Positions 1-64,000 of a stretch of 64,000 nt of DNA are shown one piece after another. Location of the stretch: positions 1 through 64,000 of the forward strand of contig CASFPH010000006.1 in the NCBI GenBank assembly GCA_949296645.1, read 5' to 3'. How positions within the stretch are numbered: the first letter of the stretch is position 1; each line of letters begins with the position of its first letter. Made by a program: the position numbers and the translations under genes. Under the pieces are notes generated by a model. The model worked only from the letters and a program-made list of their open reading frames with translations, ran no database searches and was not told where the DNA came from. This DNA is from an uncultured Bacteroidales bacterium. Its GTDB lineage: Bacteria > Bacteroidota > Bacteroidia > Bacteroidales > UBA932.

Positions 1-62
1 AAAAAAATCGGCTGCAACCTGAAATATTGCAACCGAATATCATTCTGCATTACACAAAAGAA

Positions 63-94
63 GCCGACCTCAAAAATCCTCTTTTGGGTCGGCC
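63..94 (+). terminator. Hairpin with T-rich tail, end of a gene outside the window
   Basis: The arms GCCGACC (63-69) and GGTCGGC (87-93) form a 7 bp stem, followed on the plus strand by a T-rich stretch (CTCTTCGTCTTTTT). This fits a Rho-independent terminator for a plus-strand gene to the left of the window. The rest of 1-282 holds no open frame that I can support. Confidence 0.55.
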
Positions 95-213
95 TCTTCG
101 TCTTTTTAAGGATTCCAGCCTTCAATCCGCACATGAAGACTGAAGGACAACCGGTTACCGTAAGAAGATACTATTTGTACATGCCGAATACTTTTTTCGC
201 GCCGAACCGGCAC

Positions 214-248
214 GAAAAAAATGTCGCTGACATTACTGCCAGCGACAT
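214..248 (-). terminator. Rho-independent terminator of the adhesin operon
   Basis: ATGTCGCTG (221-229) pairs perfectly with CAGCGACAT (240-248) around a 10-base loop. On the minus strand the stem is followed by seven T (214-220). It lies 35 bases past the stop codon of the last large adhesin gene and so closes that transcription unit. Confidence 0.85.
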
Positions 249-282
249 GATTTCCAAATAAGCTTTTACATATTCAAATATC

Positions 283-2787
283 TCATTTGTAATCTTCCCA
301 ACCGGTGCCGTTGAATGTACCCCCTTCTATGATGATATTTGGATTTGCTTCATCATAGTATGCAGGGGTAACGACAAGGTTTCCGTTGAATATACCACCC
401 TTGATGACAAGTTTGCCGTTTTTCTTACCGTTATCACCTCCAAATTCAACTCTTCCGGTTATATGGCTGTCACCTTCCACGGTTACTGTAACACCTTCGT
501 AAGAAGCGTATGAAAATACGTCAAATGCAAATGCATCATTCGTTTTGGCAATAAGTTTTGTATCCCTGATCACTACATTGCCGTTGTTGTTTGACATCAG
601 ATAAGGAATATCTTTTGAACCGTCCTCACTGAAGCTGTAAATTGACATATTGTCCAGAGTCAGATTACTGTAGTTCTGGAAAAGCATTGAGGCATTACAG
701 TCGCTACCAGGTCTTATCACACCGTTCCTGAATGTTATGTTCGCCCCTTTCTCCAGATGGAAATTCTGGCTTACAGTACCGGCAGAGCCATGAAGTGTAT
801 TGTCAAGAATCCATTTGTGTCCGCCCAAATCTATATCCAGTGCAGACTGGGAACCGTTACCGTTGTTATAGATACCGACACCGGCACCTTCGAAATCCCT
901 CTCCATAACCACCTTGACATCGGCATGAGGTGCAAGGCAAGAAAGTGGCGTAGGATCCGAGAATGTTCCAGCGGAAACGAGAATCTTACTGTCTGATGCA
1001 TATTTGGCGCTTGTATTGAACACAAGAACATCCTTGACGGTGCTTACTCTACCGCCGTTTATATTCACTGTACATTTTCCATATGAAGGATCTACCATTA
1101 TACCCGAATTACCCTGGTTGCCGGTACCATCACCCCAATCTCCGGTATCACCGTCATTTCTGCTGTACAGATTAGCATTCCCGGATATATTGAGTTCACC
1201 TCTCCTTATTGAGACAGCACCAGCTGCTCCGTTTACGGTACCTCCAGTAATGTTTGCCACTCCGGAATGAGGAAGATAAATCGCATAGTCTGAAACTGAT
1301 ATAAGCTCTCCCCCTTCAATGTTTATCACTCCGTTTGTCAGCACATCGGTACCGTTACCTGAGACTGCATACCAACCGGCTTCAATACGTCCTCCTTTCA
1401 TTGTGAATTTACCTCCGTCGGAAAGTCCTACTCCGAACTGGCCGTTATTGACAGGATCATTACGTACAGCATATATGTTACCGCTCTCCATTACAAGATG
1501 TCCGTCTCCTATCACTTCTACAAGGCAATAACCGCATGTGCTGCTATAATCTTCCGTAGCCACAATAGAACCCTCGCCGGTTTCATCCGAAATAGTAAGT
1601 TCACCGTAAACCTTGATATTTCTTCCGGTTGAATTGGAGGAATTTATCTTCTTGCCATTGAGATCGATTTTTGCTGACACACCCGCCGGTATGCTCAATC
1701 CGTTATCCAGTACGATATCCTGCTCAAGCGTATATGGAGTTCCATTGTTCAACGCATTCTGGAGCTCCGCTACGACAACTGCATTTTCCCTTATAACGTT
1801 TTCAGGCTCATCGAAACGGTCTTCCACAATCACTTGGATTTCTGCGGAATTGGTAAAGAAAATACCTATTACGGTCGTAAGTTTGTTTTTCTGTACCGGA
1901 ACATCAGAGATCGAACGTACCCCTATCTGTACAGTGGCAGCATCATCGCTGTAAACGGTTACATCAAACGCATAGGAAGGAACTGCATCGGATGCAAAGA
2001 TATAGTCGTAACCGAGAACATATGCTCCGGTTTTTGTTTCTGTTCCGACTTTCACGTCTTCCGTTTCGGCAGTGAACATATATTCTCCAGCCGGCGTATC
2101 TCCGGTTGCCTTCTCAGTCAAGGCATTGAATGTATCAGGCACGTTGTATGCAGCTCCGTAAACTACTTTACTCTGTTTAGGCATCTCTCCGTTCTGAAGA
2201 TTTCCGCTCAACTTGTCAGTTGCAACAAGCCTGATTTTACCGAACGGACGCTTAAGTACGACATCCGAAATCTGCTGATCTGCTTGTGTAAGATCTACTT
2301 CCTTGACCGCATAATAAGCATCGGCCAAATCCTCTCCTGCATGCCTGTCCGCAGCATCTGCATAAGTAACGGCTGTCAGTTCATCCGCATTGTAAACCAG
2401 ATTGTCCTTACTGCCCTGATTGACGAAATCCGCCCAGAACACGAATTTGTATTTCTTCGCAAGCAGTCTGGCCTCAAAGGTAGTACCGCTGAAATCATCT
2501 TCAGTAATCACATTCCTGTAGGCCAGGCGTGGAGTTTCACCTTCGTCATCAGTCCACACTTCAAGAATATATCTCAAATCATACAGTGCTTTGTCAAGAT
2601 TATTGTATCCTCCAAGATGAGACTGAAGTTCAGGCTGTGCATAAGTTGACAACACGTACGGAATTTCAGCTCTGATGCTGAAATCCACTTCTCCGTTTAA
2701 CGCGGGACCATGCTCCTCGAGCTGGCACGAACCAAATGTCATCGCCACCAAGGCAAACGACATCATTCCCAAATAATGTTTCTTCAT
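283..2787 (-). CDS. Fimbrillin-like lipoprotein with C-terminal beta-helix (adhesin A)
   Basis: Predicted surface lipoprotein of 834 residues. The start is the ATG at 2787; a TTG two codons earlier is less likely. The signal peptide ends in a lipobox (FGSC) followed by QLEE, acidic residues as in Bacteroidota surface-export signals. Residues up to about 330 form the module shared by five genes here: 'LRYILEVW', 'FVFWADFV', then the block 'KRPFGKIRLVATD', closing with 'VEDRFDEP'. This resembles Mfa2/FimB-type fimbrillin relatives (DUF6562-like). The remainder is Gly/Asn-rich with short repeated strands (for example 'INGGRVSTV', 'IKGGIFNGN', 'IEGGTFNGT'), typical of a right-handed beta-helix. 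Likely an adhesin or fimbrial tip; ligand unknown. It is the last gene of the run 10010 to 283. Confidence 0.8.
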   Translation of the reverse strand: MKKHYLGMMSFALVAMTFGSCQLEEHGPALNGEVDFSIRAEIPYVLSTYAQPELQSHLGGYNNLDKALYDLRYILEVWTDDEGETPRLAYRNVITEDDFSGTTFEARLLAKKYKFVFWADFVNQGSKDNLVYNADELTAVTYADAADRHAGEDLADAYYAVKEVDLTQADQQISDVVLKRPFGKIRLVATDKLSGNLQNGEMPKQSKVVYGAAYNVPDTFNALTEKATGDTPAGEYMFTAETEDVKVGTETKTGAYVLGYDYIFASDAVPSYAFDVTVYSDDAATVQIGVRSISDVPVQKNKLTTVIGIFFTNSAEIQVIVEDRFDEPENVIRENAVVVAELQNALNNGTPYTLEQDIVLDNGLSIPAGVSAKIDLNGKKINSSNSTGRNIKVYGELTISDETGEGSIVATEDYSSTCGYCLVEVIGDGHLVMESGNIYAVRNDPVNNGQFGVGLSDGGKFTMKGGRIEAGWYAVSGNGTDVLTNGVINIEGGELISVSDYAIYLPHSGVANITGGTVNGAAGAVSIRRGELNISGNANLYSRNDGDTGDWGDGTGNQGNSGIMVDPSYGKCTVNINGGRVSTVKDVLVFNTSAKYASDSKILVSAGTFSDPTPLSCLAPHADVKVVMERDFEGAGVGIYNNGNGSQSALDIDLGGHKWILDNTLHGSAGTVSQNFHLEKGANITFRNGVIRPGSDCNASMLFQNYSNLTLDNMSIYSFSEDGSKDIPYLMSNNNGNVVIRDTKLIAKTNDAFAFDVFSYASYEGVTVTVEGDSHITGRVEFGGDNGKKNGKLVIKGGIFNGNLVVTPAYYDEANPNIIIEGGTFNGTGWEDYK

Positions 2788-2937
2788 ATTCAAGTATATT
2801 ATATATTGTTGAAAATCATCTAAAGATCAGCACAATGCAAGGTTTTATATTTAATATGTAAATTTACGGATACCGCACCGGACTCATTTTACGATATCAG
2901 GACAAACTTTTTCGATAAAGCAACACTAGAAGAAGAA

Positions 2938-2965
2938 TGGGAGAACGGAAAAATCCGCCCTCCCA
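2938..2965 (-). terminator. Hairpin between adhesin genes B and A
   Basis: TGGGAG (2938-2943) pairs with CTCCCA (2960-2965), with an inner GG/CC pair. On the minus strand it is followed by ATTCTTCTTCT, a poor T tail. It lies just past the stop of adhesin B. It could partly terminate transcription before adhesin A or protect a processed 3' end. Confidence 0.4.
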
Positions 2966-2993
2966 TCACAACGCTATTAATATAATTGGAGTT

Positions 2994-5372
2994 TTAATCT
3001 TTAACTATTTCATAAGGATATGTAGCATCTCCTGTTTCAACGAACTTGTAACCATCTTCCGCACACCAGTCGCTTCCGTCATAATTCTTCGGCATTGAGC
3101 TGTATTTACCGCCCTTAAGGATAAATGCTCCGTAAGGATTCCCTGTTATATCATCGTCTGAAGCATAACAGCAAGGTATTCTGTCCGAATAGAATTCACC
3201 GCTGATTACCTCTATAACTCCAAGGCTTGCTGCGTAGAGGGAATAAAATGCATCCTGCCTGCCAGGCTCGGAATTCCTAGCATAAATACTTACGTTTTCG
3301 AGGATCACATGCGCCCCCTCAATCGAAGCAACTCCACCCTGGACACCTTCCACAACAGCATCCCTTATGGTCATGCTTCCTCCACCGCTTGCTCTTACAC
3401 AATATGCCCATGCCCCGTATTTATTTGAGGAATATGATTTTATTGTTCCTCCGGTTATATCGATCCGGCCATTGCCTGCAACTGCGAAATTATATGACGA
3501 TACATTCACATCATTCAAAGTCATCACCGCATTTTCATCATAATTGGCAAAAACGGTTCCTCCGCCTATGAAGTCAGCGTTCCAGGTACCCCCATTTACA
3601 ACCAAGTTACCGTAATTCTGGATAAAATTCCTTTTTATATTCACCTCTCCTTTACCGTCCAAAGTCAGAGTACTTCTATTCTCTATCTTGAAACTTTCTT
3701 CTTCGGAAGTTATTTTTCCGTCAACAGTTATGGATGCTGGTTTTTCAAACACCAGACTTTCTATTCCGGAAAGTTTCAGTTCCGTACCCTCATTCACGAT
3801 TATGGCACCACCTTTTTCGGCGACTTCGTTTATCGCTGAAGAAAATTCAGTCTCACTTTCCACATAATGCATTCTGAAAACTTCATAAACCGCCGGATCA
3901 TCACTTACTTTGGATGAATAGTATCCGTCAGCCAAGAAATTATCATCTACTCCGGTAGGTTCGGTTCCGGTTTTGGCCGGGTCACAGTTTTCGAAACTTC
4001 CGCCCTTGACAATAATCTTATTAGGCTGGTTATCCTGCAGGTTAATAACAAAATACACTCCGTTGTACGGGGCAGCCACCCGGTAATAACCTCCGTTTAT
4101 CTCTATTTCAGCATTGTCCTTTGCCTGAATGCAGGCACCGCGTCCGAAATAAGTTCCTCCATTCAACTCCACTTTGGAATTGCCTGTTGCCCATACTGCA
4201 TAATTGGAGCCGTCGGCTGTTGCCTTGATTTCACCTTCACCGTTTATTATAAGAGTACCACCGTCAACTCTTATCGCATCCTGATTAGGCACCTGGCTTT
4301 CTATAGTCTTGCCATTAAGATTTACAGTCAGAGTCTTGCCCGGAGACACCACAAGAGCAGGCATGTCCGAAGTGAAAATACAATCCTGGTCAAGAGTGAC
4401 TTCCCCTCCGTTTTTCGCTGCATCAAGAAGAGCCTGGTTTATATAAATCTCCGGTTCATCGAATTCATCTTCCACCATGACATCCAGGGAACCTTCATTC
4501 GTATAGAAATTACCTATCACCGTCGTAAGTTTGTTCTTATGTACAGGTATATTCGTCACATTGCGTACACCGTAATCATCTACCTGTACATCGAACGAAT
4601 ATGCCGGACTACCATCGGAAGCAAAAACATAATCCACTCCTAGAATATAAAGCTTGCCCTTGGACTCACCACCTACCGTTACTTCTTCTTCATACGGCTC
4701 GAACTGATATGACCCGGCTTCAATCTCATCTGCCAGAACTTCCCCTGACAAAACATTATATCCGGACGGTACTTTAAGTCCTCCGGCATATGTCACTTTT
4801 GTCATTGCAGGCGCACCAACCATGTTCTCCGCTGCATCCGTGGAAACCAGTCGGATCTTGCCGAACGGACGCTTCAGCGTAACCTGCTCCGACAAACCTA
4901 CCTCGCTCAGATTGAAAACCCTGACTTCACAGTATGCATCCGCATATTCGTTTCCGGCTTTCCTGTCTGAAGATATCTTCACTTCATCAAGCCCCGACGA
5001 TGTATTATACAAATTGTCTGACGTCTGACCGTTCTCCGTAAAATCCGCCCAGAACGCGAATCGGTATTCCTTTGCCAACAGTCTTACATCGAATGTAGCC
5101 GGTTCGCCAACTTCCACCGTCTTGGCCTCTCGGTAAACTACTTCTTCTCCATCATAGACTTCAAGTATATATCTCTGATCATATACACTCCTGTCTACAT
5201 TGCTTACCCCGCCTTCACCGGAAGTATACGTCGACAGTACTCCGGGGATTCCAGCCGTTACGGTAAATTCCACTTCTCCGTCTACTGCCGCACCGCGCTC
5301 CTCGAGCTGGCACGAACCAAATGCCATCGCCACCAAAGCGAACGACATCATATTAAGATTGATGAATTTCAT
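2994..5372 (-). CDS. Fimbrillin-like lipoprotein with C-terminal beta-helix (adhesin B)
   Basis: 792-residue predicted surface lipoprotein, paralogous to adhesin A. The signal peptide with lipobox FGSC is followed by QLEERG. The shared N-terminal module contains 'DQRYILEVYDG', 'FAFWADFTENG', 'KRPFGKIRLVSTD' and ends at 'VEDEFDEPE' near residue 310. Residues about 320-780 are repeats such as 'LNGGTYFGRG', 'INGGYYRVA', 'ITGGTIKSY' and 'LKGGKYSSM', one strand or turn per repeat, as in pectate-lyase-like beta-helices. The gene begins 21 bases after the stop of adhesin C, so the two are co-transcribed. A 55-base stretch coding for its signal peptide is almost identical to that of adhesin A. Confidence 0.8.
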   Translation of the reverse strand: MKFINLNMMSFALVAMAFGSCQLEERGAAVDGEVEFTVTAGIPGVLSTYTSGEGGVSNVDRSVYDQRYILEVYDGEEVVYREAKTVEVGEPATFDVRLLAKEYRFAFWADFTENGQTSDNLYNTSSGLDEVKISSDRKAGNEYADAYCEVRVFNLSEVGLSEQVTLKRPFGKIRLVSTDAAENMVGAPAMTKVTYAGGLKVPSGYNVLSGEVLADEIEAGSYQFEPYEEEVTVGGESKGKLYILGVDYVFASDGSPAYSFDVQVDDYGVRNVTNIPVHKNKLTTVIGNFYTNEGSLDVMVEDEFDEPEIYINQALLDAAKNGGEVTLDQDCIFTSDMPALVVSPGKTLTVNLNGKTIESQVPNQDAIRVDGGTLIINGEGEIKATADGSNYAVWATGNSKVELNGGTYFGRGACIQAKDNAEIEINGGYYRVAAPYNGVYFVINLQDNQPNKIIVKGGSFENCDPAKTGTEPTGVDDNFLADGYYSSKVSDDPAVYEVFRMHYVESETEFSSAINEVAEKGGAIIVNEGTELKLSGIESLVFEKPASITVDGKITSEEESFKIENRSTLTLDGKGEVNIKRNFIQNYGNLVVNGGTWNADFIGGGTVFANYDENAVMTLNDVNVSSYNFAVAGNGRIDITGGTIKSYSSNKYGAWAYCVRASGGGSMTIRDAVVEGVQGGVASIEGAHVILENVSIYARNSEPGRQDAFYSLYAASLGVIEVISGEFYSDRIPCCYASDDDITGNPYGAFILKGGKYSSMPKNYDGSDWCAEDGYKFVETGDATYPYEIVKD

Positions 5373-5393
5373 ATGTTTTTGGTTTTAAAATAT

Positions 5394-8300
5394 TTATTCC
5401 AAAGAGTCAAACGGTAAACCGTAAAATTCGAAAATGCAGCAATTTTCCCTCAAGGATGCCGGAAACGAATTGTTCCCGTCCAATACCGACTTTACAAATA
5501 GTCTTGCTTCTTCAGTCAAATCGGAAATACTACCATTTTCCAGGCTTTCAGGTGCAAACGCGCTGTCAGCCCATACCTTTACAGCCCCCCTATTGTCACC
5601 GTTTTCCAGTCCCCAGGACTCAAATACATTTCCGGATATCATATACTCACCAGGTGTAGTAACGGAAGAACCGTCGCCGCAACCCTGTATTACAAGTGCA
5701 TGACTCCCGATATTCTTCAGAGTATTTCCAGTCACGCTCAACCTATATCCAGTCACATTCGGAACTATATATATCCCGTATTTTTGCGGAGTAGTAGCTG
5801 CCAAAGAAGCATCAATAATATTATCAGATATGTCTATATCCGATGTATATGAATTGTCATCCGTCAAGCCGTAAGTCTTGACTGTTAGCTGGGCGGCAGT
5901 GTTCCCTTGAGCCACCAGTTTTCCACAGGCTGACAATTTAAGTTCTCCTTTTATTGTAAATCCCTTTATCAAAGTAGACTCCGGTATACTTCTTTCATAA
6001 TTCGAATGCGTACCAAATGCAACACTCCCATTTATTACTACCTTTCCATCAGCAATCAGAGAAACTCCTGTTTTGCTATATGTATATAGGGAGAATGGAG
6101 CATATTCCCCCTCCTGAATATAAAATGTAGTATTTGAAGCAATTTTCAATTTGTTCAAATCAGAACCGCTCTCTACAAAAAATATACTTTCCAATGTATT
6201 ATTTCCGTTCCTGACATTGCTCTCATCAAGCTCGCCATTATCAAGAATGCGACCCAGAATTGTTTCTGCATTGGAATCTTTCGTACCATAATAACCGGTT
6301 TTCTGATCTACGGTTATCTGTACATTCTTTGCAGTATTATCATGAAGAGCAGCGGCATTTGCAGCTCCGGCTATGCCTCCAAGATCCCTGTATCCTCTTA
6401 TTTTAATGTCTGTTACCGTATTTCCACTTATTTTTCCACCGTTGTCAGGTGCTGAATATCCAACAATACCGCCTGCCTTGTCACCGTTATCGTAATTTCC
6501 GGACAAGTGATCCGGTACGGCAGTGATAATGGTATTTTCAACACTGCAACCGGTCACAGTACCATAAATATATCCTGCAATACCGCCAACCCATCTGTTG
6601 CCTTCGACTTCAGCATTCCTTACAGTTACATTTTCAATACTTTCACTCGGAAATATGGAACCTGCAACTACACCTGTACCACCATTGTTACCATCTACCT
6701 GATGGATGATTTTCACATTTTCTATTACCAGATTCCTGACTGTTCCGTTTAATGCACCGAAGAATCCGCCGGCCTCAGTTACATCAAGTTCCGATATCAA
6801 CAGATTGCTTATGGTTTTCCCGTCACCGTCAAACGTACCCTTGAATCTTTTCCCTGCTGTACCTACACCTACGGGTTTCCATTCTACTCCTCCCAAATCA
6901 ATGTCATTTGAGAGTTTTATAAAAACACCATTGAATTCATTACCGGCCCTTACCAGTTGCGAAAGTGTCTGCAGTTCATCAATATTGCCAATCAATTTCG
7001 GGTCCGACTCCGAACCTGCCCCTGTATAAGGGAAACCTTTTCCGAACAATGTCATACCTTTCATTTCGATACTTCCCCACCCTTCTGGTGCATTGACAGT
7101 CCACGGCTCATCACAGTCAACCCACACCTTGTTCGACTCTTCAAAAACGCATGTCCCATCAAAGGCAAACTCCGGTGTCTCCATAACTCCTGACCCCTTG
7201 CCTACATTGACTGCTCCCCATGCGTTGCCGTAGGTTCTGAGACCTGTTGCGCTTACTTCAGAACCGTTTACTATAATTGCAGCCTTCCGGCAATCATGGA
7301 TTGTAACATCAGTTATCTTTACGCTTTTTGCACGATACACCGAAATACCGTTGCTTGAAACTCCTTCTGATGGTTGTGTTACCGTCAGATTCCTCAATTC
7401 CACACCGTCGCCTCCAACAACAATTACGTTCTGTTCAGAATTCCCGCTAATCGAATGTCCGTTTCCGTCAAACAAATAATCGTTATGGTTGATACGGAAA
7501 CAGGCTCCGTCCGTACCCGTAGCTCCTGTAATATCGGACGTAAGTATCACACCATGATTTTTTGACGCATCATACGACAGAACCTCCTGAAGCCTTGGTG
7601 CGTCTCCGGCACCCCAGTAGATTCTGCTGTCTGATCCTTCTGATATGCTTATATTTTCAGGTGAAACCCTTCCGAATATCTTAACATTGCCGGCCCGCAC
7701 TGTCAGAGCGTTCAATTCAGCCTCTTCGGCCACTGTAAAAGTATTTTCTCTGGTCGTTACATCCAAGGAGCCGAATGAACCGCTCACCTCTGCATCCCCG
7801 GCAGGAAGATTAATAATCATCGTACCTTTGCTTCCGCCTGTATTATTAAGTTTAAGTACGCCTGAAAAACTGTCGGAATACACACCCAAAGTACCGTCTT
7901 CAGCTTCATAGCCATTGAGTTCAAGTGTAATCTCGGAAGATAACCCGAACAGGTTTATACCTGTCCCACTTTGAAATACGGTTTCATCCTGCAATCTGAA
8001 CCCGATTTTTTCAGGTACTGATGACATGCCTGAATATTCTTCCAGCTTTCTGTTTACTTCCTCTATTGATGATATTGTTATATAATTGGGATTGTCATTT
8101 TCAAAAGGATCCTCCACAACAATCGTTATATCGCCTTCATTAGAATAGAAGTTGCCGACAACGGTTGTAAGCCTGTTTGCATAAACCGGTATCCCGGACA
8201 AGGAACGTCTGCCTATGTTCTGTATTCTGTCCTTATCGGCATAGACGGTAACATCCATTCCATAAGCTGTTTCTGGTTTTGAAGCAAATACATAGAAATT

Positions 8301-9068
8301 CGCAAGCAGGTAACCTTCAGTCTCTGCCTTGTTCACCGAAGCATTTTCATGTACTGCATCAAAATATAATTTTGAGGATTTGTCGGCGGAAAGCGATCCG
8401 CTTGATTCTCCGGTAAGTACATTATAGTTTGACGGGAATATGGCACCGTCAAATTCCACCTTCACCGAAACGGGCCTTTCGGTCTGCGAATCAAGAACCT
8501 TGTCTGTTGCCAGCATACGTATTTTCCCGAACGGCCTCTTCATACTAATTTTACACGTTTGGCCGGCTTCGGAAAGATCAATTTCCTCAACATGACAATA
8601 TGCATCGGCAGCATCTGATGCAAGTTGCTGCAAATCCGCCGCATCGCTATACGATATATCATCAAGACCGGAAGACGTATTATAAAGATTATCGGATTTC
8701 TGACCTTCCTTTACAAAATCCGCCCAAAATGCAAACCTGTATTTTTTCGCAATCAGCCTCACCTTGAAATCCACACCGGCACTGAACCCGTCAGCTATGA
8801 ATTTTTCATCCCTGCAAACAAGATTATCGCCATCATATACCTCCATTATATATCTGAGGTCATATTCAGAAGAGTTTACATTTCCTGCCCCTCCGAAATG
8901 GGAGAAAGCATCTTGTGCTGCATAGGTAATCACACCCGCAGGAATTTCCGCGGAAACCACAAAATCGGTTTCTCTTTCACTGGCCGACTCTCTGTCTTCT
9001 AACTTGCATGATACCAGTGTCATAAGAAATACAGCCGGTAACAATAGTATTAAATTACGATATTTCAT
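5394..9068 (-). CDS. Giant fimbrillin-like lipoprotein with beta-helix and GLUG-like repeats (adhesin C)
   Basis: 1,224-residue predicted surface lipoprotein, the largest of the paralogs. ATG at 9068 is preferred over the GTG just before it. Lipobox LVSC is followed by KLEDRE. The common N-terminal module shows 'LRYIMEVYDG', 'FAFWADFVKEG', 'KRPFGKIRMLATD' and ends at 'VEDPFENDNP' near residue 330. Then come a parallel beta-helix section, GLUG-like repeats around residues 715-900 ('FKGTFDGDGKTISNL', 'GGFFGALNGTVRNL', 'GGIAGYIYGTV'), and a second beta-helix section with 'ISGNVFESW'. Likely a long modular adhesin or glycan-binding stalk; no catalytic motif is recognised. It is the first large gene after the AraC-type regulator, 93 bases downstream. 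Confidence 0.8.
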   Translation of the reverse strand: MKYRNLILLLPAVFLMTLVSCKLEDRESASERETDFVVSAEIPAGVITYAAQDAFSHFGGAGNVNSSEYDLRYIMEVYDGDNLVCRDEKFIADGFSAGVDFKVRLIAKKYRFAFWADFVKEGQKSDNLYNTSSGLDDISYSDAADLQQLASDAADAYCHVEEIDLSEAGQTCKISMKRPFGKIRMLATDKVLDSQTERPVSVKVEFDGAIFPSNYNVLTGESSGSLSADKSSKLYFDAVHENASVNKAETEGYLLANFYVFASKPETAYGMDVTVYADKDRIQNIGRRSLSGIPVYANRLTTVVGNFYSNEGDITIVVEDPFENDNPNYITISSIEEVNRKLEEYSGMSSVPEKIGFRLQDETVFQSGTGINLFGLSSEITLELNGYEAEDGTLGVYSDSFSGVLKLNNTGGSKGTMIINLPAGDAEVSGSFGSLDVTTRENTFTVAEEAELNALTVRAGNVKIFGRVSPENISISEGSDSRIYWGAGDAPRLQEVLSYDASKNHGVILTSDITGATGTDGACFRINHNDYLFDGNGHSISGNSEQNVIVVGGDGVELRNLTVTQPSEGVSSNGISVYRAKSVKITDVTIHDCRKAAIIVNGSEVSATGLRTYGNAWGAVNVGKGSGVMETPEFAFDGTCVFEESNKVWVDCDEPWTVNAPEGWGSIEMKGMTLFGKGFPYTGAGSESDPKLIGNIDELQTLSQLVRAGNEFNGVFIKLSNDIDLGGVEWKPVGVGTAGKRFKGTFDGDGKTISNLLISELDVTEAGGFFGALNGTVRNLVIENVKIIHQVDGNNGGTGVVAGSIFPSESIENVTVRNAEVEGNRWVGGIAGYIYGTVTGCSVENTIITAVPDHLSGNYDNGDKAGGIVGYSAPDNGGKISGNTVTDIKIRGYRDLGGIAGAANAAALHDNTAKNVQITVDQKTGYYGTKDSNAETILGRILDNGELDESNVRNGNNTLESIFFVESGSDLNKLKIASNTTFYIQEGEYAPFSLYTYSKTGVSLIADGKVVINGSVAFGTHSNYERSIPESTLIKGFTIKGELKLSACGKLVAQGNTAAQLTVKTYGLTDDNSYTSDIDISDNIIDASLAATTPQKYGIYIVPNVTGYRLSVTGNTLKNIGSHALVIQGCGDGSSVTTPGEYMISGNVFESWGLENGDNRGAVKVWADSAFAPESLENGSISDLTEEARLFVKSVLDGNNSFPASLRENCCIFEFYGLPFDSLE

Positions 9069-9161
9069 CACAATAAGTATAAAAACTGTTTAAAGTTAGC
9101 AAGAGATCCTGAAGCCGCCTTTACGATTTTTTTACTTATTTTTACAAAAAGACAATGGTTA

Positions 9162-10010
9162 TCAATGTTCCATACGGAGTTCGCTCGGTGTTTTGTGCCA
9201 GTTCTTTTTGCAGAACGTGGTGAAATATGCTGAAGACGAAAAACCGTATTTAAAGGCAAGCTCCGTAAAACTCATTTCGGTAAGCTTTATATCACGCAGG
9301 ATAAGATCCTTGCGACGCTCCTTAAGCCAAGTGGAAGCAGAAACCCCGAAAGTACGCAGAAAATGCCTGTTGAAAGTCACGGTCGTCATTCCTTTCTTTT
9401 CAGCCAGTTCGCTGACCTTGTCTGTCTTTCTGTAATTGGCAAACACGAAACTCTTGAATTCAAAATCACCCCCCAGCAAAGGCCGGAAAAAAGAAGACAG
9501 AACATTTTTCGAATAATATTCGTTAAGGTAAATGAACATTTCCTCGACTTTAAGATCATAGTAATGCGAACAGTATTTCCTTGATCCTATCAGTTCCGGA
9601 AGCAGCGCCAGCTGACGGTATAACTTGTCCGACATCCTCAGGAAAGAATGCCCTTCCGCATTGCTTTCCGGAGATTCTCCGGATCCGTCGAGGCCGTTCA
9701 GAAAATGGCGTATGCAATACAACGCATCAGGATTAAACTTGTAAAGCAGAAGTCTGGTAGAATCGGAAGTCACGGTAACCGTATTTTCCTTGCCCATGGG
9801 CAAAAGAAAAAACATATATTTTCCGAATTGCTGACCGGTTTCCTCACATGACGGAGAAAGACCTGTACTTCCCTCCAATATAAAAATCAGGGCAGACATA
9901 TCTTCGGAACAGAATCTGAAACTATCCCCCTTATTTCCGTCATAAACAATTATATATGACGGAAATACGGATCTGCATGCAATGCAGACCCTTCCCATAT
10001 CATCATTCAT
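9162..10010 (-). CDS. AraC-family transcriptional regulator
   Basis: 282 residues. The N-terminal half (to about 165) resembles the beta-sandwich or cupin-like sensing half of AraC regulators but has no recognised ligand motif. The C-terminal 100 residues hold the double helix-turn-helix: first helix pair at 'VSELAEKKGMTTVTFNRHF', second at 'FTELAFKYGFSSSAYFTTF' with the usual 'KTPSELR' end. It lies on the same strand as and directly upstream of the three large adhesin genes, and downstream of the candidate small RNA, so it is the likely regulator of the locus. No ligand can be named. Confidence 0.9.
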   Translation of the reverse strand: MNDDMGRVCIACRSVFPSYIIVYDGNKGDSFRFCSEDMSALIFILEGSTGLSPSCEETGQQFGKYMFFLLPMGKENTVTVTSDSTRLLLYKFNPDALYCIRHFLNGLDGSGESPESNAEGHSFLRMSDKLYRQLALLPELIGSRKYCSHYYDLKVEEMFIYLNEYYSKNVLSSFFRPLLGGDFEFKSFVFANYRKTDKVSELAEKKGMTTVTFNRHFLRTFGVSASTWLKERRKDLILRDIKLTEMSFTELAFKYGFSSSAYFTTFCKKNWHKTPSELRMEH

Positions 10011-10165
10011 GACTCGTCAGTTTATGACATGGGACAATACTCTGTTTTCTTCTTTTCCGATAATGAAATTAATCCGCATGGGGAACCTGTAAATCCTCTT
10101 TTACACATAATTGATCTGATTTGTGCGTAAACTATATGTCGGGATTGCGGCAGGTTTCCCGGAAC

Positions 10166-10194
10166 AAAAAGCGCAGACGAAACATTGTCTACGC
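10166..10194 (-). terminator. Rho-independent terminator of the candidate small RNA
   Basis: On the minus strand GCGTAGAC (10187-10194) pairs with GTCTGCGC (10171-10178), 8 bp with one G-T pair and an 8-base loop, followed by five T (10166-10170). It lies 156 bases upstream of the AraC start, so it would end a short transcript or attenuate read-through into the regulator. Confidence 0.65.
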
Positions 10195-10388
10195 CTTAGG
10201 TCCTAGGAAAACCCACCAATACAGACAAGTTCCGCCCACGCATCAGCGCAGGCATTTACTCGCTTATTCGTGTATTGGTTTTGAAATTTCCTAGGTTTCA
10301 GGCCATTCCGAATAATAGCAAACGCTGGTTAAAAAATTATATTATAAATCTTGTTTTCACATATCCCGGATGCATGAACATTTTGTTC
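10166..10388 (-). ncRNA. Candidate structured small RNA or structured leader
   Basis: The minus strand here has a TATATTTG promoter box, a rod-like foldable core and a Rho-independent terminator, with no convincing open frame. Nested pairings in the core are GCCT/AGGC (10300-10303 with 10193-10196), CCTAGGAAA/TTTCCTAGG (10287-10295 with 10202-10210), ACCAATACA/TGTATTGGT (10271-10279 with 10215-10223), and an apical hairpin GCCTGCGC-TGAT-GCGTGGGC (10246-10253 with 10234-10241). Internal loops separate the stems, as in 6S-like RNAs. The 5' end is inferred from the promoter box. The alternative is a regulated leader of the AraC-type gene. I do not recognise the family. Confidence 0.5.
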
Positions 10389-10392
10389 ATGC
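10372..10392. promoter_or_regulatory. Perfect palindrome, candidate operator
   Basis: GCATGAACA (10372-10380) and TGTTCATGC (10384-10392) are a perfect 9 bp inverted repeat with a TTT centre. It sits immediately downstream of the minus-strand TATATTTG box, on the expected transcription start. There is no T tail, so a terminator is unlikely. This is the typical place for a dimeric repressor to bind; the binding protein is unknown. Confidence 0.5.
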
Positions 10393-10394
10393 TA

Positions 10395-10402
10395 CAAATA
10401 TA
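10395..10402 (-). promoter_or_regulatory. Bacteroidota -7 promoter box (TATATTTG)
   Basis: CAAATATA on the plus strand reads TATATTTG on the minus strand, an exact match to TAnnTTTG. No clear TTTG was found at the -33 position. It would drive the candidate small RNA and possibly the AraC-type gene. Confidence 0.5.
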
Positions 10403-10431
10403 TAAATTTTATCTTTTGTACATAAAAACAT

Positions 10432-10462
10432 AAAAAAGGGGATTGCAGATTTAGCAGCCCCC
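10432..10462 (-). terminator. Terminator of the short-fimbrillin operon
   Basis: On the minus strand a GC-rich stem (GGGG with CCCC, extended inward by GC pairs, loop near 10447-10453) is followed by six T. It begins 33 bases past the stop of the fimbrillin-like gene 10495-11511 and separates that operon from the regulator and large adhesins. Confidence 0.8.
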
Positions 10463-10494
10463 TCACCGGACATAAAGTCTTCGACCACGCCGAA

Positions 10495-11511
10495 TCAATT
10501 TTCCACTTTTTCATCGTTGTCAAATGCATCATCGACTATTACGTTTACAGTACCTGAATTTGAATAGAAATCACCTATAACTGTCGTAAGTTTACCCGAA
10601 ACGACAGGTATTCCAGAGAGATTCTTTGTACCAAGGGCAAAAGACCTGTCTTCATCGCCGTATACGGTAACATCCATAGAATATGAAGGAATCTGGTCAG
10701 CCACGAAAAAATAGTCGAATCCTAGCAGATACACATTATCGTAAATGTTTTTCCCGACCAGTGCGTTTTCCTTTATGACCTTGAAATCGAATTTGCCTGC
10801 CGATCTGGTATCTCCGCTCATTCCCGCTCTGTCCGTAAGCACATTATACGTATTTGCAAACTGTATGTTCTTGAAATCTATTGTCGCCCATTTCGGTTCC
10901 GCAGGTTCAAGTTCACCGGAATCGACAATATCCGTTGCCAGCAGTCGCAATTTCCCGAAAGGTCTTTTTAAAACTATTTTCCTCTTGCTTTGTAAAGAAA
11001 CTGATTCTACCAGTTCCACCGCACAATAGGCGTCCATATCATCGGAAGCAAGGTCACCGGCTGAACTTATATCATCTGAATATCTGATATTCTGCAGATT
11101 GCCCTCTGTAACATAATGAAGATCCTCTGACATGTCCTCTCTCACGAAATCCGCCCAGAATACAAGATAACAAGGCAGTTGTTCCAGCCTCAACCCGAAT
11201 GACACCGGAGTTACAGCAAAATCTCCGTCCACCGTCTTTATTTCTCTGTAAAGAAGTTCCGGAGAATCGTCCTTGGACCATACTTCAACTATATATCTCA
11301 GATCGAATTCGGCAGGATCAACGTTCAAAGCACCTCCGAGATGTGAAAATGCATCTGATGCGGAAGCTTTTGAATAGTTGTCCATCGGATCAGGTATACC
11401 TACGGTCACGTTGTATTCTTCTCCGCGGCTTGCAGGATTTTCCGATTCGCATGACGATACCGTCAATACGGCAATCATGGCCATCAACAGAAAATTTATA
11501 TTTTTCATCAT
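10495..11511 (-). CDS. Short fimbrillin-like lipoprotein (module only, D)
   Basis: 338 residues from ATG 11511, with A/G-rich AAAAAGAAG in front; an upstream TTG is rejected. Lipobox VSSC is followed by ESENP. It contains the whole module found at the N terminus of the three giant adhesins: 'LRYIVEVWSK', 'LVFWADFVRED', 'KRPFGKLRLLATD', 'KLTTVIGDFYSN'. It stops at 'VDDAFDNDEK', exactly where the large paralogs change into beta-helix. It is probably a fimbrial subunit, anchor or assembly partner of the Mfa/FimB type. It is last in the operon starting at 13928 and is followed by a strong terminator. Confidence 0.8.
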   Translation of the reverse strand: MMKNINFLLMAMIAVLTVSSCESENPASRGEEYNVTVGIPDPMDNYSKASASDAFSHLGGALNVDPAEFDLRYIVEVWSKDDSPELLYREIKTVDGDFAVTPVSFGLRLEQLPCYLVFWADFVREDMSEDLHYVTEGNLQNIRYSDDISSAGDLASDDMDAYCAVELVESVSLQSKRKIVLKRPFGKLRLLATDIVDSGELEPAEPKWATIDFKNIQFANTYNVLTDRAGMSGDTRSAGKFDFKVIKENALVGKNIYDNVYLLGFDYFFVADQIPSYSMDVTVYGDEDRSFALGTKNLSGIPVVSGKLTTVIGDFYSNSGTVNVIVDDAFDNDEKVEN

Positions 11512-11538
11512 CTTCTTTTTTATAGTTTGACACCTCAA

Positions 11539-12561
11539 TTATCCTATAGGCACCACTATCTCATCATCGAAACCGGGATCTATGCCTATCTCCCCGTCAT
11601 CTATGTTTCTTGTAAGGAAATCTCCCCTTATTATGGTCAGTCTGTTACGCTGAAGATTCACTTTCAGGTCCTTTACTGTAGTTATTGTCTTACCGTCCGC
11701 AGTTTTCACGCTGAAATTGAGGTAATAGAATGTATCTTTGTCATCTATGAAAACATAGTCCGATGCAATAATTGCTTCTTCACCTTCGACCGTCTCCACT
11801 ACCTGATAATCATATGAAACATTTGCCTTGAAATCATCAGGGACGCCGTAATACACATTGTATCCCATAGGAAAATACAATCCGTAGACAGCCTGGGATA
11901 TCGAAGGCGCGACGGAAGGATATATATCCTGGGCATAATCGGCCTTGTATTTTGCAACATCCGTAGTAACCACCTGATAAACCGCGAACGGACGTTTTAC
12001 GGGAATTTCCATATTGTATTCCGCAAAACGTTCGTTTGCATAAGGGATAAGATCCATGTTCTTCTGTGCGGAGAATGCGTCCTTCGTTGCATCATATCCT
12101 TTATATGAACCGTCCACAAGATTCACACGTATTTCATGCAGATTGGAAGTATCGTAATAATAGTCACCATCCGTTCCTTTCTTAACAAAATCCACCCACA
12201 CCATCACGCTGTACATCCCGGCATGAAGGGAAATTTCCTCATCTATCCTGTAGATACCGTTCTCTATTATCGTTTCTTCCGTCTTCACTATTCTTTTTAC
12301 AAGATTACCCACTGTTTCCGCGTATGAATCGGACACCTTGTATATCTCCACTATATATCTTATGTCGAAACGTGAGGACAACATATCCTTATAAGTCTGT
12401 ATTATAGGGTCCTCATCATTCAAATCCATATCTATGGACAATGAAAGGTTGACATCTATTAGTGACGGGTCAACCCCTGGTCCCTCCGTATACTCGTGAA
12501 CAAATTTGCAGGACGACATGAAAAGCAGGATTCCAGCAAGCATGAATAATATTTTTTTCAT
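11539..12561 (-). CDS. Short fimbrillin-like lipoprotein (module only, E)
   Basis: 340 residues. ATG 12561 is chosen because a strong AGGAGG lies 7 bases in front and the product then begins with a lipoprotein signal peptide (lipobox MSSC). Module landmarks are 'FDIRYIVEIYK', 'VMVWVDFVKKG', 'VKRPFAVYQVVTTD' and 'RNRLTIIRGDF'. It is the most diverged of the five paralogs and ends at 'DPGFDDEI'. In Bacteroidota pili such lipoproteins act as anchor, accessory or tip subunits; which one applies here is not visible. It lies between the DUF3575 protein and paralog D with 11 and 27 base gaps, so one operon. Confidence 0.8.
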   Translation of the reverse strand: MKKILFMLAGILLFMSSCKFVHEYTEGPGVDPSLIDVNLSLSIDMDLNDEDPIIQTYKDMLSSRFDIRYIVEIYKVSDSYAETVGNLVKRIVKTEETIIENGIYRIDEEISLHAGMYSVMVWVDFVKKGTDGDYYYDTSNLHEIRVNLVDGSYKGYDATKDAFSAQKNMDLIPYANERFAEYNMEIPVKRPFAVYQVVTTDVAKYKADYAQDIYPSVAPSISQAVYGLYFPMGYNVYYGVPDDFKANVSYDYQVVETVEGEEAIIASDYVFIDDKDTFYYLNFSVKTADGKTITTVKDLKVNLQRNRLTIIRGDFLTRNIDDGEIGIDPGFDDEIVVPIG

Positions 12562-12568
12562 ATCAGTA

Positions 12569-12574
12569 CCTCCT
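12569..12574 (-). promoter_or_regulatory. Strong Shine-Dalgarno (AGGAGG) fixing the start of paralog E
   Basis: CCTCCT on the plus strand reads AGGAGG on the minus strand, 7 bases before ATG 12561, overlapping the end of the DUF3575 gene. Strong Shine-Dalgarno sequences are uncommon in Bacteroidota, so this one is informative and excludes the in-frame start at 12630. Confidence 0.75.
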
Positions 12575-13928
12575 ATTTTCTGAAATTGAAAGTATACACC
12601 ACACTTATTCCGGCCTTGGTAATACCCCAATAGCCCTTCACTCCGGAATCATAACATATCCCGTCCTTTACATTATAAAAGACATCATAATGTATGTTTG
12701 CATATCCTGCACCGACTGTGAACTCCAGAGACAGAGACGGCAGAAGCTTCCATGAGTACCCGTAGCTGATTCCGGCACCCATAAGAGGCCTGTTCTCGGT
12801 ATCCTGATAACGGTTGTCATTCGACAGAGCCACATTGAACCATGCAAAATTTCCATTCAGTCCTACAAAATGTCCTTTCGAGAAAGAACCGAACCAATAC
12901 CTAAATTCAGGCTGGAACCCCAATGCCCTGAGGCGATAATTGTTTTTAATTGTATAAGGACTGTATATTACAGGAAAATCAAATGAAAACCTGTCCGTTA
13001 TCCTTGCCTCTACCCCTGCATTTGCAACGCCAGCGCCAAGAAGAAGCACGTTTGTCTTTACGGCAAACATCGGAGAATCCTTTTTCACGGACGGCTGCCT
13101 GTCATGAACATTTTCTACTGATGATCCGGCTGTTTTTTCCGGTACAGTTTCGGGTACATATATTACTGTATCCTTGGGAGTCTGCGGCAATGTATCTGAT
13201 ATCACCCGCTCCATCCCGGTCTTTGCTTCCGACGAATCCCTTGTAATCTCAACCATCAAGGCAGCTTCCTTTTCCGTACCCTCGTCTGCAACCGCATCTT
13301 CCAGAACATCCTTTTCATACTTGCCGTAATTTTTTACATTCCCGGAATAGACTATACTTATCCTGGTATAGCGGAAAGCCGGGAAAAAAGTTTTTCTCAT
13401 ATAATTATAAGGGCGGCCTCCGCGAAGATCCATCAAATGCTTGTTTCTGCTGTCAACAAGCACACCGTGTTCCCAAGTCTCTTCCGGTTCGTTATCCAGT
13501 ATATACAAGACCTCTTCCTTATACTGCATACCCGACGTATCCACTGCATTTCTCAATTCTTCCCATGCAACACCCCCGTCCACACATTGTATAAGTGAAT
13601 CAGGTATGTCCGACATTTTCTTCAATACACTCTTTACCGTCTCATTTCGGAGCATGTTCAACTTTCTGTTACTTGTCACATCCCCTTCCATCGATGCTGA
13701 AGAGAAAATCTCAACCCTCCTGATCGAAGCATCGGGAGATGCATTGAGACTGTCAAAGAAATTCTTAAGCTTGCGGGCCGATGACAGATTATTGAATAAT
13801 GACGTATCTATAGAGCTTGCGCCGATGGCATAACGGAACATGTCATTGCTCTTCCGTTCCTGTGCCTGCAAAGGCAGCAGGAAATGCAGGAACAGAATGG
13901 CAGACATGTATTTATGAAATCTGTTCAT
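12573..13928 (-). CDS. DUF3575 outer-membrane protein with OmpA-like N-terminal part
   Basis: 451 residues with a cleavable signal peptide ending in LQAQ. The N-terminal half holds an OmpA-C-like pattern ('VEIFSSASMEGDVTSNRKL' and a following Arg-rich helix), which in that family contacts peptidoglycan. A Thr/Pro/Ser/Glu-rich linker lies near residues 210-280. The C-terminal half ('FAVKTNVLLLGAGVANAGVE', 'FRYWFGSF', 'GAGISYGYSW') is DUF3575, an outer-membrane barrel-like domain. DUF3575 genes commonly accompany Mfa/Fim-type fimbrial genes in Bacteroidales. It is the first gene of the short-fimbrillin operon. Its likely role is an outer-membrane platform or anchor. Confidence 0.85.
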   Translation of the reverse strand: MNRFHKYMSAILFLHFLLPLQAQERKSNDMFRYAIGASSIDTSLFNNLSSARKLKNFFDSLNASPDASIRRVEIFSSASMEGDVTSNRKLNMLRNETVKSVLKKMSDIPDSLIQCVDGGVAWEELRNAVDTSGMQYKEEVLYILDNEPEETWEHGVLVDSRNKHLMDLRGGRPYNYMRKTFFPAFRYTRISIVYSGNVKNYGKYEKDVLEDAVADEGTEKEAALMVEITRDSSEAKTGMERVISDTLPQTPKDTVIYVPETVPEKTAGSSVENVHDRQPSVKKDSPMFAVKTNVLLLGAGVANAGVEARITDRFSFDFPVIYSPYTIKNNYRLRALGFQPEFRYWFGSFSKGHFVGLNGNFAWFNVALSNDNRYQDTENRPLMGAGISYGYSWKLLPSLSLEFTVGAGYANIHYDVFYNVKDGICYDSGVKGYWGITKAGISVVYTFNFRK

Positions 13929-13971
13929 AATTGATTATATGACATTATACATTACACTTCTTACTAATATC

Positions 13972-13979
13972 CAAAATTA
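13972..13979 (-). promoter_or_regulatory. -7 promoter box of the fimbrillin operon (TAATTTTG)
   Basis: CAAAATTA on the plus strand reads TAATTTTG on the minus strand, matching TAnnTTTG, with the start codon of the DUF3575 gene 44 bases away. No clear -33 TTTG is present, which suggests dependence on an activator or another sigma factor. Confidence 0.5.
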
Positions 13980-14057
13980 ATCATACATTCAGAGGGAACC
14001 TTTACACTTTTATTGCATTTTATTACACTTGAAATACAAGCGGAATACGACATGGGT

Positions 14058-15212
14058 TCATTCAAGATTGTCCATGAAAAACCCTGTCTTCCTGTAATCC
14101 TCATTAAGCACAGAAAATTGAGGCTGCATTATATATACCGTCAATCCGCTATGATAATTTATCCTGAACGAATAAGGGTAACCTGACATGAACGAAGGCG
14201 TAGCAGCTGCATATAGCACTACTTCCTTCATAAGTTCATCAAATGTTTCCAGTGAAGCGATATTTCCTCCGGTTACCGCAAGCAGATATTCACGCAGGTC
14301 GAAAAACATGTGAATCATATTCCTGTCAAAATGCTGTATTCCATCGGGGTCTGAAATCAGATACTTCCCGTTTTTCACGATATTTCCCGTTTCTCTGGCA
14401 AGCAATCCTATCTTATCAAGGTCCAATACGGAAACCGTTGCCGATCTCCGTGCGCCAGACTGCCCGTCACAATGTGCAAAATAAGCTTCTGCAAATCCCT
14501 TGAGATCGAAAATATCACTGAAAAGTCTGTAGAGTTCGTCTTCATAGATTTCGACAAACCCTGGTGAAACTATCTCAGCTGATGAGGCTATCATGTTTCT
14601 GGAGACATTTCTAAGGCTATACGCTACTTCTATACCGGCCATATGGCACATCTCGAAAATCATAAAATCATATTTAGAACCGTCAGGAAGTCTCACAGCT
14701 TCTGAAAAATCAGCAAATTCCATTTCATCCGACCCGTCCATAAAAAGAGATCTTGTCGAAGCCGCATAACCTTCAGGATCGGAAAATGCACCTGGAGGAA
14801 GCCACCCCGTGGCATGAGAGAAGCATAGAAACCCATAAGAATCAGACTTGTACATACTGAATATTTCCCCAATGACGTCTTTAAGCACATCAGGATCCGA
14901 CGAATTCAAATCCCCGTATTTCTTCAGCGTTACAATCCCGTCAGAGGTAATTTCCAGGAGCTCGGATTCGGCACTGCTGTAATCGGCAAACACAACCAGT
15001 CTGTTTCTTTCATAATCCGATTTCACGAAACCTGCATGCAATGCCGAAATCTTAGACTTGACTTCATGTGAAAGATTGTTGTCTCCTGCAAGGTAAACTA
15101 TCAGAGTGCGGCAAATATTTCCGGAAAAGTCATCCGCACCTGGCCTTTTCACGCAAGAAAAAAGGTAAAGAACAGATATAATATGCAGAAAACAAAAACG
15201 GCAGTTTCTCAT
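14058..15212 (-). CDS. Clostripain-like (C11) cysteine protease lipoprotein
   Basis: 384 residues, lipobox with Cys20 (YLFSC). The fold landmarks of peptidase family C11 are present: 'LIVYLAGDNNLS' near residue 37, catalytic His133 in 'SHATGW', and catalytic Cys189 in 'FEMCHMAGIEVAY'. C11 enzymes (clostripain, fragipain) usually cleave after Arg or Lys and mature by self-cleavage. It lies 129 bases upstream of the fimbrillin operon on the same strand. Because Bacteroidales pilins are matured by Arg-specific proteases, a processing role for the nearby lipoproteins is a reasonable guess, not shown. Confidence 0.85.
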   Translation of the reverse strand: MRNCRFCFLHIISVLYLFSCVKRPGADDFSGNICRTLIVYLAGDNNLSHEVKSKISALHAGFVKSDYERNRLVVFADYSSAESELLEITSDGIVTLKKYGDLNSSDPDVLKDVIGEIFSMYKSDSYGFLCFSHATGWLPPGAFSDPEGYAASTRSLFMDGSDEMEFADFSEAVRLPDGSKYDFMIFEMCHMAGIEVAYSLRNVSRNMIASSAEIVSPGFVEIYEDELYRLFSDIFDLKGFAEAYFAHCDGQSGARRSATVSVLDLDKIGLLARETGNIVKNGKYLISDPDGIQHFDRNMIHMFFDLREYLLAVTGGNIASLETFDELMKEVVLYAAATPSFMSGYPYSFRINYHSGLTVYIMQPQFSVLNEDYRKTGFFMDNLE

Positions 15213-15343
15213 ATACCTGAAATAACTGAAACAATCGATATAACCGTTAAAGTTAAGGTATCTTAAACTGCACGTTTTATGATTTATTTACTTTTTTTTA
15301 TGATTTATCTACAATAAAGTCAAAATAATATTCAGATTACATA

Positions 15344-15940
15344 TTAGAAATTGTATCCGACTGAAACAATGAATGATCCGTTTTTCATCTTCCGATCTCC
15401 TTCAGTATAATTTTTCGGTAAATTAATAAAACTCAGATCATATCCGATTCCAAAATATATACGCTTTACCAATGCTCCAACTGCGATTTTCAATCCAATA
15501 TCTCCGCGTTTAAGTGCTCCGTTCGAACCGAACAGATCATAACTCTGAGTCTGCCCCATGTAAGACTGCTTGACGGTTCCGGTAATTCCGAATGCGAAAT
15601 AAGGGCCTAAAGAAGGCTGAACAGCCCATGCATCATTAAGTTGGATACGATAAGCGAAGACTGCCGGAACTTCCACATAGGCCAGGTTAAGCGTAGATGA
15701 TACACCTGACTGGGAAAGCTTTCCTCCTTTGAATTGCAACATTAATCCAGGTTCGAAAAAAAATGGCGTATTGGATAAAATCTGCAGACGATACATACCG
15801 CCTGCATGAAATCCGACTTTGGAATTATAATTGGTCATGCTGGCTATGTTCACACCGGCACGCACGCCGAAACCATTATCTTGAGCATAGACATTCAACC
15901 CAAGAAAAACCATAACAATAAAAAAATAAATCTTTTTCAT
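15344..15940 (-). CDS. PorT-like outer-membrane beta-barrel protein
   Basis: 198 residues from ATG 15940, which begins a clear signal peptide ending VYAQ; the 17 residues of the longer frame are not signal-like. The mature part begins 'GVRAGVNIASM', typical of the small 8-strand PorT/outer-membrane barrel family, and ends in Phe ('SVGYNF'), the outer-membrane insertion signature. Alternating aromatic strands run throughout. No specific function can be given. It is divergent from the LytTR gene at 16031, which could regulate it. Confidence 0.8.
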   Translation of the reverse strand: MKKIYFFIVMVFLGLNVYAQDNGFGVRAGVNIASMTNYNSKVGFHAGGMYRLQILSNTPFFFEPGLMLQFKGGKLSQSGVSSTLNLAYVEVPAVFAYRIQLNDAWAVQPSLGPYFAFGITGTVKQSYMGQTQSYDLFGSNGALKRGDIGLKIAVGALVKRIYFGIGYDLSFINLPKNYTEGDRKMKNGSFIVSVGYNF

Positions 15941-16030
15941 AATTCGGAGAATTAAAAGGTGAATATGATATGTTTTTAATATGAAAAACACAGGTTATGT
16001 GCACAGACTTCCGTTATTTCCATATCAACC

Positions 16031-16399
16031 ATGATAAACTTGTCTTCTTCAACTCAGTTCAGAGTTCAGTCAGAAAAAGTTCCTTTTCACACCTTGAACG
16101 GTATCCTGTATGCAGGCAGGAACGAAGTGGTTTATTTACGCGCCAACGGTAATTATTCCAATATGGTACTGACAGAAGGCGAAGAAATCGTATTGGAAAG
16201 GTTAGGTATCATCGAAAGCAAACTGGACAAGAGAGACTTCATCCGTGCAGGACGAAATCTTCTTCTCAACTGCAACTTCATATATAAGGTAAACCGGAAA
16301 CACAGGTATTGCATATTACGCAGTCCAACCGGACGGGAATACAAAGTGGAACTGTCATCAGGAGGACTGGAAGCAGTGGAAAATTATATAAAGCCTTAG
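16031..16399 (+). CDS. Stand-alone LytTR DNA-binding protein
   Basis: 122 residues, almost all one LytTR domain: 'VVYLRANGNYSNMVL' (strand and recognition region), 'LDKRDFIRAGRNLLLN' and 'YKVELSSGG' near the end. There is no receiver or membrane domain, so it lacks its own input. LytTR proteins bind direct repeats in promoters of secreted or surface functions. It is transcribed divergently from the PorT-like barrel with 90 bases between, making that gene a plausible target. Its stop overlaps by 4 bases the end of a decayed GLUG gene on the other strand. Confidence 0.85.
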   Translation: MINLSSSTQFRVQSEKVPFHTLNGILYAGRNEVVYLRANGNYSNMVLTEGEEIVLERLGIIESKLDKRDFIRAGRNLLLNCNFIYKVNRKHRYCILRSPTGREYKVELSSGGLEAVENYIKP

Positions 16400-16689
16400 A
16401 TATGCGGATGCAGCTCCATGCCTATACTGTGACCGCTTGTTATCCATACATTCTTCAGTGTTACGTTCTTCACCGTGCCGTCTTCGCCAATATATCCAAA
16501 CAGGCCCCCATATTGATTACTTCCATTATCGGTCAGAAGCGTGATAGTATGGTTGCCACCGTCGAATGTGCCTTTATATGGGTTGGAAGCGCAGTATTTT
16601 CTACCTGCAAGGGAACAATTTAAAACAGGAGTTATGACCTCACCGGCTGCACTTTCCTTGCACTTAAAGTCAGTGAAAAGTACCGTACT
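16396..16689 (-). pseudogene. Headless remnant of a GLUG/beta-helix surface protein gene
   Basis: The minus strand is open from 16689 to a TAA at 16396 (97 codons) and has no start codon near its 5' end. It reads 'SAAGEVITPVLN', 'YKGTFDGGNHTITLL', 'YGGLFGYIGEDGTVKNVTL', clear GLUG-type repeats of large bacterial surface proteins. The 5' part and signal peptide are missing; the frame begins directly after the stop of the DUF2007 gene. It is related in fold to adhesin C and is probably what remains of a deleted adhesin gene. Confidence 0.7.
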
Positions 16690-17084
16690 CTATACATGAA
16701 AGAACTTTCTGCCGCACTTCCTACACCTGTAATTGGCATTCAGATGCCTGCAGGCAATCATCATGACAAATGACGACAACAGGAGCGCCAGCGCGACATA
16801 GTCGGCAGCCGGTGATTTGATGCCCCAATCATTCGAAACTTCAGACAATATGGACCCACATACTGCGTATTGTTTCCGGTAACCGGTTCAACCAGTGCCG
16901 CAGCCATTTCATGATCCTTGTCAAAAACATAGATTGCGATGCCCGGTACGGATCCGTAAGTTCCGGGACGCATATCCGCCGTTTCGTCATGCAGGCGGAA
17001 GGCGATACCGTTCGTTTCCAGTATGTCCGTCACTCTGTTTGCGACTATATGGTCGGCACAGGTGCACAATAACCTTTCTTTCAT
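16690..17084 (-). pseudogene. DUF2007 protein gene interrupted by a frameshift
   Basis: The first about 70 residues from ATG 17084 ('LLCTCADHIVANRVTDIL', 'GIAIYVFDKDHEMAAALVE') match the DUF2007 putative signal-transducing domain. After about 16870 this frame degenerates, but the next frame continues sensibly: 'YAVCGSILSE', a membrane helix 'YVALALLLSSFVMMIA', then a zinc-ribbon-like 'YRCRKCGRKFFHV' and stop at 16690. One single-base shift near 16865-16885 would restore a 131-residue DUF2007, TM and Cys-pair protein. It is either a real mutation or a sequence error. It follows the flavoprotein gene by 18 bases, so same operon. Confidence 0.65.
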
Positions 17085-17102
17085 GGCACAGGTGTTTGAT
17101 AT

Positions 17103-17678
17103 TCAGAATTTCGATGCAGCCTCATCTATTTCAGCGAATGCAGCAGCCATGATTTTCTCGACATCATTGCCTATTATGTCAAGATTCTCCGCCTTGAAAA
17201 GCATGGTCTCCCTTATACCGTAAAAATTCCTGCACAATGCATCAATATAGTCGTGGCCGAAATTCATGACTGCAGGTCCGCCTGAAGTCATTACATAAAT
17301 CATACGGCGCGCCCTGCACATGCCGACCGGAATTCCCTCTTCAGAATATCTGAACGTCACTCCTGATACTGTCACATGCTCCATATAAACCTTAAGCATT
17401 GCAGGAAAAGCCAGATCCCAGTAAGGTGCGGCAATTACGATTGTATCCGCAGAAGCGAACCGGCATGCATGGGCAAGCTCAGGCGCGTCCGTCCTACCGG
17501 CTTGCAACAGAGACTCACGGTTCAGGACAACATTCCAGTCGTCAATGACCGGTATCTTTTCTTCAGCCAGATTCACCTCCTCCATATCACCTTCCAGCTT
17601 CGACAACAGATGTCTGGCCAGTCGCATTGTCCTTGATTCATCCCTGACACATGCGTTTATAAAGAGTATTTTTCCCAT
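17103..17678 (-). CDS. NAD(P)H-dependent flavin oxidoreductase (AzoR/quinone-reductase-like)
   Basis: 191 residues from ATG 17678; the much longer frame upstream is not conserved-looking and a promoter box lies inside it. It begins with the flavodoxin-like phosphate-binding strand ('ILFINACVRDESRTM'), continues with 'DTIVIAAPYWDLAFPAMLK', where AzoR-type enzymes have their FMN loop, and 'SGVTFRYSEEG', diagnostic of the azoreductase/quinone reductase family. It is likely a cytosolic FMN enzyme reducing quinones or nitro/azo compounds. The DUF2007 gene follows in the same operon. Confidence 0.85.
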   Translation of the reverse strand: MGKILFINACVRDESRTMRLARHLLSKLEGDMEEVNLAEEKIPVIDDWNVVLNRESLLQAGRTDAPELAHACRFASADTIVIAAPYWDLAFPAMLKVYMEHVTVSGVTFRYSEEGIPVGMCRARRMIYVMTSGGPAVMNFGHDYIDALCRNFYGIRETMLFKAENLDIIGNDVEKIMAAAFAEIDEAASKF

Positions 17679-17710
17679 GACAGCCCGATTTATCTTATGA
17701 ATGTCAAATA

Positions 17711-17718
17711 CAAAGATA
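17711..17718 (-). promoter_or_regulatory. -7 promoter box (TATCTTTG) of the flavin oxidoreductase
   Basis: CAAAGATA on the plus strand gives TATCTTTG on the minus strand, an exact TAnnTTTG match, 33 bases before ATG 17678. It supports the short start. No -33 TTTG is seen. Confidence 0.55.
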
Positions 17719-18111
17719 AAAATTTTGGCTCTGTTCACAGCGACGACAACAATGAATACATATATATGAACCACATCATCGTGTGCTGCAAAGACACCGT
17801 TTTCATCAATTTGACAGCAATATTCACGACAGGCAAATCCGTAACGACATGGTAAACAATTTTCTTTTTTCTCCGATATTTCATTATATTTACTGCAACA
17901 AATCAAATCCTTGACAGAAATGCCTATGACATATTTATAGAACGTAACACAAGAATAGAAGCGTTCGTTTTTCTCGACTTACTAAACTTAAACTTTTTCA
18001 TGATTCCACAAATGCAGGCAGTTTAAGGCATCGATAAGCAGATAAATGTACTGTTCCACGCTTTTTATCATGTATAACTCCGCCGGGGAACGGGCGAAAA
18101 CAACTTTATCT
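17719..18111. other. Intergenic stretch with no supported gene
   Basis: About 390 bases between the divergent flavoprotein and lipoprotein genes. The base composition is AT-rich. Frames extending into it from both sides show no conserved character. I see no RNA gene, repeat or clear plus-strand promoter box. Confidence 0.5.
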
Positions 18112-18630
18112 ATGAAACACAAATTTTTTATTTTAGGAGCGGTTGCAATGATCGTCCTGGTTTCTTGCAATAACCGGCAAAAGATTGAAAACTGGGAACC
18201 TGCTCTGTTCGAATCTGTCGGAGCTCCTTTTTTGAGACCACCCACAAATTTAATTGAATTCCAAGGGCCTTATGCCGATGGAGAGAATAATGACGGTATA
18301 TTTTTCACGTTCGAGACAAAAAATCACAAACAAAGCCGCAAGTATCTGGAGAAAACCATAAAAGACCTTGTTAAGTACGCAGACAACATTTATGACCTGT
18401 CTGAATACACTCGCAGTGACAGTAAACTTACCCTTGGGAAATTACAGGAATATGCCATAGACAAAGATGAAATTCAGCTAAAAGGTTCTCAATGGGGAGG
18501 AGCGTATTACTGTCGTATAGGATACTCAAAGGATGGGAAATATTTTAAATTCACGGGAGGTTATCAGGTGTATAACAACCACGCCGAAGCCAACTGCACG
18601 ATCGGAATCTATCCTCTATCTCATTTATAG
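18112..18630 (+). CDS. Lipoprotein of unknown function
   Basis: 172 residues from ATG 18112, the start that opens a lipoprotein signal peptide (lipobox LVSC followed by NNRQ). The mature protein is small and mixed alpha/beta, with 'IFFTFETKNHKQSRKYLEKTI' and 'GAYYCRIGYSKDGKYFKF'. I do not recognise a family. It is followed after 36 bases by the coiled-coil membrane protein and then by a second small lipoprotein; the three may form one accessory unit. Confidence 0.75.
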   Translation: MKHKFFILGAVAMIVLVSCNNRQKIENWEPALFESVGAPFLRPPTNLIEFQGPYADGENNDGIFFTFETKNHKQSRKYLEKTIKDLVKYADNIYDLSEYTRSDSKLTLGKLQEYAIDKDEIQLKGSQWGGAYYCRIGYSKDGKYFKFTGGYQVYNNHAEANCTIGIYPLSHL

Positions 18631-18666
18631 GCAAACATACCCGAACTTAAACAAATCTATATACAA

Positions 18667-19962
18667 ATGAATTTGAAGCAGATTATTGGAATACTCCTGC
18701 TCATCGGAGGTGTAGGAGCATTCATTTATGGTCTTTCCATTCAGGAGACTGCAGAATACCAGTTCGTATCCGAATTCGGAGGCGATACTTCTCGCGTGGC
18801 GCTGTTGATGATAGGAGGTATAATCGCATCAATTGCCGGATTATTGTTATTGATTCTTGGACGAAGCAAAAAAACGTCGAATCCGACATATTCTCACCCT
18901 GATGCAGGGAAACAATTCGAAGACTCGACAGATATTCAGCATTTCGACGAACGAAAACTCACACAGATTATAGATAATTCCGGTCTTTATCGTCCTGAAG
19001 TGGTGGAAGCAAGCCAACGCGAACTTCTGATACGACAGAAATCCGAAGAACTGCTTCCGCAGGTACGGGAGAAAAATGATTCTGAACTGCGCGAGATTGT
19101 AGGCAAGCCCGCACTTTATACCGAAGAATTGATCCGTGCAGCCGGTATCATAATGGAGGAACGGCGCCGGCTATGGCAGGAAGAACAGGAGCGTGCAGAA
19201 CAAGAGGCACGTCTCGAACGCGAAAAACAGGCGGAAGAGCAACGTTTGCAACGTATCGCGGCCCGCAAAAAACGTCGTCCGTATATATTGGCTTTTCTGG
19301 CAGTTCTTGTGCTTGCAGCAGCCGGAACAGGATATTATGTCTATCAACAGAAGCAGGAACGTTTGGAAATGGAACGTCGTGCAGCGGAAGAACGTCGTGC
19401 AGCAGAACTGAAACGGGCAGAAGAGGAAAGGGCAGCACAGGAACGTTTGGCTGAAGAGCGTCGTCTTGCTGAAGAGAAACAGAAACAGGCAGAAGCGCAG
19501 GCACAGGCAGAACGAAAAAGACAAGCTGAAGCAAAGGCCAAAGCCGACCAGGAACGCCGGGAGGCTGGATTTTATCGGATCGGAGAACTGTACGAGAAAA
19601 ATGGATTGAGGGGAATAGTTTTCAGCATCGATGAAACCGGCGCACATGGAAAGTTCATTTCTTTGAAAAAGGAAAAACTTACATATATCGCAGCTAAAAG
19701 TAAAATTTATTACGCAGACAAAACTTTTCGGCTGCCTTCTAAAGAAGAAATGGAAATCATCAATGTCAATCTCGCAACACTGAATAAAGGATTGAAAAGT
19801 GCAGGCGGCGATGTGTTCAATACAAAGGATGAATATTGGCTGGATTATGAAGAAGGATACCACGCTCACTTCTTTAACCCTGGAAGTGACAGAATGTATA
19901 AAAGTCTAACGATCAGCGATACGCCGAATGTATATTATGCGCGTTGGGTGTATGAATTTTGA
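18667..19962 (+). CDS. Membrane protein with charged coiled coil and C-terminal effector-like domain
   Basis: 431 residues. Two membrane helices (about 5-24 and 45-64), a soluble part, a Glu/Arg/Gln-rich coiled coil (about 160-200), a third membrane helix ('YILAFLAVLVLAAAGTGYYV', about 206-226), and a second long Ala/Glu/Arg coiled coil (about 228-298) of TolA-like composition. The last 130 residues are a compact domain ('FYRIGELYEKNGLRGIVFSI', 'RLPSKEEMEIINVNL', 'YYARWVYEF'), seen at the C terminus of several Bacteroidota envelope proteins and here probably periplasmic. It is likely envelope-spanning; function unknown. The very high AG content gives long false frames on the other strand. Confidence 0.8.
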   Translation: MNLKQIIGILLLIGGVGAFIYGLSIQETAEYQFVSEFGGDTSRVALLMIGGIIASIAGLLLLILGRSKKTSNPTYSHPDAGKQFEDSTDIQHFDERKLTQIIDNSGLYRPEVVEASQRELLIRQKSEELLPQVREKNDSELREIVGKPALYTEELIRAAGIIMEERRRLWQEEQERAEQEARLEREKQAEEQRLQRIAARKKRRPYILAFLAVLVLAAAGTGYYVYQQKQERLEMERRAAEERRAAELKRAEEERAAQERLAEERRLAEEKQKQAEAQAQAERKRQAEAKAKADQERREAGFYRIGELYEKNGLRGIVFSIDETGAHGKFISLKKEKLTYIAAKSKIYYADKTFRLPSKEEMEIINVNLATLNKGLKSAGGDVFNTKDEYWLDYEEGYHAHFFNPGSDRMYKSLTISDTPNVYYARWVYEF

Positions 19963-20188
19963 AAAAATACGGTATGCACACGGAGACTGGGCGCACCGTG
20001 TCACTGCAAGAAAGGATGGCCGGTGAGCGCAGCGTGTCAGGAAGATATAAAGGAAAATATATTCCCTATCTGATGCCGTGGAATGAGAACGGTATCAATG
20101 AGAATATCACTATTGATCACTTTAATCCCGCAGCCGACTGTTGAATAGAAATAAGTATTTTAGTAATCAAACCATAATAGAGAATGAT

Positions 20189-20794
20189 ATGAAAAAGTCA
20201 TGTACATCTTTTTTATTCCTTGTGGTGTTGGTACTGATGACGGCCTGTCAGTCATCCGACCACATGATGTTTTGGGGTACAGCAATAGATGGTCCGAAAC
20301 AAAAATTTATCCAGAAGATACAGAAGAAGCAGTCCAATGCCAAAGTGCTGACCGAGGTTAGTAATAAAACATTGATAGGTCCTTTTAAACAGGACGGTGT
20401 GACCGGTTATTTCGTGCTTGTCGCTTCGAAACCTGACGCAGACGTCGTGAACCAGGTGTCGCTGTTATATCCGACATTAAATAGCTGGCGTGACTGCGAG
20501 ACGAAATACAATGAACTGAAAGAGGAATTAACAAAGAAGTACGGTGAACCTGTCGGAAGTGTTGAGCAATTCCAGAATCCGAATGTTCCGGACAATCAGA
20601 AATTAAGTAAGTTTTTTCTTGATGAAGCTCAGTATTCAACACTTTATTACGATGAAAAAGGATCCGTAGAACTTGCGGTGAAGGGATATGGTTACCCGCC
20701 GTTATATAGTGTTCGAATAACGGTAACTTATATCGACGGAATTAATAATGAAAGTTACGAAGATGTTGGTGACGAATGTTGGGACAAGGAATAA
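20189..20794 (+). CDS. Lipoprotein of unknown function
   Basis: 201 residues from ATG 20189, giving a typical lipoprotein signal (lipobox MTAC followed by QSSDH). The mature part has 'YNELKEELTKKYGEPVGSVEQF', a helical segment like those in small periplasmic proteins that track a cofactor or substrate, then 'YYDEKGSVELAVKGYGYPP' and 'RITVTYIDGIN'. No family is recognised with confidence. A strong hairpin lies about 50 bases downstream. It may belong functionally with the two genes before it. Confidence 0.75.
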   Translation: MKKSCTSFLFLVVLVLMTACQSSDHMMFWGTAIDGPKQKFIQKIQKKQSNAKVLTEVSNKTLIGPFKQDGVTGYFVLVASKPDADVVNQVSLLYPTLNSWRDCETKYNELKEELTKKYGEPVGSVEQFQNPNVPDNQKLSKFFLDEAQYSTLYYDEKGSVELAVKGYGYPPLYSVRITVTYIDGINNESYEDVGDECWDKE

Positions 20795-20842
20795 CGATGA
20801 CCGCAACCTCAGAGCAACCGTATAAATTTATTCATTTTCATC

Positions 20843-20864
20843 GTGGCCTACATCTGTAGGCCAC
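20843..20864 (+). terminator. Perfect hairpin after the second lipoprotein
   Basis: GTGGCCTACA (20843-20852) and TGTAGGCCAC (20855-20864) are a perfect 10 bp inverted repeat with a 2-base centre. There is no T run after it, so it is either a weak terminator, a cruciform, or an end of a former mobile element. Confidence 0.45.
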
Positions 20865-20978
20865 CTGCCAAAACAACCGGAATCCAGACCGGAGACCGCT
20901 CCACTCATTATTCGAGTCGAGGGTACAGGCTATACTATACTTGAATTCAAAACGTGTTCAAGGAATTTGAATTCCAAG

Positions 20979-21230
20979 GAGAAGCAATATCCGGAATATG
21001 TGCGGGATGTTTTCCTGTTCTGCTGTTTTACAAGTACGACCATATAGAAGTTACTACAGTTAAAACGGCAGACAGTCTGAGTATAGAACTGAACAAGTAC
21101 ATTCATCTGTAATGTGCTGGCTCTCGGCATTCCTGCACAGGTTGTTATGAAATGGACAGGGCACAGCGATTATAAAGCCATGATACCTTAGATTGACATA
21201 GCCGATGATATTAAGGCTAATGCTGTGCAT
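20979..21230 (+). pseudogene. Degenerate tyrosine-recombinase (integrase) remnant
   Basis: Three short pieces in different frames match successive parts of Bacteroidales tyrosine integrases: 'EKQYPEYVRDVFLFCCFTS' (20979-21035), 'DHIEVTTVKTADSLSIELNK' (21038-21100), and 'LALGIPAQVVMKWTGHSDYK' (within 21108-21230), the last with the conserved GHSDYK box just before the active-site Tyr region, which is broken by a TAG stop. Roughly 60 residues are missing between pieces two and three. It lies immediately downstream of tRNA-Ser, the usual landing site of integrative elements. Confidence 0.75.
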
Positions 21231-21391
21231 TCCCTTCCTCCTCGCCGGAGGGGCCCTTGCAAAGTATCTGTGACAAACTTTCGCTTTTTTATTGCCCTGA
21301 CGCGCATATAGATCCTGGTCCATACTTGATTTACAGATGCAGGCATCTGCATCAATCCCGAACCAGGAGCTGTTTTAGGCTACGCCTAAAC

Positions 21392-21422
21392 AAAAAAAAG
21401 CGAATGTTTTCACATTCGCTTT
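21392..21422 (-). terminator. Terminator of tRNA-Ser
   Basis: AAAGCGAATGT (21397-21407) pairs with ACATTCGCTTT (21412-21422), 11 bp with a 4-base loop. On the minus strand it ends in a run of T (complement of the A run at 21392-21399). It starts 2 bases after the tRNA 3' end. A second small palindrome (TTTAGGC/GCCTAAA) lies at 21374-21390. Confidence 0.85.
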
Positions 21423-21423
21423 G

Positions 21424-21508
21424 CGGAGAGGGAGGGATTCGAACCCCCGGAACCTCTCAGTTCAACGGTTTTCAAGACCGCCGCAATCGACCACTCTGCC
21501 ACCTCTCC
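21424..21508 (-). tRNA. tRNA-Ser (anticodon UGA)
   Basis: On the minus strand GGAGAGG (5' end at 21508) pairs with CCTCTCC (3' end) and G is the discriminator base. The anticodon arm reads CGGTC-TTGAAAA-CCG with anticodon TGA. There is a long class II variable arm (TTGAACTGAGAGGTTC) and the T-loop GGTTCGAATCC. CCA is not encoded. The 85-base length fits tRNA-Ser. It has a full promoter upstream and a terminator directly downstream. Confidence 0.95.
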
Positions 21509-21525
21509 TTTCCCTTTTGGGATTG

Positions 21526-21556
21526 CAAAGATAGATATAATTTCCAATTATGCAAA
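21526..21556 (-). promoter_or_regulatory. Full Bacteroidota promoter of tRNA-Ser
   Basis: On the minus strand TTTG (complement of CAAA at 21553-21556), 19 bases, then TATCTTTG (complement of 21526-21533) matches the TTTG-N19-TAnnTTTG consensus exactly. It lies 18 bases before the mature tRNA. Confidence 0.85.
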
Positions 21557-21675
21557 ATAAATTTATTTAATTAATCTTTTACGACCGTAATTTTTTCTGG
21601 CTCGCTATTTGCATAATTGAATATATAATAAATAATAAAAATTCTAATTTTATAAGAATTTTAAATTAACTCAAG

Positions 21676-22173
21676 ATGAACAAAAATAACAATTCATTCG
21701 GAAGAAGGCTGGCGGAAATGGAACAGACTCTTACCAGTTACGCACTTTCACTGACCAGCAATCTGGATGATGCAAAGGATCTTGTACAGGAATCATATTA
21801 CAAGGCACTTAGCAACAGCGATAAATTCAACATGGAAACCAATCTCCAGGCTTGGATGTATACCATATTAAAAAATACGTTTATCAACAATTACAGACGC
21901 AACAACAGGAGGAATTCCATGTTTCCTCAAGACATACACGAATATGTGATAAACAACAGACAGTCATCCTGCAATCCGGAGTCAGACTTTTCCTGCAGGG
22001 AAATGGAAGAAAAAATATCGGCACTGGCACCTGAATTCAGGATTCCTTTCATGATGCACAACAACGGATACAAATATCAGGAAATTGCGGAAGAACTGAA
22101 TCTGAAACTCGGAACTGTAAAAAGCAGAATACACTTCTCAAAAGAAAAAATAAAAGAAAGACTGGAATATTAA
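21676..22173 (+). CDS. ECF-type RNA polymerase sigma factor
   Basis: 165 residues. Region 2 is seen at 'DDAKDLVQESYYKAL' and 'NLQAWMYTILKNTFINNYRR'. Region 4 is the HTH 'YQEIAEELNLKLGTVKSRIHFSKEKIKE'. There is no region 1 or 3, as in the ECF group. The frequent neighbour, an anti-sigma factor, is absent, so the signal it answers cannot be inferred. The gene converges on lspA; the two overlap by 4 bases and share a hairpin. Confidence 0.9.
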   Translation: MNKNNNSFGRRLAEMEQTLTSYALSLTSNLDDAKDLVQESYYKALSNSDKFNMETNLQAWMYTILKNTFINNYRRNNRRNSMFPQDIHEYVINNRQSSCNPESDFSCREMEEKISALAPEFRIPFMMHNNGYKYQEIAEELNLKLGTVKSRIHFSKEKIKERLEY

Positions 22174-22187
22174 TGATTCCAGTCTTT
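22157..22187. terminator. Bidirectional hairpin inside two overlapping stop codons
   Basis: AAAGACTGGAAT (22157-22168) pairs perfectly with ATTCCAGTCTTT (22176-22187). The 7-base loop contains the stop codons of both the sigma factor (TAA 22171-22173) and lspA (TTA 22170-22172). The arms are coding sequence of the two genes. A/T runs lie at both ends, so it can act in both directions. Confidence 0.75.
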
Positions 22188-22793
22188 AGCCAAAAATTTT
22201 CTATGGAAAATCAGAAGATACAGGACGCCGACCGTTATGCATGAATCCGCTATGTTGAATATCGGTCTGAAGAAAATGAACTCCTCTCCTCCCCATATCG
22301 GCACCCAATCCGGCAATGTCGTTTCGATCAACGGAAAATAAAGCATATCCACTACCCTTCCCATCATGAACGGTGCATATCCTCCACTCTCAGGAAGGAA
22401 CTCTGCAACTGCCGAAGGAGTCGACGCACTGAATACCATACCGTAAAAAAGACTGTCCACAATATTTCCCAATGCTCCTACCAATACTAGAGATATCCCC
22501 ACAAGGACACCTGTTTTGGCATTCGACAATATGAGTTTCCTCAAATATACTATCACGAAACCGGCAAAAATCAGTCTGAATGAAGTCAACAGGAATTTTC
22601 CGACATCTCCTCCGAACTGCATGCCGAATGCCATACCCCTGTTTTCAATGAATAATATCTTGAACCAGTCCCCCAGAACAGGTATTTCCTCGCCTATTAC
22701 CATATTGGTCTTTACGAGGAACTTTGTCACCTGATCCAGAACAAGCAACGCTATAATCAGAATACAAACGATTTTCCCTTTCGATGTCTTCAT
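22170..22793 (-). CDS. lspA: Signal peptidase II (prolipoprotein signal peptidase)
   Basis: 207 residues, inner-membrane aspartic protease that removes the signal peptide of lipid-modified prolipoproteins. Conserved boxes are 'DQVTKFLVKTNM' (20-31), 'ENRGMAFGM' (50-58, Asn/Arg substrate loop), 'GALGNIVDSLFYGMV' with catalytic Asp113, and 'FNIADSCI' with catalytic Asp183. The spacing between the two Asp residues is larger than in Proteobacteria because of an extra periplasmic segment, usual for Bacteroidota. It is last gene of the ileS-guaD-dksA-lspA run, 6 bases after the DksA-like gene. The many lipoproteins in this window depend on it. Confidence 0.97.
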   Translation of the reverse strand: MKTSKGKIVCILIIALLVLDQVTKFLVKTNMVIGEEIPVLGDWFKILFIENRGMAFGMQFGGDVGKFLLTSFRLIFAGFVIVYLRKLILSNAKTGVLVGISLVLVGALGNIVDSLFYGMVFSASTPSAVAEFLPESGGYAPFMMGRVVDMLYFPLIETTLPDWVPIWGGEEFIFFRPIFNIADSCITVGVLYLLIFHRKFLAKDWNH

Positions 22794-22799
22794 AAAATT

Positions 22800-23174
22800 C
22801 TAATCTCTCTTGTTCTTTGCCTCAACACTCAGGGTTGCATGAGGAACAAGCATCAACCTTTCTTTCGGGATAAGCTTTCCTGTCTCCCTGCATATTCCGT
22901 AAGTCTTGTTCTCTATACGTACAAGTGCGGCCTCAAGGTTCCTTATAAACTTGTACTGCCTCTGTGCCAGCTGACCGGCTTCTTCCTTGGACAAGGCGGA
23001 CGCACCTTCCTCCAGAACCTTAAATGTTGGCGAAGTATCTTCAGTATCATTGCTGGTACTATGCGTAATGGCAGACTTAAGCTGCTCATAATCTTCCTTC
23101 GCCTGCTCCAGTTTTTCAAGAATCAATTCCTTGAACATCTGCAATTCCTCATCACTGTAACGAACCTTTTCCAT
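22800..23174 (-). CDS. TraR/DksA-family protein lacking a full zinc finger
   Basis: 124 residues: a helical coiled-coil part (about 10-85) followed by a DksA-type C-terminal region, 'NKTYGICRETGKLIPKERLMLVP'. A canonical DksA has four zinc-binding Cys; here only Cys95 remains, and position 116 in 'HATLSVEAK' is Ser. The fold can persist without zinc, as in Cys-poor DksA2-like proteins. It likely binds the RNA polymerase secondary channel. It lies between guaD and lspA on the same strand, as is common in Bacteroidota. Confidence 0.88.
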   Translation of the reverse strand: MEKVRYSDEELQMFKELILEKLEQAKEDYEQLKSAITHSTSNDTEDTSPTFKVLEEGASALSKEEAGQLAQRQYKFIRNLEAALVRIENKTYGICRETGKLIPKERLMLVPHATLSVEAKNKRD

Positions 23175-23227
23175 AACTATGTTTTTTTGGGTATTATATT
23201 ATATATGTAAAGATAGTAAAAAATGGT

Positions 23228-23719
23228 TTAATACTCAATTTTATTCTGATTTACTATCCACATGTCAAATGGCTTCTTTCCCTCTTCCTGCATAACTCTT
23301 TCTACCGGCAGGTTTCTTTCGGACACAGGTAAGGCAAGCTCCCTGTATATGTACGAATCGTCGAATCCTGCTTCCGCCGCGTCATTCTGGTCAGCAGCAT
23401 AGAATATTCTCTCTATTCTGGCCCAGTAAGCGGCTGAAAGACACATAGGACAAGGTTCGCAACTTGTATAAAGATGACATCCTTCCAGAGAAAAATTTCC
23501 AATAAAGCTGCAAGCCTTCCTGATGGCATTGACTTCTGCATGTGCGGTCGGATCGTTATCGACTGTAACGGAATTGGCCGATTCTGCTATGATTCTGCCA
23601 TCCTTGACTATAACTGCACCGAAAGGCCCTCCGGTTACGGAGCCTGCATTTTTAACAGCCAGTTCGATGGCTCTTTTCATAAATGCCGGATTATATCCAC
23701 TGTTTCCGTTTTCCGTCAT
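23228..23719 (-). CDS. guaD: Guanine deaminase (cytidine-deaminase-like fold)
   Basis: 163 residues. The zinc site is complete: 'TAHAEVNAI' gives His60 and Glu62, and 'SCEPCPMC' gives Cys90 and Cys93. The tail 'NDAAEAGFDDSYIYREL' is typical of the GuaD group of small guanine deaminases rather than TadA, which supports guanine to xanthine deamination in purine salvage. Some nucleoside-deaminase activity cannot be excluded. It lies 3 bases downstream of ileS, so co-transcribed. Confidence 0.88.
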   Translation of the reverse strand: MTENGNSGYNPAFMKRAIELAVKNAGSVTGGPFGAVIVKDGRIIAESANSVTVDNDPTAHAEVNAIRKACSFIGNFSLEGCHLYTSCEPCPMCLSAAYWARIERIFYAADQNDAAEAGFDDSYIYRELALPVSERNLPVERVMQEEGKKPFDMWIVNQNKIEY

Positions 23720-23722
23720 GAT

Positions 23723-27148
<3,426 letters not shown>

Positions 27149-27163
27149 TCATTAATTTTAGAA

Positions 27164-27195
27164 TTTGCAAATATAATATTTATGAAGTACTTTTG
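27164..27195 (+). promoter_or_regulatory. cvpA promoter (TTTG-N20-TACTTTTG)
   Basis: TTTG at 27164-27167, 20 bases, then TACTTTTG at 27188-27195 match the Bacteroidota consensus. Start ATG 27212 is 16 bases downstream, so the leader is very short. Confidence 0.75.
27168..27175 (-). promoter_or_regulatory. ileS -7 box (TATATTTG), overlapping the cvpA promoter
   Basis: CAAATATA reads TATATTTG on the minus strand. A near match to the -33 box (GAAA instead of CAAA on the plus strand, 27195-27198) lies 19 bases away. ATG 27145 is 23 bases downstream. The box lies between the two boxes of the divergent cvpA promoter, so polymerases must compete. Confidence 0.65.
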
Positions 27196-27211
27196 AAAAT
27201 AAAAATCCATC

Positions 27212-27697
27212 ATGAATATTGTCGACATAGTTATCTTATGTTGCTTTATACCTGCAATATATACAGGAATCACCAATGGGTTCATCAGACAGCTATTCTC
27301 TCTTGTCGCCCTTTTTGCCGGCGGATATGTTGCCTGCAGATTCTCGTCTCTGGCAGCAATCCATATGGAAAGATGGCTCTCGACTGATCCGAAAATAATG
27401 CAAGTCCTGGCATTCCTCATAATATTCATCATAATAATACTTGTTGTCAACCTTATCGGACGTGGCATACAGAGCATACTCAAGGTATCCCTCCTCGGCT
27501 GGCTTGACAGAAGTCTGGGAGTGCTTTTCTCCCTTATTAAAAGCGGAATAATAATAAGCATACTGATAGTGGCGGCAGAAGCACTTGACAAATCGTGGAA
27601 ATTCCTACCAGACAAGGAGATATCGGAATCAGTATTGTACACTCCGCTGAAAAACACCGCTACGTCCATATTTCCGTATGTAAAAAGGCTTCTGTAG
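27212..27697 (+). CDS. CvpA family membrane protein
   Basis: 161 residues with four hydrophobic helices (about 5-25, 28-46, 65-87, 102-120), the CvpA/colicin V production family pattern. Family landmarks are 'YTGITNGFIRQLFSLVALFAGG' and 'WLDRSLGVLFSLIKSGI'. In other bacteria CvpA contributes to envelope stress tolerance and colicin V export; the mechanism is not settled. It is a single gene with its own promoter, divergent from ileS. Confidence 0.85.
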   Translation: MNIVDIVILCCFIPAIYTGITNGFIRQLFSLVALFAGGYVACRFSSLAAIHMERWLSTDPKIMQVLAFLIIFIIIILVVNLIGRGIQSILKVSLLGWLDRSLGVLFSLIKSGIIISILIVAAEALDKSWKFLPDKEISESVLYTPLKNTATSIFPYVKRLL

Positions 27698-27801
27698 CAT
27701 TCGCACATCCCGTAAATTTGTCATTCGATATTTTTACGTTTTGACATACATTATCTCTGGAAACCTGTTATTTTGCGTCTGCAAAAGAAAGCAGGGAAAA
27801 C

Positions 27802-29160
27802 ATGAGGGGGAGATTTTCTGAAGAGTGTCTTGCGAAAAAAAGGCTTGCAGAGAAAGCAATCTGCATTATTGTTTTTATAGCAACCAGACTATCCGTTCTT
27901 TACGGGCAATACGGAGAAACAGGAATATGGGACATTGACAGGTGCATTTCCCATGCATTGTCTGGGAATCCGGCTGTAGCAAAAGCAGAACTGGGCATAA
28001 AGATAAGTCAAGGCAACCTGATTTCAGAAATATCAGGTTTTTTACCATCTTTTTCTGTCTCTTATGAAAGCATGCCATTTCTGAAAACGTATACAGGAGA
28101 CGAATATCTTTCTATTGATGCATCCCTGCCCCTTTTTCATGGAGGAAGCAGAATCGCCGGCATAGCCTTGGCCAGAAACGACATAACGATAAAAAAAGCC
28201 GGGAAGAAGGAAACCGAAAACGGCATAGCAATAGATATAATACGTTCTTTCATGCAGGTCATATTGTCCGTAAAACTTGAAGAAACATGTATGGAAAGCG
28301 CAAAAAGAATAAGGCTCCAATATGAAAAGACACAGAAACTCGTATCAGCAGGCATGCTCGCATCGGCAGAACTCATAGACATGGAAGCGGAAATGGCTTC
28401 CGCGGCAGCAGAGCTCGTCAGGGCATCCAACAATATCAGGAACAGCGAAAGAGAACTCAACTATCTTATGAACAATATGGACAGGGACAGACTGCATGCG
28501 GAAAGTCTTCTTATTCCCGCCAGAGAAGAACTTTTCAGACTCAAACCGCTTCACTCCGAATACAGTGGGAGCATGTCGGAAAACGGAACCGTGAAAGGCA
28601 TTATATCTTCTCTTCCCGAGATTGCAGCCGCGAAGGCAGTAATAGAAAAAAGAAAAACGGAATACAGAGCTGCCATAGGCAACATACTTCCTAAAGTCAG
28701 GATTTCAGCATCATACAGACTGCTTCCACATGTTCCCGACAGACAGGACCGGCTCGGCATTTCACTTGCAGTCAACATACCGATTTTCAACTCCATGCAG
28801 AACAGCATGGCAATTTTCAATGCCGAAAAACGCATAAAGGAAGCGGAATACGACTATGGAATATTGGAAAAGTCGAGAATAGTGGAAATGGAAAAGATGA
28901 TTGACGAAGCCGCCTACTATTACAGTGTCTACATCGCCTCCGGCAACAGATACAGACGTGCAGAAGAATCCATGCGTTCCGCCGAAAAAAGGTTTGACAT
29001 GGGAATAATAAACGCAAACGACTATATCTCAGCCCATTCTTCGATGCAGAGTGCAGTTTCCGAACATCTTGCTGATGCCGTGCAATATCTTTTTCATATA
29101 AAGGTAATCGAATATTACATCAGAAACTGTAAATTCGCGAAAAAAAAAGGGAAAGTATGA
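27802..29160 (+). CDS. TolC-family outer-membrane efflux protein
   Basis: 452 residues with signal peptide to about residue 36. It has the duplicated TolC layout: 'WDIDRCISHALSGNPAV' opens repeat one, long alternating helices such as 'LQYEKTQKLVSAGMLASAELIDMEAEM', a barrel strand region, and 'LGISLAVNIPIFNS' in repeat two. It forms a trimeric export tunnel through the outer membrane. The usual membrane-fusion and pump genes are not beside it; instead its stop overlaps the tsaB start by 4 bases (ATGA). Substrate unknown. Confidence 0.88.
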   Translation: MRGRFSEECLAKKRLAEKAICIIVFIATRLSVLYGQYGETGIWDIDRCISHALSGNPAVAKAELGIKISQGNLISEISGFLPSFSVSYESMPFLKTYTGDEYLSIDASLPLFHGGSRIAGIALARNDITIKKAGKKETENGIAIDIIRSFMQVILSVKLEETCMESAKRIRLQYEKTQKLVSAGMLASAELIDMEAEMASAAAELVRASNNIRNSERELNYLMNNMDRDRLHAESLLIPAREELFRLKPLHSEYSGSMSENGTVKGIISSLPEIAAAKAVIEKRKTEYRAAIGNILPKVRISASYRLLPHVPDRQDRLGISLAVNIPIFNSMQNSMAIFNAEKRIKEAEYDYGILEKSRIVEMEKMIDEAAYYYSVYIASGNRYRRAEESMRSAEKRFDMGIINANDYISAHSSMQSAVSEHLADAVQYLFHIKVIEYYIRNCKFAKKKGKV

Positions 29161-29846
29161 ATAAAGACATGATATTGTCAATAGAAACAAGCACTGGAGC
29201 ATGTTCAGCCGCATTGTCCAAAGGAAAGGATGTCATTGGAAGCATTTGCATTACTGAACCGAAAGCACACGCATCCAAACTTGCGCCGATGATAGACCGC
29301 CTCATGAAGGAAAACGGCATGGAATACGGCGAACTTGCAGCTGTGGCGGTAAGCGAAGGGCCAGGTTCATACACAGGGCTGAGGGTCGGTGTTTCCACGG
29401 CCAAGGGAATATGCTACGGTTCCGGAGCGAAACTCATAGGGATAAACACGCTGGATATACTCGCAGCCGCAGCCGGGAAAACGGAAGAAGACAGCATCAT
29501 AATACCGATGATAGATGCCAGAAGGATGGAAGTGTACTGTGCGGTATACGACTCACACGGGAAACGTATCAGCGAAACCGAAGCGAAAGTTCTGGACGCC
29601 ACTTCTTTTTCGGAAGAATTCGGAAAATATGGAAAAATCACATTCATAGGAGACGGATGTTCCAAATTCAGGGAAATCATCAGCAATCCCAAGGCCGAGT
29701 TCATATGTACATCACCTTCTGCGGAGCATATGGCCGCTTCCGCAGCCAAAGCATTGGCAGAAAAGGACTTTCAGGACATAGCCTATTTCGAACCGAGATA
29801 TCTCAAGGAGTTCGTGGCCGGCATAAGCAAAAAGAAGATAATCTGA
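29157..29846 (+). CDS. tsaB: tRNA t6A37 modification protein TsaB
   Basis: 229 residues of the ASKHA fold. The first strand 'ILSIETSTGACSAALSKG' and 'VSEGPGSYTGLRVGVSTAKG' are typical of TsaB, the partner that dimerises with TsaD for threonylcarbamoyl transfer to A37 of ANN-decoding tRNAs. Compared with TsaD it lacks the zinc-binding HxxxH, as expected. Its start overlaps the TolC-like gene by 4 bases, so it is translationally coupled. It ends 9 bases before a bidirectional hairpin. Confidence 0.93.
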   Translation: MNKDMILSIETSTGACSAALSKGKDVIGSICITEPKAHASKLAPMIDRLMKENGMEYGELAAVAVSEGPGSYTGLRVGVSTAKGICYGSGAKLIGINTLDILAAAAGKTEEDSIIIPMIDARRMEVYCAVYDSHGKRISETEAKVLDATSFSEEFGKYGKITFIGDGCSKFREIISNPKAEFICTSPSAEHMAASAAKALAEKDFQDIAYFEPRYLKEFVAGISKKKII

Positions 29847-29854
29847 TATATAAA

Positions 29855-29884
29855 AAAGACTCCGTTCGTCAGAACAGAGTCTTT
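29855..29884. terminator. Bidirectional terminator between tsaB and the TlpA-like gene
   Basis: AAAGACTC (29855-29862) pairs with GAGTCTTT (29877-29884), extended inward by TTC/GAA, with A/T runs on both sides. The last five codons of the TlpA-like gene are inside the stem, so the hairpin is partly coding. It serves both convergent genes. Confidence 0.8.
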
Positions 29885-31026
29885 ATTATTTTTTCAGGAT
29901 TTTCGAATTCATCTTTCGCCTTGATGTCTCCGTCCGCCGCAATATAGAATATGGAAGGTACCTTTCCTATATTATAGCTTTTGGCTGCAGGTGACGATAT
30001 TCCGAGTCCGTCACATACGTTTATCCAAGGCAGTTCCTGCGTTCTTACCGTATTCGCCCATGCCGTCTTGTCCATATCAAGACATACCTGGTATATCTGC
30101 AGTCCGGCATCCTTGTATTTTTCGTATACGGCTTTCAATTTCTGGTTGAACATCTTCTGGTTTACATCAGTTATAGTCCAGAAATACAACACAATAGGCT
30201 TTCCTTCCAAAGAAGAGAGCGATTTGTATTCCGCATTTATGTCAGGCAGGACTATATCAGGGAAGCTGGATGTCTCTATATTGGAAAATCTGTCGGAAAG
30301 ATTCAGTATGTTCTGGCGTCTTTCATACTCGGACAAAAGCGAAACCACATATTTAGATGTAGGATATTCTACAGAAAGCGAATCATACAGTCTTTTAAAG
30401 AAGAGGCCGTCCTTCGCATCTGCAAAAACAGGCAGATTTCCGTTTATATTGCCGTATATTACCGGGATGGAGCTGAATGACCTTATATTCTTGAATATGT
30501 ATTTTATGGCATTCTGCTTTGCCTTTACATATGCGGCACCCAGCTTGTACTGCAAATCTTCGGCTGTCTTGCCGTCATTCTTTTCAATTGCTTCAGCATA
30601 CTCCGCGGCAAGACTGTTGAAACCTGACAGCACGGCTGCATATTCCTTTTCATATTCGGTAAGCTTTACACTCTCTTCAGAGCCTTTCACCATATATGAA
30701 GTTCCGGCATAACCCAGTGTATCCGTCTTAACCGAGATACGGTCGCCAGGCATTATGATAAAAGAACCGAGTCTTCTGTTTCCGTAGTACAGATAGATGA
30801 ACTCAGGATTTCTGTCCGAAAAGGAATACCTGTACGAAACATTGCCTTTGGCATCCGCCCTGATGGTATCCAGAACAATTTCCCTGTTAACTTCTAGTTT
30901 TTTTATTACCACATCCTTGTCCTGCGCCCCTGCTATACCGGCATCTATCAGTGCAGTATCCGAGCTGCATGATACTCCGGCCATGGCAATACATGAAACG
31001 AGGAGAATATTGAATAATCTTTTCAT
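29869..31026 (-). CDS. TlpA/thioredoxin-like lipoprotein without the CxxC active site
   Basis: 385 residues from ATG 31026; a GTG two codons earlier is less likely. Lipobox GVSC is followed by SSDTA. An N-terminal DUF4369-like beta domain (about 25-130) and a helical middle are followed by a thioredoxin-like fold from about residue 255 ('DIVLPDINAEYKSL', 'KPIVLYFWTITDVNQKMF', 'VPSIFYIAADGDI'). In TlpA/ResA proteins the 'WxxxC' segment carries CxxC; here it is WTITDVN with no Cys. It probably keeps the fold but cannot do thiol redox chemistry. It is a single gene on its strand. Confidence 0.85.
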   Translation of the reverse strand: MKRLFNILLVSCIAMAGVSCSSDTALIDAGIAGAQDKDVVIKKLEVNREIVLDTIRADAKGNVSYRYSFSDRNPEFIYLYYGNRRLGSFIIMPGDRISVKTDTLGYAGTSYMVKGSEESVKLTEYEKEYAAVLSGFNSLAAEYAEAIEKNDGKTAEDLQYKLGAAYVKAKQNAIKYIFKNIRSFSSIPVIYGNINGNLPVFADAKDGLFFKRLYDSLSVEYPTSKYVVSLLSEYERRQNILNLSDRFSNIETSSFPDIVLPDINAEYKSLSSLEGKPIVLYFWTITDVNQKMFNQKLKAVYEKYKDAGLQIYQVCLDMDKTAWANTVRTQELPWINVCDGLGISSPAAKSYNIGKVPSIFYIAADGDIKAKDEFENPEKIIKTLF

Positions 31027-31045
31027 ATGCACTAATTGTTACTGT

Positions 31046-31447
31046 TCACAGTTTGATAAATTCATCAGATATCCTTTTTGCCACAGCGGCAAACTGTTCC
31101 GGAGTCATAGTTTTTTTAGGAGCCTTGAAATCCATATCCGATTCCCTGTTCAAAGGAACAAGATGTATATGTGCATGAGGCACTTCCATTCCAAGAACTG
31201 CGACACCTATCCTTTTACAGTCAACTGCCTTTTTCAAGGCCGCTGCCACCTTTCTGGCAAAATGCATGAGCCCTTCATATGTCTTTTCGTCAAGATCGAA
31301 AACATAGTCGACTTCCTTCTTTGGTATCACGAGAGTATGGCCCTCCACCATTGGTGCTATATCGAGAAAGGCATAGAAATCATCGGATTCCGCCACCTTA
31401 TATGACGGTATCTCGCCTTTTATTATTTTAGTAAATACTGAACTCAT
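31046..31447 (-). CDS. HIT-family nucleotide-binding protein
   Basis: 133 residues. The histidine triad is complete: 'VPHAHIHLVP' with His91, His93 and His95. The N-terminal 'FTKIIKGEIPSYKV' is typical of bacterial Hint/HinT-like purine nucleoside phosphoramidases. It is cytosolic and probably hydrolyses adenosine phosphoramidates; the physiological substrate is not evident. It starts 5 bases after the greA stop and is co-transcribed with it. Confidence 0.92.
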   Translation of the reverse strand: MSSVFTKIIKGEIPSYKVAESDDFYAFLDIAPMVEGHTLVIPKKEVDYVFDLDEKTYEGLMHFARKVAAALKKAVDCKRIGVAVLGMEVPHAHIHLVPLNRESDMDFKAPKKTMTPEQFAAVAKRISDEFIKL

Positions 31448-31452
31448 GGCTG

Positions 31453-31923
31453 TCAGATGGAAATATCAAGGATTTCAAACTGTATTATTCCGGAAGGGAC
31501 CTTCGCTTCCACGATTTCTCCCTTTTTCTTTCCGATAAGCGCCTTTCCTATAGGTGTCGCTGCTGCCAGTTTGCCTTCGGCTATGTTCGCTTCGCTTTCA
31601 CCCACGAGAGTATACTCCATGACCGCGCCGGTCTTGACATTTCTTATCTTGACCTTGTTGAGCATCTGCACATGATCCGTATTTATTTTTGACTCGTCTA
31701 TTACACGGGCATTGGCAATAGTGTTCTCGAGTTTGGAAATTTTCAGTTCAAGCAAGCCCTGAGCTTCCTTTGCAGCATCATATTCCGCATTTTCCGACAA
31801 ATCACCCTTGTCTCTCGCCTCCGCTATCTGAGCGGAAATAACAGGCCTTTCGGCAATCAGTTTAGCCAGCTCCGCCTTCAGATTTTCCAGGCCTTCAGCT
31901 GTCACATAATGGATGTTGGACAT
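31453..31923 (-). CDS. greA: Transcription elongation factor GreA
   Basis: 156 residues, the normal length. An N-terminal antiparallel coiled coil ('ISAQIAEARDKGDLSENAEYDAAKEAQ') has the acidic tip DLSENAEYDAAK that reaches the RNA polymerase active centre and stimulates cleavage of backtracked transcripts. The C-terminal FKBP-like domain contains 'YTLVGESEANIAEGKLAAATPIGKAL'. A full promoter lies about 95 bases upstream and the HIT gene follows. Confidence 0.97.
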   Translation of the reverse strand: MSNIHYVTAEGLENLKAELAKLIAERPVISAQIAEARDKGDLSENAEYDAAKEAQGLLELKISKLENTIANARVIDESKINTDHVQMLNKVKIRNVKTGAVMEYTLVGESEANIAEGKLAAATPIGKALIGKKKGEIVEAKVPSGIIQFEILDISI

Positions 31924-31964
31924 AATTATAATTTTTATTGTATATTACATAAAAAACCAAAAAG

Positions 31965-31977
31965 AGGCATGCTGCCT
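31965..31977 (-). terminator. Small hairpin in the greA leader
   Basis: AGGCA (31965-31969) and TGCCT (31973-31977), with flanking A/T pairs, form a small stem. On the minus strand it is followed by CTTTTTGGTTTTTT. It is 42 bases before greA and after its promoter. It may end transcripts of the gene 32044-32547 or attenuate greA. Confidence 0.4.
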
Positions 31978-32017
31978 TTTAGCAGACGCCACTTTCCATA
32001 TCTTTTCCTTATTTATG

Positions 32018-32048
32018 CAAAGATATATAAAATATTATTATTATCAAA
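32018..32048 (-). promoter_or_regulatory. greA promoter (TTTG-N19-TATCTTTG)
   Basis: On the minus strand TTTG (32045-32048) and TATCTTTG (32018-32025) are 19 bases apart, an exact match to the Bacteroidota consensus. The -33 box lies in the last codons of the upstream gene. The leader to ATG 31923 is close to 90 bases. Confidence 0.8.
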
Positions 32049-32547
32049 TTTCTTTATACTTCGGATTCATCAGTTCATAAGATATGACCATATTCCTGAT
32101 TCCTACTTTTTTTACAAAGTTTTCATCCTTGTCACAGGTATCCGGAGAGGTATCCGGAACAACTTCCATAACAGCCGGAGAAGTGACGCATGACTGGACA
32201 TTATCCGATACACTGTTACCAGTGGAGACAGATACAGCAGCTTCCACCGCAGTCTCATTTTCTGCAATTTTTTCATGGGCATCCGAATCCTCGTCTATTG
32301 ACATGAAAGCCGCACCTGTATCGGCAGAGGAACCGAAAATAATATCGAAAATATTACCGGCAGGAACGTCTGATGCACCTGTTTCGCCAGTCTGCCCGTT
32401 CAGCAAAGCGCTGCCGTCCGTATCCTTTTCGCCGGCATACCTGCGTTCCCCGCGCTTCTTCTTTTTTCTTACGGAAGCTATCATCGTAAAGACGACAGGA
32501 ATGGCGAGTATCAGAATATCATAAAGAAAGTCCTTGATTCCATCCAT
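32044..32547 (-). CDS. Small single-pass membrane protein of unknown function
   Basis: 167 residues. One N-terminal membrane helix ('FLYDILILAIPVVFTMIAS', about 7-25), then a basic stop-transfer (RKKKKRGERR), then a long low-complexity acidic/Ser/Thr part without predicted structure, and a more ordered C-terminal end ('VKKVGIRNMVISYELMNPKYKEI'). The positive residues place the tail in the cytosol. It starts 12 bases after ribF and belongs to the xseA-xseB-ribF operon. No family is recognised; conservation of the last 20 residues would be the test of a function. Confidence 0.7.
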   Translation of the reverse strand: MDGIKDFLYDILILAIPVVFTMIASVRKKKKRGERRYAGEKDTDGSALLNGQTGETGASDVPAGNIFDIIFGSSADTGAAFMSIDEDSDAHEKIAENETAVEAAVSVSTGNSVSDNVQSCVTSPAVMEVVPDTSPDTCDKDENFVKKVGIRNMVISYELMNPKYKEI

Positions 32548-32559
32548 TTTGCAACCCGA

Positions 32560-33471
32560 TTACCTAAGTTTTATTTCAGAGGGTGAAGTTAAGAAATTTT
32601 CCGCTCTTTTCCTGTCATTTTCCAACTGCAATCTGAGATGATCCTCGGTAGGGAACCTTACCGTATCCCTGAGTCTTTCCACGAATTCCATCTTCAGATC
32701 CAGACCGTAAATATCATCATTGAAATCCAGAATATGCGTTTCTATGGTTCTGGAAGGACTGCTGTCTACTGTCGGTCTTGTACCTATATTGCAGATTCCC
32801 TTATATGTCCTGCCCATGACCTCCACCCATACAAAATATACTCCGCTTCCAGGAACGAGTTTTCTCGGATCGGAAAGTTCAATATTAGCTGTCGGAAATC
32901 CGATTTTCCTGCCTATTTTCTTTCCGGCCACGACCACACCCCTTAGCCCGTATCTATATCCCAGTGCACAATTGGCCGTAGACACATCACCTTCCGACAA
33001 CAGGGCGCGTATTTTTGTGGAACTGAAGACGAACCCGTCTTCCGAACACTTGTCCACTCTTATGCACTCAATGCCGAAAGCGGCTGCAACCTCTTCGATC
33101 GGAGGCTCGACGACATCCCTGCGCCCGAAATGATGATCATATCCTATTACAAGGACATCAACACCGAAGCGCCCTTTCAAATAGTCCCTTATAAATTCGG
33201 AAGATGTAAGTCTGCTCAGATCTTTCGTAAAATCAACCACATGTACTTTGTCTATACCGCAGGAAATCAACAGGTCACGTTTCTCATCCGCTGAAGTAAG
33301 GAGTTTCAGATCGTCGGCATCCTGCTGCAGCACGCTTCTCGGATGCGGCCAAAACGTAATTACAGCACTCTCGGCCCTTCTTTTCGCAGCCTCTTCCTTA
33401 ATTCTTTCAATTACATGGCAGTGTCCCCTGTGTACACCGTCAAAAAAACCAGTCGCAGCTATGATCATCAC
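32560..33471 (-). CDS. ribF: Bifunctional riboflavin kinase / FAD synthetase
   Basis: 303 residues. The N-terminal nucleotidyltransferase domain has 'GFFDGVHRGH' (8-17), the HxGH-like FMN adenylyltransferase motif. The C-terminal kinase domain has 'KIGFPTANIEL' near residues 187-197, the flavokinase signature, and 'ETHILDFNDDIYG'. It converts riboflavin to FMN and then FAD in the cytosol. It starts 8 bases after the xseB stop. Confidence 0.97.
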   Translation of the reverse strand: MMIIAATGFFDGVHRGHCHVIERIKEEAAKRRAESAVITFWPHPRSVLQQDADDLKLLTSADEKRDLLISCGIDKVHVVDFTKDLSRLTSSEFIRDYLKGRFGVDVLVIGYDHHFGRRDVVEPPIEEVAAAFGIECIRVDKCSEDGFVFSSTKIRALLSEGDVSTANCALGYRYGLRGVVVAGKKIGRKIGFPTANIELSDPRKLVPGSGVYFVWVEVMGRTYKGICNIGTRPTVDSSPSRTIETHILDFNDDIYGLDLKMEFVERLRDTVRFPTEDHLRLQLENDRKRAENFLTSPSEIKLR

Positions 33472-33479
33472 CCAATACT

Positions 33480-33695
33480 TTACTCCGCACTTTTCATAAT
33501 ATCCTCTTCGCTCTTCCTCAATGCCTCACGACACATCTTTATAAGCCCGTCAGCCCTTTTCACCGCTTCAGGCAGTTTCTCAAACGGTATTTCATTTTTC
33601 TCTATACTGCCGATAATGTTCCTGACCTCCTCTACCGCCTTTTCATATACAAAAGGAACATTTTCCCCACTTTTCTTTTCATTATTCGTTTCCAT
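33480..33695 (-). CDS. xseB: Exodeoxyribonuclease VII small subunit
   Basis: 71 residues, normal for XseB. All-helical with 'YEKAVEEVRNIIGSIEKNE' and 'FEKLPEAVKRADGLIKMC', the family pattern that coats the large subunit. It binds XseA to give a processive single-strand exonuclease. It lies directly after xseA (19 bases) and before ribF (8 bases). Confidence 0.92.
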   Translation of the reverse strand: METNNEKKSGENVPFVYEKAVEEVRNIIGSIEKNEIPFEKLPEAVKRADGLIKMCREALRKSEEDIMKSAE

Positions 33696-33714
33696 CCGTT
33701 CCGTCTATTTGTTT

Positions 33715-34980
33715 TCAATTTTGTTTTTCAGTACATTTTTCAATCACCTTACACTTCAGTACACCGTCCCTGAGAAGTATTTCAGCCGTATCCCCTGCTT
33801 CGGCATCCCTCACACTGTCTATTCTTTTCCCCGATATACTGACAAGGGCATAACCTTTGTCAAGCATTCTTCCGGGATCGCAGGCGTAAAGTCTTAATCC
33901 AATTATTTCCAGCTCGTTGCGGCGCTCTCTGAAATACATGTCCACCGTTTGGCGCAATTTCACGGAAATGTTCTCAAGCATGCTTTTTCTTCCGAAAAAA
34001 TATTCCTTTACCGAAAGCCCGAAGAGTTTCTTCAAGGATGCATGAAGTTTCTCAAGCATTATCCTTTCCTCGGCATATATTTCCCTTGCCGACATGACAA
34101 GCCTTGATGCAAGGGACACCAGTTCGCCGTCAAGGGAAGCAAACATCGATATAAAGAAATCCGCCATCGCCGTAGGCGTCTTCATATACTCGAACGATAC
34201 GGCATCGCATACATGGAAATCCTTGTCGTGGCCTACTGCCGTAAAGACGGGAACCGGGAACTGCGCTATGTTCAATGCCAGTTCGTAATCATCGAAACAT
34301 ACCATGTCCGATACGGCACCGCCTCCCCGCAAGATAAGTACGGCATCATATGCCGTTCCGGAACCGGCTATCTTTTCAAGTGAAGAGATAATCGATCCAG
34401 GAGCTTCCGCACCCTGCATCACCGAAGGATAAAGATCCGTAACGAACGAGAACCCGTATTCATTTTCATGCAGATGTCTGATGAAATCCCTGTAACCTGC
34501 TGCTGTTTCCGATGATATCACGGCGAATCTTTTCGGCACCGCTGCAAGTCTCAGCGACTTGTTCAACTCCAGCATTCCTTCCTTTTCCAGGCGCTCAAGC
34601 GTTCTGCGACGGGCTGCCTCAACTTCGCCTATCGTGAAGGAAGGATCCATATCGCTTATTATCAGGTTCATCCCATAAAGAGGACTGTACTGAACCTGTA
34701 CCTTGGCCAGAATACTCATTCCGGGTTGTATGTCCGACCCGGTAACACTTTTGAAATAGGGAGCCATAAGCCTGTATGAAGAAGACCATATTACGGCCTG
34801 TGCCCTGGCTACGACATTTTCATCCCCCTTTTCAACAAGCGTCATATAGCAATGTCCGCTATAATTTACCTTTATCTCGCTTACTTCCGCCCTTATCCAC
34901 AACCTGCCGGGAACAGACTCCTCCACTCCTTTCCGTACTCTGTCCAGCAATTCCTTTAGACTTAACTGCTCCATAGGCAT
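33715..34980 (-). CDS. xseA: Exodeoxyribonuclease VII large subunit
   Basis: 421 residues from ATG 34980 (an alternative ATG is two codons later). The longer frame upstream crosses the divergent engB promoter and is not signal-like. An N-terminal OB-fold ('LWIRAEVSEIKVNYSGHCYMTLVEKG') precedes the nuclease domain with 'RFAVISSETAAGYRDF', 'DAVLILRGGGAVSDM' and 'VFTAVGHDKDFHVCDAV', which carry the conserved catalytic region. A C-terminal coiled coil binds XseB. It degrades single-stranded DNA to oligonucleotides in repair. It is first gene of the xseA-xseB-ribF operon. Confidence 0.95.
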   Translation of the reverse strand: MPMEQLSLKELLDRVRKGVEESVPGRLWIRAEVSEIKVNYSGHCYMTLVEKGDENVVARAQAVIWSSSYRLMAPYFKSVTGSDIQPGMSILAKVQVQYSPLYGMNLIISDMDPSFTIGEVEAARRRTLERLEKEGMLELNKSLRLAAVPKRFAVISSETAAGYRDFIRHLHENEYGFSFVTDLYPSVMQGAEAPGSIISSLEKIAGSGTAYDAVLILRGGGAVSDMVCFDDYELALNIAQFPVPVFTAVGHDKDFHVCDAVSFEYMKTPTAMADFFISMFASLDGELVSLASRLVMSAREIYAEERIMLEKLHASLKKLFGLSVKEYFFGRKSMLENISVKLRQTVDMYFRERRNELEIIGLRLYACDPGRMLDKGYALVSISGKRIDSVRDAEAGDTAEILLRDGVLKCKVIEKCTEKQN

Positions 34981-35043
34981 ATTATTATACCACAAAGTAA
35001 GTAAAATATTCGCACATTTTTTCCTAAAATGGATAATCGTTTG

Positions 35044-35051
35044 TAACTTTG
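35044..35051 (+). promoter_or_regulatory. -7 promoter box (TAACTTTG) of the engB operon
   Basis: TAACTTTG exactly fits TAnnTTTG and lies 20 bases before ATG 35072. The -33 region is a T run without a clear TTTG. It would drive engB-prs-nadE and the genes after them. Confidence 0.65.
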
Positions 35052-35071
35052 CAGGATAAACAAGCACCGAA

Positions 35072-35668
35072 ATGATTATTAAAGAAGCTGTTTTCAGCGG
35101 CAGCAGCCAGCAAATATCCCAAAAGCCAAAGGAAAAACTCCCCGAATTTGCGTTCATCGGAAGGTCGAATGTCGGCAAGTCTTCCCTGATAAACTATCTG
35201 TGCAACCGCAACGGTCTGGCAAAAACTTCGTCAACGCCTGGAAAAACACTTACTGTCAATCATTTCAAGATAAATTCATCATGGTATCTTGTAGACCTTC
35301 CAGGATACGGATATGCAAGCGTTTCAAAAAAGGGACGCGAAAGGATAAACCGGATCATCGAAGACTATATCATGAATTCGGAAGAGATGGTGCTCCTGTT
35401 CGTCCTGCTTGACTCAAGACATGACATACAGAAAAACGACCTTGAATTTCTGATGAAACTCGGGGAAAACGGCATCCCCTTTTCCATAATCTTCACAAAA
35501 AGCGACAAGCTTGGGCAGAATGCCCTGAAAGAGAAAATCGAAAGCAACAGCAACTTCCTGCTGCAGTACTGGGAAGAACTTCCGGAGACCTTCGTCACCT
35601 CTTCCGAAAAGAAACAGGGTCGGGAAGAAATTCTGGACTATATTGAAACTATACTTAAATCACTATAA
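35072..35668 (+). CDS. engB: Ribosome biogenesis GTPase YsxC/EngB
   Basis: 198 residues of one TRAFAC GTPase domain. G1 is 'GRSNVGKSS' (30-38); the threonine of G2 follows in 'KTSSTPGKT'; G3 is 'DLPGYGYA'; G4 is 'TKSDK'. It assists late assembly of the 50S subunit in the cytosol. It heads the operon with prs 2 bases downstream. Confidence 0.95.
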
Positions 35669-35670
35669 CA

Positions 35671-36621
35671 ATGGATCATCGTCATATGATAAAAATCTTC
35701 TCATGCAGAGGGTCCAGATACCTCGCCGAGAAAATAGCATTATCGCTAAAACTTGAACTTGGAAAATCCGAAGTAACCGTATTCAGCGACGGAGAATTCC
35801 AGCCTGCATTCAATGAAAGCGTCAGAGGTGCCACCGTATTCATCGTACAGTCTACTTTCCCTCCGGTAGACAATCTCTTCGAGCTGCTGCTCATGATAGA
35901 TGCGGCGAAAAGGGCATCAGCCTACAAGGTGATAGCCGTAATGCCTTATTTCGGATGGGCAAGACAGGACAGGAAAGACAGGCCGAGAGTATCAATAGGT
36001 GCAAAGCTTGTGGCCAATCTGCTTCATGCTGCAGGATGTGACAGGGTCATGACAACAGACCTGCATGCAGACCAGATACAGGGATTCTTCGATTTTCCTG
36101 TTGACCACATATATGCAAGTTCAATATTCCTCCCTTATCTGAGGAATCTAAAACTTGAAAACATATCCATAGCAGCTCCGGACATGGGAGGTGCCAAAAG
36201 GGCAAATGCATATTCCAGGATCCTGGGATGCCCTCTGATCGTGTGCCACAAATCCAGGGAACGCGCGAATGTAGTAGGATCGATGACTGCAATCGGAGAA
36301 GTGGAAGGCCGCAACGTAATAATAATCGATGACATGATCGACACGGCAGGAACCATATCCAAGGCTGCCGACATGCTTATGGATAAAGGAGCACTGAGCG
36401 TAAGGGCACTGGCTACACATGCTGTACTGTCAGGTCCCGCTTATGAAAGGCTTGCAAAATCCAAACTGACCGAAATCGTAGTTTCCGATACTATTCCGTT
36501 GTCAAACGATCCAAATATAGACAAGTCAAAAATCAAGGTTCTTTCAGTTGCAGAACTTTTCGCGGACGTGATCGACAAGGTTTACAACTACAAGTCCATA
36601 AGCACGAACTTCGTATTTTAA
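35671..36621 (+). CDS. prs: Ribose-phosphate pyrophosphokinase
   Basis: 316 residues, makes PRPP from ribose 5-phosphate and ATP. The family boxes are present: 'FSDGEFQPAFNESVRGATVF' (about 32-51), 'YFGWARQDRKDRPR' (ATP flexible loop), 'TTDLHADQIQGFFD', and the PRPP-binding 'IIIDDMIDTAGTI'. Cytosolic hexamer in the family. PRPP feeds nucleotide and NAD synthesis, and nadE follows 11 bases downstream. Confidence 0.96.
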   Translation: MDHRHMIKIFSCRGSRYLAEKIALSLKLELGKSEVTVFSDGEFQPAFNESVRGATVFIVQSTFPPVDNLFELLLMIDAAKRASAYKVIAVMPYFGWARQDRKDRPRVSIGAKLVANLLHAAGCDRVMTTDLHADQIQGFFDFPVDHIYASSIFLPYLRNLKLENISIAAPDMGGAKRANAYSRILGCPLIVCHKSRERANVVGSMTAIGEVEGRNVIIIDDMIDTAGTISKAADMLMDKGALSVRALATHAVLSGPAYERLAKSKLTEIVVSDTIPLSNDPNIDKSKIKVLSVAELFADVIDKVYNYKSISTNFVF

Positions 36622-36632
36622 GTTACAGAAAA

Positions 36633-37472
36633 ATGCTGCTTAAGAACATTCCGATAGAGGAAATTCATAAAACAATCATAACAGCCATCCGCGCCTTCTT
36701 CAAACAGGCAGATGCGGAAAGGGCTGTCATAGGTCTTTCAGGCGGCATAGACTCTGCCGTCGTAATGGCACTGGCAGCGGAAGCCCTCGGCAACAGGAAT
36801 GTCCACGGGATATTGATGCCGTCGCAGTTTTCCACAATGCATTCGATTACAGATGCGGTATCACTTGCGGAAAATCTGGATTCCGAATATTCAGTAGTTC
36901 CAATCGAATCCATATTCAACAGGTTCATCAAGGAACTCGACCCGGTGTTTGCCGGTACAGAACCGGATGTAACGGAGGAAAACCTGCAGGCCCGCATCAG
37001 GGGAACCATTCTCATGGCATACTCCAACAAATTCAGGGCGCTGCTTCTGAACACTTCGAACAAAAGCGAACTTTCCACAGGTTACGGTACATTATACGGG
37101 GATCTGTGCGGTGCGCTCATGGTCATAGCCGACCTGTACAAGGTAGAAGTGTATGAACTGGCCTCGTATATAAACCGCAACAGGATAATTATTCCGGAAT
37201 CCACGTTAACAAAAGCGCCTTCCGCCGAACTGAGGACCGACCAGAAGGACAGTGACTCGCTTCCTGAATACCATATTCTCGATCCTGTGCTTTATGCCCT
37301 GCATGAAGAGGAAAAATCCGAAGACGAAGTTGCCGGAATATATGGCAGGGAAATAACGGAAAGGATAATCAGGCTGAAAAAAGGTGCGGCATTCAAAGCC
37401 CATCAGCTTGCTCCTATTCTGAAAATAAGCGAAAAACCGCTTGCTTACAAAGAAAAATGGTTTGAAATCTGA
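36633..37472 (+). CDS. nadE: NAD+ synthase, ammonia-dependent
   Basis: 279 residues. The PP-loop 'GLSGGIDSAVVMAL' (34-47) activates deamido-NAD with ATP. 'SNKSELSTGYGTLYGDLCGAL' is the second conserved block, and 'TKAPSAELRTDQKDSDSLP' the third. There is no glutaminase domain, so ammonia is the nitrogen donor or a separate amidase supplies it. Last step of NAD synthesis, in the cytosol. It lies between prs and the small Cys-rich membrane protein. Confidence 0.95.
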   Translation: MLLKNIPIEEIHKTIITAIRAFFKQADAERAVIGLSGGIDSAVVMALAAEALGNRNVHGILMPSQFSTMHSITDAVSLAENLDSEYSVVPIESIFNRFIKELDPVFAGTEPDVTEENLQARIRGTILMAYSNKFRALLLNTSNKSELSTGYGTLYGDLCGALMVIADLYKVEVYELASYINRNRIIIPESTLTKAPSAELRTDQKDSDSLPEYHILDPVLYALHEEEKSEDEVAGIYGREITERIIRLKKGAAFKAHQLAPILKISEKPLAYKEKWFEI

Positions 37473-37477
37473 CAACT

Positions 37478-37723
37478 ATGAAGATTCTTATAGCCAGCAT
37501 AATACTTGTAGGTTTCTGCGTATTCTGTCTCTGTTTCAACATCATATTCAGAAAGGACGGGAAATTTCCCGACAAGGAAATAGAGCACAACAAGGATATG
37601 CGTAAACTAGGCATAATATGCGCGAAGGAACAGGAAAGGAAAATGTGGAAAAAGAAGAAAAGCCGCATTTCATGTCCTGAAGAAGCATGCGAACATTGCG
37701 GTGCTTCATGTGTTAAATTCTAA
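37478..37723 (+). CDS. Small membrane protein with a C-terminal Cys cluster
   Basis: 81 residues. One N-terminal membrane helix ('[20 protein letters not shown]'), then '[29 protein letters not shown]' and a tail with four Cys ('[14 protein letters not shown]'). Such short proteins with 'FP...H...N..MR..GI.C' occur throughout Bacteroidales between housekeeping genes but I know no assigned function. The Cys arrangement suggests metal or iron-sulphur binding, comparable in design to NqrM or FeoB-associated proteins. It starts 5 bases after nadE and ends 16 bases before der. Confidence 0.8.
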
Positions 37724-37739
37724 AAACATTACATATAAA

Positions 37740-39053
37740 ATGAGTATAGTAGCTATCGTAGGCAGACCCAACGTAGGTAAATCAACATTATTCAACCGTC
37801 TGGTAGGAACGAGAAAGGCCATTGTCGACGAAACTGCAGGCGTGACACGCGACCGCCATTACGGGAAATGCGAATGGTGCGGCAGAGAATTTTCCGTAGT
37901 AGACACCGGAGGTTATACGACGAATTCGGATGACGTTTTTGAAAGCGAGATAAAAAAGCAGGTTATGCTTGCAATTGAAGAGTCCGACCTCATACTTTTT
38001 CTGTGCGAAGTAGGGACAGGCATAACAGATTATGATTCCGACATAGCGAAGATACTCAGAAAATCAGGCAAGCAGGTTCTTCTCGTAGTCAACAAGATAG
38101 ACTCGGGGGACAAGATGTACGGGGCCTATGAGTTCAATGCACTCGGGCTCGGGGAACCATGGTGCATCTCGTCCGCAAGCGGAAGCGGGACAGGCGACCT
38201 GCTCGACGAGGTGCTGCGCCTTCTTCCAGAAAATGAAACCGGCAATGCCGATGAAGGCCATGAAAATATTCCTCATCTGGCAATAGTAGGAAAGCCGAAT
38301 GTCGGAAAATCTTCCATGGCGAATGCCTTGCTCGGAGAAGACAGGAACATCGTGACTCCGGTAGCCGGAACCACAAGGGATGCCGTCTCGACATACTACA
38401 ACAAATTCGGATTTGAATTCATAATCGTGGATACGGCAGGTCTCAGAAAAAAGAACAAGGTCAAGGAAGATCTTGAATTCTATTCGGTAATGCGTTCCGT
38501 AAGAACTATAGAAGAATCGGATGTCTGCATACTCATGATAGACGCACAGTCAGGCATGGAATCGCAGGACATGAGTATCTTCAATCTGATAATCAGGAAC
38601 AAAAAAGGATGTGTAATCGTAGTCAACAAGTGGGATACAATCGAAAAGGAAAGCAATACGATGAAGAAGTTCAGGGATGAGATTGCAAAACGGATAGCCC
38701 CTTTTACAGATGTACCGATCATTTTCACGTCAGTTATAAACAAGCAGAGAATACATGATGTACTGGATACTGCAATGAAAACATATGAGAACAAATCCAG
38801 GAAAATACCTACATCACAGCTCAATGACATAATGCTGGAGGAAATAGAAAATTATCCCCCGCCATCCATAAAAGGCAAATACATCCGCATAAAATATATT
38901 ACGCAACTGCCTTCCCCTACTCCTTCGTTTGCATTTTTCTGCAATCTGCCGCAATATATAAGGGACGATTACAAAAGGTTTCTTGAAAACAAGCTGAGAA
39001 GTCATTTCGATTTTACCGGAGTTCCGATACAGATATTTTTCAGGCAAAAGTAA
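37740..39053 (+). CDS. der: Ribosome-associated GTPase Der (EngA)
   Basis: 437 residues from ATG 37740; the longer frame upstream overlaps the small Cys-rich gene and is rejected. It has two tandem GTPase domains: G1 'GRPNVGKST' (8-16) and 'GKPNVGKSS' (about 181-189), with G3 'DTGGY' and 'DTAGL' and two NKxD motifs. The C-terminal KH-like domain ends '[12 protein letters not shown]', the usual Der ending. It acts in 50S maturation. Last gene of the engB operon, followed by a long hairpin. Confidence 0.96.
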
Positions 39054-39070
39054 GAGGATATACGATTTAT

Positions 39071-39128
39071 AAAACAGAGGCTGCATCGCAATGTGCATTT
39101 GGAATGCAAACGATGCAGCCTCTGTTTT
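39071..39128. terminator. Long bidirectional terminator after der
   Basis: An 18 bp perfect stem (39071-39088 with 39111-39128), starting AAAACAGAGG and ending CCTCTGTTTT, with a second small stem TGCATT/AATGCA in the loop. A and T runs at the two ends make it work both ways. It separates der from the convergent outer-membrane protein. Confidence 0.9.
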
Positions 39129-39148
39129 TCCATACCTTTCGGAATCCG

Positions 39149-40558
39149 TCAATTGGCACGTCTCATTTTACCGCCCTGAATCGGAATGCTTACTCCGAAA
39201 TGGACATTGAAGAACGTATCATCGAGCGGCACATAATAGGTCGAATACTTCAGATATGTATAATCGCTTCCAACAAAGAAATTTATACCGTAAGGAGGCG
39301 TCACGTGCAATGCCCAGCCTATTGAATTGGCTATATTCATGAAAGAATATGAACATGACAGCGCAAAGGTTTTTGAAGGCCTCAGGTTGCATGACAATGT
39401 CAGTTCATTATACATTTTCCTCTCATTTAAACGTCCGGTATAAAGCAGACCTGCGCTCAATATATTGTTGAAGAATTCATATTCCGCACCGACTCTGAAA
39501 GATGCAGGAAGCATTTCGGATACTCCTGATGATGGTGCAGACTCTTTAAGATTCACCATTTCCGTAAAAAGGCCGGTTATTTCATCTACCTGTCCGCTTA
39601 TGTCCATGTTCTCATAATCCATATCCTTGAAACCGGTATAGTTCACGGTTCCGCCCGATTCCGCGTAAAGAAGATTATTGCGTCCATAGAATACGGCGCC
39701 CAAATCGGTAATAGATGCAGACAGATTGAGACCTTCAAGTATTCCGCCGAACCTGTATTCCGCTCCGAGATCTATTGCAGCCCCGAAACCTGCCATACCA
39801 GGTAAGGAAGTCATGTTTACCGAAGAAATTCTGTCTTCTTCATCCTTCTCGAAAGAAAAACCCTTGGCAGCGACGTCGAGTGACGTTTCCGTATCAATTA
39901 TCCACTCATCCGGCGTCATGGTTATATCCATGCGGTCTATATTCAGGTCCATCCTTATCAGAGAAGAAAGAATCTTTATGTTAGCACCTATACGTAGATT
40001 ATCGTTTATCCTGCGCGAATAACCAGCCGAGAACTGCATGTAAACGGACTGTGTCAGTCCCATCCCGCTTATCGAGTAATGTGTATTGTCCGATGTCATT
40101 CCGCTTTTCATGAAATCGAAGAATTCATACGGTATATTGACATCGCTTTCCGTACGCATGGAAAAGCCCATGTTCCAGAAGCCGTTTCTGTCCGCAGTAT
40201 AACGCCCGTATGAAAACAGGGAAGTAGAAAAATCCGCATGCAGGTAATTCTGACTCTCCAGGTTGGACAGGAACCTTTCCGGAGACACATCGGGATGCAT
40301 GAATGTACCCAACTTGCCGGAACCGTCATTAAGAGGAATAAGGAAAGTATTGACAGCCATATTACTGCCGACATTCAAATAAAGGTCCCCTACCAATGGA
40401 AGCCCTATATACCCGTTATGCGGAGCAAATGCCGGATTCAATTTTATTCTGTCATATGATGCTGTCACGAAATAATCCGATTTCAGCGACTGTGCCGAAA
40501 TTACGGCAGGCACCATGACAAGGAGTGCCAAAGCAAATATTGATAGTTTATTTTTCAT
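39149..40558 (-). CDS. DUF5723-like outer-membrane beta-barrel protein
   Basis: 469 residues with signal peptide ending ISAQ. The mature part starts 'FVTASYDRIKLNPAFAP', similar to PorV/FadL-like barrels of the DUF5723 type, and continues as alternating strands ('GFWNMGFSMRTES', 'GAAIDLGAEYRF', 'SAGLLYTGRLNERKMYNEL'). Predicted large outer-membrane barrel, ligand unknown. It starts 5 bases after the lipoprotein gene upstream, so the pair is probably co-regulated and may work together. Confidence 0.8.
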   Translation of the reverse strand: MKNKLSIFALALLVMVPAVISAQSLKSDYFVTASYDRIKLNPAFAPHNGYIGLPLVGDLYLNVGSNMAVNTFLIPLNDGSGKLGTFMHPDVSPERFLSNLESQNYLHADFSTSLFSYGRYTADRNGFWNMGFSMRTESDVNIPYEFFDFMKSGMTSDNTHYSISGMGLTQSVYMQFSAGYSRRINDNLRIGANIKILSSLIRMDLNIDRMDITMTPDEWIIDTETSLDVAAKGFSFEKDEEDRISSVNMTSLPGMAGFGAAIDLGAEYRFGGILEGLNLSASITDLGAVFYGRNNLLYAESGGTVNYTGFKDMDYENMDISGQVDEITGLFTEMVNLKESAPSSGVSEMLPASFRVGAEYEFFNNILSAGLLYTGRLNERKMYNELTLSCNLRPSKTFALSCSYSFMNIANSIGWALHVTPPYGINFFVGSDYTYLKYSTYYVPLDDTFFNVHFGVSIPIQGGKMRRAN

Positions 40559-40563
40559 GAATT

Positions 40564-42207
40564 CTATTTTTTGTTCAGGTCTGTTATAAATCCGCCTTCC
40601 ATTCTGGCACCGAGTTTCACTATGATGAAATCCTTTTCATTTACTGGCAGTCCCTGTACTGTTTCATTGCCCGATGCAGTAAAACGAAGTTCTATAGCCG
40701 ATATGTTCTCATCCGTATTACCTTCCATCCTTGCAGTAAAACTGCTCTTGCTTTCCTTTCCGTTTGAATCTGAAGAAGGTATGATTATCTCGTTTGACCT
40801 TACCGGCAATTCGTTGCCGGCATAATCCAGGCATACGAGAACCAGATGAAGATCAAGCGGCAATGAGTTGGTGAATTCCCCGTAAAGGGAAAGGGTATTG
40901 TCCCTGAGCAGGTCCGAAACTTCGGAAGATATATTGTCTATTTTCTCAGAAAACGATACTGTAAAATCCTTTCCGAACATGAACGGAATGTAGAAAGAAT
41001 AATCCAGATATGCCTGATATTCTTCATTCACACTGTATACACAGGGCTCTTCCGATGATATTACCGGAGAAAAATCAAAGACAAACAGATCAGGAACAGG
41101 ATTCATGATCTGCGAGAGATTCTCCTCTATATGCACTACATCCGGAGATGACGATACCTTGTATTTGGATATCTCGTATGAAACAGCACTTTCCTGTTCC
41201 GAATCCGTATACGGTAGCTGGATACTGAAATTCATATCCGAAGGATGGCCGCCACTGTAAGAATGTACATTCACGAAAGAAGTTACAGGCATAGTAAGAT
41301 TCGATACTATGTCGAACTGCATGTACGGATTGTAGAAGTCCGGAACAACATCCCCGTCTGTAAATATTTCAGGCAGGTTTTCCAGCCTGTATTCAAAGGT
41401 TGTGACCGGGATATCAGCATTTATCCTGCCGGTGAATCTGTCGGGAGTGATATTCTCAAGCGAAACAGTCATTTCTATTGACGACGGCAGGGATTCCAGA
41501 TTCCGGAAACATATATCTCCGCCTGCAGTCACATTGCCAGACCATTCAAAACGTGAATCTACGACAGAACCGTCAAGCAGTATTGCCCTCACAGGTATGT
41601 AAATATCCAACGGAAAAGTGACATCGTTTTTCGAATAATCATAAATATTTTCCGTAATACCGCCTTCTATCCTGAAATCATCACCGAAATCGAACGTCAG
41701 GTCACAATCCGCAGTTCCGCTGAATCCGTACGACGGTTCCAACCTCATATGCAACATCATTTTACTGAATTCAATACTGTCCAGAGATACTACCTCGCGC
41801 GGTAGTTCCATTGTTATCCCGAATTTGAAATCCTCGGAGAATTCTACAGGAGGCAAATCAGTCTGCCTTGCACCTGAAACCGGCAAAAGCGAAACTGAAC
41901 GGTCTATATAAATATTATTCTGCTTAAGACCGCTGCAGTCTAGAGAAGGCATCTGCATAAATTCAGTACCCTCCTGATACATCGCATAAGTCCCGTCTTC
42001 GAGAACGGAAATCGAAGAACCATCAAAATTCATGAATGACGCCACCCAGACCGTATCCGTAACTCCGATCGGAATGGCAAGATTATCCCCTCCTATGGAA
42101 ACAGTAGTATCTATCTCCATTGTTCTGAGATCATAGTCCGCGTCAACACACGAAGAAAAAGCAGCAGTGCAAAGGCACAGCGGCAAAAATTTCGACAATT
42201 TTACCAT
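40564..42207 (-). CDS. Large lipoprotein of unknown function paired with the DUF5723 barrel
   Basis: 547 residues. Signal peptide with lipobox FSSC (Cys20) followed by VDADYD, an acidic stretch compatible with surface export. The mature protein is predicted all-beta, with alternating Ser/Asp-rich strands ('SLENITPDRFTGRINADIPV', 'YNPYMQFDIVSNLTMPV') and no membrane helix. No enzyme motif is seen. Middle gene of the run 42639 to 39149, 42 bases after the DUF4783-like gene and 5 bases before the barrel gene. Likely an outer-membrane partner of that barrel. Confidence 0.75.
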   Translation of the reverse strand: MVKLSKFLPLCLCTAAFSSCVDADYDLRTMEIDTTVSIGGDNLAIPIGVTDTVWVASFMNFDGSSISVLEDGTYAMYQEGTEFMQMPSLDCSGLKQNNIYIDRSVSLLPVSGARQTDLPPVEFSEDFKFGITMELPREVVSLDSIEFSKMMLHMRLEPSYGFSGTADCDLTFDFGDDFRIEGGITENIYDYSKNDVTFPLDIYIPVRAILLDGSVVDSRFEWSGNVTAGGDICFRNLESLPSSIEMTVSLENITPDRFTGRINADIPVTTFEYRLENLPEIFTDGDVVPDFYNPYMQFDIVSNLTMPVTSFVNVHSYSGGHPSDMNFSIQLPYTDSEQESAVSYEISKYKVSSSPDVVHIEENLSQIMNPVPDLFVFDFSPVISSEEPCVYSVNEEYQAYLDYSFYIPFMFGKDFTVSFSEKIDNISSEVSDLLRDNTLSLYGEFTNSLPLDLHLVLVCLDYAGNELPVRSNEIIIPSSDSNGKESKSSFTARMEGNTDENISAIELRFTASGNETVQGLPVNEKDFIIVKLGARMEGGFITDLNKK

Positions 42208-42249
42208 CAGTTCAGAAAATATTGATTAAACGGCGCAAATATAGCTATT

Positions 42250-42639
42250 TTATCTTTTCTCTATGCGTATTTGCTGAACAAGATTGTTATCAGGACCGAT
42301 TTTGACAAAAAGCGTAACGACGAATTTTTCACCTCCAGCCGAAAGCTCTCCTACTGCATATTTCATGGGAGCTTTCCCGCTTTTGTGAATAATATCGAAC
42401 GACTTAGGGGTATATCTCGTGAAAAAATTCTCGATTATCTTGACGGCCTGGCTTTTACTGCATTCATTCACATCCCCGAGTATATCGAGTTCCATGTTGT
42501 CCGCAAACCAGGCGGAAAGACTCTTGCTGTCCCCTTTTCCTATATACTTTCCAAGAGGTACGAAAACATCGCTTTCAACCTGCGAAAAAAGGGTGAAAGA
42601 CGACAACATAAATGCCGATATGTAGACAAGCGCTCTCAT
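42250..42639 (-). CDS. DUF4783-like small exported protein
   Basis: 129 residues from ATG 42639, which gives a signal peptide ('ALVYISAFMLSSFTLFSQ'). The mature domain shows 'KYIGKGDSKSLSAWFADNMEL' and 'AVKIIENFFTRYTPKSFDI' and closes with 'VQQIRIEKR', a cystatin/NTF2-like fold of the DUF4783 family, common in Bacteroidota. No catalytic residue is known. It is divergent from rlmH and first in the run with the lipoprotein and barrel genes. Confidence 0.8.
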   Translation of the reverse strand: MRALVYISAFMLSSFTLFSQVESDVFVPLGKYIGKGDSKSLSAWFADNMELDILGDVNECSKSQAVKIIENFFTRYTPKSFDIIHKSGKAPMKYAVGELSAGGEKFVVTLFVKIGPDNNLVQQIRIEKR

Positions 42640-42730
42640 GTTGCAGAAAAAGCGTAACAAAAATCCTGCCAATCGGACTTGTACATTAAGGCATAATAAA
42701 TAACGGCAGCCGTATATGAAATATAATGAT

Positions 42731-42738
42731 TATTTTTG
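42731..42738 (+). promoter_or_regulatory. -7 promoter box (TATTTTTG) of rlmH
   Basis: TATTTTTG fits TAnnTTTG and lies 18 bases before ATG 42757, which suggests a very short leader. No -33 TTTG at the expected distance. Confidence 0.55.
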
Positions 42739-42756
42739 CGGAAACTCGATATCAGC

Positions 42757-43230
42757 ATGAACATAACTTTAATTGCTATAGGGAAAAGTTCTTTCCAGTA
42801 TTTGCGTGACGGGATTTCCATATATGTCAAACGTTTGCCGCACTATACAGGATTCAGGTATATCGAAATTCCGGACATCAAAAACGCATCTTCACTGAGA
42901 CAGGAACAGATAAAGGAAAAGGAAGGGGAGGCCATACTTTCTCTTATAAAAAACGGGGACAAGGTCATTGTGCTTGACGAAAGAGGCAGAAAATACACAT
43001 CCGTCAAGTTTGCCGAAGAAATAGAAAAAAATATCGGGAACGGCACAAAAAACCTTATATTTGTAATTGGTGGGGCCTATGGATTCTCACAATCGGTTTA
43101 CCGCAGGGCCGATTCATCAATGTCCCTTTCCGACATGACGTTTTCGCACCAGATGGTACGTCTGATTTTTATTGAGCAGCTATACAGGGCTTTCACCATA
43201 ATGAGGGGTGAGCCATATCATCATCCGTAA
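42757..43230 (+). CDS. rlmH: 23S rRNA (pseudouridine1915-N3)-methyltransferase
   Basis: 157 residues from ATG 42757. SPOUT-fold methyltransferase: 'VIVLDERGRKYTSVKFAEEI', then the knot region 'LIFVIGGAYGFSQSVYRRAD' and 'SLSDMTFSHQMVRLIFIEQLYRAFTI', ending 'GEPYHH', the conserved RlmH tail contacting the cofactor. It methylates pseudouridine 1915 in helix 69. The kinase gene starts right behind it. Confidence 0.95.
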   Translation: MNITLIAIGKSSFQYLRDGISIYVKRLPHYTGFRYIEIPDIKNASSLRQEQIKEKEGEAILSLIKNGDKVIVLDERGRKYTSVKFAEEIEKNIGNGTKNLIFVIGGAYGFSQSVYRRADSSMSLSDMTFSHQMVRLIFIEQLYRAFTIMRGEPYHHP

Positions 43231-43231
43231 T

Positions 43232-46200
43232 ATGTTGTACAAGATAAAAGGCATAGCATCATACCTGTCCAAGAAAAGAACTTCACTGTTCATTTTCCTG
43301 GCACTGCTGTCCTTCTTCATCCCGTTCACAATAGACTCCACACAGAAAAATGTAAAGGAAGAAATAAGCAAGTTCGAAAAAAGGGTCCACAAAAGGCAGA
43401 GAATTCTTGAAGAATATGCTGAAAAGGCCCTGAAGACTCCTGTCGACCAATGGCTTGAGATGGATGACCTGCCTGAGGACATGGTAATATACAAATACAA
43501 TCAGGACACCTTGCAGTCATGGGCGAACGAATTTCCGATCAGCAATGACGAGGTGGACGTATACACCACCTGGTATGGCAACTTTTTTTCTTCCACAAGC
43601 AGGAATCTGTATTACTCTCCGCTGTCCGGAATAAACGAGACATATACATACAGGAATCTTGGGTCTGGATGGTATATAGTGAAATCCTACCGGCAGGAAA
43701 GGGTCAATCTAATTACGGCGCTTCTCGTCCAGACACAATATGAATCCCAGAACTCCCTTGTCGAAAACAAGGTAAACGAAAAACTTCACTTTGACAGGCA
43801 TATGAGCATCGTACCGCTTGCACAGGACGAAGGATATGTCATCGGCAGCATAGACGGAGAACCTCTGTTCACGGTAATAGACAACCTCCAGCTCAGAAAA
43901 GTACGCAATGCAATTTCGATGCACTGGCTGACAATACTTCTGTCTGTCGCCGCACTGATTTCGTTTCACAGCCGCCACAGGAGACTTTATTCAGAAATTT
44001 TTCTTTGTACAGGTCTTGCCATATGTTACATGACTGCCGTAAGGTTTGCCGCAATCCAGAGATTCGACACAGAAATCTTCTCCCCGTCCCTTTATGCAGA
44101 TGATTTCGCATTCAACTCGCTGGCAACGTTACTGCTGGCGAACCTGTTCATATTCATAATCGCGGTATCCCTTTTCATGATGAGGAACAGGATACTGTAC
44201 AATTTTTTCAATTTGAGCAAATCGAAAAAAAGGCTGACGATAGGTATAACCTTCGCTGTGATATTGTCTCTTGCCCTGTATATCAACGCTACACTTATCT
44301 CTATCGTAAACAATTCAAGTATAGTGCTTGACCTTTTCAAGGTAACGCAGATAAACATATATACAATTATAATATACCTTACTTACGGATTGCTGTTCCT
44401 GTCCCTGTTCATAATGATGCAGCTTGCCGCCGTAATGATAAAGAAGGAAAAACGCTACTCCATATTCGGATGGAAAACGTCCGCCATATTCGTTTTGATA
44501 ATTTCCGCATACACCATATCCGTCATCAGCTACATGGGTTTCGAAAAGGAATACGAACGGAACAAGATATGGTCAAACAAACTTGCCGTGGAAAGGGATC
44601 TGGACCTGGAACTGCAACTGAGCATGATGGAGCAGAAGCTGTTTACCGACCCGATACTCAGGCTTCTGGCCGACACACGTGGCGGCAGCGAAAACATAAA
44701 GGACAGGCTTGTGGAAAACTATTTCTACCAGCTGACAAGACAATACGACATATCGGTAAGCGTATGCGGCCCGTCTGACTACATCAAACTCGACGAATTC
44801 GCTCCGAGCACCAACTGCTTCAAACACTTCCACAACCAGATATCAAATTCCGGAATACCACTCCACAATTCATCGAACATATACTTCATAAACAATTTCA
44901 ACGGAAGGGTAAACTACCTCCTTGTGGTGACATATTTCGTACACAACAAGATTTTCAACCTTTTCATAGAAATAGAATCAAAAAAGGCGAAAGAAGCGTC
45001 AGGCTACCCTGGACTCCTCACCGACAACAACTATTATGACAACATTCCCATGCCGGAATACTGCTCTTATGCAAAATACCTCAACGGCAGGCTTACGGCA
45101 TTCAAGGGAAGGTACAACTACCCTGTACATATAGATTTCGATGAAGAGCCGGGATATTACCTTAGAAGGGAAGGGAAGAACATACATTTCATAAACAGGC
45201 TGACGGACAACAATATCATTGTAATATCACATCCGTCAAGGAGTTTCATACCATATCTGGTATCATTCTCCTATATAGCGCTTCTGTTCGGCGGCATTTT
45301 CTACACATTCTTCAAACTCAGGAAAAAGAAGCCGCTGTTTGATCTGCACCGCAATTCCTTCAGAAGAAGGATAACCATGCTTCTTACCGTATCGCTTGTA
45401 TCCGCACTCATATGTATAGCAGCAGGCACCTCGTTTTTCATAATAGGGCAATTGAATGAAAGCAACACCATGCACATGGAGGAAAAACTGCATTCCACTC
45501 AGTCTGCACTGAAAGACTATTGCCAGTATGCCGGAGTATACAATGACATCAACACAATGCCTTTCTTCGAAGCCATGAGAAGGGTTTCCGACAATACGCA
45601 GGTCGACATAAATCTTTTTGACCCGCACGGCAGACTGATAAGGTCGACCCAGCCGGAGATTTTCAACCGTTTCCTGACAAGCAGCAGAATGAATTCGGAA
45701 GCATACAAGGCAATCATATGCAATAACAACAGACAATACATTCATGAAGAGGAAATAGCAGGGATAAAATACAACTCTCTTTATGCTCCGATATACAACA
45801 ATTCCGGCGACCTTATTACCATAATAAACATCCCGTATTTCAGCAGGAATTCGGAGCTTACCGAGGACGCCTCATCCATACTGGCCGCCATAATAAATCT
45901 ATACATACTCCTGATAATAGCGGCGATATTCGGAGGATCCGCAGTTTCCAACTCACTGTCAAGACCTCTTGCGGAAATAAGCAAGAAGATGAAGTTCATG
46001 GATATATCCAAAAAGATAGAACATATAAACTACAAGAAAGACGACGAACTCGGAGTCCTTGTCACTGCATACAACAAAATGGCAGACGATCTTGAGGAAA
46101 GTACAAGAAAACTTGCACAAAGCGAAAGGGAAATGGCATGGAAAGACATGGCAAGACAGATTGCACATGAAATCAAGAATCCTCTGACGCCTATGAAACT

Positions 46201-46813
46201 GAGCATACAGTATCTTATCCGCCTCAAGGAACAGAATGTTCCGGACTGGCAGGACAGATTCGACAAGCTTGCAGCATCACTGATAGAACAGGTTGACATT
46301 CTTTCGGACGTGGCTTCCGAATTTTCAAGTTTCGCAAGATTCTACAGCGAAGAAAGCACTCTGGTGGATCTGAACAGTCTACTTGAAGACCAGCATGTCC
46401 TTTTCGACAACAAGGACAACATAAAACTCGAATTACGAAGTTTTGTGGAAGAAAGTTATGTAATGGTCAGAAAAAGTCAGATAACCAGAGCATTCGTAAA
46501 TCTGATAACGAACAGCATCCAGGCTCTTGAAAACATAGACGGCGAAGGGCACATAAGAATCACACTCAGCAAGGACGGAGATTTCTACAGTATCGAATTC
46601 GAAGACAACGGTCCTGGAGTAAGCGAAGAAAACATGGACAAGCTCTTCAAACCGAAGTTCACCACAAAAAGCAGTGGAAGCGGACTTGGACTTGCAATAT
46701 GCAGAAGCATCATAGAACAGTCACAAGGCAAGATCTATTACAAAAAATCAAGTCTTGGAGGAGCTGAATTCACAATCCTGCTCCCCATATATCAGAAAAG
46801 AAGTTCTATGTAA
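43232..46813 (+). CDS. Very large multi-sensor histidine kinase (NtrY-like)
   Basis: 1,193 residues from ATG 43232, one base after the rlmH stop; a GTG 24 bases earlier is possible. Layout: first membrane helix (18-38), an extracytoplasmic domain (to about 220), a block of about six helices (225-440), a second extracytoplasmic domain (440-670), helices near 675-695 and 717-740, a third extracytoplasmic domain (about 745-880), a helix (884-908), HAMP, HisKA with phospho-acceptor His979 in 'MARQIAHEIKNPLTPMK', and HATPase with 'EDNGPGVSEEN' and 'SGSGLGLAI'. There is no response regulator next to it. Kinase core is NtrY-like; input unknown. Confidence 0.9.
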   Translation: MLYKIKGIASYLSKKRTSLFIFLALLSFFIPFTIDSTQKNVKEEISKFEKRVHKRQRILEEYAEKALKTPVDQWLEMDDLPEDMVIYKYNQDTLQSWANEFPISNDEVDVYTTWYGNFFSSTSRNLYYSPLSGINETYTYRNLGSGWYIVKSYRQERVNLITALLVQTQYESQNSLVENKVNEKLHFDRHMSIVPLAQDEGYVIGSIDGEPLFTVIDNLQLRKVRNAISMHWLTILLSVAALISFHSRHRRLYSEIFLCTGLAICYMTAVRFAAIQRFDTEIFSPSLYADDFAFNSLATLLLANLFIFIIAVSLFMMRNRILYNFFNLSKSKKRLTIGITFAVILSLALYINATLISIVNNSSIVLDLFKVTQINIYTIIIYLTYGLLFLSLFIMMQLAAVMIKKEKRYSIFGWKTSAIFVLIISAYTISVISYMGFEKEYERNKIWSNKLAVERDLDLELQLSMMEQKLFTDPILRLLADTRGGSENIKDRLVENYFYQLTRQYDISVSVCGPSDYIKLDEFAPSTNCFKHFHNQISNSGIPLHNSSNIYFINNFNGRVNYLLVVTYFVHNKIFNLFIEIESKKAKEASGYPGLLTDNNYYDNIPMPEYCSYAKYLNGRLTAFKGRYNYPVHIDFDEEPGYYLRREGKNIHFINRLTDNNIIVISHPSRSFIPYLVSFSYIALLFGGIFYTFFKLRKKKPLFDLHRNSFRRRITMLLTVSLVSALICIAAGTSFFIIGQLNESNTMHMEEKLHSTQSALKDYCQYAGVYNDINTMPFFEAMRRVSDNTQVDINLFDPHGRLIRSTQPEIFNRFLTSSRMNSEAYKAIICNNNRQYIHEEEIAGIKYNSLYAPIYNNSGDLITIINIPYFSRNSELTEDASSILAAIINLYILLIIAAIFGGSAVSNSLSRPLAEISKKMKFMDISKKIEHINYKKDDELGVLVTAYNKMADDLEESTRKLAQSEREMAWKDMARQIAHEIKNPLTPMKLSIQYLIRLKEQNVPDWQDRFDKLAASLIEQVDILSDVASEFSSFARFYSEESTLVDLNSLLEDQHVLFDNKDNIKLELRSFVEESYVMVRKSQITRAFVNLITNSIQALENIDGEGHIRITLSKDGDFYSIEFEDNGPGVSEENMDKLFKPKFTTKSSGSGLGLAICRSIIEQSQGKIYYKKSSLGGAEFTILLPIYQKRSSM

Positions 46814-48069
46814 TCGTTACAAAGGGAAACTGCCTTTAGACTGTCCTGACAGTTTTCATATCTCGATATATAAGCCTTGAAGGCCGGCATATTCTCCTTT
46901 TTTACCGGTTCTATGGAAGGAGATTCCATTTTCAGCGGATTAATCGGAGACCCGTTCTTCCATATCCTGAAATCGAGATGCGGACCGGTCGACATCCCTG
47001 TACTGCCGACATATCCTATTATCTGCCCCTGCTTAACACGGCTGCCGACCTTTATGCCAGGGCCGTATTTGGAAAGATGAAGATATGCTGAAGTATACAC
47101 GGAATTATGTTTGATCTTGACAGTATTTCCGCCTCCACCCTGATAGCTTCTCTGAGTAACCACACCGTCCCCGATAGACATGACAGGAGTACCTGAAGGA
47201 GCTGCATAATCTATACCGGTATGAGGACGCACAACGCGTGTTATGGGATGTTTCCTGGCATAAGTGAATCCGGAGCTTATTCTGGTGAATTTGAGCGGAG
47301 CCTTCAGGAATGCCTTCTTGAGGCTTTCACCGTTTTCATTCCAGTACCTGTTTGATGAACCGTCACCCTGGTCGTACCAGTAAGCGTAATTGTCCTTTCC
47401 TCCATGATTGAACACACAATAGTGTACCTTGTCGATATAGAGGACTTCCCCCCTGTATGTTGCCTGATCATACATCACCTTGAACCAATCGCCTTTCTGA
47501 AGACCGAAGAAGTCGATTGTCCACTGATAAATATCAGCTATTTCAAGAGCAACATAAGGTGACACTCCAGCATTCTGCACGTCCAGCCACAATGAATTGT
47601 CGACGGTAACCTCCGCATACAGGGTCTCTATTTCGATTTTCTTGTCCACAAGCCTTGCTGAGAGAGAATCACCGAATGAAATAACCAGATACGAAAGAGC
47701 ATCGTTATCATACCTCCAGTATGAAGGCTTACCCGTCGAATCGGCCTTGTCATAATATGTCCTGTAAGAATTTCCTACTTTCAGCCGGCGCAAATCGAAT
47801 ACTCCGTCACATGCCCTTGCCGCAAGGTAAGCCTCGTTATTGTCGAGGCCGATTCTGTTCATTATCCTGGCAAAATAGTCATTCCTTTCGACCACACCGT
47901 CCTCATGATCCATCGAAGAGACCGGAATACCGTATTCGATGACTGTTTCCTCAGCCGAATCCCACGCCGTGGCATCAACTCCGTCTGAAACATTATCCTG
48001 CCTGCCCGTACAGGAACATACCGTTATAAAACAAAAAAGAAGTGAAACAAAGGATCTTATCATTCTCAT
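46792..48069 (-). CDS. LytM/M23-type peptidoglycan hydrolase-like lipoprotein
   Basis: 425 residues, lipobox CSC at Cys20. An N-terminal OapA/LysM-like part ('LDNNEAYLAARACDGVFDLRRLKVGNSY') is followed by the M23 fold: 'RPHTGIDYAAPSGTPV' with zinc ligands His283 and Asp287, 'YLHLSKYG' with His331, and 'STGPHLDFRIWKNG' with His364. The third zinc ligand of HxH is Asp366 rather than His, so the enzyme is altered or possibly a non-catalytic activator like EnvC. It probably acts in the periplasm on cell-wall crosslinks during division. Its 3' end overlaps the kinase by 22 bases; it is divergent from mraZ. Confidence 0.88.
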   Translation of the reverse strand: MRMIRSFVSLLFCFITVCSCTGRQDNVSDGVDATAWDSAEETVIEYGIPVSSMDHEDGVVERNDYFARIMNRIGLDNNEAYLAARACDGVFDLRRLKVGNSYRTYYDKADSTGKPSYWRYDNDALSYLVISFGDSLSARLVDKKIEIETLYAEVTVDNSLWLDVQNAGVSPYVALEIADIYQWTIDFFGLQKGDWFKVMYDQATYRGEVLYIDKVHYCVFNHGGKDNYAYWYDQGDGSSNRYWNENGESLKKAFLKAPLKFTRISSGFTYARKHPITRVVRPHTGIDYAAPSGTPVMSIGDGVVTQRSYQGGGGNTVKIKHNSVYTSAYLHLSKYGPGIKVGSRVKQGQIIGYVGSTGMSTGPHLDFRIWKNGSPINPLKMESPSIEPVKKENMPAFKAYISRYENCQDSLKAVSLCNDYIELLF

Positions 48070-48141
48070 AAGGACATATTTTTTATCTGTGGCAACGAAG
48101 TTAAGACTTTTAGAATTCAGAAAAAAAAGTTTATTGAAAAT

Positions 48142-48182
48142 TTGTGGAATAATTTGTAAAAAATTGTAATAATATGTAAAAA
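48142..48182 (+). promoter_or_regulatory. Candidate MraZ operator: direct repeats with 10-base period
   Basis: Motifs TTGTG (48142), TTGTA (48154), TTGTA (48164) and ATGTA (48174) lie in A-rich spacers; the last three are exactly 10 bases apart. MraZ proteins are known to bind short direct repeats with a 10-base period in front of their own operon. The repeats end just before the -7 box of mraZ, so binding would block transcription. Confidence 0.6.
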
Positions 48183-48188
48183 CTTATC

Positions 48189-48196
48189 TAATTTTG
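48189..48196 (+). promoter_or_regulatory. -7 promoter box (TAATTTTG) of mraZ and the dcw cluster
   Basis: TAATTTTG matches TAnnTTTG. TTG at 48164-48166 could serve as -33 box at 22 bases. ATG 48201 is only 4 bases downstream, so the predicted start of transcription is at or inside the start codon; the mRNA would be leaderless or nearly so. Confidence 0.6.
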
Positions 48197-48200
48197 CAGT

Positions 48201-48650
48201 ATGGTAAAATTCATAGGAGAACATTATGCAAAACTGGATGACAGGGGACGAATAGTTTTCCCTTCCCAGTTCAAGTCACTGGTATCGGACGAAAATACCG
48301 GGTGCGTTTTCGTCGTGAAAAAGAACCCGTTCTCCGAGTGTCTGGACATGTATCCTTACTCCGAATGGGAAAAGGAATCGGAAGCCGTAAGATCAAACCT
48401 CAACATGTTCAACAGGGAACATGCTATCTTCTGGAGGGAATACATGAGGGACCGCGCCCTGGTTGAGCCTGACGGTAAAATAGGCAGAATTTCCATACCG
48501 AAAAAACTTCTTGAAGCTATCGGAGTAGAAAAGGAAGTTGTCTTCTCAGGTAATGATTTCAAGATCGAGATCTGGGCAAGGGACAAATACGAGGAAGAGA
48601 AACTTGACAATCTGTCATTCAGCGAACTGGCACAGAAAATATTAGGCTGA
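48201..48650 (+). CDS. mraZ: Transcriptional regulator MraZ
   Basis: 149 residues, two AbrB-like SpoVT halves: 'YAKLDDRGRIVFPSQFK' (9-25) and 'EPDGKIGRISIPKKLLEAI' (about 91-109), each with the DxxGR signature. It forms ring oligomers that bind repeats in front of the dcw operon and represses it. First gene of the cluster; 1 base before rsmH. Confidence 0.95.
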   Translation: MVKFIGEHYAKLDDRGRIVFPSQFKSLVSDENTGCVFVVKKNPFSECLDMYPYSEWEKESEAVRSNLNMFNREHAIFWREYMRDRALVEPDGKIGRISIPKKLLEAIGVEKEVVFSGNDFKIEIWARDKYEEEKLDNLSFSELAQKILG

Positions 48651-48651
48651 T

Positions 48652-49584
48652 ATGGAACCTGTCCGCTATCATATTCCCGTGCTTTTGGAAGAAAGCGTTT
48701 CGGCTCTTTGCATAAAAGAGTCGGGAATCTACGTTGATGCCACAATGGGAGGTGCGGGACATACCAGGGAAATACTCAGAAGGCTCGGGAAGAAGGGACG
48801 TCTGATAGCATTCGACAGAGACAGCGATGCGGTTGTCAACGCTCCGGACGATCCGAGACTTACAGTGATACACAATAATTTCCGCTTCATAAGGAATTTC
48901 CTTTACGTTGCAGGCATAAAGGCGGACGGTATACTGGCGGATCTCGGTGTATCATCACACCAGTTCGATACTGGAGAACGAGGATTCTCATTCAGATTCA
49001 GCTCGGAACTTGACATGAGAATGAACAGAAAAAGCAGCCTTAAAGCGGCAGACATAATAAATAGTTATAGTTTTGAAGATCTGGCCAGAATCTTCAGGGA
49101 TTATGGAGAGATAGAAAAAGCGGGAAAGATAGCAGACATGATATGCAGGGAAAGGGAAAAATCTCCCATAATAAGTACAGATGATTTAAGTAAGGCAATT
49201 AATCCTGCCTTACCTAAATTTTCTGAACACAAATTCCTCGCCAGGCTATACCAGGCATTGAGAATTGAAGTAAACGGGGAAATGGATGCTCTGGCGGATT
49301 TTCTGGAAGGGGCATCCGCTTCACTGGCCGAAGGGGGACGTCTTTCAATAATCACATACCATTCCCTGGAAGACAGGATGGTAAAGAATTTCATCAAAAG
49401 CGGCAACATAGACGGGAAAAACATCACCGACATTTACGGAAACGTAAGGAACACCCTGAGATCCGTAAACAAGAAACCTATTCTTCCGGAAGAGCGAGAG
49501 ATATCTTCTAACACAAGGGCAAGAAGCGCAAAACTGAGAGTTGCCGAAAAAATACGGGAGGACAATCATGAAAGAAAAGGATAA
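48652..49584 (+). CDS. rsmH: 16S rRNA (cytosine1402-N4)-methyltransferase
   Basis: 310 residues. SAM-binding 'VDATMGGAGHTREIL' (about 28-42), 'ADLGVSSHQFDTGERGFSF' and 'IITYHSLEDRMVKNFI' are RsmH signatures. It methylates C1402 of 16S rRNA in the cytosol. Second gene of the dcw cluster; its 3' end overlaps the ftsL-like gene by 17 bases. Confidence 0.96.
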   Translation: MEPVRYHIPVLLEESVSALCIKESGIYVDATMGGAGHTREILRRLGKKGRLIAFDRDSDAVVNAPDDPRLTVIHNNFRFIRNFLYVAGIKADGILADLGVSSHQFDTGERGFSFRFSSELDMRMNRKSSLKAADIINSYSFEDLARIFRDYGEIEKAGKIADMICREREKSPIISTDDLSKAINPALPKFSEHKFLARLYQALRIEVNGEMDALADFLEGASASLAEGGRLSIITYHSLEDRMVKNFIKSGNIDGKNITDIYGNVRNTLRSVNKKPILPEEREISSNTRARSAKLRVAEKIREDNHERKG

Positions 49585-49912
49585 CGGTTCCCATACTGCA
49601 TCTTCCATTATCGGCGACATATTCGGCGGAAACATTCTGGAAAGGGAATTCATAACAAAAAACTGGAAATTCATACTTTATTGTTCATTTCTCGTGATAT
49701 TCTATATCTCATACAACTTCGCCTACAATGCCGAACTTATAGAGAACAGAAAAACCGAACAGGAGATCAAGAATCTCAATGCCGACTACAGCAGTAAATA
49801 TGCGAAACTGCTGTACAAGAGCAAAAGAAACGAAATCGAAATAATGCTTCAGAAAAAGGGCTCGGAAATAAAGGCTCCGAAAGATCCCGCGAAACGCATC
49901 AAACTTGAATAG
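49568..49912 (+). CDS. FtsL-like division protein
   Basis: 114 residues from ATG 49568. One membrane helix ('FILYCSFLVIFYISYNFAYN', about 38-57) and a short periplasmic coiled coil ('IENRKTEQEIKNLNADYSSKYAKLLYKSKRN'). Sequence identity to FtsL is low in all Bacteroidota, but the position between rsmH and ftsI and the topology identify it. It would join FtsQ and FtsI/FtsW in the divisome. It overlaps rsmH by 17 bases. Confidence 0.82.
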   Translation: MKEKDNGSHTASSIIGDIFGGNILEREFITKNWKFILYCSFLVIFYISYNFAYNAELIENRKTEQEIKNLNADYSSKYAKLLYKSKRNEIEIMLQKKGSEIKAPKDPAKRIKLE

Positions 49913-49915
49913 GAA

Positions 49916-52054
49916 ATGGCTGATGAAATCAGGAATATTGTAAAAAGAGTCCAGCTCGCATATACGGTGCTTTTCTGTATGGTGTTTTTCATCATAGGAT
50001 TCATCATATATGTACAATACGTGGACCCTCCTGAAAAAGAAAGCGGCATTTCCGTAAAATCCGAGAAAATCGAGGCAAGAAGGGGAAGTATTCTCTCCGA
50101 AGACGGCAGACCTCTGGCAATGTCCATACCATACTACCAGATAAGAATGGACTGCATGGCTCCCAACAAGGACACATTCGCCAACAACGTCGGTGCACTC
50201 GCCAGGGAACTTTCCGAACTTTTCGGGGACAAAAGTGTCCAGACATACAGGAATGAACTCCTGAAATACCGCAAGGAAGGAAAAAGATACCAGATACTCG
50301 GAAACAGGACAGTGGACTACTCTGAACTGGAAAGGATCAAGAGATTCCCCATTCTCAAATATGGCGCCAACCGAGGCGGGCTGATTGTGGAGGAAAAAAG
50401 CAAACGCAACAACCCTTACGGGAGACTTGCATACAGGACAATAGGTTATATAAATACACTGGGTGTCGGTGTCGGTATCGAAGAAAGCTACGATTACTAT
50501 CTCAAGGGTAAGGCCGGCAATCAGATGATACAGAAAATTGTCGGAGGCGAATGGATTCCGGTCAACATGCATGAAGTAACCGAACCGGAAGACGGAATGG
50601 ACGTAAGGACAACCATAGACATAGAAATCCAGGAAGCAGCCGAAGATGCCATCAGGAACCAGCTTTCCAGGTCTGATGTATTCGAAGGAGCCACCGCCAT
50701 GGTTATGGAAGTCAAAAGCGGGGCAATAAGGGCTATCGTCAACATGAAAAAAATGAAAAACGGCACGTTCGACGAATCGTTCAACTATGCCATAGGCCAA
50801 CCGAGCGAACCGGGTTCTACTTTCAAACTCGTAACGCTGATTTCCCTGCTTGAAGACGGACATGTCACTCTGGAATCTCCTATTGACGTAGGGAACGGAC
50901 GATGGCAGTACAGCACCCACACCTATGTCGATGTCGGAAGGGGACTCGGGCTTATCGATGTAAAGGAGGCTTTTGCAAAATCATCCAATGTAGCATTCAC
51001 GAAAATGGCTGTACAATATTACGGAAACAACGAAAAGGCCTTTGTAGACAGGATAATCAACATGAAAGTCACCGACAAGCTGAACCTCGATATAAAGGCC
51101 AACGGGATAACGAGGATGCTGTACCCCGGTGAAACAGGCTGGAACAAACTGACACTGCCGTCAATGGCAATAGGATACGCAATAGACATCACACCTCTCC
51201 ATACTCTTACATTCTACAACGCCGTTGCAAACGACGGAGTCATGATGAAGCCATACTTCATCCAAAGCCTTGAAAAGGACGGCAAAGTGGTGGAATACTT
51301 CGATCCTACCATAATCACGGGATCCATCTGCTCGAAATCCACTATAAAGGAAGCCAAAAGGGCACTAAGATACATGGTGGAAAGAGGCAACAAGGCATAC
51401 AACGACCCGCGTTATCAGATAGCCGGAAAAACCGGAACGGCGAGGATACTGCTTGAAAACGGAAGATATTCCGACAGCGAGGGATACAGAAGACATCAGG
51501 CTTCCTTTGCCGGTTTTTTTCCTGCGGACAATCCGAAATACAGCGCAATAGTAGTCATGTATACAGGAAAGACAAAGGCCAATTTCTACGGAGGAGCCTG
51601 GGCGATGCCGGCATTCAAGGAAATTGCGGACAGGATATATGCAACCCGTTTTGAATGGAAAGAACCAGTGGACGGCTCCAGAACGTCACCATCGGACAAT
51701 CCGGTCATATGCGGCGGCAATGTCAAGGCCGAACGCATGGCCCTGTCAATGTTAAGGATGTCCGACAAACCCGTACTGCCGGATGACGGCTGGGTAAAAT
51801 TCGTATCCGACTCGACATCCGTAAAATGCATAACCATTGAAACAGAAGACGGGCATGTACCGGATGTAAGCGGAATGGGGCTTAAAGACGCTTTGTTCCT
51901 GCTTGAAAACGAAGGATACAAGGTAAGATTCAGCGGATACGGGAAGGTGGTATCGCAGAATCCTGAAGCAGGATGCGAACTGAAAAGGAAAAGTACCGTT
52001 AATATCGTCCTTGAACCAGATATTGAAAAGAAAAACAGGAACGAAAAGAAATAA
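49916..52054 (+). CDS. ftsI: Division transpeptidase FtsI (PBP3) with PASTA domain
   Basis: 712 residues. N-terminal membrane helix (about 17-38), a dimerisation/pedestal part from 'RRGSILSEDGRPLAMS', then the transpeptidase: Ser301 in 'GSTFKL', SxN at Ser356-Asn358 in 'KSSNVAF', and KTG at Lys505 in 'GKTGTA'. One PASTA domain closes it ('PDVSGMGLKDALFLLENEGY'), which is absent in E. coli FtsI. It crosslinks septal peptidoglycan with FtsW. It starts 3 bases after the ftsL-like stop. Confidence 0.96.
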   Translation: MADEIRNIVKRVQLAYTVLFCMVFFIIGFIIYVQYVDPPEKESGISVKSEKIEARRGSILSEDGRPLAMSIPYYQIRMDCMAPNKDTFANNVGALARELSELFGDKSVQTYRNELLKYRKEGKRYQILGNRTVDYSELERIKRFPILKYGANRGGLIVEEKSKRNNPYGRLAYRTIGYINTLGVGVGIEESYDYYLKGKAGNQMIQKIVGGEWIPVNMHEVTEPEDGMDVRTTIDIEIQEAAEDAIRNQLSRSDVFEGATAMVMEVKSGAIRAIVNMKKMKNGTFDESFNYAIGQPSEPGSTFKLVTLISLLEDGHVTLESPIDVGNGRWQYSTHTYVDVGRGLGLIDVKEAFAKSSNVAFTKMAVQYYGNNEKAFVDRIINMKVTDKLNLDIKANGITRMLYPGETGWNKLTLPSMAIGYAIDITPLHTLTFYNAVANDGVMMKPYFIQSLEKDGKVVEYFDPTIITGSICSKSTIKEAKRALRYMVERGNKAYNDPRYQIAGKTGTARILLENGRYSDSEGYRRHQASFAGFFPADNPKYSAIVVMYTGKTKANFYGGAWAMPAFKEIADRIYATRFEWKEPVDGSRTSPSDNPVICGGNVKAERMALSMLRMSDKPVLPDDGWVKFVSDSTSVKCITIETEDGHVPDVSGMGLKDALFLLENEGYKVRFSGYGKVVSQNPEAGCELKRKSTVNIVLEPDIEKKNRNEKK

Positions 52055-52059
52055 ACGAA

Positions 52060-53529
52060 ATGAAACTTAAGGATATTCTGAGAAACACCGGTTGCCGTAT
52101 GGCTGACGACAGATCCGGAGAAATCGACATAAAGGGGATAACATCCGACTCAAGAAAAGTCGGAGAAGGCTACCTTTTCGTTGCCATAAACGGAACTTCC
52201 GAAAACGGAGAATCATATATAGGTGATGCTCTCCGCAAGGGCGCCTCAGCCATAATGACCGACATAAATTCGAATGCAGACTGCGGGAATGCGGCAAGGA
52301 TACTCTCGACTGATACCAGACGAAGCCTTTCCATTGCAGCATCGGAATTCTACGATAATCCGTCGCACAAACTTAAGCTTGTCGGAATAACAGGCACGAA
52401 CGGAAAAACTACAACGGTAACACTTCTGTACGAACTGTTCAGGAAGCTCGGATACAGATGCGGTCTTCTTTCAACTATCGAAAACAAGATTGAGGAAAAG
52501 GTATATCCCGCCACGCATACTACACCGGATCCTGTCGAACTGAACAGGATAATGGCGGAAATGTGCCTTGAGGGATGCGAATATTGCTTCATGGAGGTAA
52601 GTTCGCATGCACTTTCCCAGGAAAGGGTAACCGGCCTGAAATATGCCGGAGCCATATTCTCAAACCTGACACATGACCACCTCGATTATCACAAGACTTA
52701 CGCGGAATACATAAGATGCAAGAAACTGCTTTTCGACAATCTGGACAAGGATGCATTCGCGCTAACCAATGCGGACGACAAAAATGGAGACGTAATGGTA
52801 CAGAACTGCAGGGCGAAAGTATACAGGTATTCATGCAGGGAAGTTGCAGATTTCAGATGCAGGATAATGGAAACAGGACTGGACGGAATGCAACTGAAAC
52901 TGGACGGCAGGGAAGTATGGACAAGATTCATAGGCAGACACAATGCATATAACATACTGGCCGTATATGCGGCAGCCGTATTGCTTGGCGCCGACAGGGA
53001 GGAAATAATGGTAGGCATCAGCGGTCTGCATGCCGTATCGGGAAGATTGGAATATATCAGAGGAGAAAATGACATCATAGGGGTAGTCGACTATGCTCAT
53101 ACGCCGGATGCACTGGAGAATGTGCTTTCAACCCTCAGGGAAATAACGGAAGGAAAATACAGGCTCATTACCGTATTCGGCTGCGGAGGGGACAGGGACA
53201 GGACCAAAAGACCGGAAATGGGCAAAATCGCAGCAGAATATTCCGACAAGGTTTTCGTGACTTCGGACAATCCGAGAAGCGAAGACCCTGAAATGATAAT
53301 CAAGGACATAAGGGACGGTCTTGATTCCCGGATGAGAGCCAGATGCATGTTCATAACAGACCGCGCCGAAGCCATACGCACCGCCATACTCACTGCGGAA
53401 AAAGGCAGCGTAATACTTGTGGCAGGAAAGGGACATGAGAACTACCAGATAATAAAAGGCAACAGGATACATTTTGACGACAAGGAAATCATTGCCGAAA
53501 CTTTTAAGGAAACCGAACATAAAAACTGA
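52060..53529 (+). CDS. murE: UDP-MurNAc-tripeptide synthetase, meso-DAP type
   Basis: 489 residues. ATP-binding 'GITGTNGKTTTVTLLYEL' (about 109-126), 'MEVSSHALSQERV', and 'TSDNPRSEDPEMI', where DNPR is the signature of meso-diaminopimelate specificity. It adds the third residue of the cell-wall stem peptide in the cytosol. It is followed 6 bases later by mraY; murF, usual between these genes, is absent. Confidence 0.96.
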   Translation: MKLKDILRNTGCRMADDRSGEIDIKGITSDSRKVGEGYLFVAINGTSENGESYIGDALRKGASAIMTDINSNADCGNAARILSTDTRRSLSIAASEFYDNPSHKLKLVGITGTNGKTTTVTLLYELFRKLGYRCGLLSTIENKIEEKVYPATHTTPDPVELNRIMAEMCLEGCEYCFMEVSSHALSQERVTGLKYAGAIFSNLTHDHLDYHKTYAEYIRCKKLLFDNLDKDAFALTNADDKNGDVMVQNCRAKVYRYSCREVADFRCRIMETGLDGMQLKLDGREVWTRFIGRHNAYNILAVYAAAVLLGADREEIMVGISGLHAVSGRLEYIRGENDIIGVVDYAHTPDALENVLSTLREITEGKYRLITVFGCGGDRDRTKRPEMGKIAAEYSDKVFVTSDNPRSEDPEMIIKDIRDGLDSRMRARCMFITDRAEAIRTAILTAEKGSVILVAGKGHENYQIIKGNRIHFDDKEIIAETFKETEHKN

Positions 53530-53535
53530 CGCAAA

Positions 53536-54810
53536 ATGCTGTACCATCTTCTTGAATATATCGCATCGAATTATGACTTTCCTGGAGCGGGTCTGATAAA
53601 ATACATCTCGTTCAGATCCATGCTGGCCATAATATTCTCGCTGTTCATCGCGCTTATTATCGGAAAGAAAATCATCAGGAAACTGCAGAAAAGACAAATC
53701 GGGGAAGAAATACGCGATCTTGGCCTTGAAGGCCAGCTTGCAAAAAAAGGAACTCCCACAATGGGCGGCATCATAATTATTTTGTCGATTCTTGTTCCCT
53801 CAATACTATTCGGGGACCTGACAAACATATACGTACAGTTGCTTATCCTTTCTACCGTCTGGCTCGGGGCAGTAGGCTTCATGGATGACTATATCAAGGT
53901 TTTCAAACATGACAAGGAAGGTCTGAAGGGGAAATACAAGATATTCGGACAGGTAACCCTCGGCATAATAGTTGGAATCACGCTTATGGCAAGCGACAAG
54001 GCTGTGATAAGGATGCCTGAAAGCGAAAAGGAAGCGGTCGAGAAGATTGTCCATGTAGAAGAGAACAGTCTGGAAAAGATAAAGCTCGTCGACTGCAAAA
54101 GCACAAAGACCACGATACCTTTTGTAAAGGAAAACGAATTCGATTACGCATGGCTGTCACCGATGAAAGGAAGAGCCGGAGAAATCATGGGATGGATAAT
54201 ATATGTAATAGTCATAATATTCATAATTACGGCTGTATCGAACGGCACCAACCTGACTGACGGAATGGACGGGCTTGCCACAGGCACTTCAGCCATAATA
54301 GGCTCCGCGCTCGGCATTCTCGCTTACCTGTCTGGTAACATAATATACTCCGAATACCTGAACATAATGTATATTCCGGAAAGCGGAGAAATAGTCATAT
54401 TCCTTGCAGCGTTCATAGGCGCACTGATAGGATTCCTCTGGTACAATACATTTCCGGCCCAGGTTTTCATGGGCGATACGGGCAGCCTCGCATTGGGCGG
54501 CATAATAGCCGTGGCTGCAATCATAATAAGAAAGGAACTGCTGATACCGGTCCTGTGCGGAATATTTTTTGTAGAAAGCCTTTCGGTCATAATACAGCGT
54601 ATGTATTTCAAATACACGAAGAAAAAATACGGAGAAGGGAAAAGGGTATTCAAAATGACACCTCTGCACCACCATTTTCAGAAGGAAGGCATACCGGCAA
54701 TAATAACCGCCCCTAAAAATGCCATTCCGGAAGCGAAGATTGTGGTAAGATTCTGGATAATAACCATACTTCTGGCCGCACTTGCGATAATAACTCTAAA
54801 AATCAGATAA
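53536..54810 (+). CDS. mraY: Phospho-MurNAc-pentapeptide translocase
   Basis: 424 residues, a polytopic inner-membrane enzyme making lipid I. The family boxes are '[13 protein letters not shown]', 'GFMDDYIKV' (Asp pair), '[15 protein letters not shown]' and '[17 protein letters not shown]', and the tail '[14 protein letters not shown]'. It is about 60 residues longer than the E. coli enzyme because of an insertion near residues 155-215 ('[20 protein letters not shown]'), which is usual in Bacteroidota. Confidence 0.96.
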
Positions 54811-54812
54811 CC

Positions 54813-56147
54813 ATGAAAAGAATAGTCATACTTGGAGGAGGCGAAAGCGGAGCCGGATCCGCTATCCTGGCAAAGATCAAAGGTTTTGACGTTTTTCTTT
54901 CGGACAAAGGGGAAATAAAACCTGAATATGCCGCAATACTTGACAAATACGGCATAGAGTACGAACAGGGCCAACATACGGAAGATCTCATACTCAATGC
55001 CGATGAGATAATAAAAAGCCCGGGCATACCGGAAAAGGCCATGATAGTTGCAAAGGCCATCATGAAAGGCATACCTGTAATATCCGAAATCGAATTCGCC
55101 GGAAGATATGACAATTCGAAAAAGATATGCATAACCGGAAGCAACGGCAAAACGACGACCACTTCACTGATCTTCTATATGCTGAGCAATGCAGGACTCA
55201 ACGTCGGACTCGGAGGAAACATTGGCAAAAGCTACGCCCTTCAGGTTGCAACCGAGCATCACGACATATATGTACTTGAACTGAGCAGTTTTCAGCTTGA
55301 CGGCATGTACTCCTTCAAGGCGGACGTAGCCATATTGCTTAACATAACCCCGGACCACCTCGACAGATATGAATACAAGTTGGAAAATTATGTAAAATCC
55401 AAATTCCGGATAATACAGAACATGACGGATGAAGACTCGTTCATCTTTTGTGCTGATGACAGGATAAGCAACGAACATCTTGAAAAGATCATGTTGAAAT
55501 GCAACCCGCTACCTTTCAGTCAGAACAGGAAGATTGCCCAGGGAGGATACACCGAATGCGAAAAGATGTTTATAAAGGTAAAGGAAAACGATTACGAGAT
55601 GTTCCTGAAAGAGTTGTCCCTTCAGGGAAGACACAACGTGTACAATTCCCTTGCTGCAGCCATAACCGGTAAAGTCTGCAATATAGACAACGAAATCATA
55701 CGAAAAAGTCTCATGAGTTTCAAGGGGGTGGAACACAGACTCGAAAGGGTCATGGAAGTAAACGGAGTAACCTACATCAACGATTCCAAGGCAACCAACG
55801 TGGACTCAAGCTGGTATGCACTTGAAAGCATGAAAACACCCGTAATATGGATTGCCGGAGGTACAGACAAGGGCAATGACTACCAGCCGCTCTTCGACCT
55901 CGTTGAAAAAAAGGTAAGGATACTGATATGCATGGGTGTGGACAACAAAAAACTACATGATTCATTCTCCGGAAAAGTAGATGCAATATATGATGCAACA
56001 AGTGCCGAAGATGCTGTAAAAATGGCAGCCTCTCTCGCTGAAAGCGGAGAAACGGTGTTGTTGTCGCCGGCATGTGCAAGTTTCGATCTGTTCAGGAACT
56101 ACGAGGACAGGGGAAGGAAATTCAAGGATGCGGTAAGAAATCTGTAA
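54813..56147 (+). CDS. murD: UDP-MurNAc-L-alanine--D-glutamate ligase
   Basis: 444 residues. N-terminal Rossmann part ('IVILGGGESGAGSAILAK'), ATP site 'CITGSNGKTTTTSLIFYML' near residue 110, 'LELSSFQLDGM', and the glutamate-ligase domain with 'NDSKATNVDSSWYAL' and 'SPACASFDLFRNYEDRG', both typical of MurD. Cytosolic second amino-acid addition. It lies 2 bases after mraY. Confidence 0.96.
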   Translation: MKRIVILGGGESGAGSAILAKIKGFDVFLSDKGEIKPEYAAILDKYGIEYEQGQHTEDLILNADEIIKSPGIPEKAMIVAKAIMKGIPVISEIEFAGRYDNSKKICITGSNGKTTTTSLIFYMLSNAGLNVGLGGNIGKSYALQVATEHHDIYVLELSSFQLDGMYSFKADVAILLNITPDHLDRYEYKLENYVKSKFRIIQNMTDEDSFIFCADDRISNEHLEKIMLKCNPLPFSQNRKIAQGGYTECEKMFIKVKENDYEMFLKELSLQGRHNVYNSLAAAITGKVCNIDNEIIRKSLMSFKGVEHRLERVMEVNGVTYINDSKATNVDSSWYALESMKTPVIWIAGGTDKGNDYQPLFDLVEKKVRILICMGVDNKKLHDSFSGKVDAIYDATSAEDAVKMAASLAESGETVLLSPACASFDLFRNYEDRGRKFKDAVRNL

Positions 56148-56163
56148 AAAGCATACTGGCAAA

Positions 56164-57387
56164 ATGGAAGAAAATACGATACGAAAAAGGCTGAACGGCG
56201 TAAAGGGAGACAAGGTGATATGGATAATAATCCTGTCTCTATGTATCATATCCCTGTTTGCCGTATATTCGTCAGGGGTCTCCCTGGCGAACAAGAACGA
56301 CACGTCCACAATCAGCATGCTGTTCAAGCAGTTTTCATTTGTCATTTTCGGACTTGCCGCACTTATGTTATGCTACATGGTGCCGCTTTCGTGGTACAGA
56401 AGACTGGCAAAGACAGGGCTTGCGGCAGCCATCTGCCTGCTTGTCCTTGTGGCGGTGGCCGGGCAGGAACTCAATGGAGCATCAAGATGGCTGGTAATTT
56501 TCGGAGTATCGTTCCAGCCGTCTGAATTTGCGAAAATAGCCCTCATTCTGTATCTTGCAAAAGCAATAGAAGAAATGGAGAACCCGACATTCAGGGAATA
56601 TTTCATAAAAATCATAATACCGATAGGAATAACGCTGACACTAATTCTGGTAGGGAGTGCATCAGTAGCCATAAGCCTGGGTATAATTTCGCTGCTGATA
56701 CTCATAATAGCCGGAATAAAATGGTCCTACATATTCAAAACCATGGGAATTGCAGTAGCGGCCCTTGTTCTGTTCTTCATTTTCAACACATTCGTACCCA
56801 TATTCCCGAGATTCAATACGGCAGTGAGCCGAATCGAAAACTATTTCAACAAGGAAGAGGTAGACATGTCCAAAATGTCCAAGGAAGAGATCCAGAAAGA
56901 AGCGGACAAACATCATCAGGCGAATATGGCGAGAATAGCAGTCGCCTCCGGAAAACTTTTCGGCAAAGGCCCAGGCAACAGTACTCAGAGATATATTCTG
57001 CCACACCCCTACTCTGATTTCATATACGCCATAATAGTGGAAGAATACGGACTTGCAGGAGGTATTCTGATTCTGTTCCTGTATACGTGGTTTTTCTTCC
57101 GGTGTATCCGCATAGCTCGAAGATGCAACAGAACATTTTCTGCAATGCTTGCCGTCGGCATGGGACTCCTTATCACGTTCCAGGCCATGCTCCATATTCT
57201 GGTAAATGTAGGGATACTGCCTGTCACGGGACACACACTTCCGCTCATAAGTCTTGGCGGAACATCATACATACTTCTAAGCAGTGCATTCGGGATAGTG
57301 CTTTCAGTAAGCAGAACTCTTGAAAAGCAGAAAAAGACTGAAACGCCGGCAGAAGAATATTTCAAAATGGAGGAACAGAAAATATGA
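56164..57387 (+). CDS. ftsW: Septal peptidoglycan glycosyltransferase FtsW
   Basis: 407 residues, SEDS family with about ten membrane helices. Conserved 'NGASRWLVIFGVSFQPSEFAKIALILY' (about 103-129) and 'PVTGHTLPLISLGGTS' near residue 355 mark FtsW/RodA; position in the dcw cluster marks it as FtsW. It polymerises lipid II at the septum with FtsI. Its stop overlaps the murG start by 4 bases. Confidence 0.95.
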   Translation: MEENTIRKRLNGVKGDKVIWIIILSLCIISLFAVYSSGVSLANKNDTSTISMLFKQFSFVIFGLAALMLCYMVPLSWYRRLAKTGLAAAICLLVLVAVAGQELNGASRWLVIFGVSFQPSEFAKIALILYLAKAIEEMENPTFREYFIKIIIPIGITLTLILVGSASVAISLGIISLLILIIAGIKWSYIFKTMGIAVAALVLFFIFNTFVPIFPRFNTAVSRIENYFNKEEVDMSKMSKEEIQKEADKHHQANMARIAVASGKLFGKGPGNSTQRYILPHPYSDFIYAIIVEEYGLAGGILILFLYTWFFFRCIRIARRCNRTFSAMLAVGMGLLITFQAMLHILVNVGILPVTGHTLPLISLGGTSYILLSSAFGIVLSVSRTLEKQKKTETPAEEYFKMEEQKI

Positions 57388-58499
57388 GTGAAAAAAGCAG
57401 ATACATAATAAGCGGAGGAGGTACAGGAGGTCATATCTTCCCGGCCATTTCAATAGCCAACGAACTCAGAAGAAAAGAGCCGGAATGCAAAATACTTTTT
57501 GTGGGAGCAAAAGGAAGGATGGAAATGGAAAAGGTACCGGCAGCAGGCTATGAAATAAAGGGTATTCCAGTCGCAGGGCTCAAAAGGAGCCTTTCACTGT
57601 CAAACCTTAAGCTTCCGTTTCTCCTTGCCAGAAGCATATCCATGGCCAGAAAGATAATCGGGGAATTCAGACCGGACGTGGTTATAGGAGTAGGTGGATA
57701 TGCAAGCGCTCCAACTCTGTGGAGTGCACAGAAAATGAGGATTCCCACTGTAATTCAGGAACAGAATTCATATGCGGGGCTGACAAACAGGATTGTAGGC
57801 AAAAAGGCCGACAGGATATGTGTGGCATACGAGAATATGGAAAGATTCTTTCCCTCCGACAGAATAATACTTACCGGGAATCCTATTAGAAGCAGTATAA
57901 GAAGATGCGGTGATGAAGAAAAACGCAATGCAAAAATAAGGTTGGGACTGGACCCGGACAGAAAACTGCTGTTCATTGTAGGAGGAAGTCTCGGTTCCGG
58001 AACCCTGAACAACAGTCTGATGAAATGGGCATCGGAATCATATGACGACAGCTTCGACATAATATGGCAATACGGCAGATACTATGCGGAAAAATGTTCA
58101 GGCTTTCTTAAGGAAAAAGCATTCCCAGGTATAAAGGGACATGATTTCATCAGGGAAATGGACACGGTATATGCTGCCGCCGACCTTGTCGTAAGCAGAG
58201 CCGGAGCAGGAACGATATCCGAACTGGCAGCGGCAGGAAAGGCTACTATTTTCGTACCGTCCCCGAATGTGACTGAAGACCACCAGAGGCACAACGCAAT
58301 GGCACTCGTAAACAAGGGTGCCGCGCTGATGATAGAGGATGCGGAAGCTCCTGAAAAGCTAATGAAAGAGGCGGTGTCTCTCCTCGACAGGGCTGAAGAG
58401 ATTTCTTCACTGGAGAAAGCGGTATATTCTCTGGCCATGCCGGATGCAGCTTCCGAAATTGCGGATCAGATAATAAAACTGAAAAAGGGGGAAAAATGA
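57384..58499 (+). CDS. murG: Lipid II synthase (GlcNAc transferase) MurG
   Basis: 371 residues, GT-B fold. 'SGGGTGGHIFPAISIA' (about 9-24) is the N-terminal MurG signature; 'GVGGYASAPTLW', 'IQEQNSYAGLTNRIVG' and 'VVSRAGAGTISELAAAGKATIFVP' bind lipid I and UDP-GlcNAc. It acts on the inner face of the inner membrane. It overlaps ftsW and murC by 4 bases each. Confidence 0.96.
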   Translation: MSEKSRYIISGGGTGGHIFPAISIANELRRKEPECKILFVGAKGRMEMEKVPAAGYEIKGIPVAGLKRSLSLSNLKLPFLLARSISMARKIIGEFRPDVVIGVGGYASAPTLWSAQKMRIPTVIQEQNSYAGLTNRIVGKKADRICVAYENMERFFPSDRIILTGNPIRSSIRRCGDEEKRNAKIRLGLDPDRKLLFIVGGSLGSGTLNNSLMKWASESYDDSFDIIWQYGRYYAEKCSGFLKEKAFPGIKGHDFIREMDTVYAAADLVVSRAGAGTISELAAAGKATIFVPSPNVTEDHQRHNAMALVNKGAALMIEDAEAPEKLMKEAVSLLDRAEEISSLEKAVYSLAMPDAASEIADQIIKLKKGEK

Positions 58500-59884
58500 A
58501 AGTATATCTCATAGGAATAGGCGGAATAGGAATGAGCGCCATAGCAAGATTCTACAAAATGGAAGGATGCCGTGTGGCAGGTTATGACAGGACGCCATCC
58601 GGACTTACGGAGGAAATGGAAAAATCCGGTATAGAAATCCATTACGACGATAACCCGCAAATTCTGAAGGAATTTCTGGCTTCAGACACGGACGACTGCA
58701 TGATAATATATACTCCTGCAGTGCCGCACTCACTCAAGGAATTCGAGACAGCCGCTTCATCAGGAGTAAAAATGATCAAGAGATCACGGGCACTGGGAGA
58801 AATATGCACCGGAAAAAAATGCTATGCAGTTGCAGGTACTCACGGAAAGACTGGCACCAGCACCATGACCGCACATATTTTTACCAGTTCAGGAAAAGGA
58901 TGTACGGCATTTCTCGGAGGTATATCAAAAAACTATCACTCAAACCTCATACTTGAAAAAAGTGAAAACATCATAGCGGAGGCAGACGAATTCGACAGAT
59001 CGTTTCTGCAGCTTTATCCTCAGGCAGCCGTAATAACCGCAACAGATGCGGACCATCTTGACATATACGGCAATATCGGTTCCCTAAGAAACGCATTCTC
59101 TGAATTCGCATCCCAGATAAACGAAGACGGAAGGCTGATTCTGAAGAAAGGAGTAATTATAGACGAAACTGCTGTAAAGGCTGAAATAAAACGATACGGC
59201 ATCTTTTCAGGGGATGGAGAAGCACCTGACTTCCACGCATTCAACATACGCAAGTCCGGTCTAGGAGAATATCTGTTCGATCTTTGTCTCGACGGAAACG
59301 TCATAACGGACTGCACTCTTGGAATACCGGGAGAGGTAAACATTGAAAATGCTGTCGCTGCCGCGGCACTCGCCTGGACGGCGGGCATTTCCGGAACGGA
59401 AATCAAAAAGGCTCTCGCCTCATTCTGCGGAGTATCCAGACGATTCGACGTTAGACATGAGGGCAGACTGATATACATAGATGACTACGCACATCATCCT
59501 GCGGAACTGGAAGCCACAATAAAATCCGTAAAGGCAATATACCCTGACAAAAAGATAACCGGCATATTCCAACCACACCTGTTCTCCAGAACCAGAGATT
59601 TCGCCACGGATTTTGCAAAGGCTCTGTCGATGCTTGACAGATGCGTCCTGATGGAAATATACCCCGCCAGAGAAGAACCCATACCAGGCATAACATCCTC
59701 AATGCTTGCCGGGATGATAAGCAAAATAAAAGGAGAAGAAATACCGGTCATGGAGAAGGACTCAATACTGAAGATGCTGGAAAATGACACTCCCGAAGTC
59801 CTGGTGACATTCGGTGCCGGAAACATAGACAGACTTGTACCGAAAATTACGGACATATACGACAAAAAGGAAAATGCATTATAA
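58496..59884 (+). CDS. murC: UDP-MurNAc--L-alanine ligase
   Basis: 462 residues. 'LIGIGGIGMSAIARFY' at the N terminus, ATP-binding 'VAGTHGKTGTSTMTAHIF' near residue 116, 'EADEFDRSFLQLYP', and 'YIDDYAHHPAELEATI' in the C-terminal domain are MurC landmarks. First amino-acid addition of the stem peptide, cytosolic. It overlaps murG by 4 bases and ftsQ by 11; ddl, usual between murC and ftsQ in E. coli, is absent. Confidence 0.96.
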   Translation: MKVYLIGIGGIGMSAIARFYKMEGCRVAGYDRTPSGLTEEMEKSGIEIHYDDNPQILKEFLASDTDDCMIIYTPAVPHSLKEFETAASSGVKMIKRSRALGEICTGKKCYAVAGTHGKTGTSTMTAHIFTSSGKGCTAFLGGISKNYHSNLILEKSENIIAEADEFDRSFLQLYPQAAVITATDADHLDIYGNIGSLRNAFSEFASQINEDGRLILKKGVIIDETAVKAEIKRYGIFSGDGEAPDFHAFNIRKSGLGEYLFDLCLDGNVITDCTLGIPGEVNIENAVAAAALAWTAGISGTEIKKALASFCGVSRRFDVRHEGRLIYIDDYAHHPAELEATIKSVKAIYPDKKITGIFQPHLFSRTRDFATDFAKALSMLDRCVLMEIYPAREEPIPGITSSMLAGMISKIKGEEIPVMEKDSILKMLENDTPEVLVTFGAGNIDRLVPKITDIYDKKENAL

Positions 59885-60653
59885 GATATTGAAATATATT
59901 GGAGTTTTTCTGTTAACTTTGTCAGTTGGCTCATATATTTTTTTCGCATCCGCCCTGTACAGGGAAGGTGAGAATAAAAATATATGCAGGAACATAACGG
60001 TAAAGATTCTTGACGAAAATGTCAACAGGTTCGTGACTGAAGACGAAGTACTTGGAATTGTAGAGAAGGAAGCCGGCAAAATAACCGGCAAAAGAATTGA
60101 TTCCATAAACATCTATCAAATAGAATCGGTTCTTAACGACAGAAGCGCTATCAGATCCAGTCAGGTATCGGCAGACATAAAGGGGAATCTGGACATAAGA
60201 ATAACCCAAAGACGTCCGGTGCTGAGAGTAGAGAACGGAAAAGAAGGTTTCTATGTGGACGAAACCGAATATGTGTTTCCGCTCGTCAGTACCTTTACTT
60301 CATATGTACCTGTAATTACGGGTAATATACCTGTAAGCATAAAGCACGGATTCAGGGGAAGATTGTCGGGAGAGGATTCCGTATGGCTTTCAGGTGTATT
60401 GGATCTTGCAGAATACCTTGAGCGCAATCCGTTTTGGGGAGCACAGGTACAGCAGATCCATATCGACAGCAACAGAGATATAGTTCTATCCACACGCGTA
60501 GGCTCGCAATCCGTAATATTCGGGAATACGGATGATATAGAATATAAATTCGGAAAACTGGAGACATTCTATAAAAAAGTAATGCCGGCTGAAGGATGGA
60601 ACAAATATAAAGTGATAAATTTGAAGTACAGAAACCAAATAGTTTGTGAATGA
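59874..60653 (+). CDS. ftsQ: Division protein FtsQ
   Basis: 259 residues from ATG 59874, just after AAAAAGG. N-terminal membrane helix ('IGVFLLTLSVGSYIFFASAL', about 8-27), then a POTRA-like part ('EDEVLGIVEKEAGKITG', 'IYQIESVLNDRSAIRSSQV') and 'LDIRITQRRPVLRV', typical of FtsQ. It connects FtsL/FtsB to the divisome in the periplasm. It overlaps murC by 11 bases and ftsA by 4. Confidence 0.9.
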   Translation: MHYKILKYIGVFLLTLSVGSYIFFASALYREGENKNICRNITVKILDENVNRFVTEDEVLGIVEKEAGKITGKRIDSINIYQIESVLNDRSAIRSSQVSADIKGNLDIRITQRRPVLRVENGKEGFYVDETEYVFPLVSTFTSYVPVITGNIPVSIKHGFRGRLSGEDSVWLSGVLDLAEYLERNPFWGAQVQQIHIDSNRDIVLSTRVGSQSVIFGNTDDIEYKFGKLETFYKKVMPAEGWNKYKVINLKYRNQIVCE

Positions 60654-61957
60654 TGAAGAAAACAGTTGTTGCCATTGATTTCGGAAGTTTCAAGATTGCC
60701 TGCGCTGCTGCGGAAAAAACCGACCAGGGCGTCAGGATAGCCGCATACAGGGAAGTCCCGTCCGAAGGAATCAACAGAGGCGAGATTGTAAACATCCAGA
60801 AGGTTCTGGACAGGACCAGACCTATTCTGAGTGAGATATCCGCCGAAGTTGAATGCGACATAAACGAGGTTGTAGCCGGCATCTCCGGACAGACTGTGAA
60901 GACTCTTAGCGCCACGAACAAAAGGACAAGAAAAAATACTGCCGACCTCATCAGCCAGAGCGAAATAAACGATCTGACGGATGACATGCAGAAGTTCAGA
61001 GTCAATTCATCAGAAACCGTTCTGCATGTAATCCCGCAATACTACAACATTGACGATCTGATGGGAGAAACCGATCCTATCGGAATACAGGGTACGGAAA
61101 TAGAAGGTATTTACAAACTGCTGATAGGCCGTTCCAAAGCGAGCGAAAACCTGAAGACTACGGTATCCAAACTCGGTCTCAAACTGAACAGAATGATACT
61201 GAAGCCTCTCGCCTCCGCACAGGCCCTTCTTACCGAAGACGAGTCTGAACTCGGTACGGCTCTGGTGGACATAGGCGGAGGCACCACTGAAATAATGATA
61301 ATAAAAGACAAGATAATACGCCATGCGGCAATTATCCCGTTCGGTGGAAATTCCGTTACTGAGGACATCAGACAGGCGTTCGGAATATCGCTTAAGAATG
61401 CTGAAAAACTCAAGACAAGATTCGGTTCATGCTTCAGCGACAATGTGTCCGACACAAAAATGATAGCCATAAAGAATTCTGCAGGAAGGGGAGACAAGAA
61501 GATTTCAATGAAGGCACTGTCTCTGGTAATAGAAGCCAGAATGGTCGAAATATTTGAAGCAGTGCTTTATGAAATAACAAAATATACAGGCAAGGAAAAT
61601 CTGGCTGCCGGAATAGTGATTACAGGAGGAACGGCTGAAATGCTTCATCTTACCACTCTCGCCAAAGCTGTAACAGGAATGCCCGTCAGAGTGGCCTCCC
61701 CTGATATAAACATAGCGCCAGGCTCATGCAACGAGGCATACACAAGATCTGCATCGACGGTAGTAGGTCTTGCCATAATGGCTGCAGAACAGCAGGATGA
61801 AAAGGAAGAAGAGGAAGAACCTGTTGCAAACAATCCTGCAATAGGTATCATTGAAGAAGAGCCTGCAAAGAAAATAAAGGAAGACAAACCTAAAAAGAAG
61901 ATCAACTTCAAGAGCCTGCTCGGCAATCTGTTCGACGCTGCGGACGACGAAGCATAG
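60650..61957 (+). CDS. ftsA: Cell division protein FtsA
   Basis: 435 residues, actin-like. 'VAIDFGSFKIACAAAEK' is phosphate loop 1, the 1C (SHS2) domain follows ('YREVPSEGINRGEIVNIQKV'), then 'GTALVDIGGGTTEIMII' (phosphate 2) and 'AGIVITGGTAEML' (adenosine). An acidic/Lys linker near residues 380-420 leads to a C-terminal amphipathic end ('KINFKSLLGNLFDAADDEA'), the membrane anchor for FtsZ. It overlaps ftsQ by 4 bases; ftsZ follows after 55 bases. Confidence 0.95.
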   Translation: MMKKTVVAIDFGSFKIACAAAEKTDQGVRIAAYREVPSEGINRGEIVNIQKVLDRTRPILSEISAEVECDINEVVAGISGQTVKTLSATNKRTRKNTADLISQSEINDLTDDMQKFRVNSSETVLHVIPQYYNIDDLMGETDPIGIQGTEIEGIYKLLIGRSKASENLKTTVSKLGLKLNRMILKPLASAQALLTEDESELGTALVDIGGGTTEIMIIKDKIIRHAAIIPFGGNSVTEDIRQAFGISLKNAEKLKTRFGSCFSDNVSDTKMIAIKNSAGRGDKKISMKALSLVIEARMVEIFEAVLYEITKYTGKENLAAGIVITGGTAEMLHLTTLAKAVTGMPVRVASPDINIAPGSCNEAYTRSASTVVGLAIMAAEQQDEKEEEEEPVANNPAIGIIEEEPAKKIKEDKPKKKINFKSLLGNLFDAADDEA

Positions 61958-62012
61958 CAGGAAATGCCGATAGAGAAAACAAAAGATCTGAACGATAAAA
62001 GAGGATAGAGCA

Positions 62013-63287
62013 ATGACTGACGACATGATTTTACCTAATTGGGAAAGTACAGGAAACAACATAAAGGTCATCGGTGTAGGCGGAGGCGGCACGAACGCAG
62101 TGTCCCACATGTACAACAACGGTATCAAGAATGTTGATTTTCTGATATGCAATACGGATCTTCAGGCCCTGAAGAGAAGCCCGGTACCTGACAAGCTGCA
62201 GCTGGGCGCAGTCCTCACCAAAGGACTCGGAACCGGATGCGATCCGGATAAGGGAAGGAAGGCTGCAGAAGAATCAATAGAGCAGATTAAAGCCAGTCTC
62301 GGAGGTTCTACCGAACTTGTCTTCATAACTGCAGGAATGGGCGGAGGAACCGGAACAGGAGCAGCCCCGATAATCGCAGAAGTCGCACAGGAACTGGGAC
62401 TGCTTACAATCGCAGTCGTAACTCTTCCGTTCCGTGACGAAAGGTCCGAATTCATGAGACGTGCAATAGCAGGAATAAAGGAACTTGAGAAGCATGTGGA
62501 CTCCCTTCTGATAATAGACAACCAGAAGATGTACAGGCTGTTTGACGATCTTACCATATTCGATGCTTTCCCTAAGGTGGATGAGGTACTCAGCACTGCA
62601 GTCAGGGGAATATCGGATATCATCACTTCAGACGGATATATAAACGTGGACCTGAACGACGTAAGGATGGCCATGAAGAACAGCGGCATGGCCCTTATGG
62701 GAATCGGTGTCGCTGAAGGCGAGAACAGAGCGATAAAGGCTGTTGAACAGGCACTCAAATCACCGCTTCTGAGCGATTACGACCTGAGCAGCGCCAAAAG
62801 CGTACTCGTCAACATAACAACCTCCAGACAGGGAGCGTTGAAAGTCGACGAGATAAATCAGGCTCTCGATTACATAAACGACTATACAAGATCGGCCTAC
62901 AATTTTAAAAGAGGGTTCGTGGAAGATGAAAGCATGGGAGAACGTGTAAGTATAACGATTGTTGTCACAGGATTCAACATGAGTGCTCTTCCGCAAATAC
63001 AGGACAATACGTTCAATCCTGAAGATACGATAACCCTGGACGACGGGAATGAGGCGTCAAGACAATCCGGATTCGGAGGAATAGATCTCGGACTTGACGA
63101 AGATGAAACACCTTTCACTTCTTTCTCGTCAAGAAACTCATTCTTCGAAAGATACAAGAACAAGCCTGAAATTCCGGACCTGATAGTTGAAATAGGTGAG
63201 AATCTCACGGCTCTTGAAAGAACACCGGCATATAAAAGAAGAGGCATTACAATAGATTCGTTAAATCCAAACAATAATCCTGAATAA
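62013..63287 (+). CDS. ftsZ: Cell division GTPase FtsZ
   Basis: 424 residues, tubulin fold. 'IGVGGGGTNAVSHM' (20-33), tubulin signature GGGTGTG (110-116) and 'VDLNDVRMAMKNSGMALMG' (T7 loop and nearby). A variable linker from about residue 320 ends with a short basic peptide ('YKRRGITIDSL'), the FtsA-binding tail. It polymerises into the Z ring. It is the last gene of the cell-wall and division block. Confidence 0.97.
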   Translation: MTDDMILPNWESTGNNIKVIGVGGGGTNAVSHMYNNGIKNVDFLICNTDLQALKRSPVPDKLQLGAVLTKGLGTGCDPDKGRKAAEESIEQIKASLGGSTELVFITAGMGGGTGTGAAPIIAEVAQELGLLTIAVVTLPFRDERSEFMRRAIAGIKELEKHVDSLLIIDNQKMYRLFDDLTIFDAFPKVDEVLSTAVRGISDIITSDGYINVDLNDVRMAMKNSGMALMGIGVAEGENRAIKAVEQALKSPLLSDYDLSSAKSVLVNITTSRQGALKVDEINQALDYINDYTRSAYNFKRGFVEDESMGERVSITIVVTGFNMSALPQIQDNTFNPEDTITLDDGNEASRQSGFGGIDLGLDEDETPFTSFSSRNSFFERYKNKPEIPDLIVEIGENLTALERTPAYKRRGITIDSLNPNNNPE

Positions 63288-64000
63288 ATGAAAGAAAGAA
63301 GAGTACGCTTTGCACCGAGTCCTACGGGACCTCTGCATATGGGAGGTGTAAGAACCGCGCTGTACAATTACCTGTACGCAAAACAGGCAGGCGGCAAATT
63401 CATATTGAGAATAGAGGATACTGACTCACAACGTTTCGTTCCCGGAGCTGAAGAATATATAATAGAATCGCTCAGATGGTGCGGAATTTTCCCTGATGAA
63501 GGCGTTGATGAAAACGGGAAAGTGGTTGAAAAAGCTACCGAAAAACATCCGCACGCACCCTACAGACAATCACAAAGAAAAGCCATATACAGAAAATATG
63601 CGGAAGAACTTGTCGGGAAAGGAATGGCTTATTATGCCTTCGACTCTTCCGAGGAACTCGATCGTTTGAGAAAAGAATATGAAGCAAAGAAAGAACCGTT
63701 CATTTACAACCATACAACAAGGAAAGCTTTGAGAAACTCCATCTCACTGCCTGAAGAAGAAACGAAAAGACTCCTTGAAACAACTGACAACTGGGTCATA
63801 AGATTCAGGATGCCAGAAAACAGAACCGTAAAGATGAACGACCTGATCAGAGGCGAGATAGAAGTACACACCGACACTCTTGACGACAAAGTTCTGTGGA
63901 AAAGAGCAGACGAACTGCCTACATACCACCTTGCCAACATAGTGGACGACCACCTTATGGAAATAACCGAAGTCATCCGTGGAGAAGAGTGGCTTCCTTC
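63288..64000 (+). CDS. gltX: Glutamyl-tRNA synthetase, 5' part (runs off the window)
   Basis: First 237 codons, directly after the ftsZ stop. '[23 protein letters not shown]' holds the HIGH-like motif (HMGG near residue 17), followed by '[18 protein letters not shown]', '[17 protein letters not shown]' and '[17 protein letters not shown]', all class I GluRS landmarks. The KMSKS motif would lie beyond the right edge. It may be read through from the dcw operon. Confidence 0.95.

Follow-up and report, generated by a model that had tools for sequence, protein, structure and literature searches.

How are proteins that share one head, some ending there and others running on into long rods, displayed together at a bacterial surface? 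The question is raised by a surface-adhesin operon at the start of contig CASFPH010000006.1 from an uncultured, gut-type Bacteroidales genome. Positions 1 to 64,000 of this contig were analyzed and are referred to here as the window. A first-pass annotation had described five lipoprotein paralogs with a common head and proposed a fimbria-like system whose tip or anchor subunits carry interchangeable adhesive rods.

Organization of the locus

The five open reading frames, all on the minus strand, code for proteins of 836 (283-2793), 792 (2994-5372), 1,225 (5394-9071), 347 (10495-11538), and 363 (11539-12630) amino acids. The last of these likely starts at the ATG at 12561, about 12 nucleotides past the stop of the first gene of the operon, which encodes a DUF3575 outer-membrane protein (12573-13928, minus strand; PF12099, E 1.3e-39). 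A lipobox cysteine was seen by inspection in all five proteins, identifying them as lipoprotein precursors, and each has a head that matches PF20200 (DUF6562). As the annotation had stated, two of them consist of the head only and three continue into a tail. All five DUF6562 proteins of the genome are encoded at this locus. The window begins at base 1 of the contig, and the adhesin array may run on past this end.

The predicted neighbors were confirmed as well. The DUF3575 protein has a β-barrel C terminus and an N-terminal half that looks OmpA-like by eye; the three other DUF3575 genes of the genome each stand at the head of a fimbrillin locus, and other fimbrillin loci of the genome could supply a shaft in trans. 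An AraC-family regulator (HTH_18; 9162-10010, minus strand; PF12833, E 2.7e-15) has orthologues in the related loci L116, L117, and L118. A C11 (clostripain-family) protease (14058-15212, minus strand; PF03415, E 7.9e-23) lies just beyond the segment that had been annotated.

The intergenic region at 10160-10330 (minus strand) contains a structured RNA with a terminator-like 3′ hairpin (z −5.9). It recurs with 87% identity at the corresponding position in L116, and in 12 of the 22 predicted pairs both sides have changed; this RNA is probably independent of the adhesins. Promoter and terminator scans gave counts at or below chance, and the Bacteroides −7 pattern was no commoner than in shuffled sequences. 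A search for inverted repeats of the invertible-promoter type yielded only one 21-nucleotide pair, which falls inside the AraC gene.

Fold of the shared head

The PF20200 matches (E 1e-36 to 1e-85) reach 125 to 288 bits against a cutoff of 25, so the similarity among the heads is not due to chance. None of the five proteins matched PF08842 (Mfa2) or PF13149 (Mfa_like_1) at E 0.1, and NCBIfam returned nothing for them; the PF08842 and PF13149 matches of the genome sit on other contigs, away from the window. Searching the PDB by sequence with the head profiles retrieved no relative, and the fold assignment therefore rests on prediction. An AF2 model of the anchor-type head described below (pLDDT 83.4, pTM 0.80) was compared with known structures by Foldseek, and 21 of the best 22 matches were Bacteroidales fimbrial or putative adhesion proteins, including Mfa2 (5nfi) and Mfa3 (5nf4). 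The odd one among these 22 was a leucine-rich repeat protein. VIA Z scores for the model were 12.2 for BT1062 (3gf8), 11.1 for Mfa2, 10.6 for Mfa3, and 9.6 for FimA, with TM-scores of only about 0.4 to 0.5 against single PDB chains. The modeled head of the 836-amino-acid protein also gave fimbrillin matches. The DUF6562 head is thus predicted to adopt the two-domain type V fimbrillin fold, by modeling for the anchor and one tailed head and by homology for the other three. The proposal that the heads are of Mfa2/FimB type therefore holds at the level of the predicted fold, while by sequence they belong to DUF6562 only. Profile-profile comparison with the other fimbrillins of the genome gave a weak match (E 4e-4, probability 35%), and hhalign of the anchors alone against canonical fimbrillins produced no meaningful alignment. 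DUF6562, as yet an uncharacterized Pfam family, is not mentioned in the open-access papers searched. The family is rare outside the order: in a phylum-wide draw it occurred in 2 of 395 genomes, both inside the order.

Rod-like tails

Head/tail boundaries were placed at residue 333 of the 836-amino-acid protein, 310 of the 792-amino-acid protein, and 329 of the 1,225-amino-acid protein; all features are on the minus strand. The first comprises a head (1795-2793; PF20200, E 1.2e-46) and a tail of 503 residues (283-1794), which is a right-handed parallel β-helix according to its model: residues 331 to 834 align with pertactin (VIA-align Z 20.8) and PfbA (Z 19.0). In the second, a head (4443-5372; E 4.3e-36) is followed by 482 residues (2994-4442) with β-helix-like repeats recognized by eye. 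The third has a head (8085-9071; E 6.8e-39) and an 896-residue tail (5394-8084) with GLUG-like repeats, which are visible by eye and score below the Pfam cutoff (E 0.018; 15.9 versus 20.5 bits). No sequence family matched the window tails, the β-helix being a fold match only. Of the tail types first described, the β-helix was thus borne out by modeling for the 836-amino-acid protein, and GLUG remained under the threshold.

Anchor and non-anchor heads

The window and 40 stretches of related genomes formed a comparison set of 41 loci; a six-sequence anchor alignment used as search query led to nine named loci. The heads had been taken as one interchangeable kind. On the head tree, the five instead divide into two kinds, an anchor type and a non-anchor type. 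The anchor heads (n = 36) form their own clade (SH-aLRT 100%), and none of the 36 bears a tail; every tail in the 41 loci is carried by the non-anchor type. The anchor type is represented by one head-only gene per locus, usually straight after DUF3575, which lies upstream of it in most related loci. A head-only gene immediately follows DUF3575 in 31 of 41 loci, and most of the 41 show the order DUF3575, anchor, short heads (if any), and tailed heads. The proposed search of related genomes found head-only and head-plus-tail genes side by side in nearly all related loci. Neither of the two refuting conditions named with the annotation, heads without a common fimbrillin-like fold or relatives without the head/extension pairing, was borne out.

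The anchor of the window (11539-12561, minus strand; PF20200, E 1.3e-85), for which we suggest an Mfa2/FimB-like role, terminates in the strand GIDPGFDDEIVVPIG; the conserved pattern of this C-terminal strand is GxDPxFDxEIxIxI. By a simple pattern rule, a C-terminal aromatic together with a hydrophobic strand was found in 35 of 36 anchors versus 8 of 27 other head-only proteins, and several of these 8 are truncated or end ahead of the hinge. The second head-only lipoprotein of the window (10495-11538, minus strand; E 2.6e-42) has a non-anchor head. A search for a relic tail 3′ of its gene found none.

Probable display without a polymerized shaft

We consider it probable that the locus specifies a type V-fimbria-like surface display system without a polymerized shaft; the operon appears to be a variant of known fimbriae that lacks the usual shaft subunit. 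The anchor would remain lipidated in the outer membrane and donate its conserved C-terminal strand into the head of a rod-bearing adhesin, and this donation would keep the adhesin at the surface in place of a polymer. The rods may bind other cells, mucus, or glycans, and the DUF3575 protein may act as an outer-membrane partner in assembly or export. A subunit combining a clear cleavage site with a C-terminal donor strand was found neither among the five proteins nor, by pattern rule and inspection, evidently among the relatives, and this absence favors display without a shaft. Of the fimbria-like system first proposed, the predicted fold has stood, and no shaft subunit was recognized in these loci.

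A true polymeric type V fimbria, with the 10495-11538 protein as shaft, the 11539-12561 protein as anchor, and the tailed proteins as alternative tips, seems to us an unlikely reading. The gene content does resemble fim/mfa clusters, with an anchor, a head-only gene, and long last genes; the heads have the predicted fimbrillin fold; and the orthologues of the 10495-11538 protein in three relatives are likewise head-only. However, this protein ends no more than 8 residues past the hinge aromatic (...DDAFDNDEKVEN), has no hydrophobic strand there, and contains no TRA/TKA motif, with only SKA nearby. Moreover, many related loci consist of the anchor and tailed gene(s) alone, without a second head-only protein.

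Maturation site and C11 protease

In P. gingivalis fimbriae, shaft and tip subunits are cut at an Arg after β-1, the anchor Mfa2 is uncut, and the last residues of Mfa1 are essential for polymerization (PMC5789003). By a simple pattern rule, 40 of 57 scorable tailed heads of the relatives have an Arg/Lys site where the first strand ends, as do 6 of 31 anchors, mostly off-position; the window anchor has none. As in P. gingivalis fimbrillins, proteolysis after this residue would open the receiving groove in most relatives. The three tailed heads of the window read TYA, TYT, and TYA at the site, and since Tyr replaces Arg/Lys, the canonical cleavage step is unsupported here. In the clade of the window, which has this Tyr, the adhesins may stay lipidated and uncleaved; alternatively, a protease with altered specificity may cut them, possibly the adjoining C11 enzyme. 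Alignment of the latter to 6mzo preserves the catalytic His and Cys and places a Glu (FEMC, not FDAC) at the S1 Asp beside the catalytic Cys, the position of Asp177, whose S1 role in a C11 protease has been described (PMC4850288). Linked C11 orthologues were found only in the Tyr-site clade; because C11 linkage and the Tyr site co-occur in a single clade, their association does not constitute independent support.

The retained lipobox and the missing cleavage residue of the window heads would also suit separate lipid-anchored lipoproteins that are not fimbria-like, the fimbrillin-fold head being a mere stalk or spacer for a β-helix adhesin or glycan-binding domain, and the 836-amino-acid protein's tail indeed resembles both adhesins and polysaccharide lyases in structure comparison. 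We judge this improbable, as the adhesins are accompanied by a dedicated, never-tailed anchor with a conserved terminal strand, the Arg/Lys site is present in most relatives, and DUF3575 is linked as in other fimbrillin loci.

Exchange of tails at the hinge

All three tails begin at the same hinge, as first described, and every hinge string quoted then is present; it is the counterpart of the aromatic C-terminal motif in canonical fimbrillins. The tailed state changes at least 12 times on the head tree (about 9 without three truncated rows), which indicates that tails were gained or lost repeatedly on the non-anchor head type. Several recombination breakpoints lie within 6 residues of the hinge. 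In a tandem pair of L088, the head DNA is 98% identical until 5 amino acids ahead of the hinge, and the tails beyond are unrelated. Conversely, L070 and L104 share tail DNA that is 90% identical over 836 bp, starting 0 to 1 amino acid from the hinge, with unrelated heads. Counterparts of 641 and 340 amino acids part ways at the hinge. Discordance of this kind is also seen in the window: the 792-amino-acid protein and L070:7953-10394 are 60% identical over 482 amino acids of tail and only 39% in the heads. These sequence comparisons show that the rods are modules recombined at one fixed joint. Fast tail evolution or mis-assembly is a very improbable source of these breaks. Draft genomes were compared, some of the loci sit at the ends of contigs, and 3′ breakpoints could be imitated by a fast-evolving tail behind a conserved head; however, the L070/L104 case is the converse, the L088 pair lies within one 1.6-Mb contig, and the 340-amino-acid counterpart stops cleanly, the next gene following about 33 bp further on. 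The notion of tip or anchor subunits with interchangeable rods thus survives for the exchange at the hinge and fails for the anchors, which are rodless.

A more specific version of the shaftless system is offered tentatively. One universal anchor would dock any of several hinge-re-tailed rod adhesins by strand donation, and in the clade of the window the switch of the maturation site from Arg to Tyr would have gone along with an Asp-to-Glu change at the S1 position of the C11 protease encoded in the locus.

Relation to known surface systems

The closest known system is that of the Mfa1/FimA type V fimbriae (P. gingivalis Mfa1-5 and FimA-E), with which the locus shares the predicted fimbrillin fold, lipoprotein precursors, long terminal subunits, an anchor without a cleavage site (cf. 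Mfa2), and, in most relatives, Arg/Lys at the β-1 end (PMC5789003). It differs in its DUF6562 family, the Tyr for Arg in the window, the lack of a recognized shaft subunit, and β-helix/GLUG rods that are C-terminal tails exchanged at a hinge. BT1062/Mfa2-type anchors (PDB 3gf8, 5nfi) are the solved folds closest to the anchor head, yet sequence identity is about 10%, and the five window proteins have no PF08842 match. The tips Mfa5 and Mfa3 likewise have extra domains beyond or replacing the two-domain core (PMC7835359, PMC5789003); Mfa5, however, has vWF and Ig-like domains together with a type IX C-terminal signal, where the present proteins combine a fimbrillin head with a β-helix or GLUG rod. 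Pertactin and PfbA have the same rod fold as the 836-amino-acid protein's tail, but their surface-anchoring routes differ. In P. gingivalis, Kgp and the fim alleles exemplify surface proteins whose diversity comes from rearranged domains and exchanged alleles (PMC5266723); there, whole alleles or adhesin domains are shuffled, whereas here the exchange occurs at a fixed head/tail joint in a tandem fimbrillin-fold family.

With DUF6562 placed in the fimbrillin fold and its heads split into anchors and adhesins, many gut and termite-gut proteins so far labeled “hypothetical” become members of an adhesion system that can be tested. Should the anchor clamp the rods directly, strand exchange of the type V kind would serve to display single adhesins and not just to build polymers, and the locus would represent a natural scaffold of modular design, with head and rod evolving separately.

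Gene order at the DUF6562 locus

Five DUF6562 lipoprotein genes, all on the minus strand, were found in the window, which comes from a draft Bacteroidales genome (2.24 Mb, 60 contigs). A DUF3575 gene (13928-12573, minus strand) is first in transcription order, followed by the anchor-type head-only gene (12561-11539, minus), a second head-only gene (11538-10495, minus), a structured RNA (10330-10160, minus), an AraC gene (10010-9162, minus) and, last, the genes for the tailed proteins of 1,225, 792 and 836 amino acids (aa) (9071-5394, 5372-2994 and 2793-283, minus). Since the window starts at contig base 1, further family members may be missing. Directly upstream of this series lies a C11 protease gene (15212-14058), which adjoins a gene for a small outer-membrane beta-barrel protein (PF13505; 15344-15991).

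The RNA (~170 nucleotides) has a terminator-like 3′ hairpin and a fold z-score of −5.9. It had no match in Rfam and is single copy in the genome; an 87% identical copy occupies the same place in a related locus (L116:12173-12398), and others stand beside unrelated genes in other Bacteroidales (L133-L138). Of its 22 consensus pairs, 12 show changes on both sides. It appears to be a small RNA of Bacteroidales that is as yet unclassified.

Two kinds of head

DUF6562 was present in 27 of 150 genomes of the same family, 17 of 295 of the same order and 2 of 395 drawn phylum-wide. The compared loci came from draft genomes, in cases several per genome, and head/tail boundaries were set by HMM and simple rules; all counts refer to sequences rather than independent events, except for figures taken from the tree. 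In 41 mapped loci (the window and 40 retrieved stretches, some sharing one genome), the usual layout starts with DUF3575, continues with one head-only protein (~330-400 aa) and from none to four short heads, and ends in tailed proteins of ~520-1,315 aa. The pairing of head-only and head-plus-tail genes in one locus, noted in the first-pass annotation, thus recurs among relatives.

That annotation had also proposed one head shared by all five proteins and, tentatively, rods on tip or anchor subunits. The single head did not hold, and rods on anchors were not supported: a tree of 123 heads separated two kinds, with the anchors forming a single clade (100% SH-aLRT support), and none of the 36 anchor-clade heads carried a tail. 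The clade includes two proteins with anchor-like ends that the labeling rule had classed otherwise. The window's second head-only protein belongs to the non-anchor kind, and its orthologues in three relatives are also head-only. Counting well-supported branches, the tailed label has to switch 12 or more times over the tree; because three "head-only" rows are truncated by a contig edge, region edge or stop, about nine is the safer figure.

A model of the anchor head, built from a 36-sequence alignment (the window and nine loci from related genomes), was confident (pLDDT 83.4, pTM 0.80). Its best structural matches were Bacteroidales fimbrial proteins (Z-scores: BT1062, 12.2; BT2657, 12.2; Mfa2, 11.1; Mfa3, 10.6; FimA, 9.6), above a baseline of ~6 to 8 for unrelated rows. 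The head in a model of the whole 836-aa protein (pLDDT 84.1, pTM 0.64) matched the same proteins, so both heads are fimbrillin-like in predicted fold, as had been suggested.

Variable rods joined at the hinge

The giant beta-helix ascribed to the tailed proteins was recovered for the one of the window's three whose tail fold was predicted: residues 331-834 of the 836-aa model matched right-handed beta-helices (pertactin, Z 20.8; PfbA, Z 19.0). Across 58 family tails, Beta_helix and GLUG occurred along with lamin-tail, Ig-like and other Pfam domains; the rod is therefore variable.

Several gene pairs part at the hinge. A tandem pair in L088 shares ~900 bp of 98% identical head DNA, followed by differing tails. 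In the comparison of L069 with L070, a gene of 641 aa and a counterpart of 340 aa part ways 5 aa ahead of the hinge; the shorter one ends with a clean stop. Conversely, L070:399-2909 and L104:7509-10724 have unrelated heads and tail DNA that is 90% identical from the hinge on. These two tails, from two genomes, contain a ~280-residue rod segment (88% identical protein), to which segments in L072 and L089 are related. The window's 836-aa protein has its nearest head in L116:16758-19835 (65%) and its nearest tail in L070:10427-12922 (58%), the head of the latter gene matching at only 47%. Five of 15 internal breakpoints fell within 6 aa of the hinge; we estimate that a uniform spread along genes this long would place fewer than one there.

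All 10 aligned canonical fimbrillins from other loci of this genome end in an invariant W plus 8-14 residues. Profile alignment placed the DUF6562 hinge motif on this C-terminal motif, weakly, and F, Y or W occupied the hinge position in 57 of 59 tailed proteins. From these alignments we infer that the hinge string (VEDRFDEP and similar) is the family's counterpart of the fimbrillin C-terminal motif; rods would therefore attach where the donor strand would end a canonical subunit.

Relation to type V fimbriae and proposed working

DUF3575 ties the locus to canonical fimbrillin loci as a shared first gene, and all four DUF3575 genes of the genome head fimbrillin-type clusters. The three others (L125-L127, on contigs 22 and 12) end in giant genes (644 to 1,160 aa), and the two on contig 22 are divergently arranged. 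The literature searched, mainly open-access, contained no mention of DUF6562.

In Porphyromonas gingivalis, shaft and tip proteins are cleaved behind an Arg that closes the first strand; the anchor Mfa2 stays uncut, and Mfa1 polymerization requires the last residues of Mfa1 (PMC5789003). A simple pattern rule detected an Arg/Lys site in 40 of 57 scorable tailed heads versus 6 of 31 anchors, where it was mostly out of position. An aromatic residue plus a hydrophobic strand closed the C-terminus in 35 of 36 anchors. Among the remaining head-only proteins the count was 8 of 27, and several of these 8 are truncated or stop ahead of the hinge. No family protein scored clearly had both features.

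The site residue is Tyr in the window and close relatives, so the window itself lacks the Arg/Lys cleavage site. The C11 protease has Glu in place of the conserved S1 Asp beside the catalytic Cys (FEMC), and the L116 and L119 copies, which accompany loci of this type, read FETC and FEMC. DUF6562-linked C11 copies occurred only in loci of the window's Tyr-site clade; a matched change of cleavage site and protease is an attractive possibility, though the two co-occur in a single clade. A second C11 copy of the genome lies on contig 42.

By predicted fold, the system belongs with the type V fimbrial proteins, and by analogy its working may resemble theirs. We do not class it as a type V fimbria, because the window lacks the cleavage site, a shaft was not found in the loci and any polymer would be hypothetical. 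Instead, the anchor may donate its own C-terminal strand straight to an adhesin head, which would make a shaft unnecessary.
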